DNA from: an uncultured Clostridia bacterium
GTDB taxonomy: Bacteria; Bacillota; Clostridia; Christensenellales; UBA1242
Length of the DNA: 64,000 nucleotides
Direction of reading: 5' to 3'
NCBI GenBank assembly: GCA_944372365.1
Contig: CALVYP010000002.1
Location: 185,369-249,368, forward strand
The notes beneath the pieces were generated by a model, which was not told the DNA's origin, did not search any database, and saw only the letters and a program-made list of their open reading frames with translations. Position 1 is the first letter of the stretch. Every line of letters starts with the position of its first letter. Shown one piece after another: positions 1-64,000 of the stretch. The translations under genes and the position numbers were made by a program.

Positions 1-350
1 AAAATGTTTGTGAAAGCACTGCAAAAAACACAGGATTAAATGCCGGTTTTTGTGTAAATTATGGTGGAAAAGAAGATATTTTACAAGCAATTAACCACCT
101 TATAAATAAAGGCGAAAAAAACATTTCTGCTCAACAAATTTCTGCAAATTTATACACAAAAAATTTTCCAGATCCAGACTTTGTTATTAGAACAAGTGGA
201 GAAATGCGAATTTCAAACTTTATGCTTTGGCAAATGTCATATTCTGAGTTATATTTTCCAAAAATTTTATGGCCTGATTTTAATAAAAAACACTTAATAA
301 AATCGCTTAAAGTTTTTTCTAAACGAAAAAGGCGATTTGGAGGATACTAA
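1..350 (+). CDS. uppS: Undecaprenyl diphosphate synthase, C-terminal part
   Basis: Isoprenyl transferase that makes the C55 lipid carrier for cell-wall synthesis. Only about the last 115 residues are present because the gene runs off the left edge. The open frame carries the family signature RTSGE-RISNF followed by a YSELYF block, and ends in a basic KRKRRFGGY tail. The stop codon TAA (348-350) shares its last base with the ATG of cdsA, so the two are translationally coupled. uppS-cdsA is the usual order in Firmicutes. Confidence 0.95.
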   Translation, partial: NVCESTAKNTGLNAGFCVNYGGKEDILQAINHLINKGEKNISAQQISANLYTKNFPDPDFVIRTSGEMRISNFMLWQMSYSELYFPKILWPDFNKKHLIKSLKVFSKRKRRFGGY

Positions 351-1297
351 TGAAAACAAGATTACTCACTTCGGCTGCCATTGTTGCTTTAATTGCGCTT
401 TTGTTTGTGCTTGAAGTTTATGTAAGCGCCTATTTTTTTGATGCGTTTTTCATGGTGATTGCAACTTTTGCCGCTTATGAAATGGTTATGCTGCTCACAA
501 GAATGGGCAGGGCAAATTATATGCTTGCTTCGCTTGTTTATCCAGCACTGGCAACGCTTACAAATGTGCTTGGCATGTTTTATGATTTAAACATTGGCTA
601 TTTATTGTTGATTGACATTGCAATTGCAGTTTTTCTTTTTGCAATCTGCTTTATCTGCTCGCTCATCTTTAAAAAGTCAACTCTCAACGAGATGAGAATA
701 AGAGAAATTAAGGATGTTAAATACGCTAAATTTGGTTTTAAAAAATCTTTAAACTCATTTTTTGCAATGTTGTATCCAGCCTTCTTGCTTCTCACAATGA
801 TCATGCTCAATCATTTTGATGAAATTGGCTTTGGAGATATTGCCGTTTTTGAAGGCAAGTTTTCACTTGTAATTTTACTGTTTGCGTTTTTAATTCCAAT
901 GTTCACCGACAGTTTTGCTATGCTTTGCGGCATGGTGATTGGCGGCAAAAAGCTTGTCCCTAAAATCAGCCCAAATAAGACAATTTCCGGCGCTATCGGC
1001 GGAACAATCTTTTGTGTTTTAATCTCGGCATGTGTATACTTAATTTTAGGTGCAATCGATTACTTTAACCCTGTGATTTCCAACATTGCAATCTGGCAAT
1101 TTTTGCTTATTGTGTTTTTTGGCTCAATCATCGCTCAGGCAGGCGATATATTTGAATCCTTCTTAAAGCGCAAGGCAAATGTTAAAGACAGTGGCAAAAT
1201 CTTGCCAGGTCATGGTGGAATGCTTGACAGAATTGATTCCTACATCTTTGTTGCGCCTTATCTTTTGCTTGCTTTTGTGTGCTTTATTTTGATATAG
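350..1297 (+). CDS. cdsA: Phosphatidate cytidylyltransferase
   Basis: Makes CDP-diacylglycerol from phosphatidic acid and CTP, the branch point of phospholipid synthesis, in the cytoplasmic membrane. At 315 aa it is slightly longer than typical. About eight hydrophobic segments span the protein. The C-terminal CDP-alcohol signature is recognisable: SPNKTISGAIGG near residue 205, then GDIFESFLKR, KDSGKILPGHGG and LDRIDS. It starts on the last base of the uppS stop and is followed 7 nt later by rseP. In many Firmicutes dxr sits between cdsA and rseP; it is not here. Confidence 0.95.
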   Translation: MKTRLLTSAAIVALIALLFVLEVYVSAYFFDAFFMVIATFAAYEMVMLLTRMGRANYMLASLVYPALATLTNVLGMFYDLNIGYLLLIDIAIAVFLFAICFICSLIFKKSTLNEMRIREIKDVKYAKFGFKKSLNSFFAMLYPAFLLLTMIMLNHFDEIGFGDIAVFEGKFSLVILLFAFLIPMFTDSFAMLCGMVIGGKKLVPKISPNKTISGAIGGTIFCVLISACVYLILGAIDYFNPVISNIAIWQFLLIVFFGSIIAQAGDIFESFLKRKANVKDSGKILPGHGGMLDRIDSYIFVAPYLLLAFVCFILI

Positions 1298-1304
1298 GGG
1301 AATA

Positions 1305-2429
1305 ATGAGTTTTTTAACTGGGCTTCTTTATGTTGTTCTTGCAATAGTAATTTTGCTTTTCATGGTTTTGGTGCATGAGCTTGGGCATTACATTGCGGGA
1401 AGAATTTTGAAGTTTAAAATTGAAGAGTTTTCAATAGGGTTTGGCAAAGCTCTGTTTTCTCGCACAAACAAGCGTGGCGAAAAAATTTCGCTGCGCATTT
1501 TTCCTTTGGGTGGCTATTGCGCATTCAAGGGCGAGGGCGACGATGAAGACAACCCAGCCCCAGACGCTTTTAATGCGCAAAAACCTTGGAAAAGAATCAT
1601 CGTGTTTTTTGCTGGCGTGATTATGAATTTTTTAACAGCCGTGCTTTTTTCGCTGATTTTGCTTTGCACGGTTGGATATGATGTGCCACAAATTTCTTCC
1701 ACAACAGTCACTGTAAATGGTGAAAACAACCAAAGCATAACTTTTGAAGCTAAGGGTTTTGAAGAAGGTGATGTGGTTTTAAGAATAGACGGCACAAAGG
1801 TTGATTTTGCTTTTGGCGACACCTTTCAAAATTTGATTACCAAACAGCAGCAGGATGTTAAAAGCTTTGTAGAAGGTGGCGGAAATATTGAAGACTACTC
1901 TTTCTCTGCCGTTGTGCGCCGTGATGGCAAGCAGCAAGAAATTCAGGCAGGATTTAATTATGTTGTGTCATATAAAGATGACGGTCAAACCGTTGCATCG
2001 CAAGACTATCTTTTAGGCATCACATATTCGCCATATGTCTATTCTTTCTGGGAAGCACTTGGCAGGTGCTGGGAGTTTGCTTTTGGTTTGGCATGGTTCG
2101 TGTTGAAATCGCTGTGGCTTTTAATAACTTTCCAGCTTCCAATCAGCGCAGTAGGCGGCCCGATAACAACGATAACGACCATTGCATCAGCCACACAAAC
2201 CAACTGGCTGAACATGCTTATTTTAATCCCTATGATTTCTGCAAACCTTGCCGTGTTCAACATTTTGCCGTTTCCAGCGCTTGACGGCTCGCATGTGCTG
2301 TTTACAACAATAGAGTGGATTCGCAAAAAACCAATAAAGCGCAAGGTTGAAAACATGATTCATTTCATCGGCCTGTGCATACTTTTTGCCTTTGTGATTA
2401 TAGTTGACATTTTGCATTTTGTTCTGTAA
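1305..2429 (+). CDS. rseP: Site-2 intramembrane zinc metalloprotease (RseP/RasP family)
   Basis: Cuts transmembrane segments of anti-sigma factors and signal-peptide remnants inside the membrane. The zinc motif HELGH is at residues 24-28 in the first membrane helix, and the second metal motif NILPFPALDG lies near residue 322. A PDZ-like region of about 150 residues lies between them (FEEGDVVLRIDGTKV), and the C-terminal end is hydrophobic. At 374 aa the length fits the family. The gene follows cdsA by 7 nt and precedes the PolC-like gene by 9 nt. ispG, often found downstream in Clostridia, is absent. Confidence 0.93.
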   Translation: MSFLTGLLYVVLAIVILLFMVLVHELGHYIAGRILKFKIEEFSIGFGKALFSRTNKRGEKISLRIFPLGGYCAFKGEGDDEDNPAPDAFNAQKPWKRIIVFFAGVIMNFLTAVLFSLILLCTVGYDVPQISSTTVTVNGENNQSITFEAKGFEEGDVVLRIDGTKVDFAFGDTFQNLITKQQQDVKSFVEGGGNIEDYSFSAVVRRDGKQQEIQAGFNYVVSYKDDGQTVASQDYLLGITYSPYVYSFWEALGRCWEFAFGLAWFVLKSLWLLITFQLPISAVGGPITTITTIASATQTNWLNMLILIPMISANLAVFNILPFPALDGSHVLFTTIEWIRKKPIKRKVENMIHFIGLCILFAFVIIVDILHFVL

Positions 2430-2438
2430 AATTAGGCT

Positions 2439-3965
2439 ATGGATGAATTTTCAACAAAACTTTTTTCATTTGAAAATCAAAAATATAGTTTTTTAAAGCT
2501 GTATAAAGTCACATACGACACTCAACAAAACCTATGTGAAATAACTTTTTTGTATCCAGAAACCATGACGCAAATTGACAAACCGATGCGCGACGAGCTT
2601 CAAAAATTTGCAGAAAATAATTTAAACATCAACGCAAAAATCAAGGTTAAATTTAAGCGCAGCTTTTTAGATGAGCGCTTGCTTAATGCACAAATAATCA
2701 AATTTTTTAAAAATAATTATAAGTCTATCTCTTCGTTTTTGACAGAGAAGCAAATTGAAATTCAAAAACAGGGCGAAAAAATTTTAATAAACTTAAACTT
2801 CGCAAAAGAAGTTTTTCAACTTTTCAATTCAACCTTAGCCCAAAAGCAGTTGCTTAGCGAGTTGCAAGATAATTTTATCGGAGATTTTACAATTCAAGCT
2901 TATGAAAACGAAGATTTTAAAATCGCAGATATAATTCCAGATGTTCCAATCAAAGTTCCGCCAAAAAAAGTTGTTAGATATCAAGTTGAGCCGATTAAAA
3001 AATTGTTTGGCAAGGATATCTCTCCAAATCCTGAGCTAATTAAAAACAACACTCATCCTAAGCCGAGTGTAATTTTGTTTGGCAAAATTTCAAACTTACA
3101 GAAAAAAACGTTCACCGCTAAACACGGCAAAAACAAGGGCGAAGAAAAGGTTTATTACACCTTTGTTTTGGATGATTCAAGCAAAATCGACTGCGTTTAT
3201 TTTTCAACAAAAACCAATCAAAAAAAATGCGAAGCACTTGCTGACGGCATGAGTTTTCTTTGCCTTGGCGACATAAAAATTGGCATAACCGACAAGCCAA
3301 CTTATTACATAAACGCAATGACGTATGCGCAAATCAAAACTCAGCCGCAAGAGCTTGAAGAAGAAATCGAAAGCGCGGGCGTGGTTAAAATTGAAGATTA
3401 TTTCGAGCATAAGCAAGAAAATATTTTTTGCAAACAACCAACTTATAAAGAGCCAATTTCATCGCGCGACATTGTGGTTTATGACCTTGAAACCACGGGG
3501 CTTGATCCAGAATTTTGTGATATTATTGAAATTGGCGCAATAAAAATTGAAAAGGGCAGAATCACAAAAAAATTTGCAACTTTTGTCAATCCAGGCAAAC
3601 ATATTCCAGACGAGGCAACTGCAATAAACCACATCACCGACGATATGGTGGCATCTGCTCCTAAAATTGAAGATGTTATTTTGGATTTTTACAAGTTTTG
3701 CGAAGGCTGCATAATTTCGGGTTACAACAACAACGGCTTTGATAACAATTTCTTAAAAAAAGCATATCAAAAAGCGGGATTAAAGTTTAATCCAGAAAGC
3801 CTAGATGTCATGCTGCTTGCAAGGGCCGGCGGCGTTAAAACATCAAATTTTAAACTTACAACCGTTGCCGCGGCGCTTGGAATTGATCTTTCAAACGCAC
3901 ACCGCGCGTATAACGACGCATTTGCAACTGCAAAAGTTTTGCTAAAACTCAATGAAATTGTTTAA
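2439..3965 (+). CDS. PolC-like protein with N-terminal, OB-fold and DEDDh exonuclease domains but no polymerase
   Basis: The first 200 residues resemble the N-terminal domain of Gram-positive PolC. An OB-fold region follows (about 205-300, including GKISNLQKKTFTAKHGKNKG), and then a complete DEDDh 3'-5' exonuclease from about residue 345. Exo I is YDLETTGLD, Exo II is GYNNNGFDNNFL and Exo III is HRAYNDAFATAKVL, so all catalytic acids and the His are kept. The protein ends there at 508 aa; PolC is normally about 1,400 aa with PHP, palm, fingers and thumb. The next 98 nt hold a promoter and then rimP, so this is not a simple frameshift. It could act as a separate proofreading subunit or a repair nuclease. 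The position after rseP is where polC often sits. Confidence 0.85.
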   Translation: MDEFSTKLFSFENQKYSFLKLYKVTYDTQQNLCEITFLYPETMTQIDKPMRDELQKFAENNLNINAKIKVKFKRSFLDERLLNAQIIKFFKNNYKSISSFLTEKQIEIQKQGEKILINLNFAKEVFQLFNSTLAQKQLLSELQDNFIGDFTIQAYENEDFKIADIIPDVPIKVPPKKVVRYQVEPIKKLFGKDISPNPELIKNNTHPKPSVILFGKISNLQKKTFTAKHGKNKGEEKVYYTFVLDDSSKIDCVYFSTKTNQKKCEALADGMSFLCLGDIKIGITDKPTYYINAMTYAQIKTQPQELEEEIESAGVVKIEDYFEHKQENIFCKQPTYKEPISSRDIVVYDLETTGLDPEFCDIIEIGAIKIEKGRITKKFATFVNPGKHIPDEATAINHITDDMVASAPKIEDVILDFYKFCEGCIISGYNNNGFDNNFLKKAYQKAGLKFNPESLDVMLLARAGGVKTSNFKLTTVAAALGIDLSNAHRAYNDAFATAKVLLKLNEIV

Positions 3966-3970
3966 ATCTC

Positions 3971-3999
3971 TTGATTTTATGGGAATAATATGCTATAAT
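3971..3999 (+). promoter_or_regulatory. Sigma-A promoter of the rimP-nusA-infB operon
   Basis: TTGATT (3971-3976), a 17-nt spacer, then TATAAT (3994-3999) with an extended -10 TGC just before it. It lies in the only sizeable gap before the long translation operon. Confidence 0.8.
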
Positions 4000-4020
4000 A
4001 CACATGACTAGAAATTTTGG

Positions 4021-4042
4021 AGGTGGGCAGCGATGCCCACTT
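4021..4042 (+). promoter_or_regulatory. Stem-loop in the rimP leader
   Basis: GTGGGC (4023-4028) and GCCCAC (4035-4040) form a perfect 6-bp stem with loop AGCGAT, extended by two weaker pairs to 4021/4042. There is no U-run, so it is not a terminator. It ends 11 nt before the AAGGAGG ribosome-binding site. Hairpins of this GTGGGC type are known in rimP leaders of other bacteria; the role here is inferred. Confidence 0.6.
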
Positions 4043-4063
4043 CATTTGTAGAAGGAGGAAAAA

Positions 4064-4522
4064 TTGATTAAAGTCAAAGAAGTTTGCAAACAAAAGTTGC
4101 AACCGATAATCGAACAAAACGGCTATGAGCTTGTTGATGTAGAATACAAAAAAGAAGCAAACGGCATGAATTTAATTTTCACAATAGATTGCGACAACGG
4201 CGTGACGATTGATGATTGCGAACGCATTCACAAGATTATAGACCCAATTTTAGATGAAATCAATCCAACCGAAGATAAGCCATACATCTTGTCTGTCAGC
4301 TCACCGGGGATTGACAGGCCGCTTAAAAGCGATCGAGATTTTAAGCGAAATATGGGTGGCGAGATTGAAATCACTCTTTTCAAAAAACTTGATGGCAAAA
4401 AGAAGTTTACAGGTGTGCTTGAAAATTTTGACGAGAGACAAGTTACAATCAAAATTGATGGCACAAACCAAAGTTTTAACAGAGATATAATTGCACACAT
4501 CGTGCCAGTTATAAAATTTTAA
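4064..4522 (+). CDS. rimP: Ribosome maturation factor RimP
   Basis: Assists late assembly of the 30S subunit. The 152-aa protein has the usual N-terminal alpha/beta domain (GYELVDVEYKKE, then VTIDDCERIHKIIDPILDE) and the conserved YILSVSSPGIDRPLK motif before a C-terminal SH3-like domain. The start is TTG at 4064, chosen because GAAGGAGG lies 5-6 nt upstream. It is first in the operon and 11 nt before nusA, the standard order. Confidence 0.95.
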   Translation: MIKVKEVCKQKLQPIIEQNGYELVDVEYKKEANGMNLIFTIDCDNGVTIDDCERIHKIIDPILDEINPTEDKPYILSVSSPGIDRPLKSDRDFKRNMGGEIEITLFKKLDGKKKFTGVLENFDERQVTIKIDGTNQSFNRDIIAHIVPVIKF

Positions 4523-4533
4523 AGGAGAATAAA

Positions 4534-5688
4534 ATGATAAACAAAGATTTTTTTCAAGCATTAGATGATTTAGAAACCGAAAAGAAAATCAATAAAGAAA
4601 AATTTATTGAGGCGCTTGAATTTGCACTCACATCCGCTTATAAAAAAATGTATGGCGAAGCAAAGAGCGCAAGCGTAAAACTTTATCCAGAAAAAAACAC
4701 CATCAAAATTTATTCCTACAAAACGGTGGTGGATGAAGTTGCCGATCCTGACAAAGAAATCTCTCTTGACGAGGCAAGACTGATTAAAAAGTCATATAAA
4801 CTTGGCGACGAAGTTGCAACCGAAGAAACCACTAAGGATTTTGGAAGAATCGCTGCGCAAACTGCTAAGCAAGTTGTTATGCAAAAGCTTAAAGAACTTG
4901 AAAGAGATATGGCAGTTGCCGAAATTTCTGAAAAGGAAGACGAGCTTTTAACAACCATCATCAAGCGCATAGATAATGGCACGGTTTATGTTCAAATCTC
5001 AGGCTCGCATGTTGAAGGAATCATGCTGCCATCCGATCAAATCCCTGGTGAAAAATATGAAGTTGGTCAAAGAATCAAGGTTTATGTTAAAAAAATCAAA
5101 GATTCTTTCCGCGGCCCTCAAATTCAAGTTACACGAAGCAACATCGGCTTTGTGAGAAAAATATTTGAACTTGAAATTCCAGAAATTGCTTCTGGCGATG
5201 TAAAAATCAAAAACATAGCTCGTGATCCGGGCAGCAGAAGCAAGGTTGCAATCTTCACCGAAAAAGCAAACATCGATCCTGTTGGCGCATGCGTGGGCAA
5301 CCATGGCATAAGAATCAACACCATTGTAAGTGAACTTAATGGCGAAAAAATTGATTTAATTTTGTATAGCGACGATCCGCTTGAATACATTGCAAGGTCG
5401 CTTAGCCCAGCCAAAGTTTTAAGCGTTGAAACAAACGAAAGCTTAAATGCATCCAGAGTTATTGTTCCAGACGACAAGCTTTCGCTTGCAATCGGCAAAA
5501 ATGGTCAAAATGTAAGGCTTGCTGCAAGGCTGACGGGTTGGAAAATTGAAGTTAAACCTGAAAGCTCGCTTGGCAAAACAAGTGAGCAGCCTAAGGAAGT
5601 TGAATACGAGCTTACAGATCTTGATGAAAACGATTCATTTGCAACATTTGACGATCTTGAAGAAATAACAGGAGAGAATGATGAATAA
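4534..5688 (+). CDS. nusA: Transcription termination/antitermination factor NusA
   Basis: Binds RNA polymerase and modulates pausing, termination and antitermination. The 384-aa Gram-positive short form has the N-terminal polymerase-binding domain, an S1 domain (about residues 135-200), and two KH regions (for example VGACVGNHGIRINTIVSEL and LAIGKNGQNVRLAARLTGW). It lacks the acidic repeats of the E. coli protein. A strong AAAGGAG site precedes ATG. It overlaps ylxR by 11 nt. Confidence 0.96.
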   Translation: MINKDFFQALDDLETEKKINKEKFIEALEFALTSAYKKMYGEAKSASVKLYPEKNTIKIYSYKTVVDEVADPDKEISLDEARLIKKSYKLGDEVATEETTKDFGRIAAQTAKQVVMQKLKELERDMAVAEISEKEDELLTTIIKRIDNGTVYVQISGSHVEGIMLPSDQIPGEKYEVGQRIKVYVKKIKDSFRGPQIQVTRSNIGFVRKIFELEIPEIASGDVKIKNIARDPGSRSKVAIFTEKANIDPVGACVGNHGIRINTIVSELNGEKIDLILYSDDPLEYIARSLSPAKVLSVETNESLNASRVIVPDDKLSLAIGKNGQNVRLAARLTGWKIEVKPESSLGKTSEQPKEVEYELTDLDENDSFATFDDLEEITGENDE

Positions 5689-5938
5689 AAAATCGCCACA
5701 GCGCATGTGCATAATCTGCCGCAATATGTTTGATAAAAAACAACTGCTTAGAATTGTCAAAAGCAAAGATGGGCAGTTTGCTGTCGATTTAACTGGCAAG
5801 CTTAATGGCAGAGGCGCGTATGTGTGCAAAAACAGCGATTGCCTTGAAAAAATCAAAAAAGGCAAACTTTTAAACAAAGCCTTCAAATGTCAAGTTCCCG
5901 ACGAAATTTATGACGAGGCAAGCAAATATGCACAGTGA
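5678..5938 (+). CDS. ylxR: YlxR family RNA-binding protein
   Basis: Small basic protein of 86 aa with the family motif RMCIICR near the N-terminus and GRGAYVC near residue 46. The family is found between nusA and infB in most Firmicutes and has been linked to RNase P function in B. subtilis. The start ATG at 5678 lies inside the end of nusA, behind a GGAGAG site. Its last 11 nt overlap the next gene. Confidence 0.9.
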   Translation: MMNKKSPQRMCIICRNMFDKKQLLRIVKSKDGQFAVDLTGKLNGRGAYVCKNSDCLEKIKKGKLLNKAFKCQVPDEIYDEASKYAQ

Positions 5939-6206
5939 CAAACTTTTTTCCTATATTGGCATTGCAATGCAAGGTGGCAACGCGATCATTGGCAGCGATA
6001 ACTTAAATGGCTATCGAAAAAAGCTGTATCTTGTTCTCGTTGATAAAAACGCGGGCAAAGCCACAAAAAAGGTGTTTGCAAGACTTCAACAAAATGGGAT
6101 AGACGCATATGAAATCGACGGACTTGATAAAATTATCTCAAAAAACATAAAGATAATTGCATTTAAAAATAAAGCATTAAGCGAAGAGATTAAAAAATAT
6201 ATTTGA
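5928..6206 (+). CDS. ylxQ: L7Ae-family ribosomal/K-turn-binding protein (YlxQ type)
   Basis: 92-aa protein of the L7Ae/L30e/S12e fold. Visible features are the GGNAIIGSDN loop near the N-terminus and the hydrophobic core KKLYLVLVDKNAGKATKK. These proteins bind kink-turn RNA. I chose ATG at 5928, which overlaps ylxR by 11 nt; an upstream in-frame start at 5910 would add six residues not seen in relatives. Order nusA-ylxR-ylxQ-infB is standard. Confidence 0.85.
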   Translation: MHSDKLFSYIGIAMQGGNAIIGSDNLNGYRKKLYLVLVDKNAGKATKKVFARLQQNGIDAYEIDGLDKIISKNIKIIAFKNKALSEEIKKYI

Positions 6207-6220
6207 TAAGGAGTTTAAAT

Positions 6221-8632
6221 TTGGCAAACAACACACTCAACAATTTAAAAACCATCCATGGAATGCAAAAAGATGGTTATATATTGGAAATTTTGCGAGA
6301 TATTCGTTCGCTGAAAAGCCAACTTGAAGATTTTTCTGTGCTTGCAAACAACGCTAAAAAGGCAATGGAAGCTAAGCAAGCGGCAGAACAAGCGGCTAAA
6401 CAGATGTCTCAGCAAACTGAGCCTGCTAGGGAGCAGGAAGCTTTGTCAAATCCAAAAACTTCTGTGGAGAATAAAAAACCTCAGCAAACCAGCAAACAGG
6501 CTCAGGATTTTAGAAAAAATCAGCCACAAACACAAAAACCTTTCAACAAGCCGTTTGATCCAAACAAAAAACCTTTCCAAAATAAAAGTGGTTTTTCAAA
6601 AGGCGCAAGCTTTGTTTCAACAAAGGTCAACAATTTCCGCTCATTTGCTGGCAGCGAGCCTGAAATCCCAGCGCAGCCAGAACGCAACTATGGCAATAAA
6701 AACAAATCGCCAAAGAAAAATATCGTTGAAGAAAAGCAGCGCCCACAACAGCGTAAGACCGCTGCTAGAAAAAGCATTATCACTATGAGTGAAGATGGCT
6801 TTGAAGAAACAACCATGGGTTCAAGAAAACTTTCAAACAAAGTTAAAAAGAAAACTCAAACCATCATAGCTCCAAAAATCACACACCTTGTGCTAAACCA
6901 AAAAGAAATTTCAGTTAAGGATTTAAGTGAAAAAACAGGAAAGCCGGTTGTTGACATTGTTAAAAAATTGATGATTTTAGGCATCATGGCAACCATCAAC
7001 TCGACAATAGATTTCGACACTGCCGAGCTTGTTTGCAGCGAACTTGGCATAACGCTTGAACTTAAACTTGACAAAACTATGGAAGAAAAGCTTTTTGATT
7101 TCAGCCATAGCGATGATGACAAAAATCTTACAAAGCGTCCGCCTGTTGTCACGGTTATGGGGCATGTCGATCACGGCAAAACCTCGCTGTTGGATGCTTT
7201 TAGAAAAAGCAATGTGGTTGCAAGCGAAGCTGGCGGTATAACTCAAAAAATTGGTGCATATCAAATCACATTTAACAATCAAAAAATCACTTTCATCGAC
7301 ACCCCTGGGCATGCTGCTTTCACGCAGATGAGGGCTAGGGGCGCAAAGGCCACCGATATAGCAATCTTGGTTGTCGCCGCTGACGACGGAATCATGCCAC
7401 AAACAGTTGAAGCAATCAACCACATCAAAGCCGCTGGAGTGCCTATGATTGTTGCAATAAACAAAATTGACAAGCCAGAGGCAAACATTGACAAGGTTAA
7501 ACAACAGCTTGCCGAGCATGATGTTCTGCCAGAAGAATGGGGCGGCAACACGGTTGTTGTTCCAGTTTCTGCTAAAACTGGGCAGGGCATGGACGAACTT
7601 AAAAGCATGATTTTGCTTGTTGCAGATATGGAAGAGCTTAAAGCAAATCCGTCAAGAACAGCAACGGGCGTGATTTTGGAAGCAGAACTAGATAAAAACC
7701 GCGGGCCAGTTGCAACTGTGCTTGTTCAAAACGGAACATTAAAAATCGGCGACAGCTTTCTTGCTGGGCTTACTTATGGCAAGGTTAAGGCTATGTTTGA
7801 TGAAAATGGCAAGGCAGTTAAACAAGCGCTTCCTTCAACGCCAATTTCAGTGCTTGGTTTCAACGAAGTGCCATCATCTGGCGACGAGTTTTATGTTCTG
7901 CGCGAAGCGATGTCAAAACAAGTTATACAAGAGCGCATAGATAAAATCAAAAAAGAAAAGGCGTTGTCAACATCTGGTTTCAGCCTTGACAACTTTATGG
8001 ATAAAGTCAATGAAGGCGCGCTTAAAAACCTTAATTTAATTATAAAAGCCGACACGCAAGGCTCGGTTGAAGCGCTTGTTTCAACACTTTCGCCAATCAG
8101 CAATGAAGAGGCAAAAGTCAATGTTGTGCATGCCGCAACTGGTCCAGTAAACGAAAGTGATGTTGTTTTGGCAGAAACAACCAAAGCAATCATAATTTCG
8201 TTTAACATCAAACCGGGTTCAAAAGCTAAACTGCTTGCTGACAGGCAGAAGGTTGAAATTAAAGAATACAAAATCATATACGAAGTTGTAGACGACATCA
8301 CACGCGCAATCAAAGGCATGCTTTCAGTTAAGTATGAAGAGCAATACATCGGTTATGCCGAAATTAGAGTTGTGTTTAAGCTTTCTACGGCAGGCAAAGT
8401 TGCCGGATGCATGGTTAAAGACGGCAAAGTTACAAGAGGCTGCATAGCAAAAGTGAAACGCGGCGATGAAGAAATTGGCGCGACAAGCGTTGAAAGCCTT
8501 AAAATTCTTAAAGACGAAAAAGCCGAAGTCGTTAAAGGCTATGAATGCGGCATCAAACTTCGCGACAATATAGATTTTAAAGAAGGCGACACAATCGAGT
8601 TTTACATTAGCGTTCCAATCAATAGGGGGTAA
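6221..8632 (+). CDS. infB: Translation initiation factor IF-2
   Basis: GTPase that places fMet-tRNA on the 30S subunit and promotes subunit joining. The start is TTG at 6221, behind AAGGAG (6208-6213); the in-frame TTG at 6203 overlaps the previous stop and has no ribosome-binding site. The 803-aa protein has a Q/K/P-rich disordered N-terminus to about residue 190, an IF2_N segment, then the GTPase core with GHVDHGKT near residue 313, DTPGH and NKID. IF-2 C-terminal domains follow, ending in FYISVPINRG. Confidence 0.97.
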   Translation: MANNTLNNLKTIHGMQKDGYILEILRDIRSLKSQLEDFSVLANNAKKAMEAKQAAEQAAKQMSQQTEPAREQEALSNPKTSVENKKPQQTSKQAQDFRKNQPQTQKPFNKPFDPNKKPFQNKSGFSKGASFVSTKVNNFRSFAGSEPEIPAQPERNYGNKNKSPKKNIVEEKQRPQQRKTAARKSIITMSEDGFEETTMGSRKLSNKVKKKTQTIIAPKITHLVLNQKEISVKDLSEKTGKPVVDIVKKLMILGIMATINSTIDFDTAELVCSELGITLELKLDKTMEEKLFDFSHSDDDKNLTKRPPVVTVMGHVDHGKTSLLDAFRKSNVVASEAGGITQKIGAYQITFNNQKITFIDTPGHAAFTQMRARGAKATDIAILVVAADDGIMPQTVEAINHIKAAGVPMIVAINKIDKPEANIDKVKQQLAEHDVLPEEWGGNTVVVPVSAKTGQGMDELKSMILLVADMEELKANPSRTATGVILEAELDKNRGPVATVLVQNGTLKIGDSFLAGLTYGKVKAMFDENGKAVKQALPSTPISVLGFNEVPSSGDEFYVLREAMSKQVIQERIDKIKKEKALSTSGFSLDNFMDKVNEGALKNLNLIIKADTQGSVEALVSTLSPISNEEAKVNVVHAATGPVNESDVVLAETTKAIIISFNIKPGSKAKLLADRQKVEIKEYKIIYEVVDDITRAIKGMLSVKYEEQYIGYAEIRVVFKLSTAGKVAGCMVKDGKVTRGCIAKVKRGDEEIGATSVESLKILKDEKAEVVKGYECGIKLRDNIDFKEGDTIEFYISVPINRG

Positions 8633-8634
8633 AA

Positions 8635-9009
8635 ATGTCAAACAGAATTGAAAGAGCAAATTCACAAATTCAAAAAGCATTGCAGCAAATTTTGCATAAC
8701 CACATGAACGACCCACGAATCACGCCGTTTGTAGGAGTCAGCGAAGTTAAGGTGTCACCAGATTTTAGGCATTGCAAAATTAAAATCGCACTGACGGACG
8801 GCGATTATTCAAAAGCCGACGAAATTATGTCGGTGTTAAAAAAATCGCAGGGCTACATCAAAAAACAGCTTTCGCAAATGCTTGATATGCCTTACATTCC
8901 AACCTTAGACATGGTTTTTGACAGAAATCTGCAAAATGCAATCAGGGTTGAAGAGATTTTAAAAACCTTGGATATCCCAGCGGAGAATCAAGATGACGAA
9001 CAAATTTAG
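8635..9009 (+). CDS. rbfA: Ribosome-binding factor A
   Basis: Cold-associated 30S maturation factor with a KH-like fold. The 124-aa protein carries the usual N-terminal RIERANSQIQKAL helix, the HMNDPRI motif and IPTLDMVFD near the C-terminus. ATG is 2 nt after the infB stop with AGGGGG just upstream. It overlaps nrnA by 17 nt. Confidence 0.94.
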   Translation: MSNRIERANSQIQKALQQILHNHMNDPRITPFVGVSEVKVSPDFRHCKIKIALTDGDYSKADEIMSVLKKSQGYIKKQLSQMLDMPYIPTLDMVFDRNLQNAIRVEEILKTLDIPAENQDDEQI

Positions 9010-9940
9010 TCAAATAATTCAAAAGATCAACGCGGCAAAATCCATAGCCGTGTTTGCCCATGTAAGTTATGACCCAGATGGTTTGGGTTCGCTTTATGGG
9101 CTTTCTTTTTTCCTTAAAAAGCTTGGAAAAAAGGTGGATATGTTTGTTGACAGCGCAATCACACAGCTTGACGCTAGGTTTTTTGACATATCTCTATTAA
9201 AAACCACTCCCGCTAGCTATGACTTGATGATTATGGTTGACACTCCAAACGCTAAGCGCCTTGGAAGATACGCCAGCATATTTAAAAGCCATCCAAACAC
9301 AATTAGGATTGATCATCATGCAGGGCTTTATCACGATGCTAAAATTGAACTGACGTTGCCATACACCTCGGCATGCGAAGTTGTTCTTGAACTTATTGAA
9401 AAATTTAACATCAAACCAACCAAACAGATTGCAACTTATCTTATCGGCGGAATGCTTACAGACACTGATGGTTTTATGATTGAAACTGTAAACAAACTCA
9501 CATTTCAAAACGCTTTAAAACTCATCGATTATGGTGCGGACTTCCACAAGGCTGCATCCATGCTTCTGCGCACTCAAACGATAGGGCAGTTTGCTCTCTC
9601 TGGCATTATGGCGCAAAAACTTGAAATTTTTGACGGAGATATTGCAATATCTTCTCTAAACGCAAAAGATTTCAAGCAAACCGCAACAAAACCAAATCAA
9701 TGCTCCAACTTTTCAAACAAATTGCTTGCATTGGATGGCGTGAACATCGCATGCCTGATCAAACAGGAGCAGAACAACATTTTTGCTTGCTCGCTGCGCT
9801 CTAAAAAGCCATATAATGTTGCAGCAGTGGCACAAAAATTTGACGGCGGCGGACATGCTCAGGCTGCTGCATGCAAAATTAAAGGCAACGAAAAGCAAGC
9901 CAAACAAAAAATATTACAGGCGATAAGGGAGATGCGATGA
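8993..9940 (+). CDS. nrnA: DHH/DHHA1 phosphoesterase, NrnA family (nanoRNase / pAp phosphatase)
   Basis: Degrades short oligonucleotides and, in characterised relatives, 3'-phosphoadenosine 5'-phosphate. The 315-aa protein has FAHVSYDPDGLGS in place of the usual DxDxxGS loop, MVDTPN, the RIDHHAG signature near residue 105, and the DHHA1 substrate loop GGGHAQAAAC near the C-terminus. It overlaps rbfA by 17 nt and truB by 4 nt (ATGA). rbfA-nrnA-truB is the normal Firmicutes order. Confidence 0.93.
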   Translation: MTNKFSQIIQKINAAKSIAVFAHVSYDPDGLGSLYGLSFFLKKLGKKVDMFVDSAITQLDARFFDISLLKTTPASYDLMIMVDTPNAKRLGRYASIFKSHPNTIRIDHHAGLYHDAKIELTLPYTSACEVVLELIEKFNIKPTKQIATYLIGGMLTDTDGFMIETVNKLTFQNALKLIDYGADFHKAASMLLRTQTIGQFALSGIMAQKLEIFDGDIAISSLNAKDFKQTATKPNQCSNFSNKLLALDGVNIACLIKQEQNNIFACSLRSKKPYNVAAVAQKFDGGGHAQAAACKIKGNEKQAKQKILQAIREMR

Positions 9941-10776
9941 CGGGAATAATTTTGTTAAACAAACCAAAAGGCATCTCGTCAAACACCGCCGTAAACATTG
10001 TTAAAAAAGCGGTTGGTGCATCGAAAGCGGGGCATTTGGGCACATTGGATGTTGCTGCACAAGGGCTTTTGCCAGTTGCAATAAATTCATCCACCAAGCT
10101 TTTTGATTTGTTTTTAAACAAGCCTAAACAATATCAAACCACAATCAAATTTGGTGAGCAAACCGACACATATGATTTGGAAGGCGAGATTACACTAAAA
10201 CAGGATGTAAACATTACACAAGTCGATGTTGAAAAGGTGTTGCCAAAGTTTGTGGGTGAGATTATGCAGATGCCGCCACAGTTTTCGGCTAAAAAAATAA
10301 ATGGCAAAAAAGCCTATCAACTTGCAAGAGAAGGAAAAAGCGTTGCTCTACAACCAAAATGCGTAAACATTTTTTGCTTAAAACTGCTCTCACACGATCA
10401 AAAAAACATGTTCACCTTTCAAGTGGATTGCTCATCTGGCACTTACATACGCTCGCTGTGTCGTGATCTTGCCGCAGCTTTATCAACATGTGGGGTGTGT
10501 TATGACATAACACGCACAAGATGTGGTGATTTTGACTTAAAAAATGCAAGCACGCTTGACGAAATTAAATCTGGCAACTATAATTTAATCGCACCAGAAA
10601 AACTTTTTAACTTTCAAACAATCAAGCTTTCAAACCTTGACTGCCAAAAACTTTTAAATGGGCAGTTTCTAAAAACCAACTTACCAGATGGGCAATATAA
10701 ATTGTTTTCAAATGAGTTTTTGGGGTTGGGTGAAGTTAAAGGCGGTTTGCTTAAACTGAGCTTAAAATTAAATTAA
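9937..10776 (+). CDS. truB: tRNA pseudouridine-55 synthase TruB
   Basis: Makes pseudouridine 55 in the T-loop of tRNAs. The protein begins GIILLNKPKGISSN and has the catalytic-Asp motif as GTLDVAAQGLLPV, where the usual Pro after the Asp is Val. It also has the YQTTIKFGEQTDTYDLEG segment and GTYIRSLCRDLA. At 279 aa it is of normal length. It overlaps nrnA by 4 nt. ribF, very often the next gene in Firmicutes, is not here. Confidence 0.95.
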   Translation: MTGIILLNKPKGISSNTAVNIVKKAVGASKAGHLGTLDVAAQGLLPVAINSSTKLFDLFLNKPKQYQTTIKFGEQTDTYDLEGEITLKQDVNITQVDVEKVLPKFVGEIMQMPPQFSAKKINGKKAYQLAREGKSVALQPKCVNIFCLKLLSHDQKNMFTFQVDCSSGTYIRSLCRDLAAALSTCGVCYDITRTRCGDFDLKNASTLDEIKSGNYNLIAPEKLFNFQTIKLSNLDCQKLLNGQFLKTNLPDGQYKLFSNEFLGLGEVKGGLLKLSLKLN

Positions 10777-10786
10777 GGAGATTTTT

Positions 10787-11653
10787 ATGAACCCACTTTT
10801 TGGCCCATCAGGCAACAGCGAAGAATTTTATGCTTCCAATCTTACCAGCACAATCCAAGCGCCGCAATGGCTTAAAAATAAAGGTCTAGACGCTTTTGAA
10901 TATTCCTTTGGAAGGGGCTATATCATGAGCAGTGAAACGGCCAAACAGCTTGGTGAAGAATTTAAAAAGCACGGCATTGCGCTTTCAATTCATGCGCCTT
11001 ATTTTATCAACTTTGCAACGCCTGACGACATTTTGCTTGAAAAAAGCAAGGGCTACATTTCAACTGGTATAAAATTTTTAAGAAATTTTGGCGCTGACAG
11101 GCTGGTTTTTCATCCTGGATCGGCTGGAAAAATGGATAGGCATCAAGCATATCTGCTGGCAAAAGACAGGATCATCAGCTTTGCAGACGAGCTTCAAGCA
11201 CAGGGGCTTTTGGAGGGCATCTATCTTTGCCCAGAAACCATGGGCAAGTCGCAGCAAATTGGAACATATGAAGAAATTTTACAAATTTGCAAGGCAAACG
11301 ACCATTTGATTCCAACCTTTGATTTTGGGCATATAAACTCGCTTTTAGGCGGGGCTCTTAAAACAAAGCAAGATTTTTTAAAAATTTTAAACAGGTCGAT
11401 TGAAGTGATTGGCTATCAAAAAACTGCAAACGCGCACATACATTTTTCTAAAATTGAGTATGGCGCAAAAGGCGAGATACGACACTTGAATTTTGACGAT
11501 GAAATATACGGCCCAAATTTTCAACCGCTTGCCGAAGCCTTGATTGAGCTTAATCTTCATCCACGAATTTTAAGTGAATCGGCTGGGCATCAAAGCCAAG
11601 ATGCAAGAGAAATGAAAAATATTTATCAAAATTTGCTTGCGCAGCAAAAGTAA
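10787..11653 (+). CDS. nfo: Deoxyribonuclease IV (AP endonuclease, Nfo family)
   Basis: Zinc-dependent TIM-barrel endonuclease that nicks 5' to abasic sites in base-excision repair. Metal-binding motifs are recognisable in order: HAPYFINFA (about 65), FHPGSAG (about 105), PETMGK (about 147), DFGHINS (about 182), HIHFSK (about 222) and SESAGH near the end. The 288-aa length fits. ATG follows AAGGAG and lies 10 nt after truB. The N-terminus is divergent from E. coli Nfo, so the exact subfamily is less certain. Confidence 0.85.
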   Translation: MNPLFGPSGNSEEFYASNLTSTIQAPQWLKNKGLDAFEYSFGRGYIMSSETAKQLGEEFKKHGIALSIHAPYFINFATPDDILLEKSKGYISTGIKFLRNFGADRLVFHPGSAGKMDRHQAYLLAKDRIISFADELQAQGLLEGIYLCPETMGKSQQIGTYEEILQICKANDHLIPTFDFGHINSLLGGALKTKQDFLKILNRSIEVIGYQKTANAHIHFSKIEYGAKGEIRHLNFDDEIYGPNFQPLAEALIELNLHPRILSESAGHQSQDAREMKNIYQNLLAQQK

Positions 11654-11694
11654 ATGTGATATGATTAAATGTATTAAATTTTAAGGAGAAAATT

Positions 11695-12258
11695 ATGGTT
11701 ACAGCAGGAGATTTTAGAAAAGGCACTACTTTTGAAATGGACGGGGCGGTTTACACAGTCATCGACTTTTTGCATGTTAAACCGGGAAAAGGCTCGCCAT
11801 TTGTTAGGGCAAAACTCAAAAATGTTATGACGGGTCAGGTTAAGGAAACAACTTTCAACCCAAGTGATAAATTTCAAGTTGCCGTTATTGAAAAGAAAGA
11901 GATGACATATCTTTACAACGATGGCGAACTTTACTACTTCATGGACACTGAAACTTACGATCAAATCCCGTTGAATAAAGACACCGTTGCAGACGCACTC
12001 AACTTTATGGTTGAAAACATGAATGCAACCATGTATTTTTACAAAGGCAATCCGTTTGCGGTTTATCCACCAACTTTTGTGGAATTGGAAGTTGTTGATT
12101 GTGAACCTGCAATTCAAGGCGACACATCAAAAGCAGCAACCAAGCCAGCCAAACTTGAAACTGGCTATGTGCTTAATGTTCCGCTTTTCATAAGCCAAGG
12201 CGAAAAAGTTAGGGTTGACACACGCGACGGCAGCTACATGGAAAGGGCTAAAAACTAA
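11695..12258 (+). CDS. efp: Translation elongation factor P
   Basis: Relieves ribosome stalling at polyproline stretches. The 187-aa protein has all three beta-barrel domains. The loop [12 protein letters not shown] puts the commonly modified position at Lys32. The C-terminal signature is [11 protein letters not shown]. The start follows TTAAGGAG. The gene ends just before an intrinsic terminator, closing the upstream translation operon. Confidence 0.96.
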
Positions 12259-12271
12259 ACATAATCTTTTG

Positions 12272-12303
12272 AAAGAACGCAATTTCGCGTTCTTTTTTTT
12301 TCG
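12272..12303 (+). terminator. Intrinsic terminator after efp
   Basis: AAAGAACGC (12272-12280) and GCGTTCTTT (12287-12295) form a 9-bp stem with loop AATTTC, followed by a run of T to about 12303. Confidence 0.92.
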
Positions 12304-12363
12304 TTTTTTTTCGCAACATTATTGATTTTTTATGCCTCATATATTTTTGTAGGAGGCTTGTTT

Positions 12364-13266
12364 ATGCTTGAAGGAATCTTGCCCGACGAGATTATGTATG
12401 CAATAAAAAACAAAGTTGGATTTGCAAGTTTAAATGAAATTAGGCTTAGGGCAAACAAGCCTATTTTATTGTCGCTTATGGGTCAAAAATTTTTTCTATC
12501 TTCAAGCGGCAAAACCTTAAATTTGCATGAAGCTATGTTTGCAACGCCATCTATGATTGAAGAAATTGTGTTTAGGGCAAGTGAATGCTCCATCTACTCT
12601 GTTGCAGAGCAAATTAAAAAGGGTTTCATCGCAACTCCAAACGGCATTCGCATTGGCATCGCTGGAAATGTGGTTGAAGAAAACCAAAATGTAAAAACAA
12701 TAACAAATTTTTCATCTGTCAACATCCGCATCCCGCACGAAATCAAAAACTGCTCGCTTAAAGCTTTTTCAAGCATTGTAAAACCAGATGGCGTGCTCAA
12801 CAGCCTTATCATATCTCCACCGGGCGCTGGCAAAACAACCTTTTTAAGAGATTTTGTCTGCCAACTTTCAGAAAGAAATTTGCCTTACAACATTTTGGTG
12901 CTTGATGAGCGCGGCGAGCTTAACATAGGCAAAGGGCTTGGCAATTATGCTGACGTGATAAGCTTTGGCAGCAAGCGGGTGGGTTTTGAAAACGGCATAC
13001 GCTCGCTTGCACCAAACATTATTGTAACCGACGAGTTAAGCGAATGGGAAGATGTTGATGCCGTTGAGTTTGCCAGCAACTGCGGAGTGAATATTGTGGC
13101 GTCAATTCACAGCGACAGCCTTGACAGCTTTTTGCAAAAGGCTGCGTTTAAACCGCTTGTGGATGAAAAAATTTTTAAGCGATATATCTTGCTCTCTTCG
13201 CGAGAAGGGCCAGGCACTATGGAAGGAATATTCGATGAAAATTTTAACAGAATTTTGAGGTGGTGA
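12364..13266 (+). CDS. spoIIIAA: Stage III sporulation protein AA (ATPase)
   Basis: Secretion-type ATPase of the SpoIIIA-SpoIIQ channel that links mother cell and forespore. Walker A is ISPPGAGKTTFLRDFV near residue 157, and Walker B is NILVLDERGEL. ATG at 12364 is chosen because TAGGAGG lies 8 nt upstream; an in-frame ATG at 12322 would add 14 residues. It is first of eight contiguous spoIIIA genes. In B. subtilis the operon is read by sigma-E. Upstream, CATATATT (12338-12345) resembles a sigma-E -10 box, but I cannot assign the -35 firmly. Confidence 0.95.
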   Translation: MLEGILPDEIMYAIKNKVGFASLNEIRLRANKPILLSLMGQKFFLSSSGKTLNLHEAMFATPSMIEEIVFRASECSIYSVAEQIKKGFIATPNGIRIGIAGNVVEENQNVKTITNFSSVNIRIPHEIKNCSLKAFSSIVKPDGVLNSLIISPPGAGKTTFLRDFVCQLSERNLPYNILVLDERGELNIGKGLGNYADVISFGSKRVGFENGIRSLAPNIIVTDELSEWEDVDAVEFASNCGVNIVASIHSDSLDSFLQKAAFKPLVDEKIFKRYILLSSREGPGTMEGIFDENFNRILRW

Positions 13267-13761
13267 ATGAAGTGGGTGATTATTGGAGTGCTGTTTAGTT
13301 TATGTGTTGCGGTTGGCTATATTTTTTCAATCAAATATAGAAGGCGTGAGCAGTTTTACTCGGCGCTTATCATGTTTGCGCAGAAGCTTGATGTTGAAAT
13401 AAATTTTTCCAGACAGCGGCTTAAAAAATTGATTGCAGACATCGATGAAAAAACCAAACGCAACCTTTTTGGGCTTGATAAAAATTTTCTACACTATTTG
13501 GAATCTAACAGCGAGTTGACGCAAGATGAGCTTTTTAAAAACTGTCCAATTTTAAAACCTGACGAAAAACAAATGGTGTTTTTGTTTTTTAAAAGTCTGG
13601 GCAGAAGCGATGTTTCTGGACAAAGCAAAGAGATTCAAAATTTTGTTAAGCGGTTTGATGAAAATTTGTCAAAATGCGCGTCAGAAAACAAAAAATATGG
13701 TTCGCTTTCACTCAAACTTGGGTTTATCGCAGGGCTGTTTATGGTTGTGATTTTATTATAG
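13267..13761 (+). CDS. spoIIIAB: Stage III sporulation protein AB
   Basis: 164-aa membrane protein, GspF-like, of the SpoIIIA complex. It has an N-terminal membrane helix (WVIIGVLFSLCVAVGYIF), then a helical cytoplasmic part with the family segment KLDVEINFSRQRLKKLI, and a C-terminal membrane helix (GFIAGLFMVVILL). The start codon ATG follows the spoIIIAA stop TGA directly. Confidence 0.9.
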   Translation: MKWVIIGVLFSLCVAVGYIFSIKYRRREQFYSALIMFAQKLDVEINFSRQRLKKLIADIDEKTKRNLFGLDKNFLHYLESNSELTQDELFKNCPILKPDEKQMVFLFFKSLGRSDVSGQSKEIQNFVKRFDENLSKCASENKKYGSLSLKLGFIAGLFMVVILL

Positions 13762-13771
13762 GAGGCTGCAA

Positions 13772-13972
13772 ATGCAAGGCGTTGATATAATTTTTAAAAT
13801 TGCAGCGATTGGGCTTATTTGCGCGGTTGTTTCACAAATTTTAAAGCAAGCGGGAAAGGATGAAATCGGCACTTTTGCCACGCTTGCAGGGCTTATTGTT
13901 GTGATTATCATGGTGCTAAGTTTGATTGCCGATTTGTTTGGCTCGATTCAAACTATGTTTGATTTCGGCTGA
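13772..13972 (+). CDS. spoIIIAC: Stage III sporulation protein AC
   Basis: 66-aa protein with two membrane helices and the family pattern IFKIAAIGLICAVVSQILKQAGKDE, typical of SpoIIIAC. A strong AGGAGG site precedes ATG. It and SpoIIIAD are paralogous membrane components of the feeding channel. Confidence 0.93.
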   Translation: MQGVDIIFKIAAIGLICAVVSQILKQAGKDEIGTFATLAGLIVVIIMVLSLIADLFGSIQTMFDFG

Positions 13973-13989
13973 TTTTTAAAGGGGAAGGC

Positions 13990-14382
13990 ATGGATATAAT
14001 TTTCAAAATTATTGGTGTAGGGCTTATAACATGCATCGCCGTGCTGATTATCAAACCAGTGCGCACTGATTTTGCCATGCTTATTTCTCTGGTTGGCGGA
14101 ATAGTGATTTTGGTGATGATTCTTTCATCACTTGCGGCGGCTGTAAATATCATAAAATCCATCGCAACGCAAACAGGCGTAAATTCGCAGCTTTTATCGC
14201 TGGTGTTTAAAATAATCGGTGTTGGCTATCTAACCGAATTTACAGCAAGTTTGTGCGCCGACACAGGCAGTTCGGGGCTTGGAGATAAAGTTCTGCTTGG
14301 TGGCAAAGTGGTTATTTTGGTTATGTCGCTTCCAATCATAACCAGCATTTTAAACATTGTTATGGAGCTTTTGCCAACTTGA
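13990..14382 (+). CDS. spoIIIAD: Stage III sporulation protein AD
   Basis: 130-aa membrane protein with four hydrophobic segments. The N-terminal DIIFKIIGVGLITCIAVLI echoes SpoIIIAC, as in the family. GYLTEFTASLCADTGSSGLGDKV is the conserved middle segment. ATG has AAAGGGGAAGG upstream. Its stop overlaps the TTG start of spoIIIAE by 4 nt. Confidence 0.93.
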   Translation: MDIIFKIIGVGLITCIAVLIIKPVRTDFAMLISLVGGIVILVMILSSLAAAVNIIKSIATQTGVNSQLLSLVFKIIGVGYLTEFTASLCADTGSSGLGDKVLLGGKVVILVMSLPIITSILNIVMELLPT

Positions 14383-15587
14383 AAAAATTGTGCGTTCTTG
14401 CCGCCGTCATATTTTTGATAGGTTTATCTCCATTTTTTTTAGCAAGCAAATTTTCAGTTGCAAATGCAAGCGTAGTTTATGCCGACAGCGATCAATCTTT
14501 GCAAGAAGATTTTGAGCAAAGCGTTGAAGATCAGCTTGGCGATTTAGATTTAAGCGAACTTGAAGATATATTAAACAACTCAACCGATTCGGCCAATCTA
14601 TTTGGCGGGCAGAGTTTTTTTGACAAGCTGCTGTCGATAATAAACGGGGATTTTGCCGAGGATTCAACATCCTTTTGGCAAGCGCTGATAAATTTATTGT
14701 TTGACAATTTGCTAAGCTTTTTGCCGATCATCGCCACGGTGGTTGCGGTGGCCATTTTGGGTGGGATGATTCAAAACTTAAAACCAAACCTAAATTCAAA
14801 AAGCATAGGCTCGGTTATTCATTTTGTAACATACGGCGTTGTGGTTATTTTAATATTTACAATCATCACAAAAATGATTTCAATAACCTCCGCCACAATA
14901 GGCTCTATAAAGTCGCAGATGGACGCAATTTTTCCAATTTTGCTTACAATGCTAACTGCGGTTGGTGGAAGTGTGTCGGTTTCTGTTTATCAACCCGCTA
15001 TGGCGCTGCTTGCAAGCGTGATTATAAATGTTTTTACTATGTTTTTGATGCCTGTGTTTTTAATCTCAACCGTGCTTTCACTTGTAAGCAATCTTTCAAA
15101 CAATGTTAAACTTGACAAATTTATAGGCTTTTTAAATTCTCTGTTTAAATGGGTTACTGGGCTTATATTCACAATCTTTATTGGTTTTGCGTCCATACAA
15201 GGCATAACTGCTGGCTCAATAGACGGCCTATCAATCAAAACTGCAAAGTTTGCAATCAAAAGTTATATACCAATTGTTGGCTCATACATCTCGGATGGTT
15301 TTTATATTGTTTTGGCATCATCCAGTTTGATTAAAAATGCAGTTGGCGCGTGCGGACTTTTGCTTCTTGCAGGCACAATACTCTCACCAATCATTCAACT
15401 TGTTGTGTTTATGCTTGCCTTAAAGCTTATGGCAGGGATTATAGAACCAATGGGCGATGGTAAAATTGCAGGCTTTGTAAACACTCTGGCAAAAAACATG
15501 ACTATGCTTATTTCCATGATTGTTGCCGTAAGTTTTATGTATGTAATTTTAACCGGCCTTGTTATGTGCAGCGCAAATATCATATAG
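14379..15587 (+). CDS. spoIIIAE: Stage III sporulation protein AE
   Basis: 402-aa polytopic membrane protein of the SpoIIIA complex. It begins with a cleavable-looking signal sequence (KKLCVLAAVIFLIGLSPFFLA), an acidic segment of about 90 residues, then about eight membrane helices. The start is TTG overlapping the spoIIIAD stop; GGAG lies about 12 nt upstream, so coupling probably helps initiation. Confidence 0.93.
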   Translation: MKKLCVLAAVIFLIGLSPFFLASKFSVANASVVYADSDQSLQEDFEQSVEDQLGDLDLSELEDILNNSTDSANLFGGQSFFDKLLSIINGDFAEDSTSFWQALINLLFDNLLSFLPIIATVVAVAILGGMIQNLKPNLNSKSIGSVIHFVTYGVVVILIFTIITKMISITSATIGSIKSQMDAIFPILLTMLTAVGGSVSVSVYQPAMALLASVIINVFTMFLMPVFLISTVLSLVSNLSNNVKLDKFIGFLNSLFKWVTGLIFTIFIGFASIQGITAGSIDGLSIKTAKFAIKSYIPIVGSYISDGFYIVLASSSLIKNAVGACGLLLLAGTILSPIIQLVVFMLALKLMAGIIEPMGDGKIAGFVNTLAKNMTMLISMIVAVSFMYVILTGLVMCSANII

Positions 15588-15596
15588 GAGGGTGAA

Positions 15597-16097
15597 ATGT
15601 TTTCAACACTGTCGGGTTGGGTGCTTAGCATTGCAGGCGTTGTAAGCCTTTCGGTTATTGTAGAACTCATCATGCCAGAGGGCAACCTTAACAAATATAT
15701 TCGTGGCGTGTTTTCGTTTATCATTATGCTTGTGATTATTGCGCCGCTTCCAAGTTTGGTTGGCAAAAATTTCGATTTTTCAAACATCAGCCTAGAAGGT
15801 CAATATCAGCTGCAAGAAGATTACATCTATCAGATGAATGTTTATAAAACTCAGGCGCTGCAAAACGACATATCCAATCAAATTAAGCAAAGCGGTTATG
15901 ACAATGTTGTGGTGTCGGTTTCAAGTGAAAACTATTCTTCTCAATTTAAAATAAAAGCGATTTATGTCGAACTGGCAAATTTAGTCATAAATGGCCAAGC
16001 TCAACATACAAATATTGTAGACATTGAAAAGGAGATTTTACAAATAATTCTATCTCGTGCAAATGTCGATGAGGCGGAGGTGCATTTTGAAAGGTAA
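15597..16097 (+). CDS. spoIIIAF: Stage III sporulation protein AF
   Basis: 166-aa protein with two N-terminal membrane helices (about residues 5-27 and 33-51) followed by a soluble domain, the usual SpoIIIAF layout. LNKYIRGVFSFIIMLVII is the recognisable family segment. ATG follows AGGAGGGTGAA. The end overlaps spoIIIAG by 11 nt. Confidence 0.88.
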   Translation: MFSTLSGWVLSIAGVVSLSVIVELIMPEGNLNKYIRGVFSFIIMLVIIAPLPSLVGKNFDFSNISLEGQYQLQEDYIYQMNVYKTQALQNDISNQIKQSGYDNVVVSVSSENYSSQFKIKAIYVELANLVINGQAQHTNIVDIEKEILQIILSRANVDEAEVHFER

Positions 16098-16614
16098 GTT
16101 TTTTGATCACTTGAAAAATTTAACAGAAAGCATCAAAAAAAGCCGCAAGCTGCAAATAGGACTGGCCATCTTAGTTGCGTTTGTAATAATTTTGTGCTAC
16201 TTGCTTTTTATTCGCTCTCCATCATCAAACAACAATCAAGATAAAGAAAATCAAGTTTTATCCAACGCCGAAATCTATGCTCAAAATTTAGAAGATAAAC
16301 TTGAAGATGTGCTGTCGCAAATAAAGGGTGCGGGCGAAGTAAAAGTGCTAATAAACCTTGGCAGTGGGTTTGAATATGTTTACGCAACGGAAGAAGAGAT
16401 TAAGCAAACCTCGTCTGGCACAATAACTTCAAGCTCAATCGTTCTTGTTTCGGGCGAACCTGTGCTTATAAAGCAAATATATCCCAAAATCAGTGGAGTG
16501 ATTGTGGCAGCGTCAGGTGCAGATGACATTTCGGTTAAAGTAAATTTAATCACAGCAATACAAACTGTTATCGATGTTGAAAACAAAGATATAACAATTT
16601 TAACAAAAATTTAA
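16087..16614 (+). CDS. spoIIIAG: Stage III sporulation protein AG
   Basis: Single-pass membrane protein that forms the ring of the SpoIIIA-SpoIIQ channel. It has one membrane helix (LQIGLAILVAFVIILCYLLF) and a ring-building domain with LEDVLSQIKGAGEVKVLINL and KISGVIVAASGADD. I place the start at TTG 16087, with GGCGGAGG 6 nt upstream, inside the end of spoIIIAF. An ATG at 16057 in the same frame would add a peptide unlike the family. Confidence 0.9.
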   Translation: MKGKFFDHLKNLTESIKKSRKLQIGLAILVAFVIILCYLLFIRSPSSNNNQDKENQVLSNAEIYAQNLEDKLEDVLSQIKGAGEVKVLINLGSGFEYVYATEEEIKQTSSGTITSSSIVLVSGEPVLIKQIYPKISGVIVAASGADDISVKVNLITAIQTVIDVENKDITILTKI

Positions 16615-16626
16615 AAGGAGAGTATT

Positions 16627-17094
16627 ATGAAAAAAAGAACAAAAATCATCATTCTTGCAGTTATGGTTGTGCTGCTTGGTGTGACGGGCTATCTCAATGT
16701 CGCGCTCAACAACGCCTCGCAAGATGTTCCAACTCAAACCACCACAGCAAGCTACTTTGCTTCTTATCGTGAAGATAGAGAATCGCGCCGCGACCAAGAA
16801 CTCTTATACTATCAAGCCATAGCTGAAAGCCCAGATTCAACCCCAGAAGCTATTCAATCGGCAAACGCGGCAAGAGAAGCTCTCATCCAACAAATGGACA
16901 CCGAACTTGTGGTTGAAGGGGTTATAAAGGGGCTTGGATTTAATGACTGCGTAATCACGCTTGCATCTTCAAATGTCAACGTTTTGGTGGATGCCGACAC
17001 ACTTACTGAAACTGAAGTTGCTCAGATTGTTGATGTTGTTCAACAACATTTGCAAACCGATCTTGAAAATATTAAAATAATTCCTGTTGAATGA
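16627..17094 (+). CDS. spoIIIAH: Stage III sporulation protein AH
   Basis: 155-aa membrane-anchored protein whose YscJ/FliF-like domain pairs with SpoIIQ across the intermembrane space in sporulating cells. One N-terminal helix (TKIIILAVMVVLLGVTGYLNVAL), then a coiled region with REDRESRRDQELLYYQAI, then the ring domain containing VEGVIKGLGFNDCVITL. It closes the spoIIIA operon. No terminator follows; the next promoter begins right at its stop. Confidence 0.93.
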   Translation: MKKRTKIIILAVMVVLLGVTGYLNVALNNASQDVPTQTTTASYFASYREDRESRRDQELLYYQAIAESPDSTPEAIQSANAAREALIQQMDTELVVEGVIKGLGFNDCVITLASSNVNVLVDADTLTETEVAQIVDVVQQHLQTDLENIKIIPVE

Positions 17095-17125
17095 TTGGAC
17101 AAAAACATTTTAAGTGTGCTATACT
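17095..17125 (+). promoter_or_regulatory. Promoter of the asp23-nusB-xseAB-proS operon
   Basis: Extended -10 TGC-TATACT (TATACT at 17120-17125) with TGGACA (17096-17101) 18 nt upstream as a fair -35. It starts at the stop codon of spoIIIAH. Confidence 0.6.
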
Positions 17126-17168
17126 TTAGATGTAGAAATTGTGCCGATCGGCAAAAACAGGAGATGAT

Positions 17169-17540
17169 ATGGCTGACACAAAACTTTATGATCAAGATGG
17201 GAAAATAACCTGCGACAAAAATATTTTATATTCAATAGTCAACCTTGCCACAAAAGAAATTAAAGGTGTGGCAAGGCTTTCTAACAGCAATCTGCCGTGG
17301 TATAAAAAGATGTTTGCAAAGGGCGATTATGAAGGCGTTAAAATCTCATTTGAAGCAAACGGCACTTTAAAAATTGATGTGTATGTGGATGTATACATCG
17401 GTGAGTCTGTGCCAGACCTTGCTTTTAGAGTTCAAGAAAACATCAAAAACAATCTGTCAAGCATGGTTGAAATGAAAGCTTCAAACATCAGCGTTCATGT
17501 TATGGATGTTATTTGCGACAGAATAGACACGGGTATCTAA
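17169..17540 (+). CDS. Asp23/Gls24 family protein (YqhY-like)
   Basis: 123-aa protein of the Asp23 family, small proteins of the cell envelope/cytoplasm whose exact job is unclear; in B. subtilis YqhY sits beside the acc genes. Visible family features are the ILYSIVNLATKEIKGVARL N-terminal segment and VYVDVYIGESVPDLAFRVQ. ATG at 17169 follows ACAGGAGATGAT; an in-frame start at 17139 lacks a binding site. Here the acc genes are absent and nusB follows 1 nt later. Confidence 0.88.
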   Translation: MADTKLYDQDGKITCDKNILYSIVNLATKEIKGVARLSNSNLPWYKKMFAKGDYEGVKISFEANGTLKIDVYVDVYIGESVPDLAFRVQENIKNNLSSMVEMKASNISVHVMDVICDRIDTGI

Positions 17541-17541
17541 C

Positions 17542-17931
17542 ATGAGAAGAGATTCGCGAATTCTTGCCTTTAAACTTATTTTTGAAAGGCTATTTAACGC
17601 AGCGCCTTTTGATGAAGAGTTGTGGCAGGAGATTAAAGATAAAGACAGGCCTTTTGCCGAGCAGATTTTTGGCGAATATCAAGCCAATAAAACTCAAATT
17701 CAAAACAAACTTGCCTTGCTTATCAAGGGATATAGCTTAGACAGAGTTCATAAAGTTGACCTTGCGCTTTTGTGTTTGGCGCTCACTGAAATCGATTACA
17801 TTAAAACTCCACCTGCGGTTGCAATAAACGAAACACTTGAAATTGCAAAAATGTTTTCTACAACTGAAAGCCCAAAATTTTTAAATGGTGTGCTTTCAAG
17901 CGTGGTTAAAAATAACGCGAAGGAAGAATAA
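17542..17931 (+). CDS. nusB: Transcription antitermination factor NusB
   Basis: All-helical 129-aa RNA-binding protein that works with NusE/S10 on rRNA operons. RRDSRILAFKLIFERLF at the start and the conserved VDLALLCLALTEIDYIKTPPAVAINETLEIAK block identify it. The stop TAA is immediately followed by the ATG of xseA. folD, often between nusB and xseA, is missing. Confidence 0.93.
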   Translation: MRRDSRILAFKLIFERLFNAAPFDEELWQEIKDKDRPFAEQIFGEYQANKTQIQNKLALLIKGYSLDRVHKVDLALLCLALTEIDYIKTPPAVAINETLEIAKMFSTTESPKFLNGVLSSVVKNNAKEE

Positions 17932-19053
17932 ATGTTTGACACACTTTCGGTTACTCAATACAACACCTATATCAAACAAATTTTTGATGCGGAAGAGCTT
18001 CTCCACAATATAAAAATTGTTGGAGAAGTTTTTGGCTTGTCTGTTTCAAAAACTGCCATATATTTTTCTCTTAAAGATGAATCGTCTTCGCTTAGTTGCG
18101 TGTGCTTTTATCCGTCGTTGATGACTGAAATAAAGGATGGCGACAAGGTTACAATCACAGGCTCGCCAAACTATTATGTAAAAGCTGGCAGGCTGAGTTT
18201 TGTTGTGCAAAAAATTCAAAAGCAAGGGCAGGGCGATTTATATGCTCAATTTTTGATGATGAAAGATAAGCTCTCCAAGCAAGGTTTGTTTGATGCTCAA
18301 CACAAAAAACCACTTCCGCAAAATATTAAAACCATTGCAGTTGTCACATCAAAGGAAGGCGCCGTCATCCACGACATAATCAATGTTGCCACTCGCAGAG
18401 ATGCCTCGATAAACATTGCGTTATATCCTGTTAAAGTTCAAGGAAATGGCGCAGAGATCGAAATTGCAAACGCAATAAACGCGCTTTCAAATTTTGACGA
18501 GATTGACGCGATTGTTGTCGCTCGTGGCGGCGGTTCGCTTGAAGACCTTGCAGCCTACAACACTGAAATTGTGGCAAGGGCAACCTATGATTGTCAAAAG
18601 TTTATCGTAAGTGCTGTGGGGCATGAAACCGACTTTACGATTATTGACTTTGTAAGCGACCTTCGTGCGCCAACTCCATCCGCTGCGGCAGAACTTCTAA
18701 CCAGCGACAAAAACGCGCAAAAAAGTGCATTTAAACGGCTTAAAGCATCCTTTACAAACGCTTTCAACAGCTTTTTAACAAGCAAGCAGCTCGCGTTTGA
18801 AAAATACTGCGCTGCTTTTCAATCGTCGGCTGACAGCATGATTGCAAACAAAAATTTTGAGCTTGGAATGCTTGAAAACTCACTTACAAAACTTGACCCA
18901 ACTGCTGTTTTGAAGCGCGGGTATGCCAAAGTTGAACAGGACGGCAAAGTTGTTGACAAGGCACAAAAAGTTGTGTTAAAATCAAACATAATAGTAAATT
19001 TTTATGATGGCAAAGTTGTTGCTACTCCAACCGAGGTGAAAAATGACGTATGA
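17932..19053 (+). CDS. xseA: Exodeoxyribonuclease VII large subunit
   Basis: Nuclease that degrades single-stranded DNA with XseB. The protein has the N-terminal OB-fold (GEVFGLSVSKTAIYFSLKDESSSL), the catalytic domain with TSKEGAVIHDI, ARGGGSLEDL and VGHETDFTIIDFVSDLRAPTPSAAAE, then a coiled coil and the short GYAKVEQDGKVV end. At 373 aa it is shorter than the roughly 400-450 aa common in the family, mainly in the coiled region. It overlaps xseB by 11 nt. Confidence 0.95.
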   Translation: MFDTLSVTQYNTYIKQIFDAEELLHNIKIVGEVFGLSVSKTAIYFSLKDESSSLSCVCFYPSLMTEIKDGDKVTITGSPNYYVKAGRLSFVVQKIQKQGQGDLYAQFLMMKDKLSKQGLFDAQHKKPLPQNIKTIAVVTSKEGAVIHDIINVATRRDASINIALYPVKVQGNGAEIEIANAINALSNFDEIDAIVVARGGGSLEDLAAYNTEIVARATYDCQKFIVSAVGHETDFTIIDFVSDLRAPTPSAAAELLTSDKNAQKSAFKRLKASFTNAFNSFLTSKQLAFEKYCAAFQSSADSMIANKNFELGMLENSLTKLDPTAVLKRGYAKVEQDGKVVDKAQKVVLKSNIIVNFYDGKVVATPTEVKNDV

Positions 19054-19249
19054 AATTGCTATACAAAAATTAAGCGAAATTGTTGAAAAACTCTCTTCTC
19101 AAAGTCTGCCGCTTTCGCAGGCGACTCAACTGTTTGAAGAAGGGCTGGATTTAATCAAATTTTGCAATCAGCAACTCAAAACCACAAAAGGTAAAATTTT
19201 GGAAATTAAGCAAGAACTTGACAAACTTAAATTGGAGGAGAGCGAATGA
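19043..19249 (+). CDS. xseB: Exodeoxyribonuclease VII small subunit
   Basis: 68-aa helical subunit that binds the XseA coiled coil. YEIAIQKLSEIVEKL and LPLSQATQLFEEGLDLIKFC are the standard motifs. It overlaps xseA by 11 nt and proS by 4 nt. ispA and dxs, which usually follow xseB in Firmicutes, are absent. Confidence 0.94.
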   Translation: MTYEIAIQKLSEIVEKLSSQSLPLSQATQLFEEGLDLIKFCNQQLKTTKGKILEIKQELDKLKLEESE

Positions 19250-20946
19250 GAATTTCAAAACTTCTTGGCGAAAGGCTTAAAGATGCTCCGGCAAATGCCA
19301 CTTCAAAAAGCCATATTTTTCTCAGCAGAGCAGGCTACATAAAGCAAGTTGCAAACGGCATCTACACATTTATGCCACCAGCTCAGCGCGTCAGCAAAAA
19401 AATTCAAGATATTATCCGCGAAGAAATGGACGCCGTTGGCGGGCAGGAAGTTTTGTTTCCCGTTGTTATGCCAAAAGAGCTTTGGGATTTAAGCGGAAGA
19501 TATTCAGCAATCGGGCAAGAGCTTGTTCGCTTTAAAGATCGCTCGCAGCATGATTTGGTTTTGGGCATGACTCATGAAGAGGCCGCAGTGCATGCGGCTC
19601 TTGGCACAGTTAAAAGTTATGATCAACTGCCTTTTATGATCTATCAAATTCAAACAAAATTCCGTGACGAGGCAAGGGCAAGGGCTGGGCTTATAAGAGT
19701 GCGCGAATTTTTGATGAAAGACGCATATTCTTTCCACACTTCACAAGAGGATTTGGAAGAATATTACAAAAAACTATATGACTGCTATTTTAAAATTTTC
19801 CACCGCATGGGCATGAAAAATGTAATCGCGGTGCATTCCGACAGCGGTATGATGGGCGGAAAAGTTGCCGACGAGTTTCAACTTTTAACTGAGATCGGCG
19901 AAGACAGCATTGTCATTTGCCCTGAGTGCGACAGCGCTTCAAACATCGATGTTGCAACCAGCCAAATCCCTGAAAATGACCACATTTTTGGCGTAAAGCA
20001 AGAAGTTTTTACTGGCGAAGCTAAAACCATCGATGAAGTTTGCAGCAACCTTAACAAACAGCCATCTCAAATTGCCAAGGCGGTTTGTTATGCAGTTATA
20101 GGCGATGAAAACAAAGTTGTAATCGCGTTCTTGCGCGGCGATCGAGAAGTAAACGAAGCCAAGCTCCGCAACCTTGTTGGCAGCGACATTGCAATCAAAG
20201 ATTTGCAAGACAGCGGGCTTGTAAAAGGCAACATCGGCTGTGTTGATTTAAACGTTCCAAATTCACAAGTGTTTTATGATAAATCGCTTGAAGGGCTTGA
20301 AAGCTTTGTAACCGGTGCGAACAAAGAAGGCTATCACTATCAAGGCGTTTCAATCACCAGAGATGTTAAACCAGAAAAATTTGTTGACATCTCAAAAGTT
20401 GCAAGCGGAGATAGATGTCCAGTTTGCGGCGCAAAATTGCTTGTTAAAAACGGCATCGAAATTGGAAACATCTTCCAACTTGGCACAAAATACACAAAAT
20501 CGATGGGGCTTAGCGTGCATATGCCAGACGGAAGCACCATCAATCCTGTTATGGGCTGCTATGGCATAGGAATAGGCAGGTGTATTGCAAGCATCGCCGA
20601 AGAAAACTGCGATGAAAAAGGCTTGGTTTGGCCAATGAGCGTTGCACCATGGCATATATATCTTTGCCCAATCCGTTTAGACGATCCAGCAGTCAAAGAA
20701 AAAGCAGAATGGCTTTACAAAAAACTTACCGCCGAAAATTTTGAAGTGCTTTACGACGACAGGATCGCTTCACCGGGCGTCAAATTCACCGACAGCGAGC
20801 TTATGGGCATTCCAGTGCGTATTATCATCAGTCCAAAAACCTTACAGAGTGGGGAAGTGGAAATTTCGCTGCGCAAAACAGGTGAAAAGTTTTTTGTAAA
20901 AGAAGAAAGCCTTTCAAAAAAACTTGATGAAATCATCATCTACTAA
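19246..20946 (+). CDS. proS: Prolyl-tRNA synthetase
   Basis: Class II synthetase of 566 aa, the bacterial type with an editing insertion between motifs 2 and 3. Motif 2 contains KFRDEARARAGLIRVREF, and motif 3 contains GCYGIGIGR. The start ATG is behind GGAGGAGAG and overlaps the xseB stop. A terminator closes the operon. A tRNA-Pro(CGG) lies elsewhere in the window at 56893-56968. No T-box is present here. Confidence 0.96.
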   Translation: MRISKLLGERLKDAPANATSKSHIFLSRAGYIKQVANGIYTFMPPAQRVSKKIQDIIREEMDAVGGQEVLFPVVMPKELWDLSGRYSAIGQELVRFKDRSQHDLVLGMTHEEAAVHAALGTVKSYDQLPFMIYQIQTKFRDEARARAGLIRVREFLMKDAYSFHTSQEDLEEYYKKLYDCYFKIFHRMGMKNVIAVHSDSGMMGGKVADEFQLLTEIGEDSIVICPECDSASNIDVATSQIPENDHIFGVKQEVFTGEAKTIDEVCSNLNKQPSQIAKAVCYAVIGDENKVVIAFLRGDREVNEAKLRNLVGSDIAIKDLQDSGLVKGNIGCVDLNVPNSQVFYDKSLEGLESFVTGANKEGYHYQGVSITRDVKPEKFVDISKVASGDRCPVCGAKLLVKNGIEIGNIFQLGTKYTKSMGLSVHMPDGSTINPVMGCYGIGIGRCIASIAEENCDEKGLVWPMSVAPWHIYLCPIRLDDPAVKEKAEWLYKKLTAENFEVLYDDRIASPGVKFTDSELMGIPVRIIISPKTLQSGEVEISLRKTGEKFFVKEESLSKKLDEIIIY

Positions 20947-20969
20947 CCAGCCTTAGCGCTGGTTTTTTC
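20945..20969 (+). terminator. Intrinsic terminator after proS
   Basis: AACCAGC (20945-20951) pairs with GCTGGTT (20958-20964), loop CTTAGC, followed by T residues. The stem begins inside the proS stop codon. Confidence 0.88.
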
Positions 20970-21001
20970 ATATTAAAAACAAAAGCAAAATATATTATAA
21001 T

Positions 21002-21601
21002 GTGAAGCAAAACAAAGTTAAAACCTCTGCCATAGAAGTAAAGCGCTATAAATGGGCGTTTAAGATGTTTGTTGTTTCGCTGTGCCTTTCATCATTGTTT
21101 TCGCTGCTAAGCCAAACCGTGCTTTCACATCTCGGCGTGATTTTGGCAGCTGCAACAATCATGCTGTTTATTTTTGTAAGTGTGGTGTTTGATATGATTG
21201 GCATAGCCATAACAAGCGCAGATGAAAGTTTTTTTAAAACTCAGCTTGAAAATCATGTTAAAGGCAGCACGATTGCAATAAAACTTAAAAAGCACAGCGA
21301 AAAAGTTTGCTCATTTTGCGCGGATGTGGTTGGCGATATTTGCGGAATACTCTCAGGTGCGGCAGGGGCGTGTATAATCATGTCGCTTGCAAAAAACATA
21401 TCAAACTCAAGCGTTGTTATTTTAATCTCCACGCTTGTAAGCAGCTTGATTGCAGGGCTGACAATTTTATTTAAGGCGCTTATGAAAGGCTATGCAATAA
21501 AAAATGCCAACAAAATCATCTTGCGGCTTGGCAAATTGCTTGAAAAATTGTTTTTTTATAACAAAAAAAATGTTGATAAAACAGTTGACAAGAATTTTTG
21601 A
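21002..21601 (+). CDS. Integral membrane protein of unknown function
   Basis: 199-aa protein with two strongly hydrophobic N-terminal segments (about residues 22-70), a soluble stretch with KVCSFCADVVGDICGILSG, and two more membrane segments (about 119-165). The block VFDMIGIAITSADE followed by CADVVGDICGILSG is one I associate with clostridial membrane proteins sometimes labelled CorB-like, but I cannot confirm that. The start is uncertain: GTG at 21002 directly follows a TATAAT sequence and has no ribosome-binding site, so either the message is leaderless or the protein starts at ATG 21065. A terminator precedes it. Confidence 0.75.
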   Translation: MKQNKVKTSAIEVKRYKWAFKMFVVSLCLSSLFSLLSQTVLSHLGVILAAATIMLFIFVSVVFDMIGIAITSADESFFKTQLENHVKGSTIAIKLKKHSEKVCSFCADVVGDICGILSGAAGACIIMSLAKNISNSSVVILISTLVSSLIAGLTILFKALMKGYAIKNANKIILRLGKLLEKLFFYNKKNVDKTVDKNF

Positions 21602-21613
21602 TTGTGATATTAT
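21585..21613 (+). promoter_or_regulatory. Sigma-A promoter of infC-rpmI-rplT
   Basis: Perfect TTGACA (21585-21590), 17-nt spacer, TATTAT (21608-21613). It overlaps the 3' end of the upstream membrane-protein gene and leaves a leader of about 140 nt before infC. Confidence 0.88.
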
Positions 21614-21619
21614 AACAAA

Positions 21620-21740
21620 GTCGAAAGCAGAAGTTTCCACTTCTCACCGGTCAAACAGCTTGGATTTAGACCGCGTTAAAAAATTTTAAAATATGTTTAA
21701 AGTTTTTTGGTGGAAATGTTTTGCATTCCACCAATTTTTT
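21620..21740 (+). promoter_or_regulatory. L20-type leader with attenuator of infC-rpmI-rplT
   Basis: The leader carries a strong terminator hairpin just before the infC ribosome-binding site: TTGGTGGAA (21707-21715) and TTCCACCAA (21726-21734), then TTTTTT (21735-21740). An upstream TTTCCAC (21634-21640) is the exact complement of GTGGAAA (21710-21716) inside the terminator stem, so a long-range antiterminator can form. CGGTC (21648-21652) and GACCG (21669-21673) make a further stem, and AGAAG/CTTCT (21629-21633/21640-21644) a competing one. In B. subtilis L20 binds such a leader to promote termination. Ligand control here is inferred. Confidence 0.8.
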
Positions 21741-21759
21741 ATAAAAGGAGACAACGACC

Positions 21760-22272
21760 ATATTTAAAGAACTTTTAATCAATAACCAAATCACAGCAGA
21801 CGAAGTTAGGCTTATTGATGAAGACGGCGCACAACTTGGCGTTCTTTCACTTGCAAAAGCACAATCGATTGCAGATGATAAAGGGCTTGATCTGGTGCTT
21901 ATGAATGGCGCGGCAAAGCCAGCAGTTTGCAAACTTATGGATTATGGCAAGTATAAGTTTGACGCCATAAAAAAAGAAAAGGAATTGAAAAAAAATCAAA
22001 AGATTGTTGAAGTGAAAGAAATTCAACTTTCAATGACAATAAGCGATCACGACATTGCTTATCGCGTTACAAGCGCCAAAAAATTTCTGTCAGAAGGAAA
22101 CAAGGTTAAAGTTTCATTGCGCATGCGTGGAAGACAACAAGCATATGCAAAAACCTGCATAGAAGTTGTTAAAAACTTTACAGCGCAGCTTGCTGAATTT
22201 GGATCTTGCGATAAAGAACCAGAAGTAAACGGCAGAAACATTATCGTTGTTGTCAATCCAAAAAAACAATAA
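21760..22272 (+). CDS. infC: Translation initiation factor IF-3, with apparent AUA start
   Basis: Keeps 30S subunits free and checks initiator tRNA. Homology begins at FKELLINNQITADEVRLI, well upstream of the first in-frame ATG (21895). The only fitting start is ATA at 21760, 9 nt after AAAGGAG (21744-21750). Starts other than ATG/GTG/TTG are characteristic of infC in many bacteria and allow autoregulation, since IF-3 itself rejects them; AUU is the best-known case. The 170-aa protein has both domains (LMDYGKYKFDAIKKEKE; EIQLSMTISDHDIAYR). It is first in the operon infC-rpmI-rplT. Confidence 0.93.
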   Translation: MFKELLINNQITADEVRLIDEDGAQLGVLSLAKAQSIADDKGLDLVLMNGAAKPAVCKLMDYGKYKFDAIKKEKELKKNQKIVEVKEIQLSMTISDHDIAYRVTSAKKFLSEGNKVKVSLRMRGRQQAYAKTCIEVVKNFTAQLAEFGSCDKEPEVNGRNIIVVVNPKKQ

Positions 22273-22285
22273 AAGGAGAACTAAT

Positions 22286-22483
22286 ATGCCAAAACAAAAA
22301 ACACACAGTGGTGCAAAAAAGCGTTTTAAACTTACCGCAACTGGCAAAGTTAAATATGCTCGTCCAACCAAAGGACATTTCTTAACCAACAAATCACAAG
22401 CAAGAAAAAGAAAACTTAGAAAAGGTTCATATATTGCAGGCAAAAACTCTGACAATATTAAATCTCTTCTTGGTGCAAAGTAA
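22286..22483 (+). CDS. rpmI: 50S ribosomal protein L35
   Basis: 65-aa basic protein, PKQKTHSGAKKRFKLTATGK then HFLTNKSQARKRKLRK, the standard L35 pattern. ATG at 22286 follows AAAAGGAGAACT. It lies 13 nt after infC and 12 nt before rplT. Confidence 0.97.
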   Translation: MPKQKTHSGAKKRFKLTATGKVKYARPTKGHFLTNKSQARKRKLRKGSYIAGKNSDNIKSLLGAK

Positions 22484-22495
22484 GGGAGGGGCATT

Positions 22496-22840
22496 ATGAG
22501 AATTAAAAGAACAGTAAACGCAGTTAAAAAACGCAGAAAAATACTTAAACAAGCAAAAGGCTATCGCGGAGCAAAATCTAAACTTTACAGAACTGCTCGC
22601 GAACAGGTTATGAAAAGCGGAATGTATGCCTACATCGGCAGAAAACAAAAGAAAAGAGATTTCCGCGCACTTTGGATCACCAGAATCAACGCTGCATGCA
22701 GAATCAATGACATCTCATACAGCAAGTTTATTGCTGGCTTAAAAGCAAAGAACATCGATCTTAACAGAAAGGTGCTTGCAGACATCGCTGTTAAAGATCC
22801 AGACGCTTTCAAGGCACTTGTTGCAGAGGTTAAAGCATAA
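22496..22840 (+). CDS. rplT: 50S ribosomal protein L20
   Basis: 114-aa 23S-binding protein needed for early 50S assembly and likely autorepressor of this operon through the upstream leader. [20 protein letters not shown] and [14 protein letters not shown] are diagnostic. ATG follows AAGGGAGGGG. Confidence 0.97.
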
Positions 22841-22842
22841 AT

Positions 22843-23559
22843 ATGTTGAAGGCAAGTGGAGAACTTGTTAAAAAACTTAAAAAGCAAAAAAGAGAAAACG
22901 ATTTTTTGCTTTTTTTAGATAACCAAAAAATCATCAATGATGCCATTGCACAAGGTGCAAAACCGATTATGGCTTTGGCAACAGATGAAAGCTTATTTCC
23001 AAACATAAATTGCGAAAAGTATCTAACAACTCAATCAGTAATTCAAAACCTAGCAGATGTTAAAACACCACGGGGTGTGGTTGTTATGTTAGAATACACA
23101 CAAGATATAGTATTATGTCCTAAAAACCACTTCTTGGTGCTTGATGGTTTGCAAGACCCAGGAAATGCCGGAACGCTTATTCGCAGCGCTCTTGCAGCAG
23201 GCATGCAATGCGTGTTTATGCTTGATTGTGTTAAGCCAACCAATGCAAAACTTGTTCGCAGCAGTGCAGGAGCAATTTTTAACATACCAATCTATGCTAT
23301 GTCTAGGGATGACTTTGTTGAATTTGCTTTAAAAAACAACCTTCAACTCGCAAAAACTGATATGCAGGGCCAAAACATTTTTAAATTTAAGCCAACCGCG
23401 CCGCTTGGCGTTGTTGTTGGCAATGAAGGAAATGGCGTCAGCGAGCAAATTTCATCAATTTGTAAAATTTCGCTTACAATTCCAATGCATAAAGGCATTG
23501 AAAGTTTAAACGCTGCGGTTAGCGGCTCGATTGTTATGTTTGAAATAACTTCAAAATAA
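22843..23559 (+). CDS. SpoU/TrmH family RNA 2'-O-methyltransferase
   Basis: 238-aa SPOUT methyltransferase, probably acting on rRNA or tRNA. Motifs are LDGLQDPGNAGTLIRSALAAG (motif 1, about residue 98), VVGNEGNGVS (motif 2) and IPMHKGIESLNAAVSGSIVMFE (motif 3). A short N-terminal substrate-binding region is present. The gene starts 2 nt after rplT, with no strong binding site, and such genes follow rplT in many Clostridia. The exact target base cannot be read from sequence. Confidence 0.9.
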   Translation: MLKASGELVKKLKKQKRENDFLLFLDNQKIINDAIAQGAKPIMALATDESLFPNINCEKYLTTQSVIQNLADVKTPRGVVVMLEYTQDIVLCPKNHFLVLDGLQDPGNAGTLIRSALAAGMQCVFMLDCVKPTNAKLVRSSAGAIFNIPIYAMSRDDFVEFALKNNLQLAKTDMQGQNIFKFKPTAPLGVVVGNEGNGVSEQISSICKISLTIPMHKGIESLNAAVSGSIVMFEITSK

Positions 23560-23569
23560 GGAGGAGAAT

Positions 23570-24304
23570 ATGTCAGGTCATTCAAAGTGGCACAATATTC
23601 AAGCCACAAAAGGCAAAATGGATGCTGCAAGAAGCAAAATCTTCACAAAAATCGGCAGAGAACTTGCCGTTGCAGTTAAAGCAGGCGGGCCAGATCCAGC
23701 AAGTAACCCAACTTTAAGAGCGGTTATTGCCAAGGCTAAACAAAACAACATGCCAAACGATAACATCGACAGAAGCATCAAAAAGGCAGCTGGCGACAAT
23801 GGCGGCGTAAACTATGAATCAATCGTATATGAAGGCTATGGCGTGGGCGGCTCGGCTGTTATTGTAGAGTGCTTAACCGACAATAAAAACCGCACAGCTG
23901 GCGATGTTAGACATGCGTTTGATAAATATGGCGGTTCACTTGGCTCTAACGGTTGTGTTGGCTATCTTTTCCAAAGAAAGGGCATCATCATCGTGCCAAG
24001 AGAAGAAGGGCTTGACAGCGACGCGCTTATGATGGATGCTCTTGAAGCAGATGCAAAAGATGTGATTGAGCATGACGATGAAGTTGAAATCATCACTGCT
24101 CCAAATCAGGTTAATGCTGTTAAAGAAGCGCTCGAAAAATTGGGATACAACATTGTTATGTCGCAATCTGGTTTAGTGCCTGATATGTATGTTGATTTAG
24201 ACGACGCAAAACTTGCATCTTTCCAAAAAATGATTGCTGTTTTGGAAGAACTTGATGATGTGCAAGAAGTTTATCACAATGTAAATTTGCCTGACGATGA
24301 ATAA
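23570..24304 (+). CDS. YebC/TACO1 family protein
   Basis: 244-aa protein of the YebC family: SGHSKWHNIQATKGKMDAAR at the start, then PNDNIDRSIKKAAG and YEGYGVGGSAVIVECLTDN. Members are annotated as transcriptional regulators; recent work ties several to translation of proline-rich stretches. A strong AAGGAGGAG precedes ATG. It ends in an unusual multi-hairpin region. Confidence 0.95.
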   Translation: MSGHSKWHNIQATKGKMDAARSKIFTKIGRELAVAVKAGGPDPASNPTLRAVIAKAKQNNMPNDNIDRSIKKAAGDNGGVNYESIVYEGYGVGGSAVIVECLTDNKNRTAGDVRHAFDKYGGSLGSNGCVGYLFQRKGIIIVPREEGLDSDALMMDALEADAKDVIEHDDEVEIITAPNQVNAVKEALEKLGYNIVMSQSGLVPDMYVDLDDAKLASFQKMIAVLEELDDVQEVYHNVNLPDDE

Positions 24305-24396
24305 GCGCTGGGCAAGCGCTTGGAAAAGTTTTTCCAAGCTCAAGGTTGCCGCAAGGCAACCTTTTTTTTGGCTGCGCCAAAAAACTTGCCCAGCGC
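24305..24396 (+). terminator. Nested multi-hairpin with an intrinsic terminator
   Basis: An outer perfect 12-bp inverted repeat, GCGCTGGGCAAG (24305-24316) and CTTGCCCAGCGC (24385-24396), encloses two inner hairpins: GCTTGGAAAA/TTTTCCAAGC (24318-24327/24330-24339) and AAGGTTGCC/GGCAACCTT (24342-24350/24355-24363) with a GCAA tetraloop and T-run to 24369. A small GGC-TGC-GCC hairpin follows. The second inner hairpin alone is a good terminator for yebC; the rest is unexplained. Confidence 0.85.
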
Positions 24397-24407
24397 CGAT
24401 TATTTGT

Positions 24408-24435
24408 TTGACAAAAACATGCAAAATAATATAAA
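24408..24435 (+). promoter_or_regulatory. Sigma-A promoter of ruvCAB
   Basis: TTGACA (24408-24413), 16-nt spacer, TATAAA (24430-24435). The -10 ends 8 nt before the ruvC ATG, so the RNA would start at or within about 3 nt of the start codon. Confidence 0.8.
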
Positions 24436-24443
24436 ATTTAACT

Positions 24444-24932
24444 ATGAAAATACTAGGAATAGACCCCGGCTATGCAATAATTGGTTACGGAGTGATTGAC
24501 ACAGCAAAGCAAAACATGGTGATAGATTATGGCGTGATTACAACACCAAAAGAAGACAGCATTTCGGTGCGTTTAAAAAACATTGAAAGTGGACTAATAG
24601 AGTTGTTTGAAACCTTTCATCCAGACACTGTTGCCATTGAAGAGCTTTTTTATTTTAAAAATCAAAAAACAGTTATTCCCGTTGCCGAAGCAAGGGGCGT
24701 GATTTTGCTGACAGCGCAAAAATATTGTGGCAATATTTACGAATACACACCGATGCAAATTAAGCAAGCTCTCACAGGGCAAGGCAGGGCAGAAAAGGCG
24801 CAAGTTCAGTTTATGGTTAAAAACATTTTAGGCTTAAAAGAAACGCCAAAGCCAGACGACGCCGCCGACGCGCTTGCAGTTGCGCTAACTCACGCACAAA
24901 CCAGCCCAATGCTGAACACAAACAAAATTTAA
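24444..24932 (+). CDS. ruvC: Holliday junction resolvase RuvC
   Basis: Endonuclease that resolves Holliday junctions. The catalytic acids are visible: GIDPGYAIIGYG (Asp7), AIEELFYFKNQKT (Glu region near 67) and the C-terminal KPDDAADALAVALTHA. At 162 aa it is of normal length. There is no ribosome-binding site before ATG and the -10 box lies 8 nt upstream, so translation is probably leaderless. Followed 9 nt later by ruvA. Confidence 0.96.
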   Translation: MKILGIDPGYAIIGYGVIDTAKQNMVIDYGVITTPKEDSISVRLKNIESGLIELFETFHPDTVAIEELFYFKNQKTVIPVAEARGVILLTAQKYCGNIYEYTPMQIKQALTGQGRAEKAQVQFMVKNILGLKETPKPDDAADALAVALTHAQTSPMLNTNKI

Positions 24933-24941
24933 GGAGCAAAA

Positions 24942-25535
24942 ATGATTTCGTTTTTAGTTGGAATTATAGAAGAAAAACAAGAAGGCAGCATATCGCTTGA
25001 TGTCAACGGCGTTGGCTACTTGCTTTATGTTTCAAACAACACCTTATCAGCGCTTCCAGAAGAAGGTGAAACAATTAAAATATACACCTACATGTCTGTT
25101 CGCGAAGATGATGTTTCTCTTTTTGGGTTTTCGTCAAAAGAAGAAAAGCAGCTGTTTTTAAAACTAACTTTGGTGTCAGGGATCGGGCCAAAAGTTGCAC
25201 TTTCAATTTTGTCGGGCTTGCCACTTTCGCAACTTATTGCTGCAATAATCAAACAAGATTTACGCACGCTTTCGTCCATCAAAGGGCTTGGCAAAAAAAC
25301 CGCCGAAAGATTGTGTTTAGAGCTTAAAGATAAAATCTCGCCAGTGGGCGTTGTCGATGAGCCGCAAGAAAAGCAGTTTGAATATGACGAAGAAGCGTTG
25401 TCAGTTGCAGTTGAAACGCTTATTTCGCTTGGCGTCAACAAAAATCAAGCCTACCAGCTTGCAAAAAGCAATGCCACTGCAACATCCACAGCAGAAGATA
25501 TCATTTTAAAATCATTAAGGGGGTATAGGGGATAA
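24942..25535 (+). CDS. ruvA: Holliday junction DNA helicase subunit RuvA
   Basis: 197-aa junction-binding subunit with the N-terminal OB-fold ([13 protein letters not shown]), HhH repeats ([35 protein letters not shown]) and the C-terminal RuvB-contacting domain ([18 protein letters not shown]). AAGGAGC precedes ATG. Its last base is the first base of the ruvB start. Confidence 0.96.
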
Positions 25536-26533
25536 TGGAAGAAAGATTTATCACAAGCACCAAAAACCTCACTGACGCTGAAATAGAAAACTCGCTCAGG
25601 CCAACCAGCTTTGACGAATATGTTGGGCAATCAAAAATTAAAGACAGCCTTTCTGTTTACATTAAAGCTGCAAAATCGCGCAAAGAAAGCCTAGACCATG
25701 TTTTGCTTTATGGCCCGCCTGGGCTTGGCAAAACCACTCTTTCGCACATAATCGCAAACGAGCTTGGCAGCCAGCTTAAAATCACATCTGGGCCTGCAAT
25801 AGAGCACGCCGCCGACCTTGCAGCAATTTTAACCAACCTAAACCAAAACGATGTGCTGTTTATTGACGAAATCCACAGGCTTCACAAAACAGTTGAAGAA
25901 ATTTTGTATCCTGCTATGGAAGATTTTGCACTTGATTTTATTTCTGGCAAAGGGCCGTCTGCAAAAAACATTCGACTTAAAATTCAACCATTCACATTGA
26001 TTGGTGCAACCACAAGAGCGGGAATGCTTACAAATCCGCTGCGTGATAGGTTTGGCATAATCTGCCGCTTAGAGCTTTACAGCATCGACGAGCTGCAAGA
26101 GATTATCACTCGTTCGGCGGGCATTTTAAACATTCAAATTGATGAAGGCGCAAGCAGAGAAATTGCAAAACGCTCACGCGGCACTCCACGAATTGCAAAC
26201 AGATTACTTAAACGCGTGCGCGACTATGCCGAAGTGCATGGCGAAGGCAAAATCAACAAAAGAATTGCAGATAAAACGCTTGATATTATGGAAATCGACG
26301 ACCTTGGGCTTGACTATATCGACCGCAAAATTTTAAACTCAATCATCAAAAAATTTAAGGGCGGCCCAGTTGGGCTTGAAACCTTGGCTGCAACCATCAG
26401 TGAAGACGCTTCAACAATTGAAGATGTTTACGAGCCATATCTTTTGCAGCTTGGTTTCATCTCTCGCACGCCGCGCGGAAGAGTTGCATTAGAGCCAGCA
26501 TATAAGCATTTAGGCATTGAAAAGGGAGAGTAA
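25535..26533 (+). CDS. ruvB: Holliday junction DNA helicase subunit RuvB
   Basis: AAA+ motor that drives branch migration. Starts [18 protein letters not shown], Walker [14 protein letters not shown], Walker [10 protein letters not shown], sensor-1 [10 protein letters not shown], arginine finger in LRDRFG, and C-terminal winged helix ([13 protein letters not shown]). 332 aa, complete. Coupled to ruvA. Confidence 0.97.
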
Positions 26534-26534
26534 G

Positions 26535-27146
26535 ATGTATTACAAAAAACTTGTTGCCGAGGATTTATATCTTTCGCCGATTGATGTAAACGACGCGCCA
26601 ATCTTCGCAAAATGGTTTAACAACTGCGACATCGCGCAGATGTATAGCAAAGGCGGATTGTCAGATTATTTCACCGAACAAAAAGCGCGTGAAAAGCTTG
26701 AACAATACATCAGCAACAATGAATATAGGTTTGAAGTTATCCGGCTTAGCGATGATAAACCAATCGGCCTGTTTTCCATCAATGAAGTAGACATGCAAAA
26801 CAGAACTTGCCGCATAGGCGGGTTTATCGGCGACGAGCAAAACCGTGGCAAAGGCTATGGCACTCAGGCGCTTAAAATGATTTGCGACATGGCATTTTTT
26901 GCTTTTGGAATGCGAACGATATTTACAAGAGTGCATTCTTACAACACTCCATCATTAAAAACAGTCAACAAAGTTGGATTTAAAAAGGTTGGCACGCTTA
27001 AAGATTTCATCGTGTTTAACAATAAGTTTTACGACCACCTATATTTCCAACTTATGCCTAAGGATTTTTATAAAAACTTTACTTCCTACTATAAACGCGG
27101 AAACAACTTTTCTGCACATATCACAGATCTTCTTAATCGAGAATAA
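26535..27146 (+). CDS. GNAT family N-acetyltransferase
   Basis: 203-aa acetyltransferase of the RimJ/RimL-like type. The acetyl-CoA loop is visible as DEQNRGKGYGTQALKMICDMAF, followed by YNTPSLKTVNKVGFKKVGTLKDF. ATG at 26535 follows AAGGGAGAG and lies 1 nt after ruvB. The substrate is unknown; the gene sits between ruvB and queA, usually neighbours in Firmicutes, so it appears inserted in that operon. Confidence 0.85.
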   Translation: MYYKKLVAEDLYLSPIDVNDAPIFAKWFNNCDIAQMYSKGGLSDYFTEQKAREKLEQYISNNEYRFEVIRLSDDKPIGLFSINEVDMQNRTCRIGGFIGDEQNRGKGYGTQALKMICDMAFFAFGMRTIFTRVHSYNTPSLKTVNKVGFKKVGTLKDFIVFNNKFYDHLYFQLMPKDFYKNFTSYYKRGNNFSAHITDLLNRE

Positions 27147-27148
27147 AA

Positions 27149-29330
<2,182 letters not shown>

Positions 29331-29338
29331 TTCCTATC

Positions 29339-29367
29339 TTGTTTTTTTTGCATGATTGTGATATTAT
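29339..29367 (+). promoter_or_regulatory. Putative promoter of the unknown LRR cassette
   Basis: TTGTTT (29339-29344), 17-nt spacer, TATTAT (29362-29367). The stretch TGATTGTGATATTAT around the -10 also occurs at the infC promoter. Confidence 0.6.
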
Positions 29368-29384
29368 GATTTGTAGGAGAAACA

Positions 29385-29693
29385 ATGTTTGTAAGCCTAA
29401 AAATTATTAGCATCAACAAAAACAATGAATATGTTTTGCAAAATGAAAAATCTAAAAAGCAGCACACTTTGATGCTTGAATTTTATAATGTCAAAAATCC
29501 AAAAGTAGGCGACAGACTTTTTATAAGCAAAAATCTTCTTGACATAAATTTTGAAGGCTTTTGTCAGCCTTATGCTTTCACTGTTGCAGACGAAAACGAA
29601 ATAGAAAAATTTGCACATAACAATTTTGATAATGAAATTGCTGTTTTGTTTAATTCCAATAATAAAACCATTTTGAAAAGGATTTACGGATGA
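29385..29693 (+). CDS. Small protein of unknown function
   Basis: 102-aa protein, no signal peptide or membrane segment. It is rich in Asn and Lys, with VKNPKVGDRLFISKNLL, which resembles a small beta-barrel. I do not recognise the family. ATG follows TAGGAGAAACA. Its last 4 nt overlap the start of the 487-aa LRR protein (ATGA), so the two are co-translated and probably work together. Confidence 0.75.
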   Translation: MFVSLKIISINKNNEYVLQNEKSKKQHTLMLEFYNVKNPKVGDRLFISKNLLDINFEGFCQPYAFTVADENEIEKFAHNNFDNEIAVLFNSNNKTILKRIYG

Positions 29694-31153
29694 TAAATAG
29701 CGATTTAAAATACATTAAAAAACACTACGGAGAGAAATTTGCACACCTTTGCAGAGATCTTTTTCCTACGATTTTGGAAACAGAAGGGCTGTTAAAAGAC
29801 ATCATTACCAAACATTTTGCGCCTTCGAGAAATTTGTATTATGATATTACAAAGCATGGTTTAGTAGATGATTTTAAAGATTTTGTTTATTGTTTTATTA
29901 ACCTAGAAAATGACACGATGCAATCTGTAGGTCTCTCACCAGAAGAGCTTTTGCTTCAAGCAGGATACATCCTTTATCCCGAATGTCAAACTGAAGCAGA
30001 TATTCAAAAATTTATAAAATATTATGCTAGTGGTGAAGAGCTTTGCACTTTTGGTGGCCGAAGGCTTACCACTTGCCGCGTATGGTTTGCCGTAAAAGAA
30101 AATGTTGATGAAATTAAAAGAGAAAATTTTCCACATCCAACAAGACAGGATGAATATGGCACAAGTGTTATTAGCATACAATTTTCAAGAACAGGAAATA
30201 ATTATCTTTCAATAAAAAACAGATATAATCACATGGTTAACAATCCGGATGCAACCTTTAGTAATGACTTGGACAACATAATCCCTGGGCTTAGTCAAGC
30301 ATTTGCACAACATTATGGTTTAACAATCAATGGTGGTAAAAATTTTGAAATTCCAAATTATGTTCAAACTTCAAATGGCGAGTTTATAAAATACAATATT
30401 GAACATGACAATATTTATTGCTGTGCAAACAACATTATAGTTTGCAATGGAGAAGAACGACAACTGCCGCCAGAGAAATTTCTTCTATTCGATAATTATG
30501 TGTTGGATCTTGAGACAAGCAGAGTGCTTCCTGCAAATGCGATTGATCTTAAAACTAACAGGGTTAAATCTTATCTCCCTCCTTATCGCGATGCTTTTAT
30601 AGAAAGCCTTGGCGAAATCAAATCGGCAAAACGAGTTTTAAATAAAGATGGCATGAAAATTATATTAACGCCTGAAGAAGGAGAGCCCGTTGAAATTGAT
30701 TTAAACAATCGCAATCAAATTGTTGGCTATTCAAACACAAATGTTGAAATTATAGGCAACGACTTTCTAGACTATAACACAACTCTTACCACTCTCAGCG
30801 TTCCAAATGCAAAAGAAATAGGCAGCAACTGTTTATATTTTAACACGACATTAACAACACTTGATGCTTCCAATGCCACCAAATTTGGTTCCGGCTTCCT
30901 AAATAATAACAATTCACTTACCACACTATACCTTCCAAAAGCTGAAATTATAAGTAACGCTTTCTTATATTATAATAACTCGTTAAGAGAACTTTATCTC
31001 CCAAATGTTCAATTCATAGATATGTTGTTCTTGAATCACAACACCACATTAAAAAAACTCTATGCACCGAAACTTAAAACGTATTCAATAACAAATGAAT
31101 ATATACTTAACTTGATTAAAAAAGAAATAAGCAGCGATTCTTTAGAGAGATGA
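29690..31153 (+). CDS. Protein of unknown function with C-terminal leucine-rich repeats
   Basis: 487 aa without signal peptide or membrane segments, so probably cytoplasmic. Residues 1 to about 330 form a domain I have seen in gut Firmicutes proteins but cannot name. Notable blocks are [32 protein letters not shown] and [19 protein letters not shown]. From about residue 355 there are four to five 22-residue LRRs of the BspA type, each with a core such as [11 protein letters not shown] followed by an Asn-rich end (YYN/HN). Base composition is slightly more AT-rich than neighbours. A terminator overlaps its stop codon. Confidence 0.85.
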
Positions 31154-31168
31154 AAATCTCTCTTTTTT
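31144..31168 (+). terminator. Intrinsic terminator after the LRR gene
   Basis: AGAGAGAT (31144-31151) and ATCTCTCT (31156-31163) with a GAAA tetraloop, then TTTTT. The TGA stop of the LRR gene is inside the stem-loop. Confidence 0.9.
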
Positions 31169-31187
31169 AATAAAAAATAAATTTTGT

Positions 31188-31216
31188 TTGACTTGCAAGC
31201 AAAAATTGGTTATAAT
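31188..31216 (+). promoter_or_regulatory. Sigma-A promoter of rny
   Basis: TTGACT (31188-31193), 17-nt spacer, TATAAT (31211-31216), about 50 nt before the rny start. Confidence 0.85.
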
Positions 31217-31265
31217 TTTATTGTGGAAATTTGGTTTCCATAATCTAGTTAAAAGGGGTAAAAGT

Positions 31266-32852
31266 ATGAGCATAAGCATAATTGGTGCTGTTGCTCCTGC
31301 GATTGCCGTTGTAATTGCGTTAGCATGTTTTGCCGTTGGAATTGGCGGCGGAATAGGTTTGTATAAATTGATTGCAACAAAAAAACTCGGTAAAAACAAA
31401 TCGAACGCTGTTCGTATTATCGAAGAGGCATACGCGGAAGCAAAAACCATCAAAAAAGAAGCCTCGTTAGAGGCAAAAGAGGCAAGCCATAAGTATCGCG
31501 AAGAAGTTGAGTCAGAGTTAAAAGAAAGACGAAGCGAAATTCAAAAAAGCGAAGAAAGGCTTACTGAGCGCGAAAAATTTATCGAAACAAAAGAGCTTTC
31601 GCTTGATAGAAAAAGCGAGCAGATTGAAGAAGAAAAAAAGAAAATTGATGATGTTAAAAACAAACTCAATTCGGAAATTGAGCAGCAACAACAAATCAAG
31701 GCTGATATGCTTGCACAACTTGAAAAAATAAGCGGCATGACAAAGCAAGATGCCAAAAACACTTTGATTTCAAGCATGACAGAAGAAGCTAAAAAAGATG
31801 CAGGCATAATCATCAAGCGCATTGAAGACGAAGCTAAAGAAGAAGGCGACAAAAAAGCACGTGACATTGTTGCCGCAGCAATACAAAAATGCGCAACCGA
31901 TCTTTCAACAGAAATGACTGTTTCGGTTGTCAATCTTCCAACCGACGAAATGAAGGGTAGAATAATTGGAAGAGAAGGCAGAAATATTCGCGCAATCGAA
32001 AGCGCCACCGGCGTTGAACTTATCGTTGACGACACACCTGAAAGCATAACGGTTTCGTCGTTTGATCCAATCAGGCGTGAGATTGCAAGGCTTAGCCTTG
32101 AAAAACTTATTGTGGATGGCAGAATTCATCCAACCAGAATTGAAGAGATCGTTGAAAAGATGACCAAAGAAGTTGACAAGGCCATCAAAGAAGCCGGCGA
32201 GCGTGCTTGCGAAGAAGTTGGCATTTACAACTTGCATCCAGAGCTTGTTAAAATTTTAGGAAGGCTTAAATTTAGAACAAGCTATGGACAAAACTGCTTA
32301 AAACACAGCATCGAAACAGCCATCCTTGCAGGGCAGATTGCAACCGAACTCGGTGCAGATGCCACAATCGCAAAACGCGGCGGGCTGTTGCACGATATTG
32401 GCAAGGCGCTTGACCACGAAATTGAAGGAACTCATGTTCAAATCGGCGTAGACCTTGCAAATAAATATAAAGAAAACCCTGCCGTTGTTCACTGCATTGA
32501 AGCGCATCACTTTAATGTTGAGTTTAAATCGGTTGAAGCGGTTATCGTTCAAATTGCAGACGCCATTTCAAGCAGCCGTCCTGGCGCAAGAAGAGAAAGC
32601 TTTGAAGCTTACATCAAACGCTTGCAACAGCTTGAAGAGATTTCAAACTCGTTTAAGGGCGTTGACAAAGCTTTTGCTGTTCAGGCGGGCAGAGAAGTGA
32701 GAATCATTGTTAAACCAGAAGAGATTTCTGACAACGACGCAATGTTCCTTGCAAAGGATATCGCAAAGAAAATTGAAGATGAAATGCAGTATCCTGGCCA
32801 AATTAAAGTCAATGTGATTAGAGAAAGCAGATATTCAGAAACTGCAAAATAA
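31266..32852 (+). CDS. rny: Ribonuclease Y
   Basis: Membrane-anchored endoribonuclease that starts mRNA decay in Firmicutes. One N-terminal membrane helix, a long coiled coil (about residues 60-190), a KH domain ([22 protein letters not shown]) and the HD domain ([31 protein letters not shown]). ATG at 31266 follows AAGGGG; the upstream open frame lies over the promoter. 528 aa, complete. Confidence 0.97.
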
Positions 32853-32874
32853 CAAAAAGCATAAACGATATATA

Positions 32875-32903
32875 AAAAAGGATTGAAAATCAATCCTTTT
32901 TTT
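32875..32903 (+). terminator. Intrinsic terminator after rny
   Basis: AAAAAGGATTG (32875-32885) and CAATCCTTTTT (32891-32901), loop AAAAT, then more T. Confidence 0.9.
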
Positions 32904-32954
32904 GTAATGCAAGAAAAAGTTGTCGAATAAACTACTCTAACAGAAGGTGAGAAT

Positions 32955-33542
32955 ATGTTGGAGAGCTTTGCAAATTTTTTCGCAGATAACATCTGGCTTG
33001 CGGTGATTTTAATAGCAATCATTCCTGCGCTTGAAGGGCGGGTGGCGATTCCGTTTGCACTGAGCAGCGCCTTGCTTGGCACAAACACACTGCCGTGGCA
33101 CTGGACGCTGCTCTGTGCTTTTATCGGCAGCATTATTCCAGCGTTGCCAGTGATTTTTTTGACGCGAAAAATTAAAAATCGTTTTTTCACAGGGTTTGTG
33201 CAAGAAAAATATAATTCAAAAATCACCAAACTAACTTTGCAATCTTCAAATCTAAAAAAACTTGTTTGGCTTGCCGCGTTTGTTGCCATACCGCTGCCGA
33301 TGACAGGCGTTTGGTCGGGCAGTTTGATTGCAGGGCTAACAAAGCTTTCGCCGTGGAAAAGTTTTATCGCAATTTCTATCGGCAGTTTGGTTGCGTGCAG
33401 CATAATCCTTTTGATATGCCTGTTTTTTGAAGGCAGCGAACTGATTGTGCTTTTGGCATCGATTGCAATTTTGGCGATTTTTGTTTTGTTTGAAGTTGCA
33501 AAAGCTGTAATCAAAAAAATTAAAAAAGAAAGAAGCGGCTGA
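32955..33542 (+). CDS. Small multidrug-export family membrane protein
   Basis: 195-aa protein with about five membrane helices. IIPALEGRVAIPFAL near the start and AAFVAIPLPMTGVWSGSLIAGL in the middle match the COG2426-type family named small multidrug export protein. Transport function is by family label only. ATG follows GAAGGTGAG. The 3' end forms half of a terminator shared with the convergent gene. Confidence 0.8.
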   Translation: MLESFANFFADNIWLAVILIAIIPALEGRVAIPFALSSALLGTNTLPWHWTLLCAFIGSIIPALPVIFLTRKIKNRFFTGFVQEKYNSKITKLTLQSSNLKKLVWLAAFVAIPLPMTGVWSGSLIAGLTKLSPWKSFIAISIGSLVACSIILLICLFFEGSELIVLLASIAILAIFVLFEVAKAVIKKIKKERSG

Positions 33543-33562
33543 TTGTTCACTGCGCTTCTTTC
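33528..33562 (-). terminator. Terminator between convergent genes
   Basis: GAAAGAAGCG (33528-33537) and CGCTTCTTTC (33553-33562) form a 10-bp stem. On the minus strand the stem is followed by a strongly T-rich tract, so it best serves the PadR-like gene; the plus-strand tail is only moderately T-rich. A second stem GGTTGG/CCAACC (33569-33574/33581-33586) lies beside it. Confidence 0.75.
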
Positions 33563-33624
33563 TCTATCGGTTGGGCACTGCCAACCTATAATTATAATGC
33601 GTTCTTTTTTAAATAATATTCATA

Positions 33625-35382
33625 TTATTTCCAAAATTTTTTAAAAGCATAAATTTGTGCGTAATATGCGCCAACTGTGGCACAAGCGCAAACATAAATT
33701 GGAACTAAAATTGTTGAAAAGTAGGTTGTCGCTTGGTCGAATGGAGCGCCGCAAACATAGTTGAGCAGGAATATAATTGCAATCAAACTTGCAAATATGC
33801 TCCAAACTATTGCAGGGTTCCAAATTTGCGACGGCACTTTGCTTACAGAAGTTTTGTAGTTATAATACTGATAAACTGCGTAAACAGCCGCTAAAATAGG
33901 GAAGAGATAGTAAACAAAATTTGTGTTAGATTGGGTTAATCCGCTTAAACTGAAAATCATATAAAGCAGTGCGCTGCCAACACCAATCAAACCGAAAATA
34001 AACAAACTTACATAAAATTTCAACAGGTTAGTGTTGTGTTTAGGGCGCTTTTCTGGGCGCTCGTAAACCTTAAATTCAACATCTTGTGAAGCATAATATT
34101 CTTGCAAATCGTCATAACTTTCAAAATCGCTTTCAACAACTGGCTGCTTTTTAACTTCGGCCTTGGCATAAAGTTGCTCCAATTTTGCCTTCACATCGCT
34201 GCAAGTAGGGTCAACCGCAATGTTACGCTTAGGCGCTGGCAACGATTTATCTTGATTTGAAGTGAATGCTGCAATGTTTATATTAAGCCTAGCAGGTTCA
34301 ATGCGCTTTGGTTTTGGAATATCTTGCTCCGAAAGCCTATCGGTGATAAACACGCCATCATCTTTTGGCTTTTCTTGCTGCGATTGAGTTGTTTGAGGCT
34401 CAGCCGGCTGTTTTGGCTGTTCGTTAAACCTATACGACGCGTCGATCTCCTGATAATGGCCTTGCCTTGATTGAAGCAGGGCAGATTTGAGCTCGGTTAA
34501 ATCCTGCTGCACATTTTCCTGCGATTTGGCAGGGGTGGTGGAAAGCGCAAGCTCAATTTGATTGTCTGCATACGAACGCTTGTTGCGATTTTTTGAAAAA
34601 TCCTTTGCCGCAGCATAAACTTTGCGGTTGTAATCTTCCGCCTGCTTGATTGCCGCCTGATTTTGCACCGGAGCTTGCTCGTTGGCAGTCCGCTCAGGCA
34701 ATTCTTCTTGCTCAGGCTCTGGCTGCTCAACTTGCGGTTGTTCATCTTCAATCGGCGCAATGTTTTCAACTTCTTCTTCAAATTCTTCGGTCTCTTCAAG
34801 CTGCTCTTGATTTTCTTCTTGTTCCTGATTTTCTTCTGGCTGTTCTTCAAAACTATCTATATCAAGTTTAGATTGCATTGCAAATTCTGGCTTTTCATCT
34901 TCATCGTCGGAAAGGTTGAAATAGTCGTCATAATCGTCATCTTGTTGCACATCATCTTCAAATGCTTCTTCAAAATGTTGCTGTTCAACATGAGATGAGA
35001 TTGATGCAGCAGGGGATGCTGCCGCAACAACACGCTCGAATGCATTTTCTTGCTTAGGCGCAATTTCAGCCGGCTGCGATTGTTCAACAGTTTTCACCAC
35101 GCTTAGCCCTTTAAAATCTTGTTTTAAGCTTTCAAGTGCTTCTCGTCCAGCTTCGGTTATACTTGAAAATGAGCATTTTGGGCCTTTTGTGCTTTCTTTT
35201 AAATATGAAGATATGTATTTCAATTCCTTCATACGGTTTATGTTTGAATAAAGGCTTGGAAGTTTAATCTCTCTTCCAAACCTTTTTTTAATTTCGTCAA
35301 TCAGTTCAAGCCCATACATATCTCTCTCGCACAAGCAGGAGAGAATCATGTAGGAAAGTTGTCCTTTTGCCAAAACTTCCAT
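33625..35382 (-). CDS. PadR-like winged-helix protein with a long acidic linker and C-terminal membrane domain
   Basis: Residues 1 to about 90 are a PadR-type winged helix (AKGQLSYMILSCLCERDMYG, KLPSLYSNINRMKELKYI). A disordered Glu/Gln/Pro-rich linker of about 350 residues follows. The last 130 residues hold four membrane helices. PadR regulators are normally 100-200 aa and soluble, so this is an unusual layout: a DNA-binding head tethered to the membrane. I prefer ATG at 35382, spaced 9 nt from AAAGG; ATG at 35391 would overlap that site. Likely a membrane-linked regulator, but no effector is visible. Confidence 0.85.
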   Translation of the reverse strand: MEVLAKGQLSYMILSCLCERDMYGLELIDEIKKRFGREIKLPSLYSNINRMKELKYISSYLKESTKGPKCSFSSITEAGREALESLKQDFKGLSVVKTVEQSQPAEIAPKQENAFERVVAAASPAASISSHVEQQHFEEAFEDDVQQDDDYDDYFNLSDDEDEKPEFAMQSKLDIDSFEEQPEENQEQEENQEQLEETEEFEEEVENIAPIEDEQPQVEQPEPEQEELPERTANEQAPVQNQAAIKQAEDYNRKVYAAAKDFSKNRNKRSYADNQIELALSTTPAKSQENVQQDLTELKSALLQSRQGHYQEIDASYRFNEQPKQPAEPQTTQSQQEKPKDDGVFITDRLSEQDIPKPKRIEPARLNINIAAFTSNQDKSLPAPKRNIAVDPTCSDVKAKLEQLYAKAEVKKQPVVESDFESYDDLQEYYASQDVEFKVYERPEKRPKHNTNLLKFYVSLFIFGLIGVGSALLYMIFSLSGLTQSNTNFVYYLFPILAAVYAVYQYYNYKTSVSKVPSQIWNPAIVWSIFASLIAIIFLLNYVCGAPFDQATTYFSTILVPIYVCACATVGAYYAQIYAFKKFWK

Positions 35383-35404
35383 AATTTTCATCCTTTACAT
35401 TTTA

Positions 35405-35433
35405 ATTATACTTGTTTTTAAAAACCATGTCAA
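35405..35433 (-). promoter_or_regulatory. Sigma-A promoter of the PadR-like gene
   Basis: On the minus strand TTGACA (complement of 35428-35433), 17-nt spacer, TATAAT (complement of 35405-35410). It directly follows the three-hairpin cluster. Confidence 0.88.
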
Positions 35434-35442
35434 CAAAAATAG

Positions 35443-35468
35443 GGGGTATTATGAAGACATAATACCCC
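35443..35468 (-). terminator. Hairpin 1 of cluster b, terminator-like on the minus strand
   Basis: GGGGTATTATG (35443-35453) and CATAATACCCC (35458-35468), 4-nt loop. On the minus strand it is followed by TATTTTTG, so it can end transcription coming from serS and the unknown gene. Its arms belong to the TATTATG/CATAATA repeat family. Confidence 0.7.
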
Positions 35469-35483
35469 AAATTAAAACATCCG

Positions 35484-35519
35484 TATCTATGCGCAAAAGA
35501 CAGGTTTTGCGCATAGATA
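35484..35519. repeat. Hairpin 2 of cluster b
   Basis: Perfect 15-bp inverted repeat, TATCTATGCGCAAAA (35484-35498) and TTTTGCGCATAGATA (35505-35519), with a 6-nt centre GACAGG. Its arms are unrelated to the TATTATG family. No gene lies here. Confidence 0.9.
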
Positions 35520-35542
35520 TGCACATAATACCGCTTTAAAAT

Positions 35543-35578
35543 AAAATATTATGTTATATTTTCATAACATAATATTTT
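35543..35578. repeat. Hairpin 3 of cluster b
   Basis: Perfect 15-bp inverted repeat, AAAATATTATGTTAT (35543-35557) and ATAACATAATATTTT (35564-35578), 6-nt centre ATTTTC. The TATTATGTTAT arm is shared with the repeat at 47579-47610. It sits just after the stop of the unknown gene at 35588. Confidence 0.9.
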
Positions 35579-35587
35579 GTATTATTA

Positions 35588-36562
35588 TCAATCATTTTTA
35601 TCATTTATGTCATTTAATGAATTTAAAAATCTGGTAAATGCAATTTGATTTAGTTTTGTTGCCCTGTCTTGCGAAATGGTTAGCTCTGGGTTTAAAACGC
35701 TTTTAAAATTGCCAACATCTGTTAAATTTAAATAGTTAACAATTTTTAAAAACACTTGATAAATGTCTGTTCCAATATAAAACTCGTCTGGAACGCCGCA
35801 AAGCAAGCTTTCCAAAAATATTTGATTTGGGCCTAAGCCAGACCTAGAAGATGTTCTAAACAAAGTGTTTAATATTTTAAGCATACTTACAAAGTTTTCG
35901 CCAACATCTTGCATCTTTTGATTTACAATCTCGGCGCGCTTAGCAAAATTTAATTTATAAAAACCCTTTTTGCGGTTGATGAAAATTTTATAATTTCCAA
36001 AATCGTCCATCAAGCATGGATATATAAATATTTGAGTTTTTGGCCCAAAATCATCCCTACCAATGATGCGCAAATATCTGTCGAGATTATAAACGATGCT
36101 GGTTTGCGACAAATTTTTGGCAAACGCTTTTTGCAAATCTTCTTTTAATGCGTCAAGATTATATTTCTCTGTATCAAACTCATATTGTGGCACAGTTTGA
36201 TCGGCTGCTTGTTGCTTTTTTGTTTTCCTTCTTTTTTTTCTTTTAGAATTATTCCACGCAAACACAACGCGCTCTTTAAATTTTTTCCACCAATCGTTGT
36301 ATTGCATGCAGTTTATTTCAATTTGCGGGCTGTTGAACGCAAGCAGATATATAAACTCACTTTCTGCTGTGATTGCGCCATTAAAAGTTTCGTTTGCAGG
36401 CTGCAAAATGCAGTTTTGAACGGAAACAAACGGAATACTGTAAGACATATCTTCAACTGCAAGCGAAACAAGCGCGTTGACTTTTGACTCGGTGTTATCG
36501 GCAAACTCACTGTAATCAACGCTTGCAATAGATTGAATTAAACTTTTTGAAATCCCTCGCAT
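35588..36562 (-). CDS. Protein of unknown function downstream of serS
   Basis: 324-aa soluble protein with no signal peptide or membrane helix. It has a very basic patch (NSKRKKRRKTKKQQ, about residue 105). The C-terminal part is helical with SGLGPNQIFLESLLCG and GTDIYQVFLKIVNYL. This helical end loosely recalls nucleotidyltransferase/OAS-type C-terminal domains, but I see no catalytic GS...DxD and do not assign it. A good GGAGG lies before ATG, 18 nt after serS, so the two are probably co-transcribed. Confidence 0.8.
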   Translation of the reverse strand: MRGISKSLIQSIASVDYSEFADNTESKVNALVSLAVEDMSYSIPFVSVQNCILQPANETFNGAITAESEFIYLLAFNSPQIEINCMQYNDWWKKFKERVVFAWNNSKRKKRRKTKKQQAADQTVPQYEFDTEKYNLDALKEDLQKAFAKNLSQTSIVYNLDRYLRIIGRDDFGPKTQIFIYPCLMDDFGNYKIFINRKKGFYKLNFAKRAEIVNQKMQDVGENFVSMLKILNTLFRTSSRSGLGPNQIFLESLLCGVPDEFYIGTDIYQVFLKIVNYLNLTDVGNFKSVLNPELTISQDRATKLNQIAFTRFLNSLNDINDKND

Positions 36563-36580
36563 TTGGCCTCCTAAATATTG

Positions 36581-37867
36581 TTATTTTTTGCATTCAATTT
36601 TTTGCTTTCCGCCCATATATGGCCTTAAAACAGGCGGAATATTAACCGAACCATCTTCATTTAAATGGTTTTCGATAAGTGCAATAAGCATTCTTGGCGG
36701 AGCGACAACCGTGTTGTTTAATGTGTGCGCAAAAACCATGCCTTGCGGCGTTTTATATCTTATGCCAAGCCTTCTAGCCTGAGCGTCTGTAAGGTTTGAG
36801 CATGAGCCAACTTCAAAATATTTTTTCTGTCTTGGACTCCAAGCCTCAACATCCAAACTTTTATATTTTAAATCTGCCAAATCGCCAGTGCAACAAGCAA
36901 GCGTGCGAACAGGAATTTGCATTGAAACAAAGAAATCAACGGTGTTTTTCCAAAGCTGGTTATACCAATATTCGCTGTCTGCCGGCTTGCAAATCACAAT
37001 CATCTCTTGCTTTTCAAATTGATGGATTCTGTAAATTCCGCGCTCTTCAATGCCGTGTGCGCCCTTTTCTTTTCTAAAACACGGCGAATAGCTTGTAAGC
37101 GTGAGCGGCAGCTTGCTTTCATCTAAAATTGTGTTCATATATCTGCCGATCATTGAATGCTCGCTTGTGCCGATGAGATATAAATCTTCACCTTCGATTT
37201 TATACATCATGTTGTCCATTTCGTCAAAAGACATAACTCCGCTTACAACATCGCTTCTTATCATGTATGGCGGAATAACATATGTGAAGCCGCGGTCTAT
37301 CATAAAATCGCGCGCATAAGTTAAAACGGCAGAATGCAGCCTTGCAATATCGCCAGTGAGATAATAAAAGCCTTGTCCGCTTGTTCTGCGAGCGCTGTCT
37401 AAATCAATTCCGCCAAGTTTTTCAAGGATTTCGGTGTGATATGGCACATCAAATGGCTTTTGTTTTGCCTCTAAAAATGTTTCAAGTTGCACATTTTCGC
37501 TGTCATCTTTGCCAACCGGAACATCGCTTGCCACAAAATTTGGAATTGTCATCATAATTTTTTTAATTTGAGCTGAAATTTTTTCTTCCTGCTGTTCGAG
37601 TTGTGCAATTTTGTTGTTGTTTTCAGCAACTTGCTGCTTAATTTTTTGTGCTTCTTCAAGCTTCGCAGCCTTCATAAGTGCCCCAATCTGCGCCGAAAGC
37701 GTGTTTCTTTTTGCCCTGCATTCATCTCCTTGCTTTTTAAGCTCGCGGTTTTGCTTATCTAGTTCAATAACTTCGTCTACAAGCGGCAATTTATGATCCT
37801 GAAACTTGCGCTTGATGTTTTCTTTAACAACTTCTGGATTGTTTCTTAAAATGTTGATGTCAATCAT
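36581..37867 (-). CDS. serS: Seryl-tRNA synthetase
   Basis: Class II synthetase with an N-terminal antiparallel coiled coil (residues about 25-110) that holds tRNA-Ser. Motif 2 is PCFRKEKGAHGIEERGIYRI followed by HQFEKQEMI; motif 3 holds TLNNTVVAPPRMLIALIE. 428 aa, complete. It reads from a good promoter (37895-37923) with no T-box. GGAGG is 12 nt before ATG, slightly long. Confidence 0.97.
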   Translation of the reverse strand: MIDINILRNNPEVVKENIKRKFQDHKLPLVDEVIELDKQNRELKKQGDECRAKRNTLSAQIGALMKAAKLEEAQKIKQQVAENNNKIAQLEQQEEKISAQIKKIMMTIPNFVASDVPVGKDDSENVQLETFLEAKQKPFDVPYHTEILEKLGGIDLDSARRTSGQGFYYLTGDIARLHSAVLTYARDFMIDRGFTYVIPPYMIRSDVVSGVMSFDEMDNMMYKIEGEDLYLIGTSEHSMIGRYMNTILDESKLPLTLTSYSPCFRKEKGAHGIEERGIYRIHQFEKQEMIVICKPADSEYWYNQLWKNTVDFFVSMQIPVRTLACCTGDLADLKYKSLDVEAWSPRQKKYFEVGSCSNLTDAQARRLGIRYKTPQGMVFAHTLNNTVVAPPRMLIALIENHLNEDGSVNIPPVLRPYMGGKQKIECKK

Positions 37868-37894
37868 GCTGAAAATTTTCCTCCATATGATATA

Positions 37895-37923
37895 ATTTTA
37901 AATCATATACAAAAATATGTCAA
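37895..37923 (-). promoter_or_regulatory. Sigma-A promoter of serS
   Basis: Minus strand TTGACA (complement of 37918-37923), 17-nt spacer, TAAAAT (complement of 37895-37900). Confidence 0.82.
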
Positions 37924-37965
37924 ACAACTTAGCATGCAAAACATAAAAATATTGCATTTCTTGTG

Positions 37966-38003
37966 TTTATTATGTCATACATAATACTATATATTGTGTT
38001 ATA
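37966..38003 (-). repeat. Palindromic intergenic repeat, copy c
   Basis: TATTATG (37968-37974) and CATAATA (37980-37986) flank a 5-nt centre, followed by CTATATATTGTGTT. The 15-mer at 37980-37994 (CATAATACTATATAT) is repeated exactly at 50448-50462. It lies between serS and the recombinase gene, which read away from each other. Confidence 0.7.
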
Positions 38004-38010
38004 AATTTGT

Positions 38011-38039
38011 TTTACTTTTTTAAAATTATAATGTATAAT
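38011..38039 (+). promoter_or_regulatory. Promoter of the tyrosine recombinase gene
   Basis: TTTACT (38011-38016), 17-nt spacer, TATAAT (38034-38039); a second TATAAT is at 38027-38032. The -10 ends 6 nt before the ATG, so the message is likely leaderless. Confidence 0.7.
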
Positions 38040-38045
38040 AAAAAC

Positions 38046-39074
38046 ATGAAATCGCTTACATACTTTGAAAAAAGAGATATAGCAAATCAAAGAAAAATTA
38101 GAAAGCAAATTGCAAACCTGCCCGACTTTTGTTATGACTTTTTTATCGGCATTGAAAGCAACTCTTCTTCTCTAACACGAGTCAACTATGCCATGGATCT
38201 TAATATATTTTTTGACTATTTGGCAGATTTATTGCACAAAGATAAAAAATCCATCACTCTTGACGATTTAAGCAATTTAAAATCTAATCAAATTGAGCAA
38301 TATCTTTCACATTTAAGCTTTTATGAGCTTGAAGGAAAAGTTATCAAAAATGGCGAGCGCGGAAAAGCACGAAAACTCGCTTCTGTGCGCAGTTTGTTTA
38401 AATATCTGTTTAACCACGATTTAATTGCAGCAAATGTTGCAAGCAAGGTGCAAACACCAAAACTTCACAACAAAGAAATAATCCGCCTTGAGCCGGATGA
38501 AGTAAGCCGCATGCTTGATGCCGTGGCTTCCAACAACACCTTCTCTCATCGTCAAAAGGCCTACAACATCAACACAAAGGAGCGCGACAATGCGCTTGTC
38601 ACCTTGTTTTTAGGCACTGGAATTCGTATCAGCGAATGCGTTGGGCTGAATGTGGAAGATTTTGACTTTTCGCAAAATGCCTTTAAAGTTACGCGAAAAG
38701 GCGGAAACCAAACAGTTTTATATTTTTCTAAGGAAGTGGCAGACGCCCTTAAAATATGGCTGAAAAAGCGCAAGACTTTGGGAATCGACGAAAATGAGCA
38801 TGCCATGTTTATAAGCCTGCAAAAGCGCAGGATCAGCACTCGCGCGGTTGAAAATTTGGTTAAAAAATTCGCGCAAGAAGCAACTCCGCTTAAAAAAATC
38901 TCTCCGCACAAGCTTAGAAGCACTTTTGGCACAAACCTTTATCGTGAAACCAAGGATATTTATATAGTTGCAGATGTGTTGGGTCATAAAGATGTAAACA
39001 CCACCAAAAAACACTATGCGGCAATCAGCGAAGATATGCGTAAAAATGTTGCAAATAAAGTTAAAATAAATTAA
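38046..39074 (+). CDS. Tyrosine recombinase (XerC/XerD-like)
   Basis: 342-aa site-specific recombinase with the N-terminal SAM-like domain (TRVNYAMDLNIFFDYL) and a complete catalytic set: Arg in GTGIRISEC, Lys in TRKGG, His-Arg in HKLRSTF, His in LGHKDVNTTKKH and Tyr in HYAAIS. It is most like housekeeping Xer proteins that resolve chromosome dimers. No phage or transposon genes lie nearby. ATG at 38046 lacks a ribosome-binding site. A palindromic repeat lies about 45 nt upstream. Confidence 0.9.
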   Translation: MKSLTYFEKRDIANQRKIRKQIANLPDFCYDFFIGIESNSSSLTRVNYAMDLNIFFDYLADLLHKDKKSITLDDLSNLKSNQIEQYLSHLSFYELEGKVIKNGERGKARKLASVRSLFKYLFNHDLIAANVASKVQTPKLHNKEIIRLEPDEVSRMLDAVASNNTFSHRQKAYNINTKERDNALVTLFLGTGIRISECVGLNVEDFDFSQNAFKVTRKGGNQTVLYFSKEVADALKIWLKKRKTLGIDENEHAMFISLQKRRISTRAVENLVKKFAQEATPLKKISPHKLRSTFGTNLYRETKDIYIVADVLGHKDVNTTKKHYAAISEDMRKNVANKVKIN

Positions 39075-39092
39075 ATTGGCAGAATAAAAGTT

Positions 39093-39143
39093 TGCCTATT
39101 GCACACAATATAATTGTGAAGGAGAATTGCTTCACATTAGGCA
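39093..39143 (+). other. Structured intergenic region after the recombinase gene
   Basis: TGCCTA (39093-39098) pairs with TAGGCA (39138-39143). Inside, TGTGAAG/CTTCACA (39115-39121/39130-39136) forms a hairpin and CACAA/TTGTG (39104-39108/39114-39118) competes with it. It is followed directly by a terminator, so this could be a short structured RNA or a 3' UTR. TATAAT occurs at 39109-39114 without a fitting -35. Confidence 0.5.
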
Positions 39144-39144
39144 G

Positions 39145-39176
39145 AAAAAGAGCAAGATGCGGTTTGCTCTTTTTTT
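39145..39176. terminator. Bidirectional terminator between recombinase gene and spoIVB
   Basis: AAAGAGCAA (39147-39155) and TTGCTCTTT (39164-39172) with T-runs on both strands. Confidence 0.9.
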
Positions 39177-39184
39177 GCGCCATG

Positions 39185-40393
39185 TTAAATTTGATTTTCA
39201 ACCATCCAATCACTGTAAATTCCATAACCTTTTGTTGGATCGGACATAAACACATGTGTCACCGCCCCTATAAGTTTTCCGTCTTGGATTATCGGGCTTC
39301 CACTCATGCCCTGCACAATTCCGCCGGTAAGATTTAGCAAGCGCTCGTCTTTCACCCTAAACACCAAACTTTTATCGTTTGCCGCAGATTGATAATTGGC
39401 TTTTATAATTTCAATTTCATATTCTTCGCTAAGCCCGCTGATGTTTGAAACAATGTATGCTTTGCCCGGCTTAACCGAAAGCCTGCCGCCTATATAGCAT
39501 GTGAGATTTGGGTCTATAATGCCATCAAGGTTTTGCATTTTACCATACACGCCAAATTTGCTGTTTTTATATATTTCACCCATCGCCTGATCGCTTTGCA
39601 GAAAGCTGCATCTCAAACTGCCCGGGTTGTTTTTTTCACCCTTTTCAATGCCCAACAGCTTGCAGTTATAAATACTGCCACCTGTTGCAGATATGTTGTT
39701 TTCATTGTCAGTTATCGCATGCCCGAGCGCTGCAAAAGAATTGGTTTGCTTGTTGACATATGTCAGCGTGCCTATGCCAGAAACATCGTCCTTCACCCAT
39801 AACCCAAGTTTATATTTGCCCGTGTTTGCGTCTATTTCGCCCTTTATTATTGCGTGGTGCGGCTTGTTGTTGCGCAAAAAAGTTACATCAAAATCTTGTG
39901 AATCGCTTTCTTCAACTATATCACTGAGTTGTTTTAGCGAACAAATCTCGATGCCGTTTATTTGCGTGAGCAGGTCGCCTTCTTTAAATTTTTGAGTTTT
40001 TTGAGTTTGTTTGTAGCCATCTTGCGTTTCAACCATTTTTTCGTTTACAACTATTGCGCCCGACGATGAAAGGCTTATGCCAATCGGCGCTCCGCCAATG
40101 TAAACCTCCTCTTCTCCCGAGCATACCACCTTGACTTTTCTTATAGGAATAAATCCAAAAAGTTTGAAAATTACAACGCCTTCGCTTGGTTTATCTGTTG
40201 AGACTGTTTGATCATCTCTAAGCATCTGCGCGTTTACAAAACTGCCAAACATGCCAGATTTGTTGGCTTCGTCAATCTCCTGACTTGTTGCCATAAAGCC
40301 GTCTGGCAGCGAATAGATTTGCTTGAAGCCAATGTTGCCGACAAACAACAATACAATGGTTAAACAAACGCCAAACAACCACCATTTTTTCAT
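39185..40393 (-). CDS. spoIVB: SpoIVB serine peptidase (S55 family)
   Basis: Forespore-secreted protease that triggers pro-sigma-K processing. N-terminal membrane anchor (WWLFGVCLTIVLLFVGNIGF), PDZ domain (about residues 105-195, with GDLLTQINGIEI), then the S55 domain with the catalytic His in ALGHAITD and Ser in QGMSGSPIIQDGK (near 364). ATG at 40393 follows TTGGAGGAAAA; the longer open frame upstream overlaps recN and its terminator. 402 aa. recN-spoIVB is the usual order, but spo0A, normally next, is not here. Confidence 0.96.
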   Translation of the reverse strand: MKKWWLFGVCLTIVLLFVGNIGFKQIYSLPDGFMATSQEIDEANKSGMFGSFVNAQMLRDDQTVSTDKPSEGVVIFKLFGFIPIRKVKVVCSGEEEVYIGGAPIGISLSSSGAIVVNEKMVETQDGYKQTQKTQKFKEGDLLTQINGIEICSLKQLSDIVEESDSQDFDVTFLRNNKPHHAIIKGEIDANTGKYKLGLWVKDDVSGIGTLTYVNKQTNSFAALGHAITDNENNISATGGSIYNCKLLGIEKGEKNNPGSLRCSFLQSDQAMGEIYKNSKFGVYGKMQNLDGIIDPNLTCYIGGRLSVKPGKAYIVSNISGLSEEYEIEIIKANYQSAANDKSLVFRVKDERLLNLTGGIVQGMSGSPIIQDGKLIGAVTHVFMSDPTKGYGIYSDWMVENQI

Positions 40394-40407
40394 TTTTCCT
40401 CCAACAA

Positions 40408-40433
40408 AAAAACTATCCCAAAAGATAGTTTTT
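40408..40433. terminator. Terminator between recN and spoIVB
   Basis: AAAAACTATC (40408-40417) and GATAGTTTTT (40424-40433), loop CCAAAA. T-rich tails occur on either strand; it lies 14 nt before the spoIVB start, so it could attenuate read-through from recN. Confidence 0.8.
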
Positions 40434-40454
40434 GTTGCAAGATAAATTTTATTC

Positions 40455-42107
40455 TTATTTTCGCCTTCCTCTTTCAAAAAGCTGCTCGGCATTTGCAAGC
40501 ATAACATCGGTGATGTTGTTGCCGCCAATTATATGTGCAATTTCTTTGATTGCGTCCTTTCCCGACACGCATTGAGTTTTGCTGAAAGTTGAGTTTTGAT
40601 CGCTGAATTTTTCAACTTTTATAAACACATCACCAGCGCTGGCAACCTGTGGAAGGTGCGTGATTGCAAGCACTTGATCGCGCAAAGATATGCTTGAAAG
40701 TTTTGCCGCCATCATATTGCCAACTTCGCCGCTTATGCCGGAATCGATTTCATCAAAAAGCAATGTGCGTTCGTCTGTTTTAGAAGCAAACATGTTTTTC
40801 ATGGCAAGCATGATGCGGCTGCTCTCACCACCCGATGCGGTTTTTGCAAGATCTTTAAGCGCTTGGCCTTTGTTGGCTGAAAAAACAAAACTAACATCAT
40901 CAAAGCCGGTCGTCGACGGCTGTTTTCTTTCAAAATTAACTTCAAATCTGCTTCCAGCCATGCCGAGATCGCTGAATTCGCGCTCTAAGCCTTGTTTAAC
41001 TTTCTGTGCACCCTGCTGCCTGATTTGATGAATTTGCTCGCATAGAGATTGTATCTCCTGCATGATTTCTTGCTTTTGTTTTTCAAGTTTTGCAAGCCCG
41101 TCTTCTGCATCAATCAAATCGTCAAGGTTTTGTTTAAGCTGGTTAAGCTTGTTTAAAATCTCTTCTATTGTTGAGCCATACTTTCGTTTAAGCGACTTAA
41201 TTTTTACTTTACGCTCGTTTAATCTGTCAAGCTCGATTGGATCTGCTTGCGAATCCAAAAGTCTTTCTTTGATTTCACTTGTCACATCATCAAGCTCAAT
41301 CTGCGCACTTTCAATGCGATTTGCAAGTTCGTCAAAACCTGCGATATCACTCAGCTTGCTAAGCAATTTTGCACTAGAATTGAGATTGGAAAGAACTCCG
41401 CCAGCCGAAGAGAACATGCGCAAAACTTCATTCAAGTTTTCACCGATTTTTTCAGCACTCTCAAGAAGCTTAATTTTCTCATCCAGCATTTCATCTTCGC
41501 CCAGTTTAAGTTTGGCGTTTTCGATCTCTGCGATTTGATAGTTTAGCATATCCTTTTTATCTTCTCGCTGAGCAGCGTCGCCACCGAGTGCGGCAATTCG
41601 CTTTTGCACATCCTTGATTTCTTCAAACTTGCGAGCAAGCAAGGTTTTTAAATCACCAAAATCGCAAAACCTATCCAAAAGCATGAGGTGGTTTTTGCTT
41701 TTTAAAATGTCCATATTTTCGTGCTGAGTAAAGCTGTCCACAAGCGCCGCCGAAAGGTTTTTAATCATAGATTGCGGACACGGCGAGCCGTTTACTTTGC
41801 TTGACGAGCGCCCGTCTGCATGCAATGTGCGCGAGATGATGAGTTCGTTGTCATCCAAATCATTCTGTTGCAAAATTTCATGCACGGCAGAAGAAAGCGG
41901 TTGAAAAACTGCGTCAACACGCATAACATCTTCGCCAGTGCGAAGAAGCGACTTGTCAGTTTTAACTGATAACACAAAAAACAGAGCATCGAAAATTAAA
42001 CTTTTCCCTGCCCCTGTTTCACCTAAAATTACATTCAGCCCCCTGTCAAATTCAATCTCTTGCGATTTGAAGAGAGCAAGATTTTTTATAGTCAAACTTC
42101 TAAGCAT
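40455..42107 (-). CDS. recN: DNA repair protein RecN
   Basis: SMC-like ATPase acting early in double-strand break repair. Walker A GETGAGKSLIFDAL at residues about 30-43, two coiled-coil arms (about 150-370), signature TASGGESSRIMLAMKNM and Walker B TLLFDEIDSGISG, then ITHLPQVAS. 550 aa, complete. It follows argR by 11 nt, the standard argR-recN order. Confidence 0.97.
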   Translation of the reverse strand: MLRSLTIKNLALFKSQEIEFDRGLNVILGETGAGKSLIFDALFFVLSVKTDKSLLRTGEDVMRVDAVFQPLSSAVHEILQQNDLDDNELIISRTLHADGRSSSKVNGSPCPQSMIKNLSAALVDSFTQHENMDILKSKNHLMLLDRFCDFGDLKTLLARKFEEIKDVQKRIAALGGDAAQREDKKDMLNYQIAEIENAKLKLGEDEMLDEKIKLLESAEKIGENLNEVLRMFSSAGGVLSNLNSSAKLLSKLSDIAGFDELANRIESAQIELDDVTSEIKERLLDSQADPIELDRLNERKVKIKSLKRKYGSTIEEILNKLNQLKQNLDDLIDAEDGLAKLEKQKQEIMQEIQSLCEQIHQIRQQGAQKVKQGLEREFSDLGMAGSRFEVNFERKQPSTTGFDDVSFVFSANKGQALKDLAKTASGGESSRIMLAMKNMFASKTDERTLLFDEIDSGISGEVGNMMAAKLSSISLRDQVLAITHLPQVASAGDVFIKVEKFSDQNSTFSKTQCVSGKDAIKEIAHIIGGNNITDVMLANAEQLFERGRRK

Positions 42108-42118
42108 GTTAAACCCTT

Positions 42119-42571
42119 TTAACCAAGCATATCATTAAGCGCAACCACTGCATCAGAAGAAAGCGATGCGGAAGGAAAAACAAGCATAACTGTGTCGTCG
42201 CCACTGACTGCGCCAACAAGTTCGGTGAGATTGAGTTTGTCAATAAAACTGCAAACCGCCGAGCCCATACCTTTGATGGTTTTTACTGCAACAAGATTTA
42301 AAACACTTTTAACCGAAATTACGGCTTCGCGAAAAATTGCAACATATTTGTTTGAAATTTGTTGTTCGTCGCTGCCGATGATGGCGTATTTATACTTGCC
42401 AGAGGTTGACAAAATTTTGGTTAAGCCAAGCTCTTTGATATCTCTTGAAATGGTTGCTTGAGTGATATCAAAGTTTGCATTTTTAAGTTCTCTTGCCAAT
42501 TCGTCTTGGGTTTCAATCTCTTTTGTGGAGATAAGTTCCAAAATTTTTGACTGCCTTGCACTTCGTGCCAT
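42119..42571 (-). CDS. argR: Arginine repressor ArgR
   Basis: Arginine-responsive DNA-binding regulator. N-terminal winged helix (SRDIKELGLTKI recognition region) and C-terminal hexamerisation/arginine domain (GMGSAVCSFIDKL, GDDTVMLVFPS). ATG at 42571 is chosen because GGAGG lies 5 nt before it; an in-frame TTG at 42583 overlaps that site. 150 aa. ARG-box-like sites lie in its own promoter region. Confidence 0.94.
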   Translation of the reverse strand: MARSARQSKILELISTKEIETQDELARELKNANFDITQATISRDIKELGLTKILSTSGKYKYAIIGSDEQQISNKYVAIFREAVISVKSVLNLVAVKTIKGMGSAVCSFIDKLNLTELVGAVSGDDTVMLVFPSASLSSDAVVALNDMLG

Positions 42572-42622
42572 CTTGTCCTCCAAATTGCCAAATGCCTTTA
42601 TTTTAAAGGGATGTAGCGTTCT

Positions 42623-42730
42623 TGAATATTTATAAATTTATATTTATAAGTCAAGTTTTGATTATTATACAACATAATTTATAATTATGCAAGCGATTTT
42701 TGTATAATTATTCAATGAATTTTTATAACA
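42623..42730 (-). promoter_or_regulatory. argR promoter region with ARG-box-like sites
   Basis: On the minus strand TTGCAT (complement of 42687-42692), 17-nt spacer, TATAAT (complement of 42664-42669). Sites resembling the ARG box are TGTATAATTATTCA (42701-42714), the adjacent TGAATTTTTATAACA (42716-42730) and TGAATATTTATA (42623-42634). The rest of 42572-42849 is AT-rich with no gene apart from the thiI terminator. Confidence 0.65.
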
Positions 42731-42817
42731 ATTTGCTTTTATGCAATTTTATAAATTTGAATTTTATAAATATAACTGAGTATGCATAACGCAAAACTCG
42801 GAAAAAAATAGGGCAAG

Positions 42818-42837
42818 AAAAAACAGCCTTGCGGCTG
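42818..42837 (-). terminator. Intrinsic terminator after thiI
   Basis: Minus strand CAGCC-GCAA-GGCTG (42824-42837) followed by TTTTTT (complement of 42818-42823). Confidence 0.9.
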
Positions 42838-42849
42838 CCTAGTAAAATT

Positions 42850-44019
42850 TTACTGTTTCTTTATTGTGATAATCTCCTCGCCTGCCATACACTCATCCAC
42901 AAGTGCAGCAACATCAAGTTTTTCTTCTTCTGCCCTAGCCTTGTCAACCTTTGGTTTGATGACTGGGTTTTTTGGAAGAAAAACTGTGCAGCAATCTTCA
43001 TACGGCAGAATCGAAGTTTCAAAGGTGTTGATGTCTTTTGCAATTTTAACAATCTCTTCCTTATCCATTCCTATGCATGGCCTAAAAATTGGAAGTAAGT
43101 TGAGCGCGTCTTGTGTGACAGTCATGCTTTGCATTGTTTGACTTGCAACCTGCCCTAAACTCTCGCCCGTTACGATTGCGCCAAGCCCTTCGCGTTTTGC
43201 TATGATTTCAGCCACGCGCATCATAATGCGGCGCATGATTGTAATCATAAACTCAGGTGCGCACTTTGCATGAATTTCTTCCTGCACTTTGGTGAATGAA
43301 ATGCAATGCAATTTGATGTCATCAACATATTCGCAAAGCTCTTCGGCAAGCGTTATCACTTTTTGCTTGGCCTGCTGAGATGTGTAAGGATAGCTGTAAA
43401 AATGCACGGCTTGCAATTTAAGCCCGCGCTTTGACATCATATATCCAGCAACTGGGCTGTCTATTCCGCCTGAAAGCAGCAACAGCGCCTTGCCAGACGA
43501 TGAAAGCGGCAACCCACCTTGGCACTTGATGCTTTTATCAAAGATGTATGCCTTGCCGTTGTTGCGAATGTCCACAAAAATTGTGACTTGCGGTTGGTAG
43601 AGATCCACGCTGGCATTTGGATTGCAGCGCAGCACAATTTCACCAAGGTCGGCAGCAAACTGCATCGACGGAATCGCAAAACGCTTGTCGGCTCTGTTTA
43701 CATCAACTTTAAAGGTTTTATCGCCAATTTTGATCCTTGAAACATAATCGCCGATTGCTTCAACAGTTACATCAACTTCTTCCGCCACAGATAGAGAAAC
43801 TAAGCCAAAAACCTTTGAAAGCCTTTCAACAACTTCTTGTTCGCGATCGAAATCTGTCACCAAAATTCTACCGCGCGTTTTTTGAAGTTTATATTTAAGC
43901 CCTTCAAGTTTTTTGCGTATGTTAAACACAAGAATGCTTTCAAACATTCCCCTGTTTTCACCTTTTAAATAAAGTTCTCCCATCCTTAATAAAATGCTTT
44001 TCACTTTAATTTCTCCCAC
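42850..44019 (-). CDS. thiI: tRNA 4-thiouridine synthase ThiI
   Basis: Adenylates and thiolates U8 of tRNA using persulfide sulfur. THUMP domain (about residues 55-165) and PP-loop LLLSGGIDSPVAGYMMSKRG near residue 183. At 389 aa it lacks the C-terminal rhodanese domain, as in other Firmicutes forms. It overlaps the upstream cysteine desulfurase gene by 19 nt, a common pair in which the desulfurase supplies sulfur. Confidence 0.96.
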   Translation of the reverse strand: MGEIKVKSILLRMGELYLKGENRGMFESILVFNIRKKLEGLKYKLQKTRGRILVTDFDREQEVVERLSKVFGLVSLSVAEEVDVTVEAIGDYVSRIKIGDKTFKVDVNRADKRFAIPSMQFAADLGEIVLRCNPNASVDLYQPQVTIFVDIRNNGKAYIFDKSIKCQGGLPLSSSGKALLLLSGGIDSPVAGYMMSKRGLKLQAVHFYSYPYTSQQAKQKVITLAEELCEYVDDIKLHCISFTKVQEEIHAKCAPEFMITIMRRIMMRVAEIIAKREGLGAIVTGESLGQVASQTMQSMTVTQDALNLLPIFRPCIGMDKEEIVKIAKDINTFETSILPYEDCCTVFLPKNPVIKPKVDKARAEEEKLDVAALVDECMAGEEIITIKKQ

Positions 44020-45116
44020 AGCTGATAATAGGTTTGCTTTATTGTTTCGGCCGCCGAAACCACATCGGCATTGCTTAAACTTGCATCAAAACTAACCCTA
44101 ATTGCGCCTTTTATTTGCTGCACATTAAAGCCCATCGCTTCCAACACATGATTGCCCGCTTTTTTTGCAGAGCATGCGCTGCCCCTGCCAACAATCACCG
44201 ATTTTTCAAGCGCTCTGGTCAGCGTTTCGCCATTTACTCCATCAAACAAAAGCATGCAAATGTATGGGCTTGTGTTCTGCCCAACCACAGTTATCCTTTC
44301 ATCTTTAATATGTTGCAAAAACGCCTGTTTAAGCTGGCTTGCAATTTGATAGTTTTGCTCTATATTTTGAGCTTGCATCGCTTTTGCCATAGACATGATT
44401 GCAGGAACATTTTCTGTGCCAGAACGCAGACCGAACTCCTGTCCACCACCATACACCAAATTTTTGAGAGCGGCGTTGTTTTTAACATAAAGCGCGCCAA
44501 CACCCTTTGCTGCATGAAATTTATGCCCACTCAGCGAAAATAAATCCACATCAAACTCTTGCAAATTAAACGGCAGTTTGCACACAGCTTGAACGCCGTC
44601 CACATGCAACAGCGCATTTGGAGCGTGCCGCCTAACAATTTGGCTTACACGCGCAATATCGTTTATCACACCAGTGACATTGTTGACAAACATAACGCTC
44701 ACAAGCCTTGTTTTATCATTCAGCATGCTTTGCAAAGCGTCGTAATCTATCTCACCGCTTTTAGATAGTTTTACAAAATGCACAACCTTATCTTCATGCT
44801 TTAACGCATTCGCCAGATTAAAAACCGACGCATGTTCGCCAGCAGAAAACACATATTCCCACTTGCCTTGCCTGAGGCTGCCACGGATTGCCAAATTGTT
44901 GGCTTCGGTTGCCCCGCTTGTGAAAATTATGTCACCTTTATTTGCGCCAAGACACTTTTTTATTTGGCCTCTTGCAGCGTTTAAAGCAAGCGAAACATCA
45001 ATCGCAGGCTGATAGATTGCCGACGGATTATAAAAGTTGGAGCATGCATAATATTCATACTCTTTAAGTGCCTGCTCGCACATTTTGGTTGTCGCTGCGT
45101 TATCTAAATAAATCAT
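44001..45116 (-). CDS. Cysteine desulfurase (NifS/IscS family, ThiI partner)
   Basis: PLP enzyme that takes sulfur from cysteine. YLDNAATTKMCEQA at the start, ATEANNLAIRG, HVDGVQA, the PLP Lys in SLSGHKFHAAKG and the active-site Cys in GRGSACSAKKAG. 371 aa, complete. It overlaps pheT by 4 nt and thiI by 19 nt. The link to thiI indicates delivery of sulfur to tRNA. Confidence 0.94.
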   Translation of the reverse strand: MIYLDNAATTKMCEQALKEYEYYACSNFYNPSAIYQPAIDVSLALNAARGQIKKCLGANKGDIIFTSGATEANNLAIRGSLRQGKWEYVFSAGEHASVFNLANALKHEDKVVHFVKLSKSGEIDYDALQSMLNDKTRLVSVMFVNNVTGVINDIARVSQIVRRHAPNALLHVDGVQAVCKLPFNLQEFDVDLFSLSGHKFHAAKGVGALYVKNNAALKNLVYGGGQEFGLRSGTENVPAIMSMAKAMQAQNIEQNYQIASQLKQAFLQHIKDERITVVGQNTSPYICMLLFDGVNGETLTRALEKSVIVGRGSACSAKKAGNHVLEAMGFNVQQIKGAIRVSFDASLSNADVVSAAETIKQTYYQLWEKLK

Positions 45117-47500
45117 CTAAGAGAAGCCCCATATCTAAATTTAAGTGCCTTCAAAACCTTGCCAATAACTTCCGTCACTTCTTCATCGGTAAGCGTTTTG
45201 CACTCATCCGACAGCTTGATGTTATAAGCCATGCTTTTAAGCCCTTCGCCTAAATCTGCACTGCGATAGATGTCAAACAGCTTCACTTCATAGAAAATTT
45301 TGCCGCAAGCAGATTTTATTGCAGCCATCAAATCGGCGTTGGAAATTTCGTCTTTAACCACAATCGCCAAATCTCTTTCCACAATAGGAAATTTGCTTAT
45401 TGGTTTAACCACAAAAGTTTTATCCTTATATGGAATAAGCTTATCCAAATTTATTTCAGCATAGAGTGTGGTTTTTGGAAGGTCATAATTTTTTGCAACA
45501 AGCGGATGAATTCTGCCAAAGCTTGCATAAATCTCGCCATTGCCATCCACAACATCCGCTGAAATGCCCGGATGTAAAAAGCCTTGATTGCTGCGAACAA
45601 GATGATATTTTAACGCCGTCTCATCCACACCCGCAAGCACGCACGCTTTAAATTCGGCAAAATCCATTTGTGTTGAACCCATGCTGATCCAGTTGGTTTC
45701 GGTTGGAAGCTCGCTGAGCGGCAAGCTTTTTGGCGAATAGGTTCTGCCCGCTTCAAAAAGGTTTACATGCTTGTTTCCAACCGTGAAATTATACGCCAAA
45801 CTTGAAAGCATAGAGTGCGCCATTGTGGTTCTTAAACAAGAAATTTCTTCGCCGATTGGGTTGGCGATTTTAACCATAAACCTACGGTTGTCCTGAATGT
45901 TAAGCCTTTCACAAATATCCGGTGGGCAAAGCGAATAGTTAAGCGCTTCATAAAAGCCGTTAAACACAAGCGCGTTTTTAATTTTTCTTTCAAGTTGAGT
46001 TTTGTCGTCAAGTCCGCCCTGAGTTACTGCACTTTTATCAAACAGCGGTTTTGTTATGTTATCATAAACATCATAGCCGTAAATTCGTATGATTTCTTCC
46101 GCTAAATCATATGCGTTCTGCAAATCTTCTCTGTAAGCTGGAATGACAGCGGTGAGAGTGTCGCCGTTTATTTTGCAGTTAATTCCAAGCCCTGTTAAAA
46201 TGCGAAGAATGTCGTCTTTAGCAATTTCAACGCCAAGGATATCATAAATTTCTTTGCAGGAGCATTCTATTGTTTTTTCAAGCGGATTATAATCGAAACT
46301 GTCAATCACCCCGCCCATTATATCGCCGATTCCAAGCTCACAAACAAGGCTGAGCATGCGCTTTAAGCCCTGCTCGGCACTGCCAAAATAAACGCCTTTT
46401 TCATATCTAGCAGAAGAATCTGTTCGCACGCCAATTTTTCTGCTTGTAAGACGAATGCTTTTTAAATCAAACACCGCCGCTTCAAGCGCAACGGTTGTTG
46501 TTGCGTCTGTGATGCAAGACTGCGTTCCGCCAATGACACCAGCAATAACCATTGCTTTTTGCTTATCTGCAATCACAAGGTCAGACGGCGAAAGCGAATA
46601 GGTGTTGTGATTGAGCACGCTGATTTTTTCGCCTTCATGCGCACCACGAATTATGATTGTGTCACCTGCAATCATCTTTTTGTCAAAAGCGTGCAGCGGC
46701 TGCCCCATTTCAATAAGCACATAGTTTGTAAGGTCTACGACATTGTTTATGCTTTTGATTCCAACCGCAAAAAGCCTGCGTTTAAGCCAGTTTGGCGAAG
46801 GCGCGATTTTAACATTCTTGATAACCGCTGCCATATATCTTAAACATGCATTTGACTTTCTTTCAACTGTTAAATGATCAGAAGCGCGATCACCGATTGT
46901 TATATATTTATAACTAGGTTGTTTAAATTGCTTGCCATAAATGGCACAAATTTCTTTGGCGATGCCAACAACGCTCATACAATCTGGCCTGTTTGGCGTT
47001 ATGTTTACATCAAAAACAACATCGTCAAGCCCAAGTGCCTTGTCTATGTTTTGCCCCAAAACAAAATCGTCTGGCAAAATTAAAATGCCGTTTACAGACG
47101 CGCCTTGCATAAAGCTATCGTCAATGCCAAGTTCTTCGCCCGAGCAGAACATGCCGTCACTTTCAACGCCGCGCAACTTGGATTTTTGAATTTTAACCCC
47201 GTTTGCTAAGTCCGCCCCCGGCAATGAAACCGGAACAACCGCGCCTTCAAAAATATTGGTGGCAGCAGTTATAATCTGCACATTTTCATCACCAAGTGAA
47301 ACTTGACAAATTTGAAGCTTGTCGGCATCGGGATGTTTTTGAATTTTAACAATCTTGCCCACCTTTACATGATGAAGATGCGCGTTTTGATAAATCATCT
47401 CTTCAACTTCAAAGCCTGCATTTGTAAGCTTTTGCGCAAGCTCTTCTGGCGAATCTTGAATGTCTACGAAATCTTTTAACCAGTTATATGTTACTTTCAT
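45113..47500 (-). CDS. pheT: Phenylalanyl-tRNA synthetase beta subunit
   Basis: 795-aa subunit with the N-terminal EMAP-like tRNA-binding domain (VGKIVKIQKHPDADKLQICQV), B3/B4 editing core, B5 and a C-terminal ferredoxin-like anticodon-binding domain (SKFPIVERDLAIVV). ATG at 47500 follows AAAAGGAG; an in-frame upstream start at 47542 overlaps the promoter region. It pairs with PheS but, unusually, is separated from it by about 110 nt containing palindromes and a promoter. Confidence 0.96.
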   Translation of the reverse strand: MKVTYNWLKDFVDIQDSPEELAQKLTNAGFEVEEMIYQNAHLHHVKVGKIVKIQKHPDADKLQICQVSLGDENVQIITAATNIFEGAVVPVSLPGADLANGVKIQKSKLRGVESDGMFCSGEELGIDDSFMQGASVNGILILPDDFVLGQNIDKALGLDDVVFDVNITPNRPDCMSVVGIAKEICAIYGKQFKQPSYKYITIGDRASDHLTVERKSNACLRYMAAVIKNVKIAPSPNWLKRRLFAVGIKSINNVVDLTNYVLIEMGQPLHAFDKKMIAGDTIIIRGAHEGEKISVLNHNTYSLSPSDLVIADKQKAMVIAGVIGGTQSCITDATTTVALEAAVFDLKSIRLTSRKIGVRTDSSARYEKGVYFGSAEQGLKRMLSLVCELGIGDIMGGVIDSFDYNPLEKTIECSCKEIYDILGVEIAKDDILRILTGLGINCKINGDTLTAVIPAYREDLQNAYDLAEEIIRIYGYDVYDNITKPLFDKSAVTQGGLDDKTQLERKIKNALVFNGFYEALNYSLCPPDICERLNIQDNRRFMVKIANPIGEEISCLRTTMAHSMLSSLAYNFTVGNKHVNLFEAGRTYSPKSLPLSELPTETNWISMGSTQMDFAEFKACVLAGVDETALKYHLVRSNQGFLHPGISADVVDGNGEIYASFGRIHPLVAKNYDLPKTTLYAEINLDKLIPYKDKTFVVKPISKFPIVERDLAIVVKDEISNADLMAAIKSACGKIFYEVKLFDIYRSADLGEGLKSMAYNIKLSDECKTLTDEEVTEVIGKVLKALKFRYGASLR

Positions 47501-47532
47501 TTTATGCTCCTTTTCGGCTATTTTGTTATAAT

Positions 47533-47561
47533 TGTATAACATAATAGCGTGCTTTTTGCAA
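47533..47561 (-). promoter_or_regulatory. Putative separate promoter of pheT
   Basis: Minus strand TTGCAA (47556-47561), 17-nt spacer, extended -10 TGT-TATACA (complement of 47533-47538). It overlaps another copy of the TATTATGTTAT motif (complement of 47536-47546). Confidence 0.6.
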
Positions 47562-47578
47562 AGTTTATTGATTTTTCG

Positions 47579-47610
47579 TGTATTATGTTATGTTTTTATA
47601 ACATAATACA
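47579..47610. repeat. Palindromic intergenic repeat, copy d (pheS-pheT gap)
   Basis: Perfect 13-bp inverted repeat, TGTATTATGTTAT (47579-47591) and ATAACATAATACA (47598-47610), 6-nt centre GTTTTT. It begins 2 nt after the pheS stop. It shares the TATTATGTTAT arm and 6-nt centre with the hairpin at 35543-35578. Confidence 0.85.
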
Positions 47611-47612
47611 TT

Positions 47613-48632
47613 TTATTTCATTTGTTTTAAGAACCTTATGTCGTTTCTAAACATAGATCTAATATCGGAAATTGAATTTTTTACCATTGCAACCCTGTCA
47701 GCGCCAAAGCCAAAGGCAAAACCGCGATATTTTTTGCTGTCAATTCCGCATTCTTCAAGCACTTTTGGGTTTACAATACCCGCACCGAGCAATTCCATAT
47801 ACCCCGTGCCTTTGCATAACCTGCAACCGCTGCCGCGGCAAGTTGGACAAGTTACATCAACTTCCACGCTTGGCTCGGTGAATGGGAAGAATGACGGTCT
47901 AAACCTGATTTGCGTTTGCTCACCAAAAGTTTTACGCATAAGCTCAACAAGCATGGCTTTCAAATCTGCCATAGAGATGTTTTCATCAACCACCAATCCT
48001 TCCATTTGGTGGAAAACTGGCGAGTGAGTTGCGTCGCTATCATTTCTATACACCCTGCCCGGTGAGATAATTTTAAATGGTGGCTTCATAACCTGCATAG
48101 TTCTCGCCTGCACCGACGATGTTTGCGACCTAAGCAAAATGTTGTCGGTGATAAAAAATGTGTCTTGCATATCACGCGACGGGTGATTTTTTGGTATGTT
48201 AAGCGCTTCAAAGTTGTAGTAATCAAGCTCAACTTCTGGGCCTTCAACCACTTTAAAGCCCATGTTCACACACGAATCTATCAAAAGTTCAAAAACCTGC
48301 GACAAAGGATGCAGCGCGCCTTTTTCATGGCCTTTGGCTGGCTCGGTTATGTCTATATAATTTTTTGCAAGCTCTTTTTCAAGTTGAATTTTGTCAAACT
48401 GCTCTTGCTTGCTGGCGATTTGCTCCTCAATTTCCTGCCTAACTTGATTTACAAGCGCGCCAACAACCGGTCTTTGTTCAGCCGGCAAATCTCTCATGCC
48501 GCGCAAAATTTCGGTAAGCAGCCCCTGCTTGCCAAGATACTTAACCTTAAAATTGTTCAATGCCACAGCATCTGCAATTTGATTTAGCTCCGTCTTTGCC
48601 TGTATAGACAGTTGTTGTAGTTTTTCTTGCAT
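47613..48632 (-). CDS. pheS: Phenylalanyl-tRNA synthetase alpha subunit
   Basis: Catalytic subunit of PheRS. N-terminal coiled coil (residues 1-90), then class II core: HPSRDMQDTFFI, LLRSQTSSVQARTM, SPGRVYRNDSDATHSPVFHQMEG, and GFAFGFGADRVAMVK. It has a zinc-like CPTCRGSGCRLCKGTGY insertion. 339 aa. Controlled by an upstream T-box leader. Confidence 0.97.
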   Translation of the reverse strand: MQEKLQQLSIQAKTELNQIADAVALNNFKVKYLGKQGLLTEILRGMRDLPAEQRPVVGALVNQVRQEIEEQIASKQEQFDKIQLEKELAKNYIDITEPAKGHEKGALHPLSQVFELLIDSCVNMGFKVVEGPEVELDYYNFEALNIPKNHPSRDMQDTFFITDNILLRSQTSSVQARTMQVMKPPFKIISPGRVYRNDSDATHSPVFHQMEGLVVDENISMADLKAMLVELMRKTFGEQTQIRFRPSFFPFTEPSVEVDVTCPTCRGSGCRLCKGTGYMELLGAGIVNPKVLEECGIDSKKYRGFAFGFGADRVAMVKNSISDIRSMFRNDIRFLKQMK

Positions 48633-48639
48633 ATTTTCT

Positions 48640-48882
48640 CCTTTTAAAAAACTCTCTCCCTAATTTAGGGCGAGAGTTAAACTTCGCGTTACCACCTAAT
48701 TTCAGCGCACAATGCGCCCTTGTTTGCAATATTACGGTTGCCACCGACCGCGCCTACTTTTTTTTCAACGCAGCAGCTCGAAAAGTGAATTCACCAGCCG
48801 CAACTTAGTTTGTTTCACCAACCCAAACCTCTCTGAAAGTTGTTTTGCTGGCCATGTCTTTCGTCATCGCCTTTTAAAAACT
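48640..48882 (-). promoter_or_regulatory. T-box riboswitch of pheS (Phe specifier)
   Basis: Read on the minus strand: AGAGAG of stem I (complement of 48829-48834), a specifier loop GGTGAATTCAC where TTC, followed by A, can pair with the tRNA-Phe anticodon (complement of 48787-48789), the T-box AGGTGGTAACGCGAAG (complement of 48682-48697), and the terminator AACTCTC...GAGAGTT plus CCCT/AGGG followed by TTTTTT (stem 48650-48678). Uncharged tRNA-Phe would favour read-through into pheS. The 306-nt gap holds nothing else. Confidence 0.93.
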
Positions 48883-48888
48883 AAAAAA

Positions 48889-48917
48889 AGTTTAGCACGA
48901 TTGCAAAATTTTGTCAA
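48889..48917 (-). promoter_or_regulatory. Sigma-A promoter of the pheS T-box leader
   Basis: Minus strand TTGACA (complement of 48912-48917), 17-nt spacer, TAAACT (complement of 48889-48894). Confidence 0.85.
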
Positions 48918-48923
48918 ACAATA

Positions 48924-48932
48924 TGCTATAAT
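48924..48932 (+). promoter_or_regulatory. Extended -10 promoter of the RluA-family gene
   Basis: TGC-TATAAT (48924-48932) ends 6 nt before the ATG at 48939. No good -35 and no ribosome-binding site, so the message is probably leaderless. Confidence 0.6.
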
Positions 48933-48938
48933 TTTTAT

Positions 48939-49796
48939 ATGAAAAATTTATCGCTAACCGCACAAATCGATTATCAAAAAGTTTACTATTTGCTTAAAGA
49001 CAACGCCATCTCGGAAAGTTTAATATCGATGCTGAGAAAAGACTGCAAAAGTATGAAAATCAACGGCAAATATGTTGATATGCGAAGCAAAATTTATAGC
49101 GGTCAAACACTTCAACTAACCTTTCGCGAGCAGGCGGCTTCAAACATACCGCCAAGCAATATGCCGCTTGATATTTTATATGAAGACGAAGATTTTCTCA
49201 TCATCAACAAGCCCGCTTTTTTACCAAGCATCCCATCAAAACGACATTATCAAAACAACATTGCAAACGCAGTTGTGGGCTACATGCAAAAATATGCTCA
49301 GCCTTTTGTTTATAGAGTGCTTGGCAGGCTGGACAAGGATACATCGGGAGTTTTGATTGTGGCAAAAAACCCAGTTGCAGCTTCAATGAGCAGCTTTGAA
49401 AAATCATATCTCGCGCTTTGTCACGGCAATTTTGACAAAACTCAATTTGATGTTGAAAAGCCCATCCGCACAATTCAAACAGACGGCATAAACCAACAGC
49501 GGCGCGTGGTTGATGAAGATGGAAAACCAGCAAAAACGCATGTTGAGGTTTTAAAGCAAAATCAAAATGTTGCGCTTGTTAAACTTACGCTGTCGCATGG
49601 ACGAACGCATCAAATCAGAGTGCATCTTTCCTGCATCAATCACCCGCTTTTAGGCGACAAAGTTTATGGCATTCAAGATGACTCGCCACGAACAATGCTG
49701 CATTGCGCAGAAGTAAAACTTGTTCCACCTTTTTCAGCAAACAAAATTGGTGTTGCTGCGCCTTTGCCAAAAGATTTTAGCGATCGCTTAATTTGA
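48939..49796 (+). CDS. RluA-family pseudouridine synthase
   Basis: 285-aa enzyme that makes pseudouridine in rRNA or tRNA. Catalytic Asp in VLGRLDKDTSGVLIVAKN near residue 131, then SYLALCHG, HGRTHQIRVHL and HPLLGDKVYG. The N-terminal 65 residues resemble a reduced S4-like domain. It overlaps the convergent yunB gene by 9 nt with no terminator between. Confidence 0.93.
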   Translation: MKNLSLTAQIDYQKVYYLLKDNAISESLISMLRKDCKSMKINGKYVDMRSKIYSGQTLQLTFREQAASNIPPSNMPLDILYEDEDFLIINKPAFLPSIPSKRHYQNNIANAVVGYMQKYAQPFVYRVLGRLDKDTSGVLIVAKNPVAASMSSFEKSYLALCHGNFDKTQFDVEKPIRTIQTDGINQQRRVVDEDGKPAKTHVEVLKQNQNVALVKLTLSHGRTHQIRVHLSCINHPLLGDKVYGIQDDSPRTMLHCAEVKLVPPFSANKIGVAAPLPKDFSDRLI

Positions 49797-50450
49797 ATTG
49801 AAAACACTGTTTCCCGCATTAAAGTAAAACTGCGGCACTTTGCCAACAATTATGTTTTCACAAATAAGCACCTGCGTGATAAAATCCACATGCTTGGTTG
49901 TCAGCGGCAAAATCACGCTTATTGTTATGTTGGCATCTATATACAGCGAATGTTTGGTTTGATTTATGCCCGCGCTTTCAAAGCTGGAAGTAAACGATGT
50001 GATAACCGAACCAATCGGCATGATGTTTACCGTCACCTTAGGCCCGACTGCCGAAAGCGCAGTGATGCCAGTAAATGAGCCAAGCGGAATTTGAACGCTG
50101 TGCTCCACCACAGTGTCTAGATAAATTTGAATAAGCGTTGAAAGCTCTCGCGCAAAGTTGTTAAGCTCTATTGCATCAGCAGAAATAGACGAAACTGTTT
50201 TATCATCGGCATAGGTTACATCGATAAAATCATCATATGTGTAGCCTTCCTGCTTGACGACATCATAAATCGCATCGCTCACCGCCGTTGTTGCAATGGA
50301 ATCAACTTGCGCGCGCGACACTTCAACCACAAGCGGCCCGACAATAAAATTAAAATGCAAAAAAGCCGCCATCATCAACAACAAAACACAGCCAAGACAA
50401 ATGCACGCCTTGGCTTTCAGGCTTAGTCTTTTGCGCTTGACTTTTTTCAT
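49788..50450 (-). CDS. yunB: Sporulation protein YunB
   Basis: 220-aa protein with one N-terminal membrane helix (CICLGCVLLLMMAAFLHFNF) and an outside domain. IPLGSFTGITALSAVGPKVTVNIMPIG is the recognisable family core. In B. subtilis yunB belongs to the mother-cell sigma-E regulon. The ATG lies at the edge of a palindromic repeat (TATTATG), with no clear ribosome-binding site. It follows the spoVA operon by 72 nt. Confidence 0.9.
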   Translation of the reverse strand: MKKVKRKRLSLKAKACICLGCVLLLMMAAFLHFNFIVGPLVVEVSRAQVDSIATTAVSDAIYDVVKQEGYTYDDFIDVTYADDKTVSSISADAIELNNFARELSTLIQIYLDTVVEHSVQIPLGSFTGITALSAVGPKVTVNIMPIGSVITSFTSSFESAGINQTKHSLYIDANITISVILPLTTKHVDFITQVLICENIIVGKVPQFYFNAGNSVFNSN

Positions 50451-50521
50451 AATACTATATATGAAAAAACTTTTGCATTATTGACTACTATATACTGTAT
50501 GTATTATGTCATAATACATAC
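50448..50521 (-). repeat. Palindromic intergenic repeat, copy e (spoVAE-yunB gap)
   Basis: GTATGTATTATG (50497-50508), one base, CATAATACATAC (50510-50521): a near-perfect 25-nt palindrome. At the other end CATAATACTATATAT (50448-50462) repeats the 15-mer found at 37980. CATACAGT on the minus strand (complement of 50493-50500 region) also resembles a sigma-E -10. Confidence 0.8.
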
Positions 50522-50522
50522 T

Positions 50523-50876
50523 TTATTTTGTTTTTGATTTGCATATGAGTGAAAAAATAAATGCAAAGGCGATTGCCGCAGCAATGCCACCCGCAGTGGC
50601 TTGCAAACCACCAGTAAACGCGCCGATCAAGCCATAGGATTTAACCGCACCTATTGCGCCTTTTGCAAGAGACGCGCCAAAACCGATTATCGGCACATTT
50701 ATGCCCGCTTTTGCAAATGCGCAAAGCGGCTCAAACAAATTCACCGCCTGCAAAACCACACCGATCAAAACAAAGCAAACCAAAATTCTTGCTGATGTGA
50801 TTTTGGTTGTTATAATCAACACTTCGCCAAGCATACAAACAAGTCCGCCTATCAAAAACACCCATAAATATTGCAT
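50523..50876 (-). CDS. spoVAE: Stage V sporulation protein AE
   Basis: 117-aa membrane protein of the dipicolinic-acid channel in the forespore membrane. Four hydrophobic segments; PIIGFGASLAKGAIGAVKSYGLIGAFTGGLQATAGGIAAA is the family core. ATG at 50876 follows GGGAGAGTG; it overlaps the spoVAD stop region with a 1-nt gap. Confidence 0.94.
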   Translation of the reverse strand: MQYLWVFLIGGLVCMLGEVLIITTKITSARILVCFVLIGVVLQAVNLFEPLCAFAKAGINVPIIGFGASLAKGAIGAVKSYGLIGAFTGGLQATAGGIAAAIAFAFIFSLICKSKTK

Positions 50877-50877
50877 A

Positions 50878-51870
50878 TCACTCTCCCGCTTCAATAACTA
50901 TTGCGTGGCTTACACCCGGAATCGACTCGCCCTGACCAGATGCCGTTGTCGACATTAAAGCGCCCGTTGGAACAAAGAGCACCTTTCTATATTCGCCCTT
51001 GTTAAGTTTGTTTAATATATAGCCATTAAGCACCGACGCACTAACGCCGCATCCGCTTGCACCGCACATAGTGTCTTGCCTGCGCGAATAATAGCAGTGC
51101 CCGCAATCACAATAGTTTGCGCCCAATTTTATTCCTTTTTCTTCAAGCAGGTCAATCAAAATATCGCTGCCAAGCTTGCCAAGATCGCCTGTTACAATCA
51201 AATCATAATACGAAGGCTTTCTGCCAGTTTCTTCAAAATGATTTATCAGCGTATCGGCAGCTGACGGCGCCATTGCAGCACCCATATTGTTGACATCAGT
51301 GACGCCATAATCTATAACCCTGCCATATGTAGCCATGCAAACGCTTGCGCCCTTTCCATGCAATGAAAGCACCGCCGCTCCAGCTGCAGTGGCAGTCCAC
51401 TGAGATGTTGGCACGCGCTGATTGCCAAGCTCTAACGGAAAGCGGAACTGCCTTTCAGCAGTTGAAAAGTGCGAACCGGTTAGACACACAACGTTTTCAA
51501 AATATCCGCCGTCTATCAGCGTTGCACCAGCCGCCAAGCTTTCTGCCATAGTCGAACATGCCCCAAACATGCCTAAATATGGCATATTGAATGCACGAGC
51601 GGTATAGGAAGAAGAGATGATTTGATTAAGCAAATCGCCAGCCAGCAAAAGATTTATATCCGCGCTTTTAAGCCCAGCTTTTTGCAGTGCGCCAGTCACC
51701 GCCTGCTCGAACATCTTCCGCTCAGCCATCTCATAGGTTTTCTCGCCAAAAATATCATCATGCATAACATAGTCAAAATACTTTCCAAAATTGCCCTGCC
51801 CTTCTTTTGGGCCTGCGATTGTGTAGCCTGCAATAATCTTCGGCCTGCGTTTAAATTCAATCGTCTGCAT
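50878..51870 (-). CDS. spoVAD: Stage V sporulation protein AD
   Basis: Thiolase-fold protein of the SpoVA complex that binds dipicolinic acid. 330 aa; AGPKEGQGNFGKYFDYVMHD, GACSTMAESLAAGATLI, GDLGKLGSDIL, and MCGASGCGVSASV are typical. It lies between spoVAC and spoVAE with 1-nt gaps. Likely read by sigma-G late in the forespore, by analogy. Confidence 0.96.
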   Translation of the reverse strand: MQTIEFKRRPKIIAGYTIAGPKEGQGNFGKYFDYVMHDDIFGEKTYEMAERKMFEQAVTGALQKAGLKSADINLLLAGDLLNQIISSSYTARAFNMPYLGMFGACSTMAESLAAGATLIDGGYFENVVCLTGSHFSTAERQFRFPLELGNQRVPTSQWTATAAGAAVLSLHGKGASVCMATYGRVIDYGVTDVNNMGAAMAPSAADTLINHFEETGRKPSYYDLIVTGDLGKLGSDILIDLLEEKGIKLGANYCDCGHCYYSRRQDTMCGASGCGVSASVLNGYILNKLNKGEYRKVLFVPTGALMSTTASGQGESIPGVSHAIVIEAGE

Positions 51871-51871
51871 G

Positions 51872-52327
51872 CTATATCAACCCCGCGATGTAATAAATCA
51901 AACCCACCACAACGCTTGCAACCACGCCGCAAACAATAACCGGCCCAGCAACAGTAAACATTTTCACACAAGTGCCGTATATGATGCCTTCATGCTTAAA
52001 TTCAATCGCTGGCGATGAGATTGAATTTGAAAAACCCGTGATTGGAACTATGCTTCCGCCACCAGCAAACTTGCCGATTTTGTCATACACCCCAAGCGCG
52101 GTTAAAAACGAGGCAATAAAAATTAACGCAATAAGCGTCCACGCCCATGCGGTTTGCTCTGCCATGCTTGGAAATATGTATAAAAGGGCGTCGTTTATTC
52201 CCTGCCCAATCAAGCATATAACGCCGCCCACCCAAAAACTGTTAAACAGCGATGGCCACGCTTTGGTTTTTGGAATGCGCGCTTCAACATATCTGTTATA
52301 TTTTTGGTTTATCTGCTGATTTTTCAT
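51872..52327 (-). CDS. spoVAC: Stage V sporulation protein AC
   Basis: 151-aa membrane protein, the mechanosensitive-type channel component of SpoVA. Helices at WVGGVICLIGQGI, AWTLIALIFIASFLTALGVY and VAGPVIVCGVVASVVVGLIYYIAGLI; KFAGGGSIVPITGFSNSISSPAIEFKHEG is the conserved middle. ATG at 52327 has GAGG 6 nt upstream; the in-frame GTG at 52333 overlaps that site. First gene of spoVAC-AD-AE. Confidence 0.94.
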   Translation of the reverse strand: MKNQQINQKYNRYVEARIPKTKAWPSLFNSFWVGGVICLIGQGINDALLYIFPSMAEQTAWAWTLIALIFIASFLTALGVYDKIGKFAGGGSIVPITGFSNSISSPAIEFKHEGIIYGTCVKMFTVAGPVIVCGVVASVVVGLIYYIAGLI

Positions 52328-52412
52328 AGCCACCTCGCTGCAATTTAGTTTTTACAAAAGTTGAAAGAATAATCATGCAAATTTTGCTTACACTAAAACG
52401 GCAGGAGGAAAT

Positions 52413-53627
52413 ATGAAAAAATCTATAATAATTTCGTCTTTAACTTTGGCATCTATTTTGGCACTGACTGGCTGCGGCAACAGCGGAAATGAATCTGCCG
52501 CAATCAACAACCTATCTCATCAGCTGGATAGAGTAACCAACACGGTTTCCGCCATCTCAAACGGCAACGATAAAAAATATGATCTGCAAGAAATGGCTCT
52601 CAATGATGAAACCTACCAAGATTTGTATCAAAAGCAAACCAACATTCAATCTAATAAATCACAAGTGCTTAGTAAAATTAAAAGCATAAAGAAAAAACTT
52701 GTTGATGGCGTTAAGCTTGGTTCGGCTGGCGCAAGCGCAATAAGCGAGCTTACAACCGCTATGCAGCGAAACACCAACAACCTTAACAAAACCAAAAGCG
52801 ATTTTAATAGGTCAATCACCAACATTTCCAACAATAAAAGCAACTCCGGCTTGCTTGACGCGCACATCACAAGGCTGGCTTGCTGCATGACAGCTCGCGA
52901 GTGTTATTTAAAAAACATTCTCTATGCGCTTGAAGGCATTGAAAACGCACTAAATAACAATCAAGAAGATTCGGCTGCACAAGAACAAACATCTCAAATG
53001 CAAGAAAACGTTAACCAAGAGTTACCACAAAATATTACTCAGCCTGCGCAACAGCCACAACAGCCAATCAACATGCTTCCGCAATATCCGTCTAACGGCG
53101 TGAACGGCGCATATGGCTATGGATATAACGGACTCGGCAACGGCTATGGTTATGGCTTCAATCCTTCGCGCAACACCGACACATATGGACCCGGCGTGAC
53201 AAACATAGATTCATATCGCTTTAATTCCAACCCGAACAACCCATATAACCACATGTATGGACAAAGGCCAATGCTTGAACAAGACTGCAACAACTGCCAA
53301 GAGCCAAATCAAATGCAGCAAGAAAATGTTAAGTTTGAAAATCATCAGCAGCAACGCGAAAGCACAGACATACCAGCGCAAAAACCACCGCTTCCTGCGC
53401 TAACGCGTGAGCAAGAGACCGGCACGCCTAACCAAGATGATGAAATCAAAATTAAAAGCGTTTGCGTAGAGCAAAAACATTTGGATGACGAACCAACCGA
53501 GCAGCTTGAAAAGCCTGCCGAGCAAGAAGAACCGCAAGGCGCAGACAAAGCCAAAGGCCACACAAAAACGCTTGCAAGCATTTTGCTGGATGTTAACAAA
53601 AAAATTGAAAAACTGATTAAAGGCTAA
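52413..53627 (+). CDS. Putative lipoprotein with Gly/Tyr/Asn-rich segment
   Basis: 404-aa protein with a lipoprotein signal, lipobox LTGC (Cys21). Residues about 25-180 are helical, with KSKV-type coiled segments and two Cys near 164. A Pro/Gln/Asn/Gly/Tyr-rich region with YGYGYNGLGNGYGYGF follows (about 230-250), then an acidic stretch and an amphipathic C-terminal helix. It is flanked by the spoVA and sigF operons, so a spore-envelope role is plausible, but I know no named family. AGGAGG precedes ATG. Confidence 0.85.
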   Translation: MKKSIIISSLTLASILALTGCGNSGNESAAINNLSHQLDRVTNTVSAISNGNDKKYDLQEMALNDETYQDLYQKQTNIQSNKSQVLSKIKSIKKKLVDGVKLGSAGASAISELTTAMQRNTNNLNKTKSDFNRSITNISNNKSNSGLLDAHITRLACCMTARECYLKNILYALEGIENALNNNQEDSAAQEQTSQMQENVNQELPQNITQPAQQPQQPINMLPQYPSNGVNGAYGYGYNGLGNGYGYGFNPSRNTDTYGPGVTNIDSYRFNSNPNNPYNHMYGQRPMLEQDCNNCQEPNQMQQENVKFENHQQQRESTDIPAQKPPLPALTREQETGTPNQDDEIKIKSVCVEQKHLDDEPTEQLEKPAEQEEPQGADKAKGHTKTLASILLDVNKKIEKLIKG

Positions 53628-53630
53628 AAT

Positions 53631-53655
53631 AAAATTGTCCCGCTAGGACAATTTT
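53631..53655. terminator. Bidirectional terminator between lipoprotein gene and sigF
   Basis: AAAATTGTCC (53631-53640) and GGACAATTTT (53646-53655), loop CGCTA. The sigF stop codon (complement of 53643-53645) sits in the loop, so the terminator serves both genes. Confidence 0.92.
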
Positions 53656-54377
53656 TTCTTTAAACTTTGCAGAATTTTGTTTTCAAGCCGCGACACCTGC
53701 ACTTGCGAAATTTTTAAAACCTGAGCAATTTCACTTTGCGTTTTATCATAAAAATATCTCATCAAAATTATTGTTTTGTCACGCTTGGGCATGTCTTTTA
53801 TAAGCTCACGCAAGGTTATTTTGTCAACCAGCGCATCGTCACCGCCATCGCCTTCAACTCTGTCGATAAGCATCAGCCCTTCATTTTCCCCGTCGTCAAA
53901 CGGTGCGTATAGCGAAATTGGCATGCGCGCGCAATCCATTGCAAGAATTACATCACCTTCTTCAACACCAAAGTGTTTTGCAATCTGTTGTATTGTTGGC
54001 TTAACTTTATTTTCCAAAAAGAACGCATCCACAAACTTGTTGATTTTGAGATTTAATGATTTTATCGCACGCGAAACTTTTATGCTGCCGTCATCACGCA
54101 TAAATCGCTTGATTTCGCCTATCACCATAGGAACAACATAGGTGGAAAATTTAACATTGAATGCGGGGTTAAAATTATTTATAGCTTTAACAAACCCCAA
54201 ACAGCCAAGTTGATAGAGATCGTCATATTCAAGCCCTTTGCCCTGAAAACGCTTGATTATGCTTTTGATTAAAGCGGAGTTTTCGGCAATCAGCGCACTC
54301 TTTGCCTCTTCGCTTCCATTTTGCGCTTCTTCAACCAGCTGTCTAACCTGCTGCCAATCTAGCAAGATTGCTTGCAA
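53643..54377 (-). CDS. sigF: Forespore sigma factor SigF
   Basis: First forespore-specific sigma factor. 244 aa with region 2 (GLEYDDLYQLGCLGFVKAINNF, FSTYVVPMVIGEIKRFMRDDG), region 3 (VSRAIKSLNLKINKF) and region 4 helix-turn-helix (SEIAQVLKISQVQVSRLENKIL). It overlaps spoIIAB by 19 nt. The distinction from SigG rests on the spoIIAA-spoIIAB operon context. Confidence 0.95.
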   Translation of the reverse strand: MQAILLDWQQVRQLVEEAQNGSEEAKSALIAENSALIKSIIKRFQGKGLEYDDLYQLGCLGFVKAINNFNPAFNVKFSTYVVPMVIGEIKRFMRDDGSIKVSRAIKSLNLKINKFVDAFFLENKVKPTIQQIAKHFGVEEGDVILAMDCARMPISLYAPFDDGENEGLMLIDRVEGDGGDDALVDKITLRELIKDMPKRDKTIILMRYFYDKTQSEIAQVLKISQVQVSRLENKILQSLKKKLS

Positions 54378-54808
54378 AGTGCGCCGCGCCTTAATGTTTT
54401 TCTAAGCACAACTTTAAGGCCTTTTTCTCCGTTCTTTTGTAGCTGCACATCATCCATAAAACTTTCCATAACCGCAAACCCCATGCCACTTCGCTCTTCA
54501 TCAGGTTTGGTAGTATAAAAAGGCTCGCGCGCGCGGACAAAATCTTTAATGCCAATTCCATTGTCGCACACACTGATAACCACATCATTGCCGTCAAACT
54601 CAACCCTAACCAAAACCTCACCTTCGCCATGCGGATAGGCGTGCACAACACAATTTGTAACCGCTTCCGACACCGCAGTTTTGATGTCGTTGATTTCATC
54701 TACAGTTGGATTTAAAGGCAAACAAAAACTTGCCACACACACTCTGGCAAAGCTTTCGTTGACCGATTGCGCTTTAAATTTAACTTCCATAAAATTGTTG
54801 GTTTTCAA
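54359..54808 (-). CDS. spoIIAB: Anti-sigma F factor SpoIIAB
   Basis: 149-aa serine kinase/anti-sigma factor of the GHKL fold that holds SigF and phosphorylates SpoIIAA. Opening FKAQSVNESFARVCVASF, N-box IKTAVSEAVTNCVVHAYP, G1 DNGIGI, and G2 RSGMGFAVM. I choose TTG at 54808, behind GGGGGTGG; this gives an N-terminus matching the B. subtilis protein. An ATG at 54790 would drop six residues. Confidence 0.95.
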   Translation of the reverse strand: MKTNNFMEVKFKAQSVNESFARVCVASFCLPLNPTVDEINDIKTAVSEAVTNCVVHAYPHGEGEVLVRVEFDGNDVVISVCDNGIGIKDFVRAREPFYTTKPDEERSGMGFAVMESFMDDVQLQKNGEKGLKVVLRKTLRRGALCKQSC

Positions 54809-54819
54809 TTTGCCACCCC

Positions 54820-55128
54820 CTAAACAATTTTGGGCATAAGCTCATATAGCCCTGTCATTTTAAAAATCTTTTCTGCATGCGATGACGGATTGCAAATGTA
54901 AATTGGTATGCTGCGATCCTTCATTTTTTTATACCTGCCGATAAGCACGCCGATGCCAGTTGAATCCATAAATTCGAGTTCGGATAAATCTATGATTATC
55001 TGCTTAAAAATGCCGCTGGCAAAGGCTTTATCCATCTCTTCGCGCACATAGCTTGCGCTGTGCTCGTCAAGTTCGCCACACAAAAGCACATAAAGCGTGC
55101 CATTGTAAATTCTGTGTTTAAGTTTCAC
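54820..55128 (-). CDS. spoIIAA: Anti-anti-sigma F factor SpoIIAA
   Basis: STAS-domain protein that frees SigF when dephosphorylated. The phosphorylated Ser is Ser56 in LEFMDSTGIGVLIGRYK. GTG at 55128 is chosen because AAGGAGGG lies 5 nt upstream, giving 102 aa, close to relatives. Longer in-frame starts run back through a terminator. First gene of the operon; I cannot find a clear sigma-H promoter in the 40 nt available. Confidence 0.94.
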   Translation of the reverse strand: MKLKHRIYNGTLYVLLCGELDEHSASYVREEMDKAFASGIFKQIIIDLSELEFMDSTGIGVLIGRYKKMKDRSIPIYICNPSSHAEKIFKMTGLYELMPKIV

Positions 55129-55170
55129 TTTCACCCTCCTTACGAGATCAATTTTAAAATTTGTAGACAT

Positions 55171-55204
55171 AAAAAAAACCATCTCTTTTGTAGAAAAAGA
55201 GATG
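55171..55204 (-). terminator. Intrinsic terminator after the SDR gene
   Basis: Minus strand: CATCTCTTTT and AAAAGAGATG stem (55180-55189/55195-55204), 5-nt loop, then TTTTTTTT (complement of 55171-55178). Confidence 0.9.
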
Positions 55205-55224
55205 ATTTTATCAAATGCCAAATT

Positions 55225-55914
55225 TTATATAATCAGCCCGCCATCAACCATAATGTTTTCGCCATTGACAAAGCTGTTTTCTGCCAAAAACAGCACCGCG
55301 CTGGCAACATCTTGCGACTTGCCAAGCCTTCCAACAGGAGTGTTTTCAGCAATTTGTGCCATTTCATCCTGACTAAATTCGTTGTTCATTTTTGTTTGTA
55401 TGTAGCCTGGGCTTATGCTGTTTACCCTAACTTTAAACGCACTAAATTCTTTTGCCAACGATTTGGTTAAACCAATCACGCCCGCCTTTGAAGCGCTGTA
55501 AACTGCCTCGCAGCTGCAACCATGCACCCCTAAAAAAGATGAAATGTTTACAATGCTTCCGCCTTTTTTGATAAGCGGCAAAGCATATTTATTTACATAG
55601 ATTGTGCCAAGCAAATTTGTTTGAATTATGTTTGCGATTGTTTGGTCATCTTGATCGACAAGCAGCTTTTCGTTATCTGCAATCCCCGCACAGCATACAA
55701 GCAAATCTATTTTTTGCTTTATACCTTCTAACGCCAACTTAACCTGATCTGCCTGCCCAACATCAAAGCGCAGCTGCATTTTGCATGGCAAAGTTTCGTC
55801 AAACTTGCCCTTGTTGCCGCATAATAAAAGATCATAGCCCGCGTTTGCAAGCGATTTGGCTATAACCTTTCCGATGTCTCCTGTTGCGCCAACGATAAGT
55901 GCAGTTTTTAACAT
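55225..55914 (-). CDS. Short-chain dehydrogenase/reductase, FabG-like
   Basis: 229-aa Rossmann oxidoreductase. Gly-rich cofactor loop IVGATGDIGKVIAKSLA, CCAGI (NNAG equivalent), catalytic Ser in IVNISSFLG, YSASKAGVIG with Tyr and Lys, and SPGYIQTKM. It most resembles 3-oxoacyl-ACP reductases, but no other fatty-acid genes are nearby so the substrate is open. I prefer ATG 55914, overlapping the degV stop by 7 nt; TTG 55923 is possible. Confidence 0.88.
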   Translation of the reverse strand: MLKTALIVGATGDIGKVIAKSLANAGYDLLLCGNKGKFDETLPCKMQLRFDVGQADQVKLALEGIKQKIDLLVCCAGIADNEKLLVDQDDQTIANIIQTNLLGTIYVNKYALPLIKKGGSIVNISSFLGVHGCSCEAVYSASKAGVIGLTKSLAKEFSAFKVRVNSISPGYIQTKMNNEFSQDEMAQIAENTPVGRLGKSQDVASAVLFLAENSFVNGENIMVDGGLII

Positions 55915-56729
55915 ATATAGCAAACCCCTATTGCTGGGCCGATGTGTGCAGCAACAACTGGCCCAAGCTCGCCTTCATAGATTGTGGCATCTGGAAATTT
56001 TTCAATCATTTTTTGATGCAGCTGTTCAAAATGCTTAGTGTTGGCGATGTGAATTGCAAACAAGCGCTTAACATTTTTAGGAATCATAGCAAGAAGTTCA
56101 CTTATAACCTTTGCAACGCCAAAAACCTTTTTCGCACAAAGCAATGTGCCCTGTTTGAAAGTTAAAATAGGTTTGATTTGTAAAAGCGAGCCTAACACCG
56201 CACTAACCTTGCCAATTCTGCCACCTTTTTTAAGATAGTCAAGCGAATCTGGCACAAAGCAAATTTGGCTGTTGACTTGCAGTGAAGCGATATATTCAAT
56301 AATCTGCTCTCTGGTGTAGCCCTGTGCCGCCTTTTCGATTACTTCCATGCAATAGCCCCAAACATTTTGCCCTGTTGACATTGAATCGATAACCGAAATT
56401 TTGTCTGGATTTTTGCAACTTTCCCTTGCAAGGTTGGCAACAGAGTTTGTGCCAGAAAGCGTTGCAGAAATTGTGAACACAATGGCTTCGTTGCCATCAT
56501 CAATAACCTTGTTGTATGCGTTTATAAAATCTTCTGGCGAAGGCTGAGATGTTTTAGGAAAAATTTTTGTTTGCGTAAATGAAGCAAAAAACTCGTCAAA
56601 CGAGCCCGGCAAACCTTCAACAAATTCTTTATCCATGTAAAGAACCTTTAACGGAACAACCGTAATATCATTTTGTTCGATATAATCTTTTGGAATGTAT
56701 GCTGTTGAGTCAACAATAAGTTTAATCAT
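55908..56729 (-). CDS. DegV family fatty-acid-binding protein
   Basis: 273 aa. IKLIVDSTAYIPKDYIEQNDITVVPLKV at the start, TSQPSPEDF, and SATLSGTNSVANLA match the family; Ser in the TSQPS motif contacts lipid. In S. aureus such proteins (FakB) present fatty acids to a kinase, but no FakA is visible here. A good GGAGG precedes ATG. Confidence 0.94.
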   Translation of the reverse strand: MIKLIVDSTAYIPKDYIEQNDITVVPLKVLYMDKEFVEGLPGSFDEFFASFTQTKIFPKTSQPSPEDFINAYNKVIDDGNEAIVFTISATLSGTNSVANLARESCKNPDKISVIDSMSTGQNVWGYCMEVIEKAAQGYTREQIIEYIASLQVNSQICFVPDSLDYLKKGGRIGKVSAVLGSLLQIKPILTFKQGTLLCAKKVFGVAKVISELLAMIPKNVKRLFAIHIANTKHFEQLHQKMIEKFPDATIYEGELGPVVAAHIGPAIGVCYIC

Positions 56730-56892
56730 ATTTCCTCCAAGAATCTAAAATATAATAACATAATCATATTATTTTCCAAAATCATTTATATATGTTTATT
56801 GAAAATTCTTATATTTTACTCTCGAAAAGCTGGTGAAATCTTCATCAACTTGGTTTTTCAATGTTTAAAACTGTTTGGAAAGTCATGTAAAT

Positions 56893-56968
56893 TGGTCGGA
56901 GTGGCGGGATTTGAACCCACGACCTCTTGCTCCCGAAACAAGCGCGCTACCAACTGCGCTACACCCCG
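56893..56968 (-). tRNA. tRNA-Pro (CGG)
   Basis: Minus strand from 56968: acceptor CGGGGTG pairs with CACTCCG; D-arm GCGC...GCGC; anticodon arm CTTGT-TTCGGGA-GCAAG gives anticodon CGG; T-arm GTGGG-TTCAAAT-CCCGC. Discriminator A and an encoded CCA (complement of 56893-56895). No other tRNA is nearby. The 163 nt beyond its 3' end (56730-56892) hold the degV promoter region and nothing else I can identify. Confidence 0.96.
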
Positions 56969-56974
56969 AAATCA

Positions 56975-57011
56975 ATATATTGTGGTTATTATGTCATAAT
57001 ACGCCAAATAT
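56975..57011 (-). repeat. Palindromic intergenic repeat, copy f (upstream of tRNA-Pro)
   Basis: TATTATG (56987-56993), T, CATAATA (56995-57001), flanked by AATATATTG on the left and CCAAATATATTG on the right. In minus orientation TATTATGACATAA is identical to copy a and the following 16 nt are similar (24 of 29 matching overall). Confidence 0.7.
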
Positions 57012-57015
57012 ATTG

Positions 57016-57930
57016 TTAATAAAACAAGCTTACTACAATTCCGGCAACCACCCCAAATACATAAAACAAGCCAACTATTGCAAGGTTTTCAAGCAGTTTA
57101 ATTTTGCCACGATTTTTTGTGAACAAAATCACAAGCCCAACACCTGCACCCGCGCACAACCCCGCAAACATCGCCGAAAAGGCAATACCACCGCTGGTGT
57201 AAAGTTCCACCAAAAACACGGAAGATGCGCAATTTGGAATAAGCCCTATAACAGCTGCAAGCAGAATTTGAATATACACATTGCCGCCAAACCACGATGT
57301 TAAACCTTCCAACCCAACGCTTTCAACAACAATATTGATTAAAAGCGTTGCTATAAAAATATATAATGCAATGTTCAGCGAATGATGCAAGGCATCCAGA
57401 AAAATGTTTTTCGTGCTGCAATGGCTTTTGTTGTCATGGTGCGAATGGCATGCCCCACAATGATCATGCAGATGTTCAAACTCTTCTGCCAAAATTGGCT
57501 GAGCTTGATATGGCACTTTTTTGCGTTCAAACAGCTTTAAAACAAAATCTACAACATATCCAAAAATTATTGCAAACACAATTTTTAAACCAAGCAAGAT
57601 AAGCAAATCGACAATAAAATTTGGGCTTGCAATCATGATTGGAATTGCTTCGTCAGATGTTGCAATAAACACCGCAAACAGTGTGCCAAGGGTTATTGCT
57701 CGGCGCGAGTATAAATCTGCCATAACAGAAGAAAACCCGCATTGTGGCACGCACCCCAAAAACGCGCCAACAGCAGGCCCTGCACCTTTTGACTTGTTTA
57801 AAAATTTTGTAAAACTTGCACTTTTGGCATGCGAAAGATAGGCAACCAAAAGATAAGCTAAATACAAAATTGGAAGAACTTTAAGCGTGTCAAGCAAGGC
57901 ATCAATAAGCGCTGATTGAAAAACTTGCAT
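57016..57930 (-). CDS. Putative manganese/arsenic-type heavy-metal exporter
   Basis: 304-aa permease with about eight to nine membrane helices. GAFLGCVPQCGFSSVMADLYSRR and its second-half echo GLIPNCASSVFLVELYTSGG are the repeated motifs of the ArsP_2-type family, labelled putative manganese transporter or arsenic efflux protein. A His/Cys-rich loop (HLHDHCGACHSHHDNKSHC, about 150-170) likely binds metal. ATG follows the stop of the solenoid gene by 2 nt with no ribosome-binding site, so translation is coupled. Confidence 0.85.
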   Translation of the reverse strand: MQVFQSALIDALLDTLKVLPILYLAYLLVAYLSHAKSASFTKFLNKSKGAGPAVGAFLGCVPQCGFSSVMADLYSRRAITLGTLFAVFIATSDEAIPIMIASPNFIVDLLILLGLKIVFAIIFGYVVDFVLKLFERKKVPYQAQPILAEEFEHLHDHCGACHSHHDNKSHCSTKNIFLDALHHSLNIALYIFIATLLINIVVESVGLEGLTSWFGGNVYIQILLAAVIGLIPNCASSVFLVELYTSGGIAFSAMFAGLCAGAGVGLVILFTKNRGKIKLLENLAIVGLFYVFGVVAGIVVSLFY

Positions 57931-57932
57931 GC

Positions 57933-58850
57933 TTAATTAGTCTCTTGTTTTTTAGCTTTTGTTACTTTTTTCTTTTGTGTGGTTTTTGTTTCAACGCTCT
58001 CTTGCTCGGTTTGAGTTTGTTCTTCTTTTAGCTCTTCATTTAAATCGAGTTTCATTTGCGTTGGAACGCTTTCTTCCAGTGATTTTTTAAGCTCTTCTTT
58101 GTTTCGCTTAAACTCTTCACGGCGTTTTTCGCTTTGGTCTGGGCTGTAAACAATAAGCGCGTTTGCACGAATGGTTTTTATGCTGCCTTCCATGTTGGCT
58201 GAAATCATGCTTGAACCAAGCATCTCATTTACTTCGCCCTTGTTTAATGTTGAAATTTCTGCGTTGTCGGCAATCAGATTGATCTGCCCATTGTTGATTG
58301 TGCCAACCTTAGAATCGTTCAACGAGTAGATAATTTTTCCGTTCATCATGCTTACAAGCTCTGCGTTATCTTCCAATCCTGTGATTTCGCCGTCAATCAA
58401 TGTGACAATTCTTGCCTTGCCTCTGACAAACATAATCTTGCCTTTGGTCATTGTGGCAAGCTCTGCCTTGTCATCCAAAAAGCGGATGTATCCATCATTC
58501 ATTGTGCCAACTTTGGCTTTGCCGCAAACATAGTCGATCACGCAGCCATTGATGGTGGTGATTTTAGCCTTACCCGAAACGCATCCAACAAAACCGCTTT
58601 TGAAAAGCACGATTTTGGCTTTGCCATACATGCTTTCGATAGAGCTGTTGTCGAACATTTGAATAAGCGCCTTGCCGCTTACTTCTTTAAACGTTGTGTT
58701 GATTGCTTCCAAAATAATAGCCTTGCCAGAAACACTTACATTCTTGCAATCGCACAATATATGAACACCCATTGAGATGTTTATGTTTTCTTCTGCGTCG
58801 TGAATTGTTGGGTCAACAACTTTTTCACTTTTAAATAATCCAAATGACAT
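57933..58850 (-). CDS. Beta-solenoid-like protein with eleven 17-residue repeats
   Basis: 305-aa cytoplasmic protein. From residue 40 to about 236 it is built of consecutive 17-residue units without gaps, starting at 40, 57, 74, 91, 108, 125, 142, 159, 176, 193 and 210. Typical units are VSGKAKITTINGCVIDY and LEDNAELVSMMNGKIIY. Early units carry GKA, later ones DNAE. The pattern implies a regular beta-solenoid. The C-terminal 60 residues are charged, with Lys-rich end. No named family fits; bactofilin-like or adhesive scaffold roles are only guesses. AAGGAG precedes ATG; TGC-TATAAT (complement of 58870-58878) is its likely -10. Coupled to the metal-export gene. Confidence 0.85.
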   Translation of the reverse strand: MSFGLFKSEKVVDPTIHDAEENINISMGVHILCDCKNVSVSGKAIILEAINTTFKEVSGKALIQMFDNSSIESMYGKAKIVLFKSGFVGCVSGKAKITTINGCVIDYVCGKAKVGTMNDGYIRFLDDKAELATMTKGKIMFVRGKARIVTLIDGEITGLEDNAELVSMMNGKIIYSLNDSKVGTINNGQINLIADNAEISTLNKGEVNEMLGSSMISANMEGSIKTIRANALIVYSPDQSEKRREEFKRNKEELKKSLEESVPTQMKLDLNEELKEEQTQTEQESVETKTTQKKKVTKAKKQETN

Positions 58851-58917
58851 AACTTTCTCCTTTTGAGAAATTATAGCAAATGTTAAGCAAAAATAAAAAC
58901 GATTTTTGCAAATTTGT

Positions 58918-58946
58918 TTGACTATTTTTTGCTAAAATCATATACT
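58918..58946 (+). promoter_or_regulatory. Sigma-A promoter of the ABC exporter operon
   Basis: TTGACT (58918-58923), 17-nt spacer, TATACT (58941-58946). The -10 ends 6 nt before the ATG at 58953, with no ribosome-binding site: probably leaderless. Confidence 0.8.
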
Positions 58947-58952
58947 TATCAC

Positions 58953-60695
58953 ATGTCTAAAATATTTAAGTGTTTTTCTGCGTTAGAATGGATTTTGCTG
59001 CTTGTTGTGCTCTGTTTTTTGGGCGGGCATGTTTATTTTAGCCTTACCCTACCCGAATATATGGGCGCAATCGTTGGAAATTTGCAAGATGGCGCGATCG
59101 CCGGCGATTTAAACCTATATTGGCATGACATTTTAAAAAATGGCGGCATGATGCTTCTTATGATTGTAGGTGCTTTTGTAACCACTTTGTGTGTAAGCTA
59201 TTTAAGCGCAAGAATTATAACTTCGGTTATGGCAAAAGCAAGACATCAGGTGTTTGAAAAGGTTAACAACTTTTCAATGAATGAAATCAATAAATTTTCA
59301 ATCGCATCGCTTATCACACGCTCGACAAACGACATCACTCAACTGCAAATGGTGCTTATCATGACAATCAATATGGGCTTGACCGCACCTATAACTGCGA
59401 TTGTTTCTATAACAAAAATTGTAAATCTTTCAAATCAACTTTCAATTATAACTGCCGCTTCTATTGTTGGACTTTTGCTGCTTGTAAGCTTAGTGTTTAT
59501 TTTTGTTGTGCCTAAATTTAAAAAAATTCAGTCGCTCACCGACAGCGTCAACCTTGTCACTCGTGAAAATTTGACTGGTATCAAGGTTATAAGAGCAAAC
59601 GGCGCAGAGCAATCGCAAGAACAAAAATTTGAAAAAGTGAACACTCGCCTTACATCGACCAACATTTTTATCAACAAGGTTACTGGGCTTATCGGCCCTG
59701 GCATTTCGTTTATTATGCAATTCACTTCCCTTGCCATCGTTTGGCTTGGCGCGTATTTGATAAGCGAAGGTAAAATTGATTTTGAAGTGCTTTCTGAATT
59801 CACTCAATATGCGATGCAAATTATCATGTCGTTTATGATGGTTTCCATGCTTTTGGTTTTTATTCCAAGGGCTATGGTTTCTGCGCAAAGAATCAAGCAG
59901 GTTTTAGACTCTCAATCCACTGTTTTAGACGGCGATGGCAATTTTCAAACAACCGAAACTGGCACAATTGAATTTAAAAATGTAAGCTTTATCTATCCCG
60001 GCGCAGACGACTATGTGCTTAAAAACATATCATTCAAAGCGCAAAAAGGTCAAACTGTGGCGTTTATTGGCTCAACAGGCTCAGGCAAAAGCACGCTTAT
60101 CAACCTTGTGCCAAGGTTTTACGACTGCACCGAAGGCGAAGTGCTGGTGGATGGCGTAAATGTAAAGCAATATAAACTTCACGACTTGCATGATAAAATT
60201 GGATATGTTCCACAAAAGGGTGTGCTTTTTTCAGGCACGATTGAAGAAAACATCAAGTATGGCAATCAAAACGCCACTGATGAAGAAGTTGCAAGCGCTA
60301 TAAAAATTTCTCAATCCAAATTTGTGTATGATAAGCCAGATGGTTTGCAAGATCACATCGCGCAAGGCGGACACAACGTTTCTGGCGGACAAAAACAAAG
60401 GCTTAGCATTGCAAGAGCGCTTGTTAAAAAACCGGAAATTTTGATTTTTGACGACAGCTTTTCTGCGCTCGACTACAAAACCGACAAGGCGCTTAGAAAG
60501 GCTTTAAAAACCCACACAAAAGGCGTGACGCAGCTTATCGTTGCTCAACGCATTGGAACTATCAGAAACGCCGATCAAATTATCGTGCTAAACGAAGGAA
60601 ATATGGTTGGAATCGGCACGCATGACCAGCTTATGGCATCCTGCCCTGTTTATCAAGAAATTGCGCTTTCACAGCTTAAAAAGGAGGAGTTATAA
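58953..60695 (+). CDS. ABC exporter half-transporter, subunit 1 (degenerate Walker B)
   Basis: 580-aa half-transporter: six membrane helices (about residues 10-300) then a nucleotide-binding domain with Walker A GSTGSGKSTLINLVP, a normal signature NVSGGQKQRLS and Walker B LIFDDSFSALD, in which the catalytic Glu is Asp. The start ATG 58953 is set by the promoter; the open frame begins at 58914, which lies within the promoter. Its last base is shared with the start of subunit 2. Substrate unknown (lipid, peptide or drug). Confidence 0.92.
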   Translation: MSKIFKCFSALEWILLLVVLCFLGGHVYFSLTLPEYMGAIVGNLQDGAIAGDLNLYWHDILKNGGMMLLMIVGAFVTTLCVSYLSARIITSVMAKARHQVFEKVNNFSMNEINKFSIASLITRSTNDITQLQMVLIMTINMGLTAPITAIVSITKIVNLSNQLSIITAASIVGLLLLVSLVFIFVVPKFKKIQSLTDSVNLVTRENLTGIKVIRANGAEQSQEQKFEKVNTRLTSTNIFINKVTGLIGPGISFIMQFTSLAIVWLGAYLISEGKIDFEVLSEFTQYAMQIIMSFMMVSMLLVFIPRAMVSAQRIKQVLDSQSTVLDGDGNFQTTETGTIEFKNVSFIYPGADDYVLKNISFKAQKGQTVAFIGSTGSGKSTLINLVPRFYDCTEGEVLVDGVNVKQYKLHDLHDKIGYVPQKGVLFSGTIEENIKYGNQNATDEEVASAIKISQSKFVYDKPDGLQDHIAQGGHNVSGGQKQRLSIARALVKKPEILIFDDSFSALDYKTDKALRKALKTHTKGVTQLIVAQRIGTIRNADQIIVLNEGNMVGIGTHDQLMASCPVYQEIALSQLKKEEL

Positions 60696-62482
60696 TGCCG
60701 CCTTTTGCAAGAATGAGTTACGCAAAATCCAAAGACTTTAAAAAAGCAATGCGCTTTTTGTTTAAAGGCCTAAAAGCCTATCGCGTTGCTGTGGCTATTT
60801 CATTATTTTTGGCAGCCGCAGGCACTGTTATTTCCATCATGGGCCCATACATTTTAAACTATATGATGGAAGAAGTTTTACGAATTCCAATGAATTTTGA
60901 TCAAATCACCAAGTATGGAATAATGCTTGCAGCAATGTATGCTTTTGCTTTTGGGTTTAACTATCTTCAAAACTTTATCATGGCAAAAGTTGCCGCAAAA
61001 ATCTCACAAAGATATCGAAGCGACATAACCAAAAAGATCAACCAGCTTCCGCTTTCATATTTTGATCACAACACCTATGGCGATCTGCTCTCGCGCATGA
61101 CAAACGATGTGGATTTGATTGGGCAAACGCTTAACAACTCTCTTCCAAACTTGATCACATCGGCAACCATGATTATCGGCATCCCTATTATGATGTTTAC
61201 AATCAGTTGGGAGCTTACGCTGTTTTCATTGATTGAAATTCCGCTTGCGCTGGGCTTGATTTCAATTATAGTAAAATTTTCACAAAAGTATTTTATCAAG
61301 CAACAAGATTTTCTTGGCCAAATTAACGGACACATTGAAGAAATCTATTCCGCTCACAATGTTGTAAAAGCCTTTAATGGCGAAGAAAAAGCCATCAATG
61401 AATTTGATCAAATCAACAGAAAACTTAAATACACGGCAAGAAAATCTCAGTTTCTTTCAGCACTTATGATGCCTTCAATCAACTTTATTGGCAACCTAGT
61501 TTACGCTGGCATCTGCATTTTTGGCGCTTGGCTTGCTATAAAAGATAATGATTTGTTGTTTGTCACATCAATCATCACCTTTACAACCTACATCAAGCTT
61601 TTCAATCAGCCTATATCGCAACTTGGCACAATATTTTCTTCGCTGCAATCATCCGCTGCGGCAAGCGAGAGAGTTATGGAATTTTTATCAGAGCCTAACC
61701 AGCCAAACGATGTTGACAACAAAACCATCTCAAAAATTAAAGGCAAGGTTGAATTTAAAAATGTCAGCTTTGGATATGACAAGGATAAAACCATCATACA
61801 CAACTTTTCTTTCACCGCCCTGCCAGGGCAAAAAATTGCAATCGTTGGCCCGACTGGCGCAGGCAAAACAACTCTTGTCAACCTGCTTATGCGCTTCTAC
61901 GAAATCGACAGTGGCGAAATTTTGGTTGACGGCGTAAATATTCATGATATGACAAGAAGTTATGCCCGCAATCTTTTTGGCATGGTTTTGCAAGACACAT
62001 GGTTGTTTGAAGGCACAATCAGAGACAACTTGAAGTTTGGCAATCCAAATGCCACCGATAAAGAGATGATTGAAGCCTGCAAAATGGCAAATGTTCATCA
62101 CTTTATTACCACACTTCCCGGCAATTATGACATGGTTTTGAAAGAAGATTCGCTGGTCAGCCAAGGTCAAAAACAGCTGCTTACAATCGCCCGTGCAATG
62201 ATTCAAAACTCGCCTATGCTGATTCTAGACGAAGCCACAAGCTCGGTTGATACGCGAACAGAAGTGCTGATACAATCGGCAATGGATCGTCTTACAAAAG
62301 GCAGAACCAGCTTCGTTATAGCGCACAGGCTTTCAACCATACGCAATGCCGATCAAATTATAGTTATGGCAAACGGCGAAGTTGTGGAGCATGGCAAACA
62401 TGACGAGCTTCTTGCAAAAGGTGGCTTTTATGCATCGCTTTATGCAAGTCAGTTTGATGAAAATCAACAGGCAAAAGAATAG
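60695..62482 (+). CDS. ABC exporter half-transporter, subunit 2 (degenerate signature)
   Basis: 595-aa partner of subunit 1. Six membrane helices, then Walker A GPTGAGKTTLVNLL, altered signature LVSQGQKQLLTIARAM (Gln for the first Gly of SGGQ) and normal Walker B LILDEATSSVD with catalytic Glu, followed by the H-loop IAHRLSTI. The pairing means one composite ATP site (Walker motifs of subunit 1 with signature of subunit 2) is degenerate and the other is intact, as in known asymmetric exporters. AAGGAGGAG precedes ATG. Confidence 0.92.
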   Translation: MPPFARMSYAKSKDFKKAMRFLFKGLKAYRVAVAISLFLAAAGTVISIMGPYILNYMMEEVLRIPMNFDQITKYGIMLAAMYAFAFGFNYLQNFIMAKVAAKISQRYRSDITKKINQLPLSYFDHNTYGDLLSRMTNDVDLIGQTLNNSLPNLITSATMIIGIPIMMFTISWELTLFSLIEIPLALGLISIIVKFSQKYFIKQQDFLGQINGHIEEIYSAHNVVKAFNGEEKAINEFDQINRKLKYTARKSQFLSALMMPSINFIGNLVYAGICIFGAWLAIKDNDLLFVTSIITFTTYIKLFNQPISQLGTIFSSLQSSAAASERVMEFLSEPNQPNDVDNKTISKIKGKVEFKNVSFGYDKDKTIIHNFSFTALPGQKIAIVGPTGAGKTTLVNLLMRFYEIDSGEILVDGVNIHDMTRSYARNLFGMVLQDTWLFEGTIRDNLKFGNPNATDKEMIEACKMANVHHFITTLPGNYDMVLKEDSLVSQGQKQLLTIARAMIQNSPMLILDEATSSVDTRTEVLIQSAMDRLTKGRTSFVIAHRLSTIRNADQIIVMANGEVVEHGKHDELLAKGGFYASLYASQFDENQQAKE

Positions 62483-62490
62483 GTGAAAAA

Positions 62491-64000
62491 GTGAAACAAA
62501 TTGAAATTAAACATGTCTACAAACATTATCCCATCGGCAATAAGGAAAAATTTACCGCGCTAACCGATGTGAGTGTTTGCTTCAAAAAAGGCGAACTAGT
62601 TTCCATCATCGGCGAAAGCGGCAGCGGCAAAAGCACACTTATGAATTTAATCGGCGGGCTTGACAGCCAATTTGAAGGCGACATTTTTGTTGAAGGAGTT
62701 AATCTGCGCCTGCAATCTGACAAAATGTTGGATAAATACAGAAAAAACAAGGTGGGCTTTGTTTTTCAAACATTCAACCTTATCCCTCACCTTTCAATTT
62801 TAGACAATGTGACTATGGCGCTCACCCTTTCAAATGTATCGCCCGAAGAAAAAATTGAAAAAGCCACCGCAATTTTAACACGCATGGGGCTTGAAAAATA
62901 TTTAAAGCGCAAGCCTAATCAGCTTTCAGGTGGGCAAAAACAACGCGTAGCCATTGCAAGAGCTCTTATCAACGATCCTGACATCATTTTGGCAGACGAA
63001 CCGACTGGCGCGCTGGATTCAGGCACATCAGCACAAATTCTTGAAATTTTAAAAGAGATCGCCGATGAAGGCAAACTTGTGATTATGGCTACGCACTCCG
63101 AAAAAATAGCTAGCGTTTCATCAAGAGTTGTTGAAATTGCCGACGGAAAAATTGTTCGCGACGAAAAAAATAAAAATTACAAAAAAAACAAAAAACCTTC
63201 CATCCCTAAGATTGAAAAATCGCTGAAAAGCCAAAATCAAAAGCTTTCAATTCGCTCGGCTTTAAGGCTGGCGTTTCACAATATGTGGGCAAGCAAAACA
63301 AAAAACTTTTTAATGGCTTTTGGTGTCGCAATCAGCATTGTTGCACTTATCATAATGCTGGCTTTTGGCTCTGGCTTAGATTCATATATCGCAGATGTGT
63401 CGCACAGTTTCACCAATCCAAACATCGTTACAATAGCAAAAAAGGGCGACGATATGATTGGCGCGTTTGTGCATGATCCGTTTACAAGCGAAGAAACGCA
63501 AAAACTCATCGACGATTTAAACCAGCAGCTTGAAACAAGCGAATTCGACTATCGCGTGACGCAAGAAGATTTAATCCCCGGTTTTTCATCGCTCACAGGC
63601 ATGGGAATTGATGTGTCATTCACATTTCCAGACGGCACACAATTTTTGCCGGATGAACAAGGCAACCCGCAATCGGGCAAAACCGAAGTTTCATATATTT
63701 ACACCACTCCGCCCTACTACACACAGGCAAACCTTATCGAAGGCGAAATAAGCGGCGACAATCAAATTATGCTAACCCCCGCCGTTTACAGCATCTTCCA
63801 GCAATATTTTGGCAATCAGGATATCGTTGGCAAAACAATAATTTTAAATGTAAGTTTAGAAGGCATGCAACAGCCGTTCAGCGCAGAAGTAACAATCACT
63901 GGCGTGGTGGATACATCCGTAATTCAAAGCGTTCTTGCAATGTATGTTGATTTTGATTTCCTCAAAGCAATCGCAGTTGAAAATGGTTTGGATGCTAACT
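62491..64000 (+). CDS. ABC transporter ATPase-permease fusion (MacB/FtsX type), 5' part
   Basis: Starts at GTG 62491 with AGGTG 5 nt upstream, 8 nt after subunit 2, and runs off the right edge (503 codons visible). Residues 1-230 are a LolD/MacB-type ATPase: GESGSGKSTLMNLIGGLD, QLSGGQKQRVAIARAL, IILADEPTGALDSGT. After a Lys-rich linker there is a membrane helix (FLMAFGVAISIVALIIMLAFGSG) and an extracellular MacB-like domain. Such fusions export peptides or antibiotics or assist envelope proteins; the substrate is unknown. Confidence 0.9.
   Translation, partial: MKQIEIKHVYKHYPIGNKEKFTALTDVSVCFKKGELVSIIGESGSGKSTLMNLIGGLDSQFEGDIFVEGVNLRLQSDKMLDKYRKNKVGFVFQTFNLIPHLSILDNVTMALTLSNVSPEEKIEKATAILTRMGLEKYLKRKPNQLSGGQKQRVAIARALINDPDIILADEPTGALDSGTSAQILEILKEIADEGKLVIMATHSEKIASVSSRVVEIADGKIVRDEKNKNYKKNKKPSIPKIEKSLKSQNQKLSIRSALRLAFHNMWASKTKNFLMAFGVAISIVALIIMLAFGSGLDSYIADVSHSFTNPNIVTIAKKGDDMIGAFVHDPFTSEETQKLIDDLNQQLETSEFDYRVTQEDLIPGFSSLTGMGIDVSFTFPDGTQFLPDEQGNPQSGKTEVSYIYTTPPYYTQANLIEGEISGDNQIMLTPAVYSIFQQYFGNQDIVGKTIILNVSLEGMQQPFSAEVTITGVVDTSVIQSVLAMYVDFDFLKAIAVENGLDAN

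Follow-up and report, generated by a model that had tools for sequence, protein, structure and literature searches.

A PolC-derived protein devoid of polymerase and PHP domain in a clade of Clostridia, a candidate clamp-bound proofreader beside DnaE1

In one order of Clostridia, the members of a large clade carry, at the usual place of polC, a gene whose product has kept the N-terminal modules, OB fold and DEDDh exonuclease of PolC and has lost the whole polymerase. The gene described here lies in a window of 64,000 nucleotides (the whole stretch of DNA analysed) from an uncultured Clostridia bacterium. Our preferred explanation, to which a probability of roughly 0.68 was assigned, is that polC was remodelled once, anciently, into a clamp-riding exonuclease that most likely trims 3' ends left mismatched by DnaE1. 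Domain loss, orthology (domain order and genomic place), the DnaE1-only state, the intact catalytic residues, the conserved motif and the single origin are all established at the sequence level; we infer that the PolC-derived exonuclease proofreads DnaE1.

According to this scenario, the remodelling would have taken place in the ancestor of the clade, by deletion of both PHP halves and of the entire polymerase and with retention of the KH-like modules, the OB fold and the exonuclease. The C-terminal clamp motif of PolC would have gone with the polymerase, a new QxxLF-type motif would have appeared in the short linker preceding the exonuclease, and DnaE1 would have been left as the only replicative polymerase. 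The protein would ride the sliding clamp and trim mismatched 3' ends from DnaE1, perhaps also from repair polymerases. In this it would resemble a free epsilon subunit and provide a second proofreader in addition to the intact PHP site of DnaE1. A precedent for such an action in trans was reported in B. subtilis, where the PolC exonuclease proofreads DnaE (cited in PMC12926913).

Table 1. Coordinates of the PolC-derived gene, its domains and its neighbours (positions in the window)
Feature	Position	Strand	Remarks
rseP	1305..2429	+	Upstream neighbour of the PolC-derived gene
Polymerase-less, PHP-less PolC-derived protein	2439..3965	+	508-aa ORF, whole gene
N-terminal region, two KH-like subdomains equivalent to PolC NI/NII	2439..2948	+	Residues 1-170
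OB fold	2985..3338	+	Residues 183-300; all-beta in the AF2 model
Linker	3339..3467	+	Residues 301-343; occupies the place of PolC's first PHP half (alignment with 5 full PolCs)
Clamp-binding-type pentapeptide QENIF	3414..3428	+	Residues 326-330, in the linker
DEDDh 3'-5' exonuclease domain	3468..3956	+	Residues 344-506; Pfam RNase_T
Promoter-like site TTGATT-N17-TATAAT	3971..3999	+	TG precedes the second hexamer; ahead of rimP
rimP	4064..4522	+	Downstream neighbour; TTG start at 4064
nusA	4534-5688		After rimP; followed by ylxR and infB

The first-pass annotation had described a PolC-like N-terminal region, an OB fold and a complete DEDDh exonuclease with no polymerase, a description borne out by hhalign, Pfam and PDB matches. 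The N-terminal part and the OB fold were collinear with positions 25-304 of a PolC profile (hhalign, E=8.5e-15). Taken separately, the OB fold matched full-length PolC of the order at E=1.1e-12 and the KH-like part matched full PolC weakly (hhalign, E=1e-3); in Pfam, the OB region resembled tRNA_anti_2 at E=0.0013, under the cut-off. The AF2 model of the protein (mean pLDDT 89.6, pTM 0.43) displayed two KH-like units, OB fold, linker and exonuclease in that order. Its residues 1-170 formed two consecutive beta-beta-alpha-beta units with pLDDT mostly between 84 and 94, and the linker was, residues 161-180 aside, the part of lowest confidence. The top multi-domain match in Foldseek was S. aureus PolC (9qpc, 394 columns, E=3.6e-17).

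In PolC, the exonuclease is inserted within the PHP domain (PMC3919608), and five full-length PolCs of the order displayed about 85 PHP residues between OB fold and exonuclease (VELHLHT..MDG..TDHG..EAY). Both this stretch and any sequence past the exonuclease were absent from the window protein and from 26 aligned relatives, which means that both PHP halves were removed together with the polymerase; the PF07733 polymerase core was likewise not found at the locus. The length of 508 aa given earlier was correct, but the implied normal PolC front end was not. Judged from the alignment, the protein is more than a simple truncation, since its first PHP half was lost internally as well.

The exonuclease domain matched Pfam RNase_T with E=1.6e-32 (113.7 bits), and its catalytic set was complete (D349, E351, D435, H488 and D493, borne by the motifs DLETTGLD, NNNGFDNNFL and HRAYNDA). 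The best NCBIfam match of the window protein was the PolC-type Pol III PRK00448 (E=8.8e-42, PolC positions 417-585), and the best PDB match of the exonuclease was the PolC exonuclease domain of T. maritima (2p1j, E=1.5e-25). With TIGR01405 (PolC) the protein scored 129 bits, over the exonuclease part only and below the cut-off of 1043 bits. It scored 99.6 bits with the broad TIGR00573 (cut-off 71.5) and 59.9 bits with the equivalog TIGR01406 (cut-off 222.7). A tree of exonucleases alone, which displayed long branches, did not resolve the origin of the window exonuclease; descent from PolC was drawn from domain order, N-terminal homology and synteny. Catalytic residues were intact in 54/54 proteins outside families f17 and f20, 14 of the 16 families that carry the protein keeping them strictly. 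The window protein, which is the sole RNase_T/DEDDh-family member of its genome, is predicted to have 3'-5' exonuclease activity.

The gene order rseP-polC'-rimP-nusA-ylxR-infB was conserved in polymerase-less lineages. More precisely, rseP was kept on the 5' side in most polymerase-less families, often at a distance of about 1 kb, and rimP and nusA also come after full-length polC in related genomes, in agreement with the polC-type position proposed at first. The promoter and rimP noticed downstream were found as well (Table 1), the promoter-like site giving 10/12 matches in a consensus scan. Within the genus, dN/dS was about 0.06-0.10 (NG86; rough values, dS being near saturation), and comparison of the sequences indicates that the gene is under purifying selection. 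This low ratio and conservation across 16 families sustain the earlier statement that no decay is in progress.

Orthologues, 448 to 610 aa long, occurred in 16 families of the order. In the window's genus, the form of about 510 aa was present in 37/37 sampled genomes, two of which matched in two pieces. Across the order, 151 genomes from 33 families were compared. The 87 genomes of 16 families (f1, f3, f6, f8, f9, f10, f14, f15, f17, f19, f20, f21, f25, f29, f30 and f32) had no PolC scoring above the TIGR01405 cut-off; the other 17 families had one in 54/64 genomes, and the 10 negative genomes among them were mostly fragmented or incomplete assemblies (family counts were compiled by hand from tables). 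The 21 polymerase-less lineages sampled formed one clade in the DnaE1 tree (100/100). Once rooted on ten DnaE1 sequences from the rest of the class, the tree placed this clade among PolC-bearing families (SH-aLRT 100) on a stem of 0.40 changes/site, so that the change is a single and old one. The long DnaE1 stem, located where the PolC polymerase vanished, suggests an adaptation of DnaE1 or a change of job. Also overlooked in the first-pass annotation is that the protein is no oddity of a single genome, the state being ancient and clade-wide.

This distribution (37/37 genomes of the genus, 16 families, one origin) excluded a frameshift, ongoing decay or an assembly artefact. It also bears on the reading of the protein as one piece of a PolC split in two, or as a decaying PolC, for which the presence of the PolC front half only could be invoked. 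Neither the window genome nor any other sampled member of the polymerase-less families contained a polymerase half, the ORFs are intact and of one ancient origin with low dN/dS, and the internal loss of PHP-N does not fit either; the probability of this reading is practically nil, and the split PolC considered earlier was abandoned.

The search was extended to 156 genomes sampled from the class, where the long matches found beyond the order lay in full-length PolC ORFs. A few isolated cases were recorded besides. At G303:C1:206804-207445, a 481-aa ORF covered profile positions 293-506 (end of the OB fold, linker and exonuclease), a full-length PolC being encoded in the same genome. In an uncultured member of Eubacteriales (L041:7887-9886), two adjacent ORFs of 325 aa each displayed a PolC-like DEDDh domain. 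Genome G074 (96% complete) had no PolC although its family, f11, has it, perhaps through a separate loss. Its 307-aa exonuclease ORF (L154), adjacent to a cas1-like gene and CRISPR-like repeats, was set aside as unrelated since it looks like a Cas2-DEDDh fusion.

The window genome (862,550 bp, 8 contigs, 100% complete) was searched for polC and dnaE, as the first-pass annotation had proposed. A single PF07733 match was found genome-wide, in a DnaE of 1204 aa that scored above the cut-off set for PRK06826, a DnaE equivalog, and no PolC polymerase was present. None of the nine PHP metal ligands was missing from this DnaE1, which also displayed a clamp motif (QFSMF, residue 944). The PHP metal site of DnaE1 was intact in 21/21 sampled genomes. 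The possibility that the PolC-derived exonuclease had become the only proofreader through decay of the DnaE1 PHP site was discarded, the ligands being intact in both groups. It would therefore probably be a second proofreader, and one that is not obviously needed. The genome also encodes MutS. As to DnaX (G000:C1:142565-143620), its open frame reached only 371-410 aa in the seven genomes seen of the window's genus (g1). The sister genus has a frame of 480 aa, and almost every other family one of about 500-760 aa; judged from open-frame length, the tau-specific tail seems to have been lost in genus g1.

The linker contains the pentapeptide QENIF, a clamp-binding-type motif of the kind sought after the first reading and conserved in the clade. 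The experimental clamp-binding consensus is QL[S/D]LF, or in its general form QxxLF, of which positions 1, 4 and 5 are critical (PMC12309361). Q326, like the catalytic residues, was conserved in at least 90% of an alignment of 40 proteins. The pattern Qxx[LIMF][FL] occurred in the linker of 50/54 catalytically intact proteins against 2.4 expected from linker shuffling, and outside the linker of the same proteins at a rate of only 0.03 per 45 residues. Ten full-length PolCs had no such motif at this place and displayed it C-terminally instead (e.g. QLSLFD at residue 1439 of L060). An intact active site without linker motif was encountered in f6 (2/2, L093 and L136), in f30 and in one of the four f15 members. 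Binding of QENIF to the sliding clamp is predicted.

Among the three roles envisaged in the first-pass annotation (stand-alone proofreader for a DnaE-type replicase, separated PolC half, repair nuclease), the first was the best supported by these data, i.e. by the single DnaE1, the missing PolC polymerase and the conserved motif. What had been overlooked is that DnaE1 has an intact PHP site of its own and that two families have a dead exonuclease (see below); the earlier interpretation is, on the whole, partly supported. The protein could instead be a nuclease for repair or primer processing, brought by the clamp to 3' ends during mismatch or gap repair or Okazaki maturation, and no replicative proofreader. 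A clamp motif combined with an OB fold fits many repair factors, proofreading is already available from the PHP site of DnaE1, MutS is present, and a sole DEDDh protein could serve as a general 3' exonuclease. Yet it was the replicative polymerase that gave rise to both architecture and locus, and DnaE1 became the sole replicase at the time of this change; we regard this alternative as unlikely. The role is probably either that of a second proofreader or that of a clamp-linked repair exonuclease, between which sequence does not separate.

Families f17 and f20 distinguished themselves by the loss of the catalytic set, which was kept in 0/15 proteins whose residues were read (L099, L101, L138-L141, L143-L146, L148-L151 and L155; eight genomes sampled per family). 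Their ORFs, of about 485-548 aa, displayed the same architecture and amino-acid conservation between members, and the two examined for context (L099 and L101) occupied the same polC locus. Modelled with AF2, an f20 member had a similar fold (mean pLDDT 84.1), again with 9qpc as best Foldseek match. The strict motif was encountered in one of the 15 dead proteins, out of place, most f20 members keeping a relaxed QxxF[VT]; this joint loss or relaxation suggests that motif and catalysis go together. In three f20 genomes (G082, G122 and G168), the family profile matched only once at E<=1e-5, and these bacteria would seem to rely on PHP proofreading by DnaE1. A joint clade of f17 and f20 was not rejected by the AU test (p=0.07), so that one or two losses of catalysis are both compatible with the data.

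Since the protein was kept without its catalytic residues, exonuclease activity cannot be its sole or essential role in f17 and f20, and a structural role may exist as well. Carried further, the argument would make the protein mainly a structural part of the replisome, bridging DnaE1, DNA and the clamp by means of its OB fold, its clamp motif and its N-terminal modules, which are relatives of tau domain V, with the exonuclease being secondary. The fold and sequence conservation of the dead members would agree with this, as would the short DnaX of the window's genus, seemingly without tau tail. Strict maintenance of the catalytic residues in 14/16 families argues against it, as do the fate of the canonical motif in the dead forms (1/15) and the normal length of DnaX in those f17 and f20 genomes that have a complete gene; a mainly structural function is very unlikely. 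Rather unlikely, when taken as a whole, is an extended version of the proofreading scenario, in which a DnaE1-only replisome would use two unrelated proofreaders (PHP and a clamp-tethered PolC-derived exonuclease), the protein would be a catalytically dead scaffold in two families, and the tau tail lost from DnaX in the window's genus would be replaced by the KH-like (tau-V-like) modules of the protein.

PolC has been treated as an indivisible replicase. This clade apparently moved from PolC plus DnaE1 to DnaE1 alone while keeping the proofreading half, and it would record the simplification of a two-polymerase replisome in which part of a polymerase became a free proofreading subunit. These bacteria imply that DnaE1 is capable of all synthesis, which makes the respective roles of PolC and DnaE1 in Clostridia testable. 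PolC is a drug target, and polymerase-less bacteria should therefore lack the target of PolC inhibitors.

Surveys of C-family polymerases from 2013 and 2026 distinguished the sets DnaE1-only, PolC plus DnaE1 and PolC plus DnaE3, as well as PolCs without exonuclease (PMC3919608 and PMC12926913, parts consulted). A polymerase-less PolC was not found in these parts of the two surveys, nor in the open-access literature searched. As they dealt with complete genomes and the genomes gathered here are largely uncultured, the surveys would have missed the clade.

The closest known system is full PolC itself (B. subtilis, S. aureus and sister families), with the same order of NI/NII, OB fold and DEDDh exonuclease, the same place ahead of rimP-nusA, a clamp-type motif and, in most comparisons, the nearest exonucleases. 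Unlike full PolC, the window protein has neither PHP halves nor polymerase nor HhH (about 510 versus about 1440 aa), ends with the exonuclease and displays its motif in the linker between OB fold and exonuclease instead of at the C-terminus. Like E. coli epsilon (DnaQ), it is a DEDDh exonuclease on a chain separate from that of a DnaE-type polymerase, and it has a clamp-type motif in a flexible linker (the weak QTSMAF in epsilon, PMC12309361), but it differs in ancestry, in its additional KH-like and OB domains, in the position of the motif ahead of the exonuclease and in the intact PHP site of its DnaE1 partner. A noncanonical mycobacterial DnaQ was reported to act synergistically with a PHP-proofreading DnaE1 (cited in PMC12926913) and is likewise an extra exonuclease beside such a polymerase; in contrast to it, the window protein is PolC-derived. 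PolA2/APEX of Actinobacteria has acquired a clamp motif inside a DnaQ-like fold or next to it, which recalls the dead members of f17 and f20, yet this is an A-family enzyme that has kept its polymerase (PMC12926913). Finally, the Exo-less PolCs of Clostridia and Negativicutes also arose by domain loss from PolC in bacteria with PolC and DnaE1 (PMC3919608) and form the mirror image of the present case: there the polymerase was kept and the exonuclease lost, here the exonuclease was kept and the polymerase lost.
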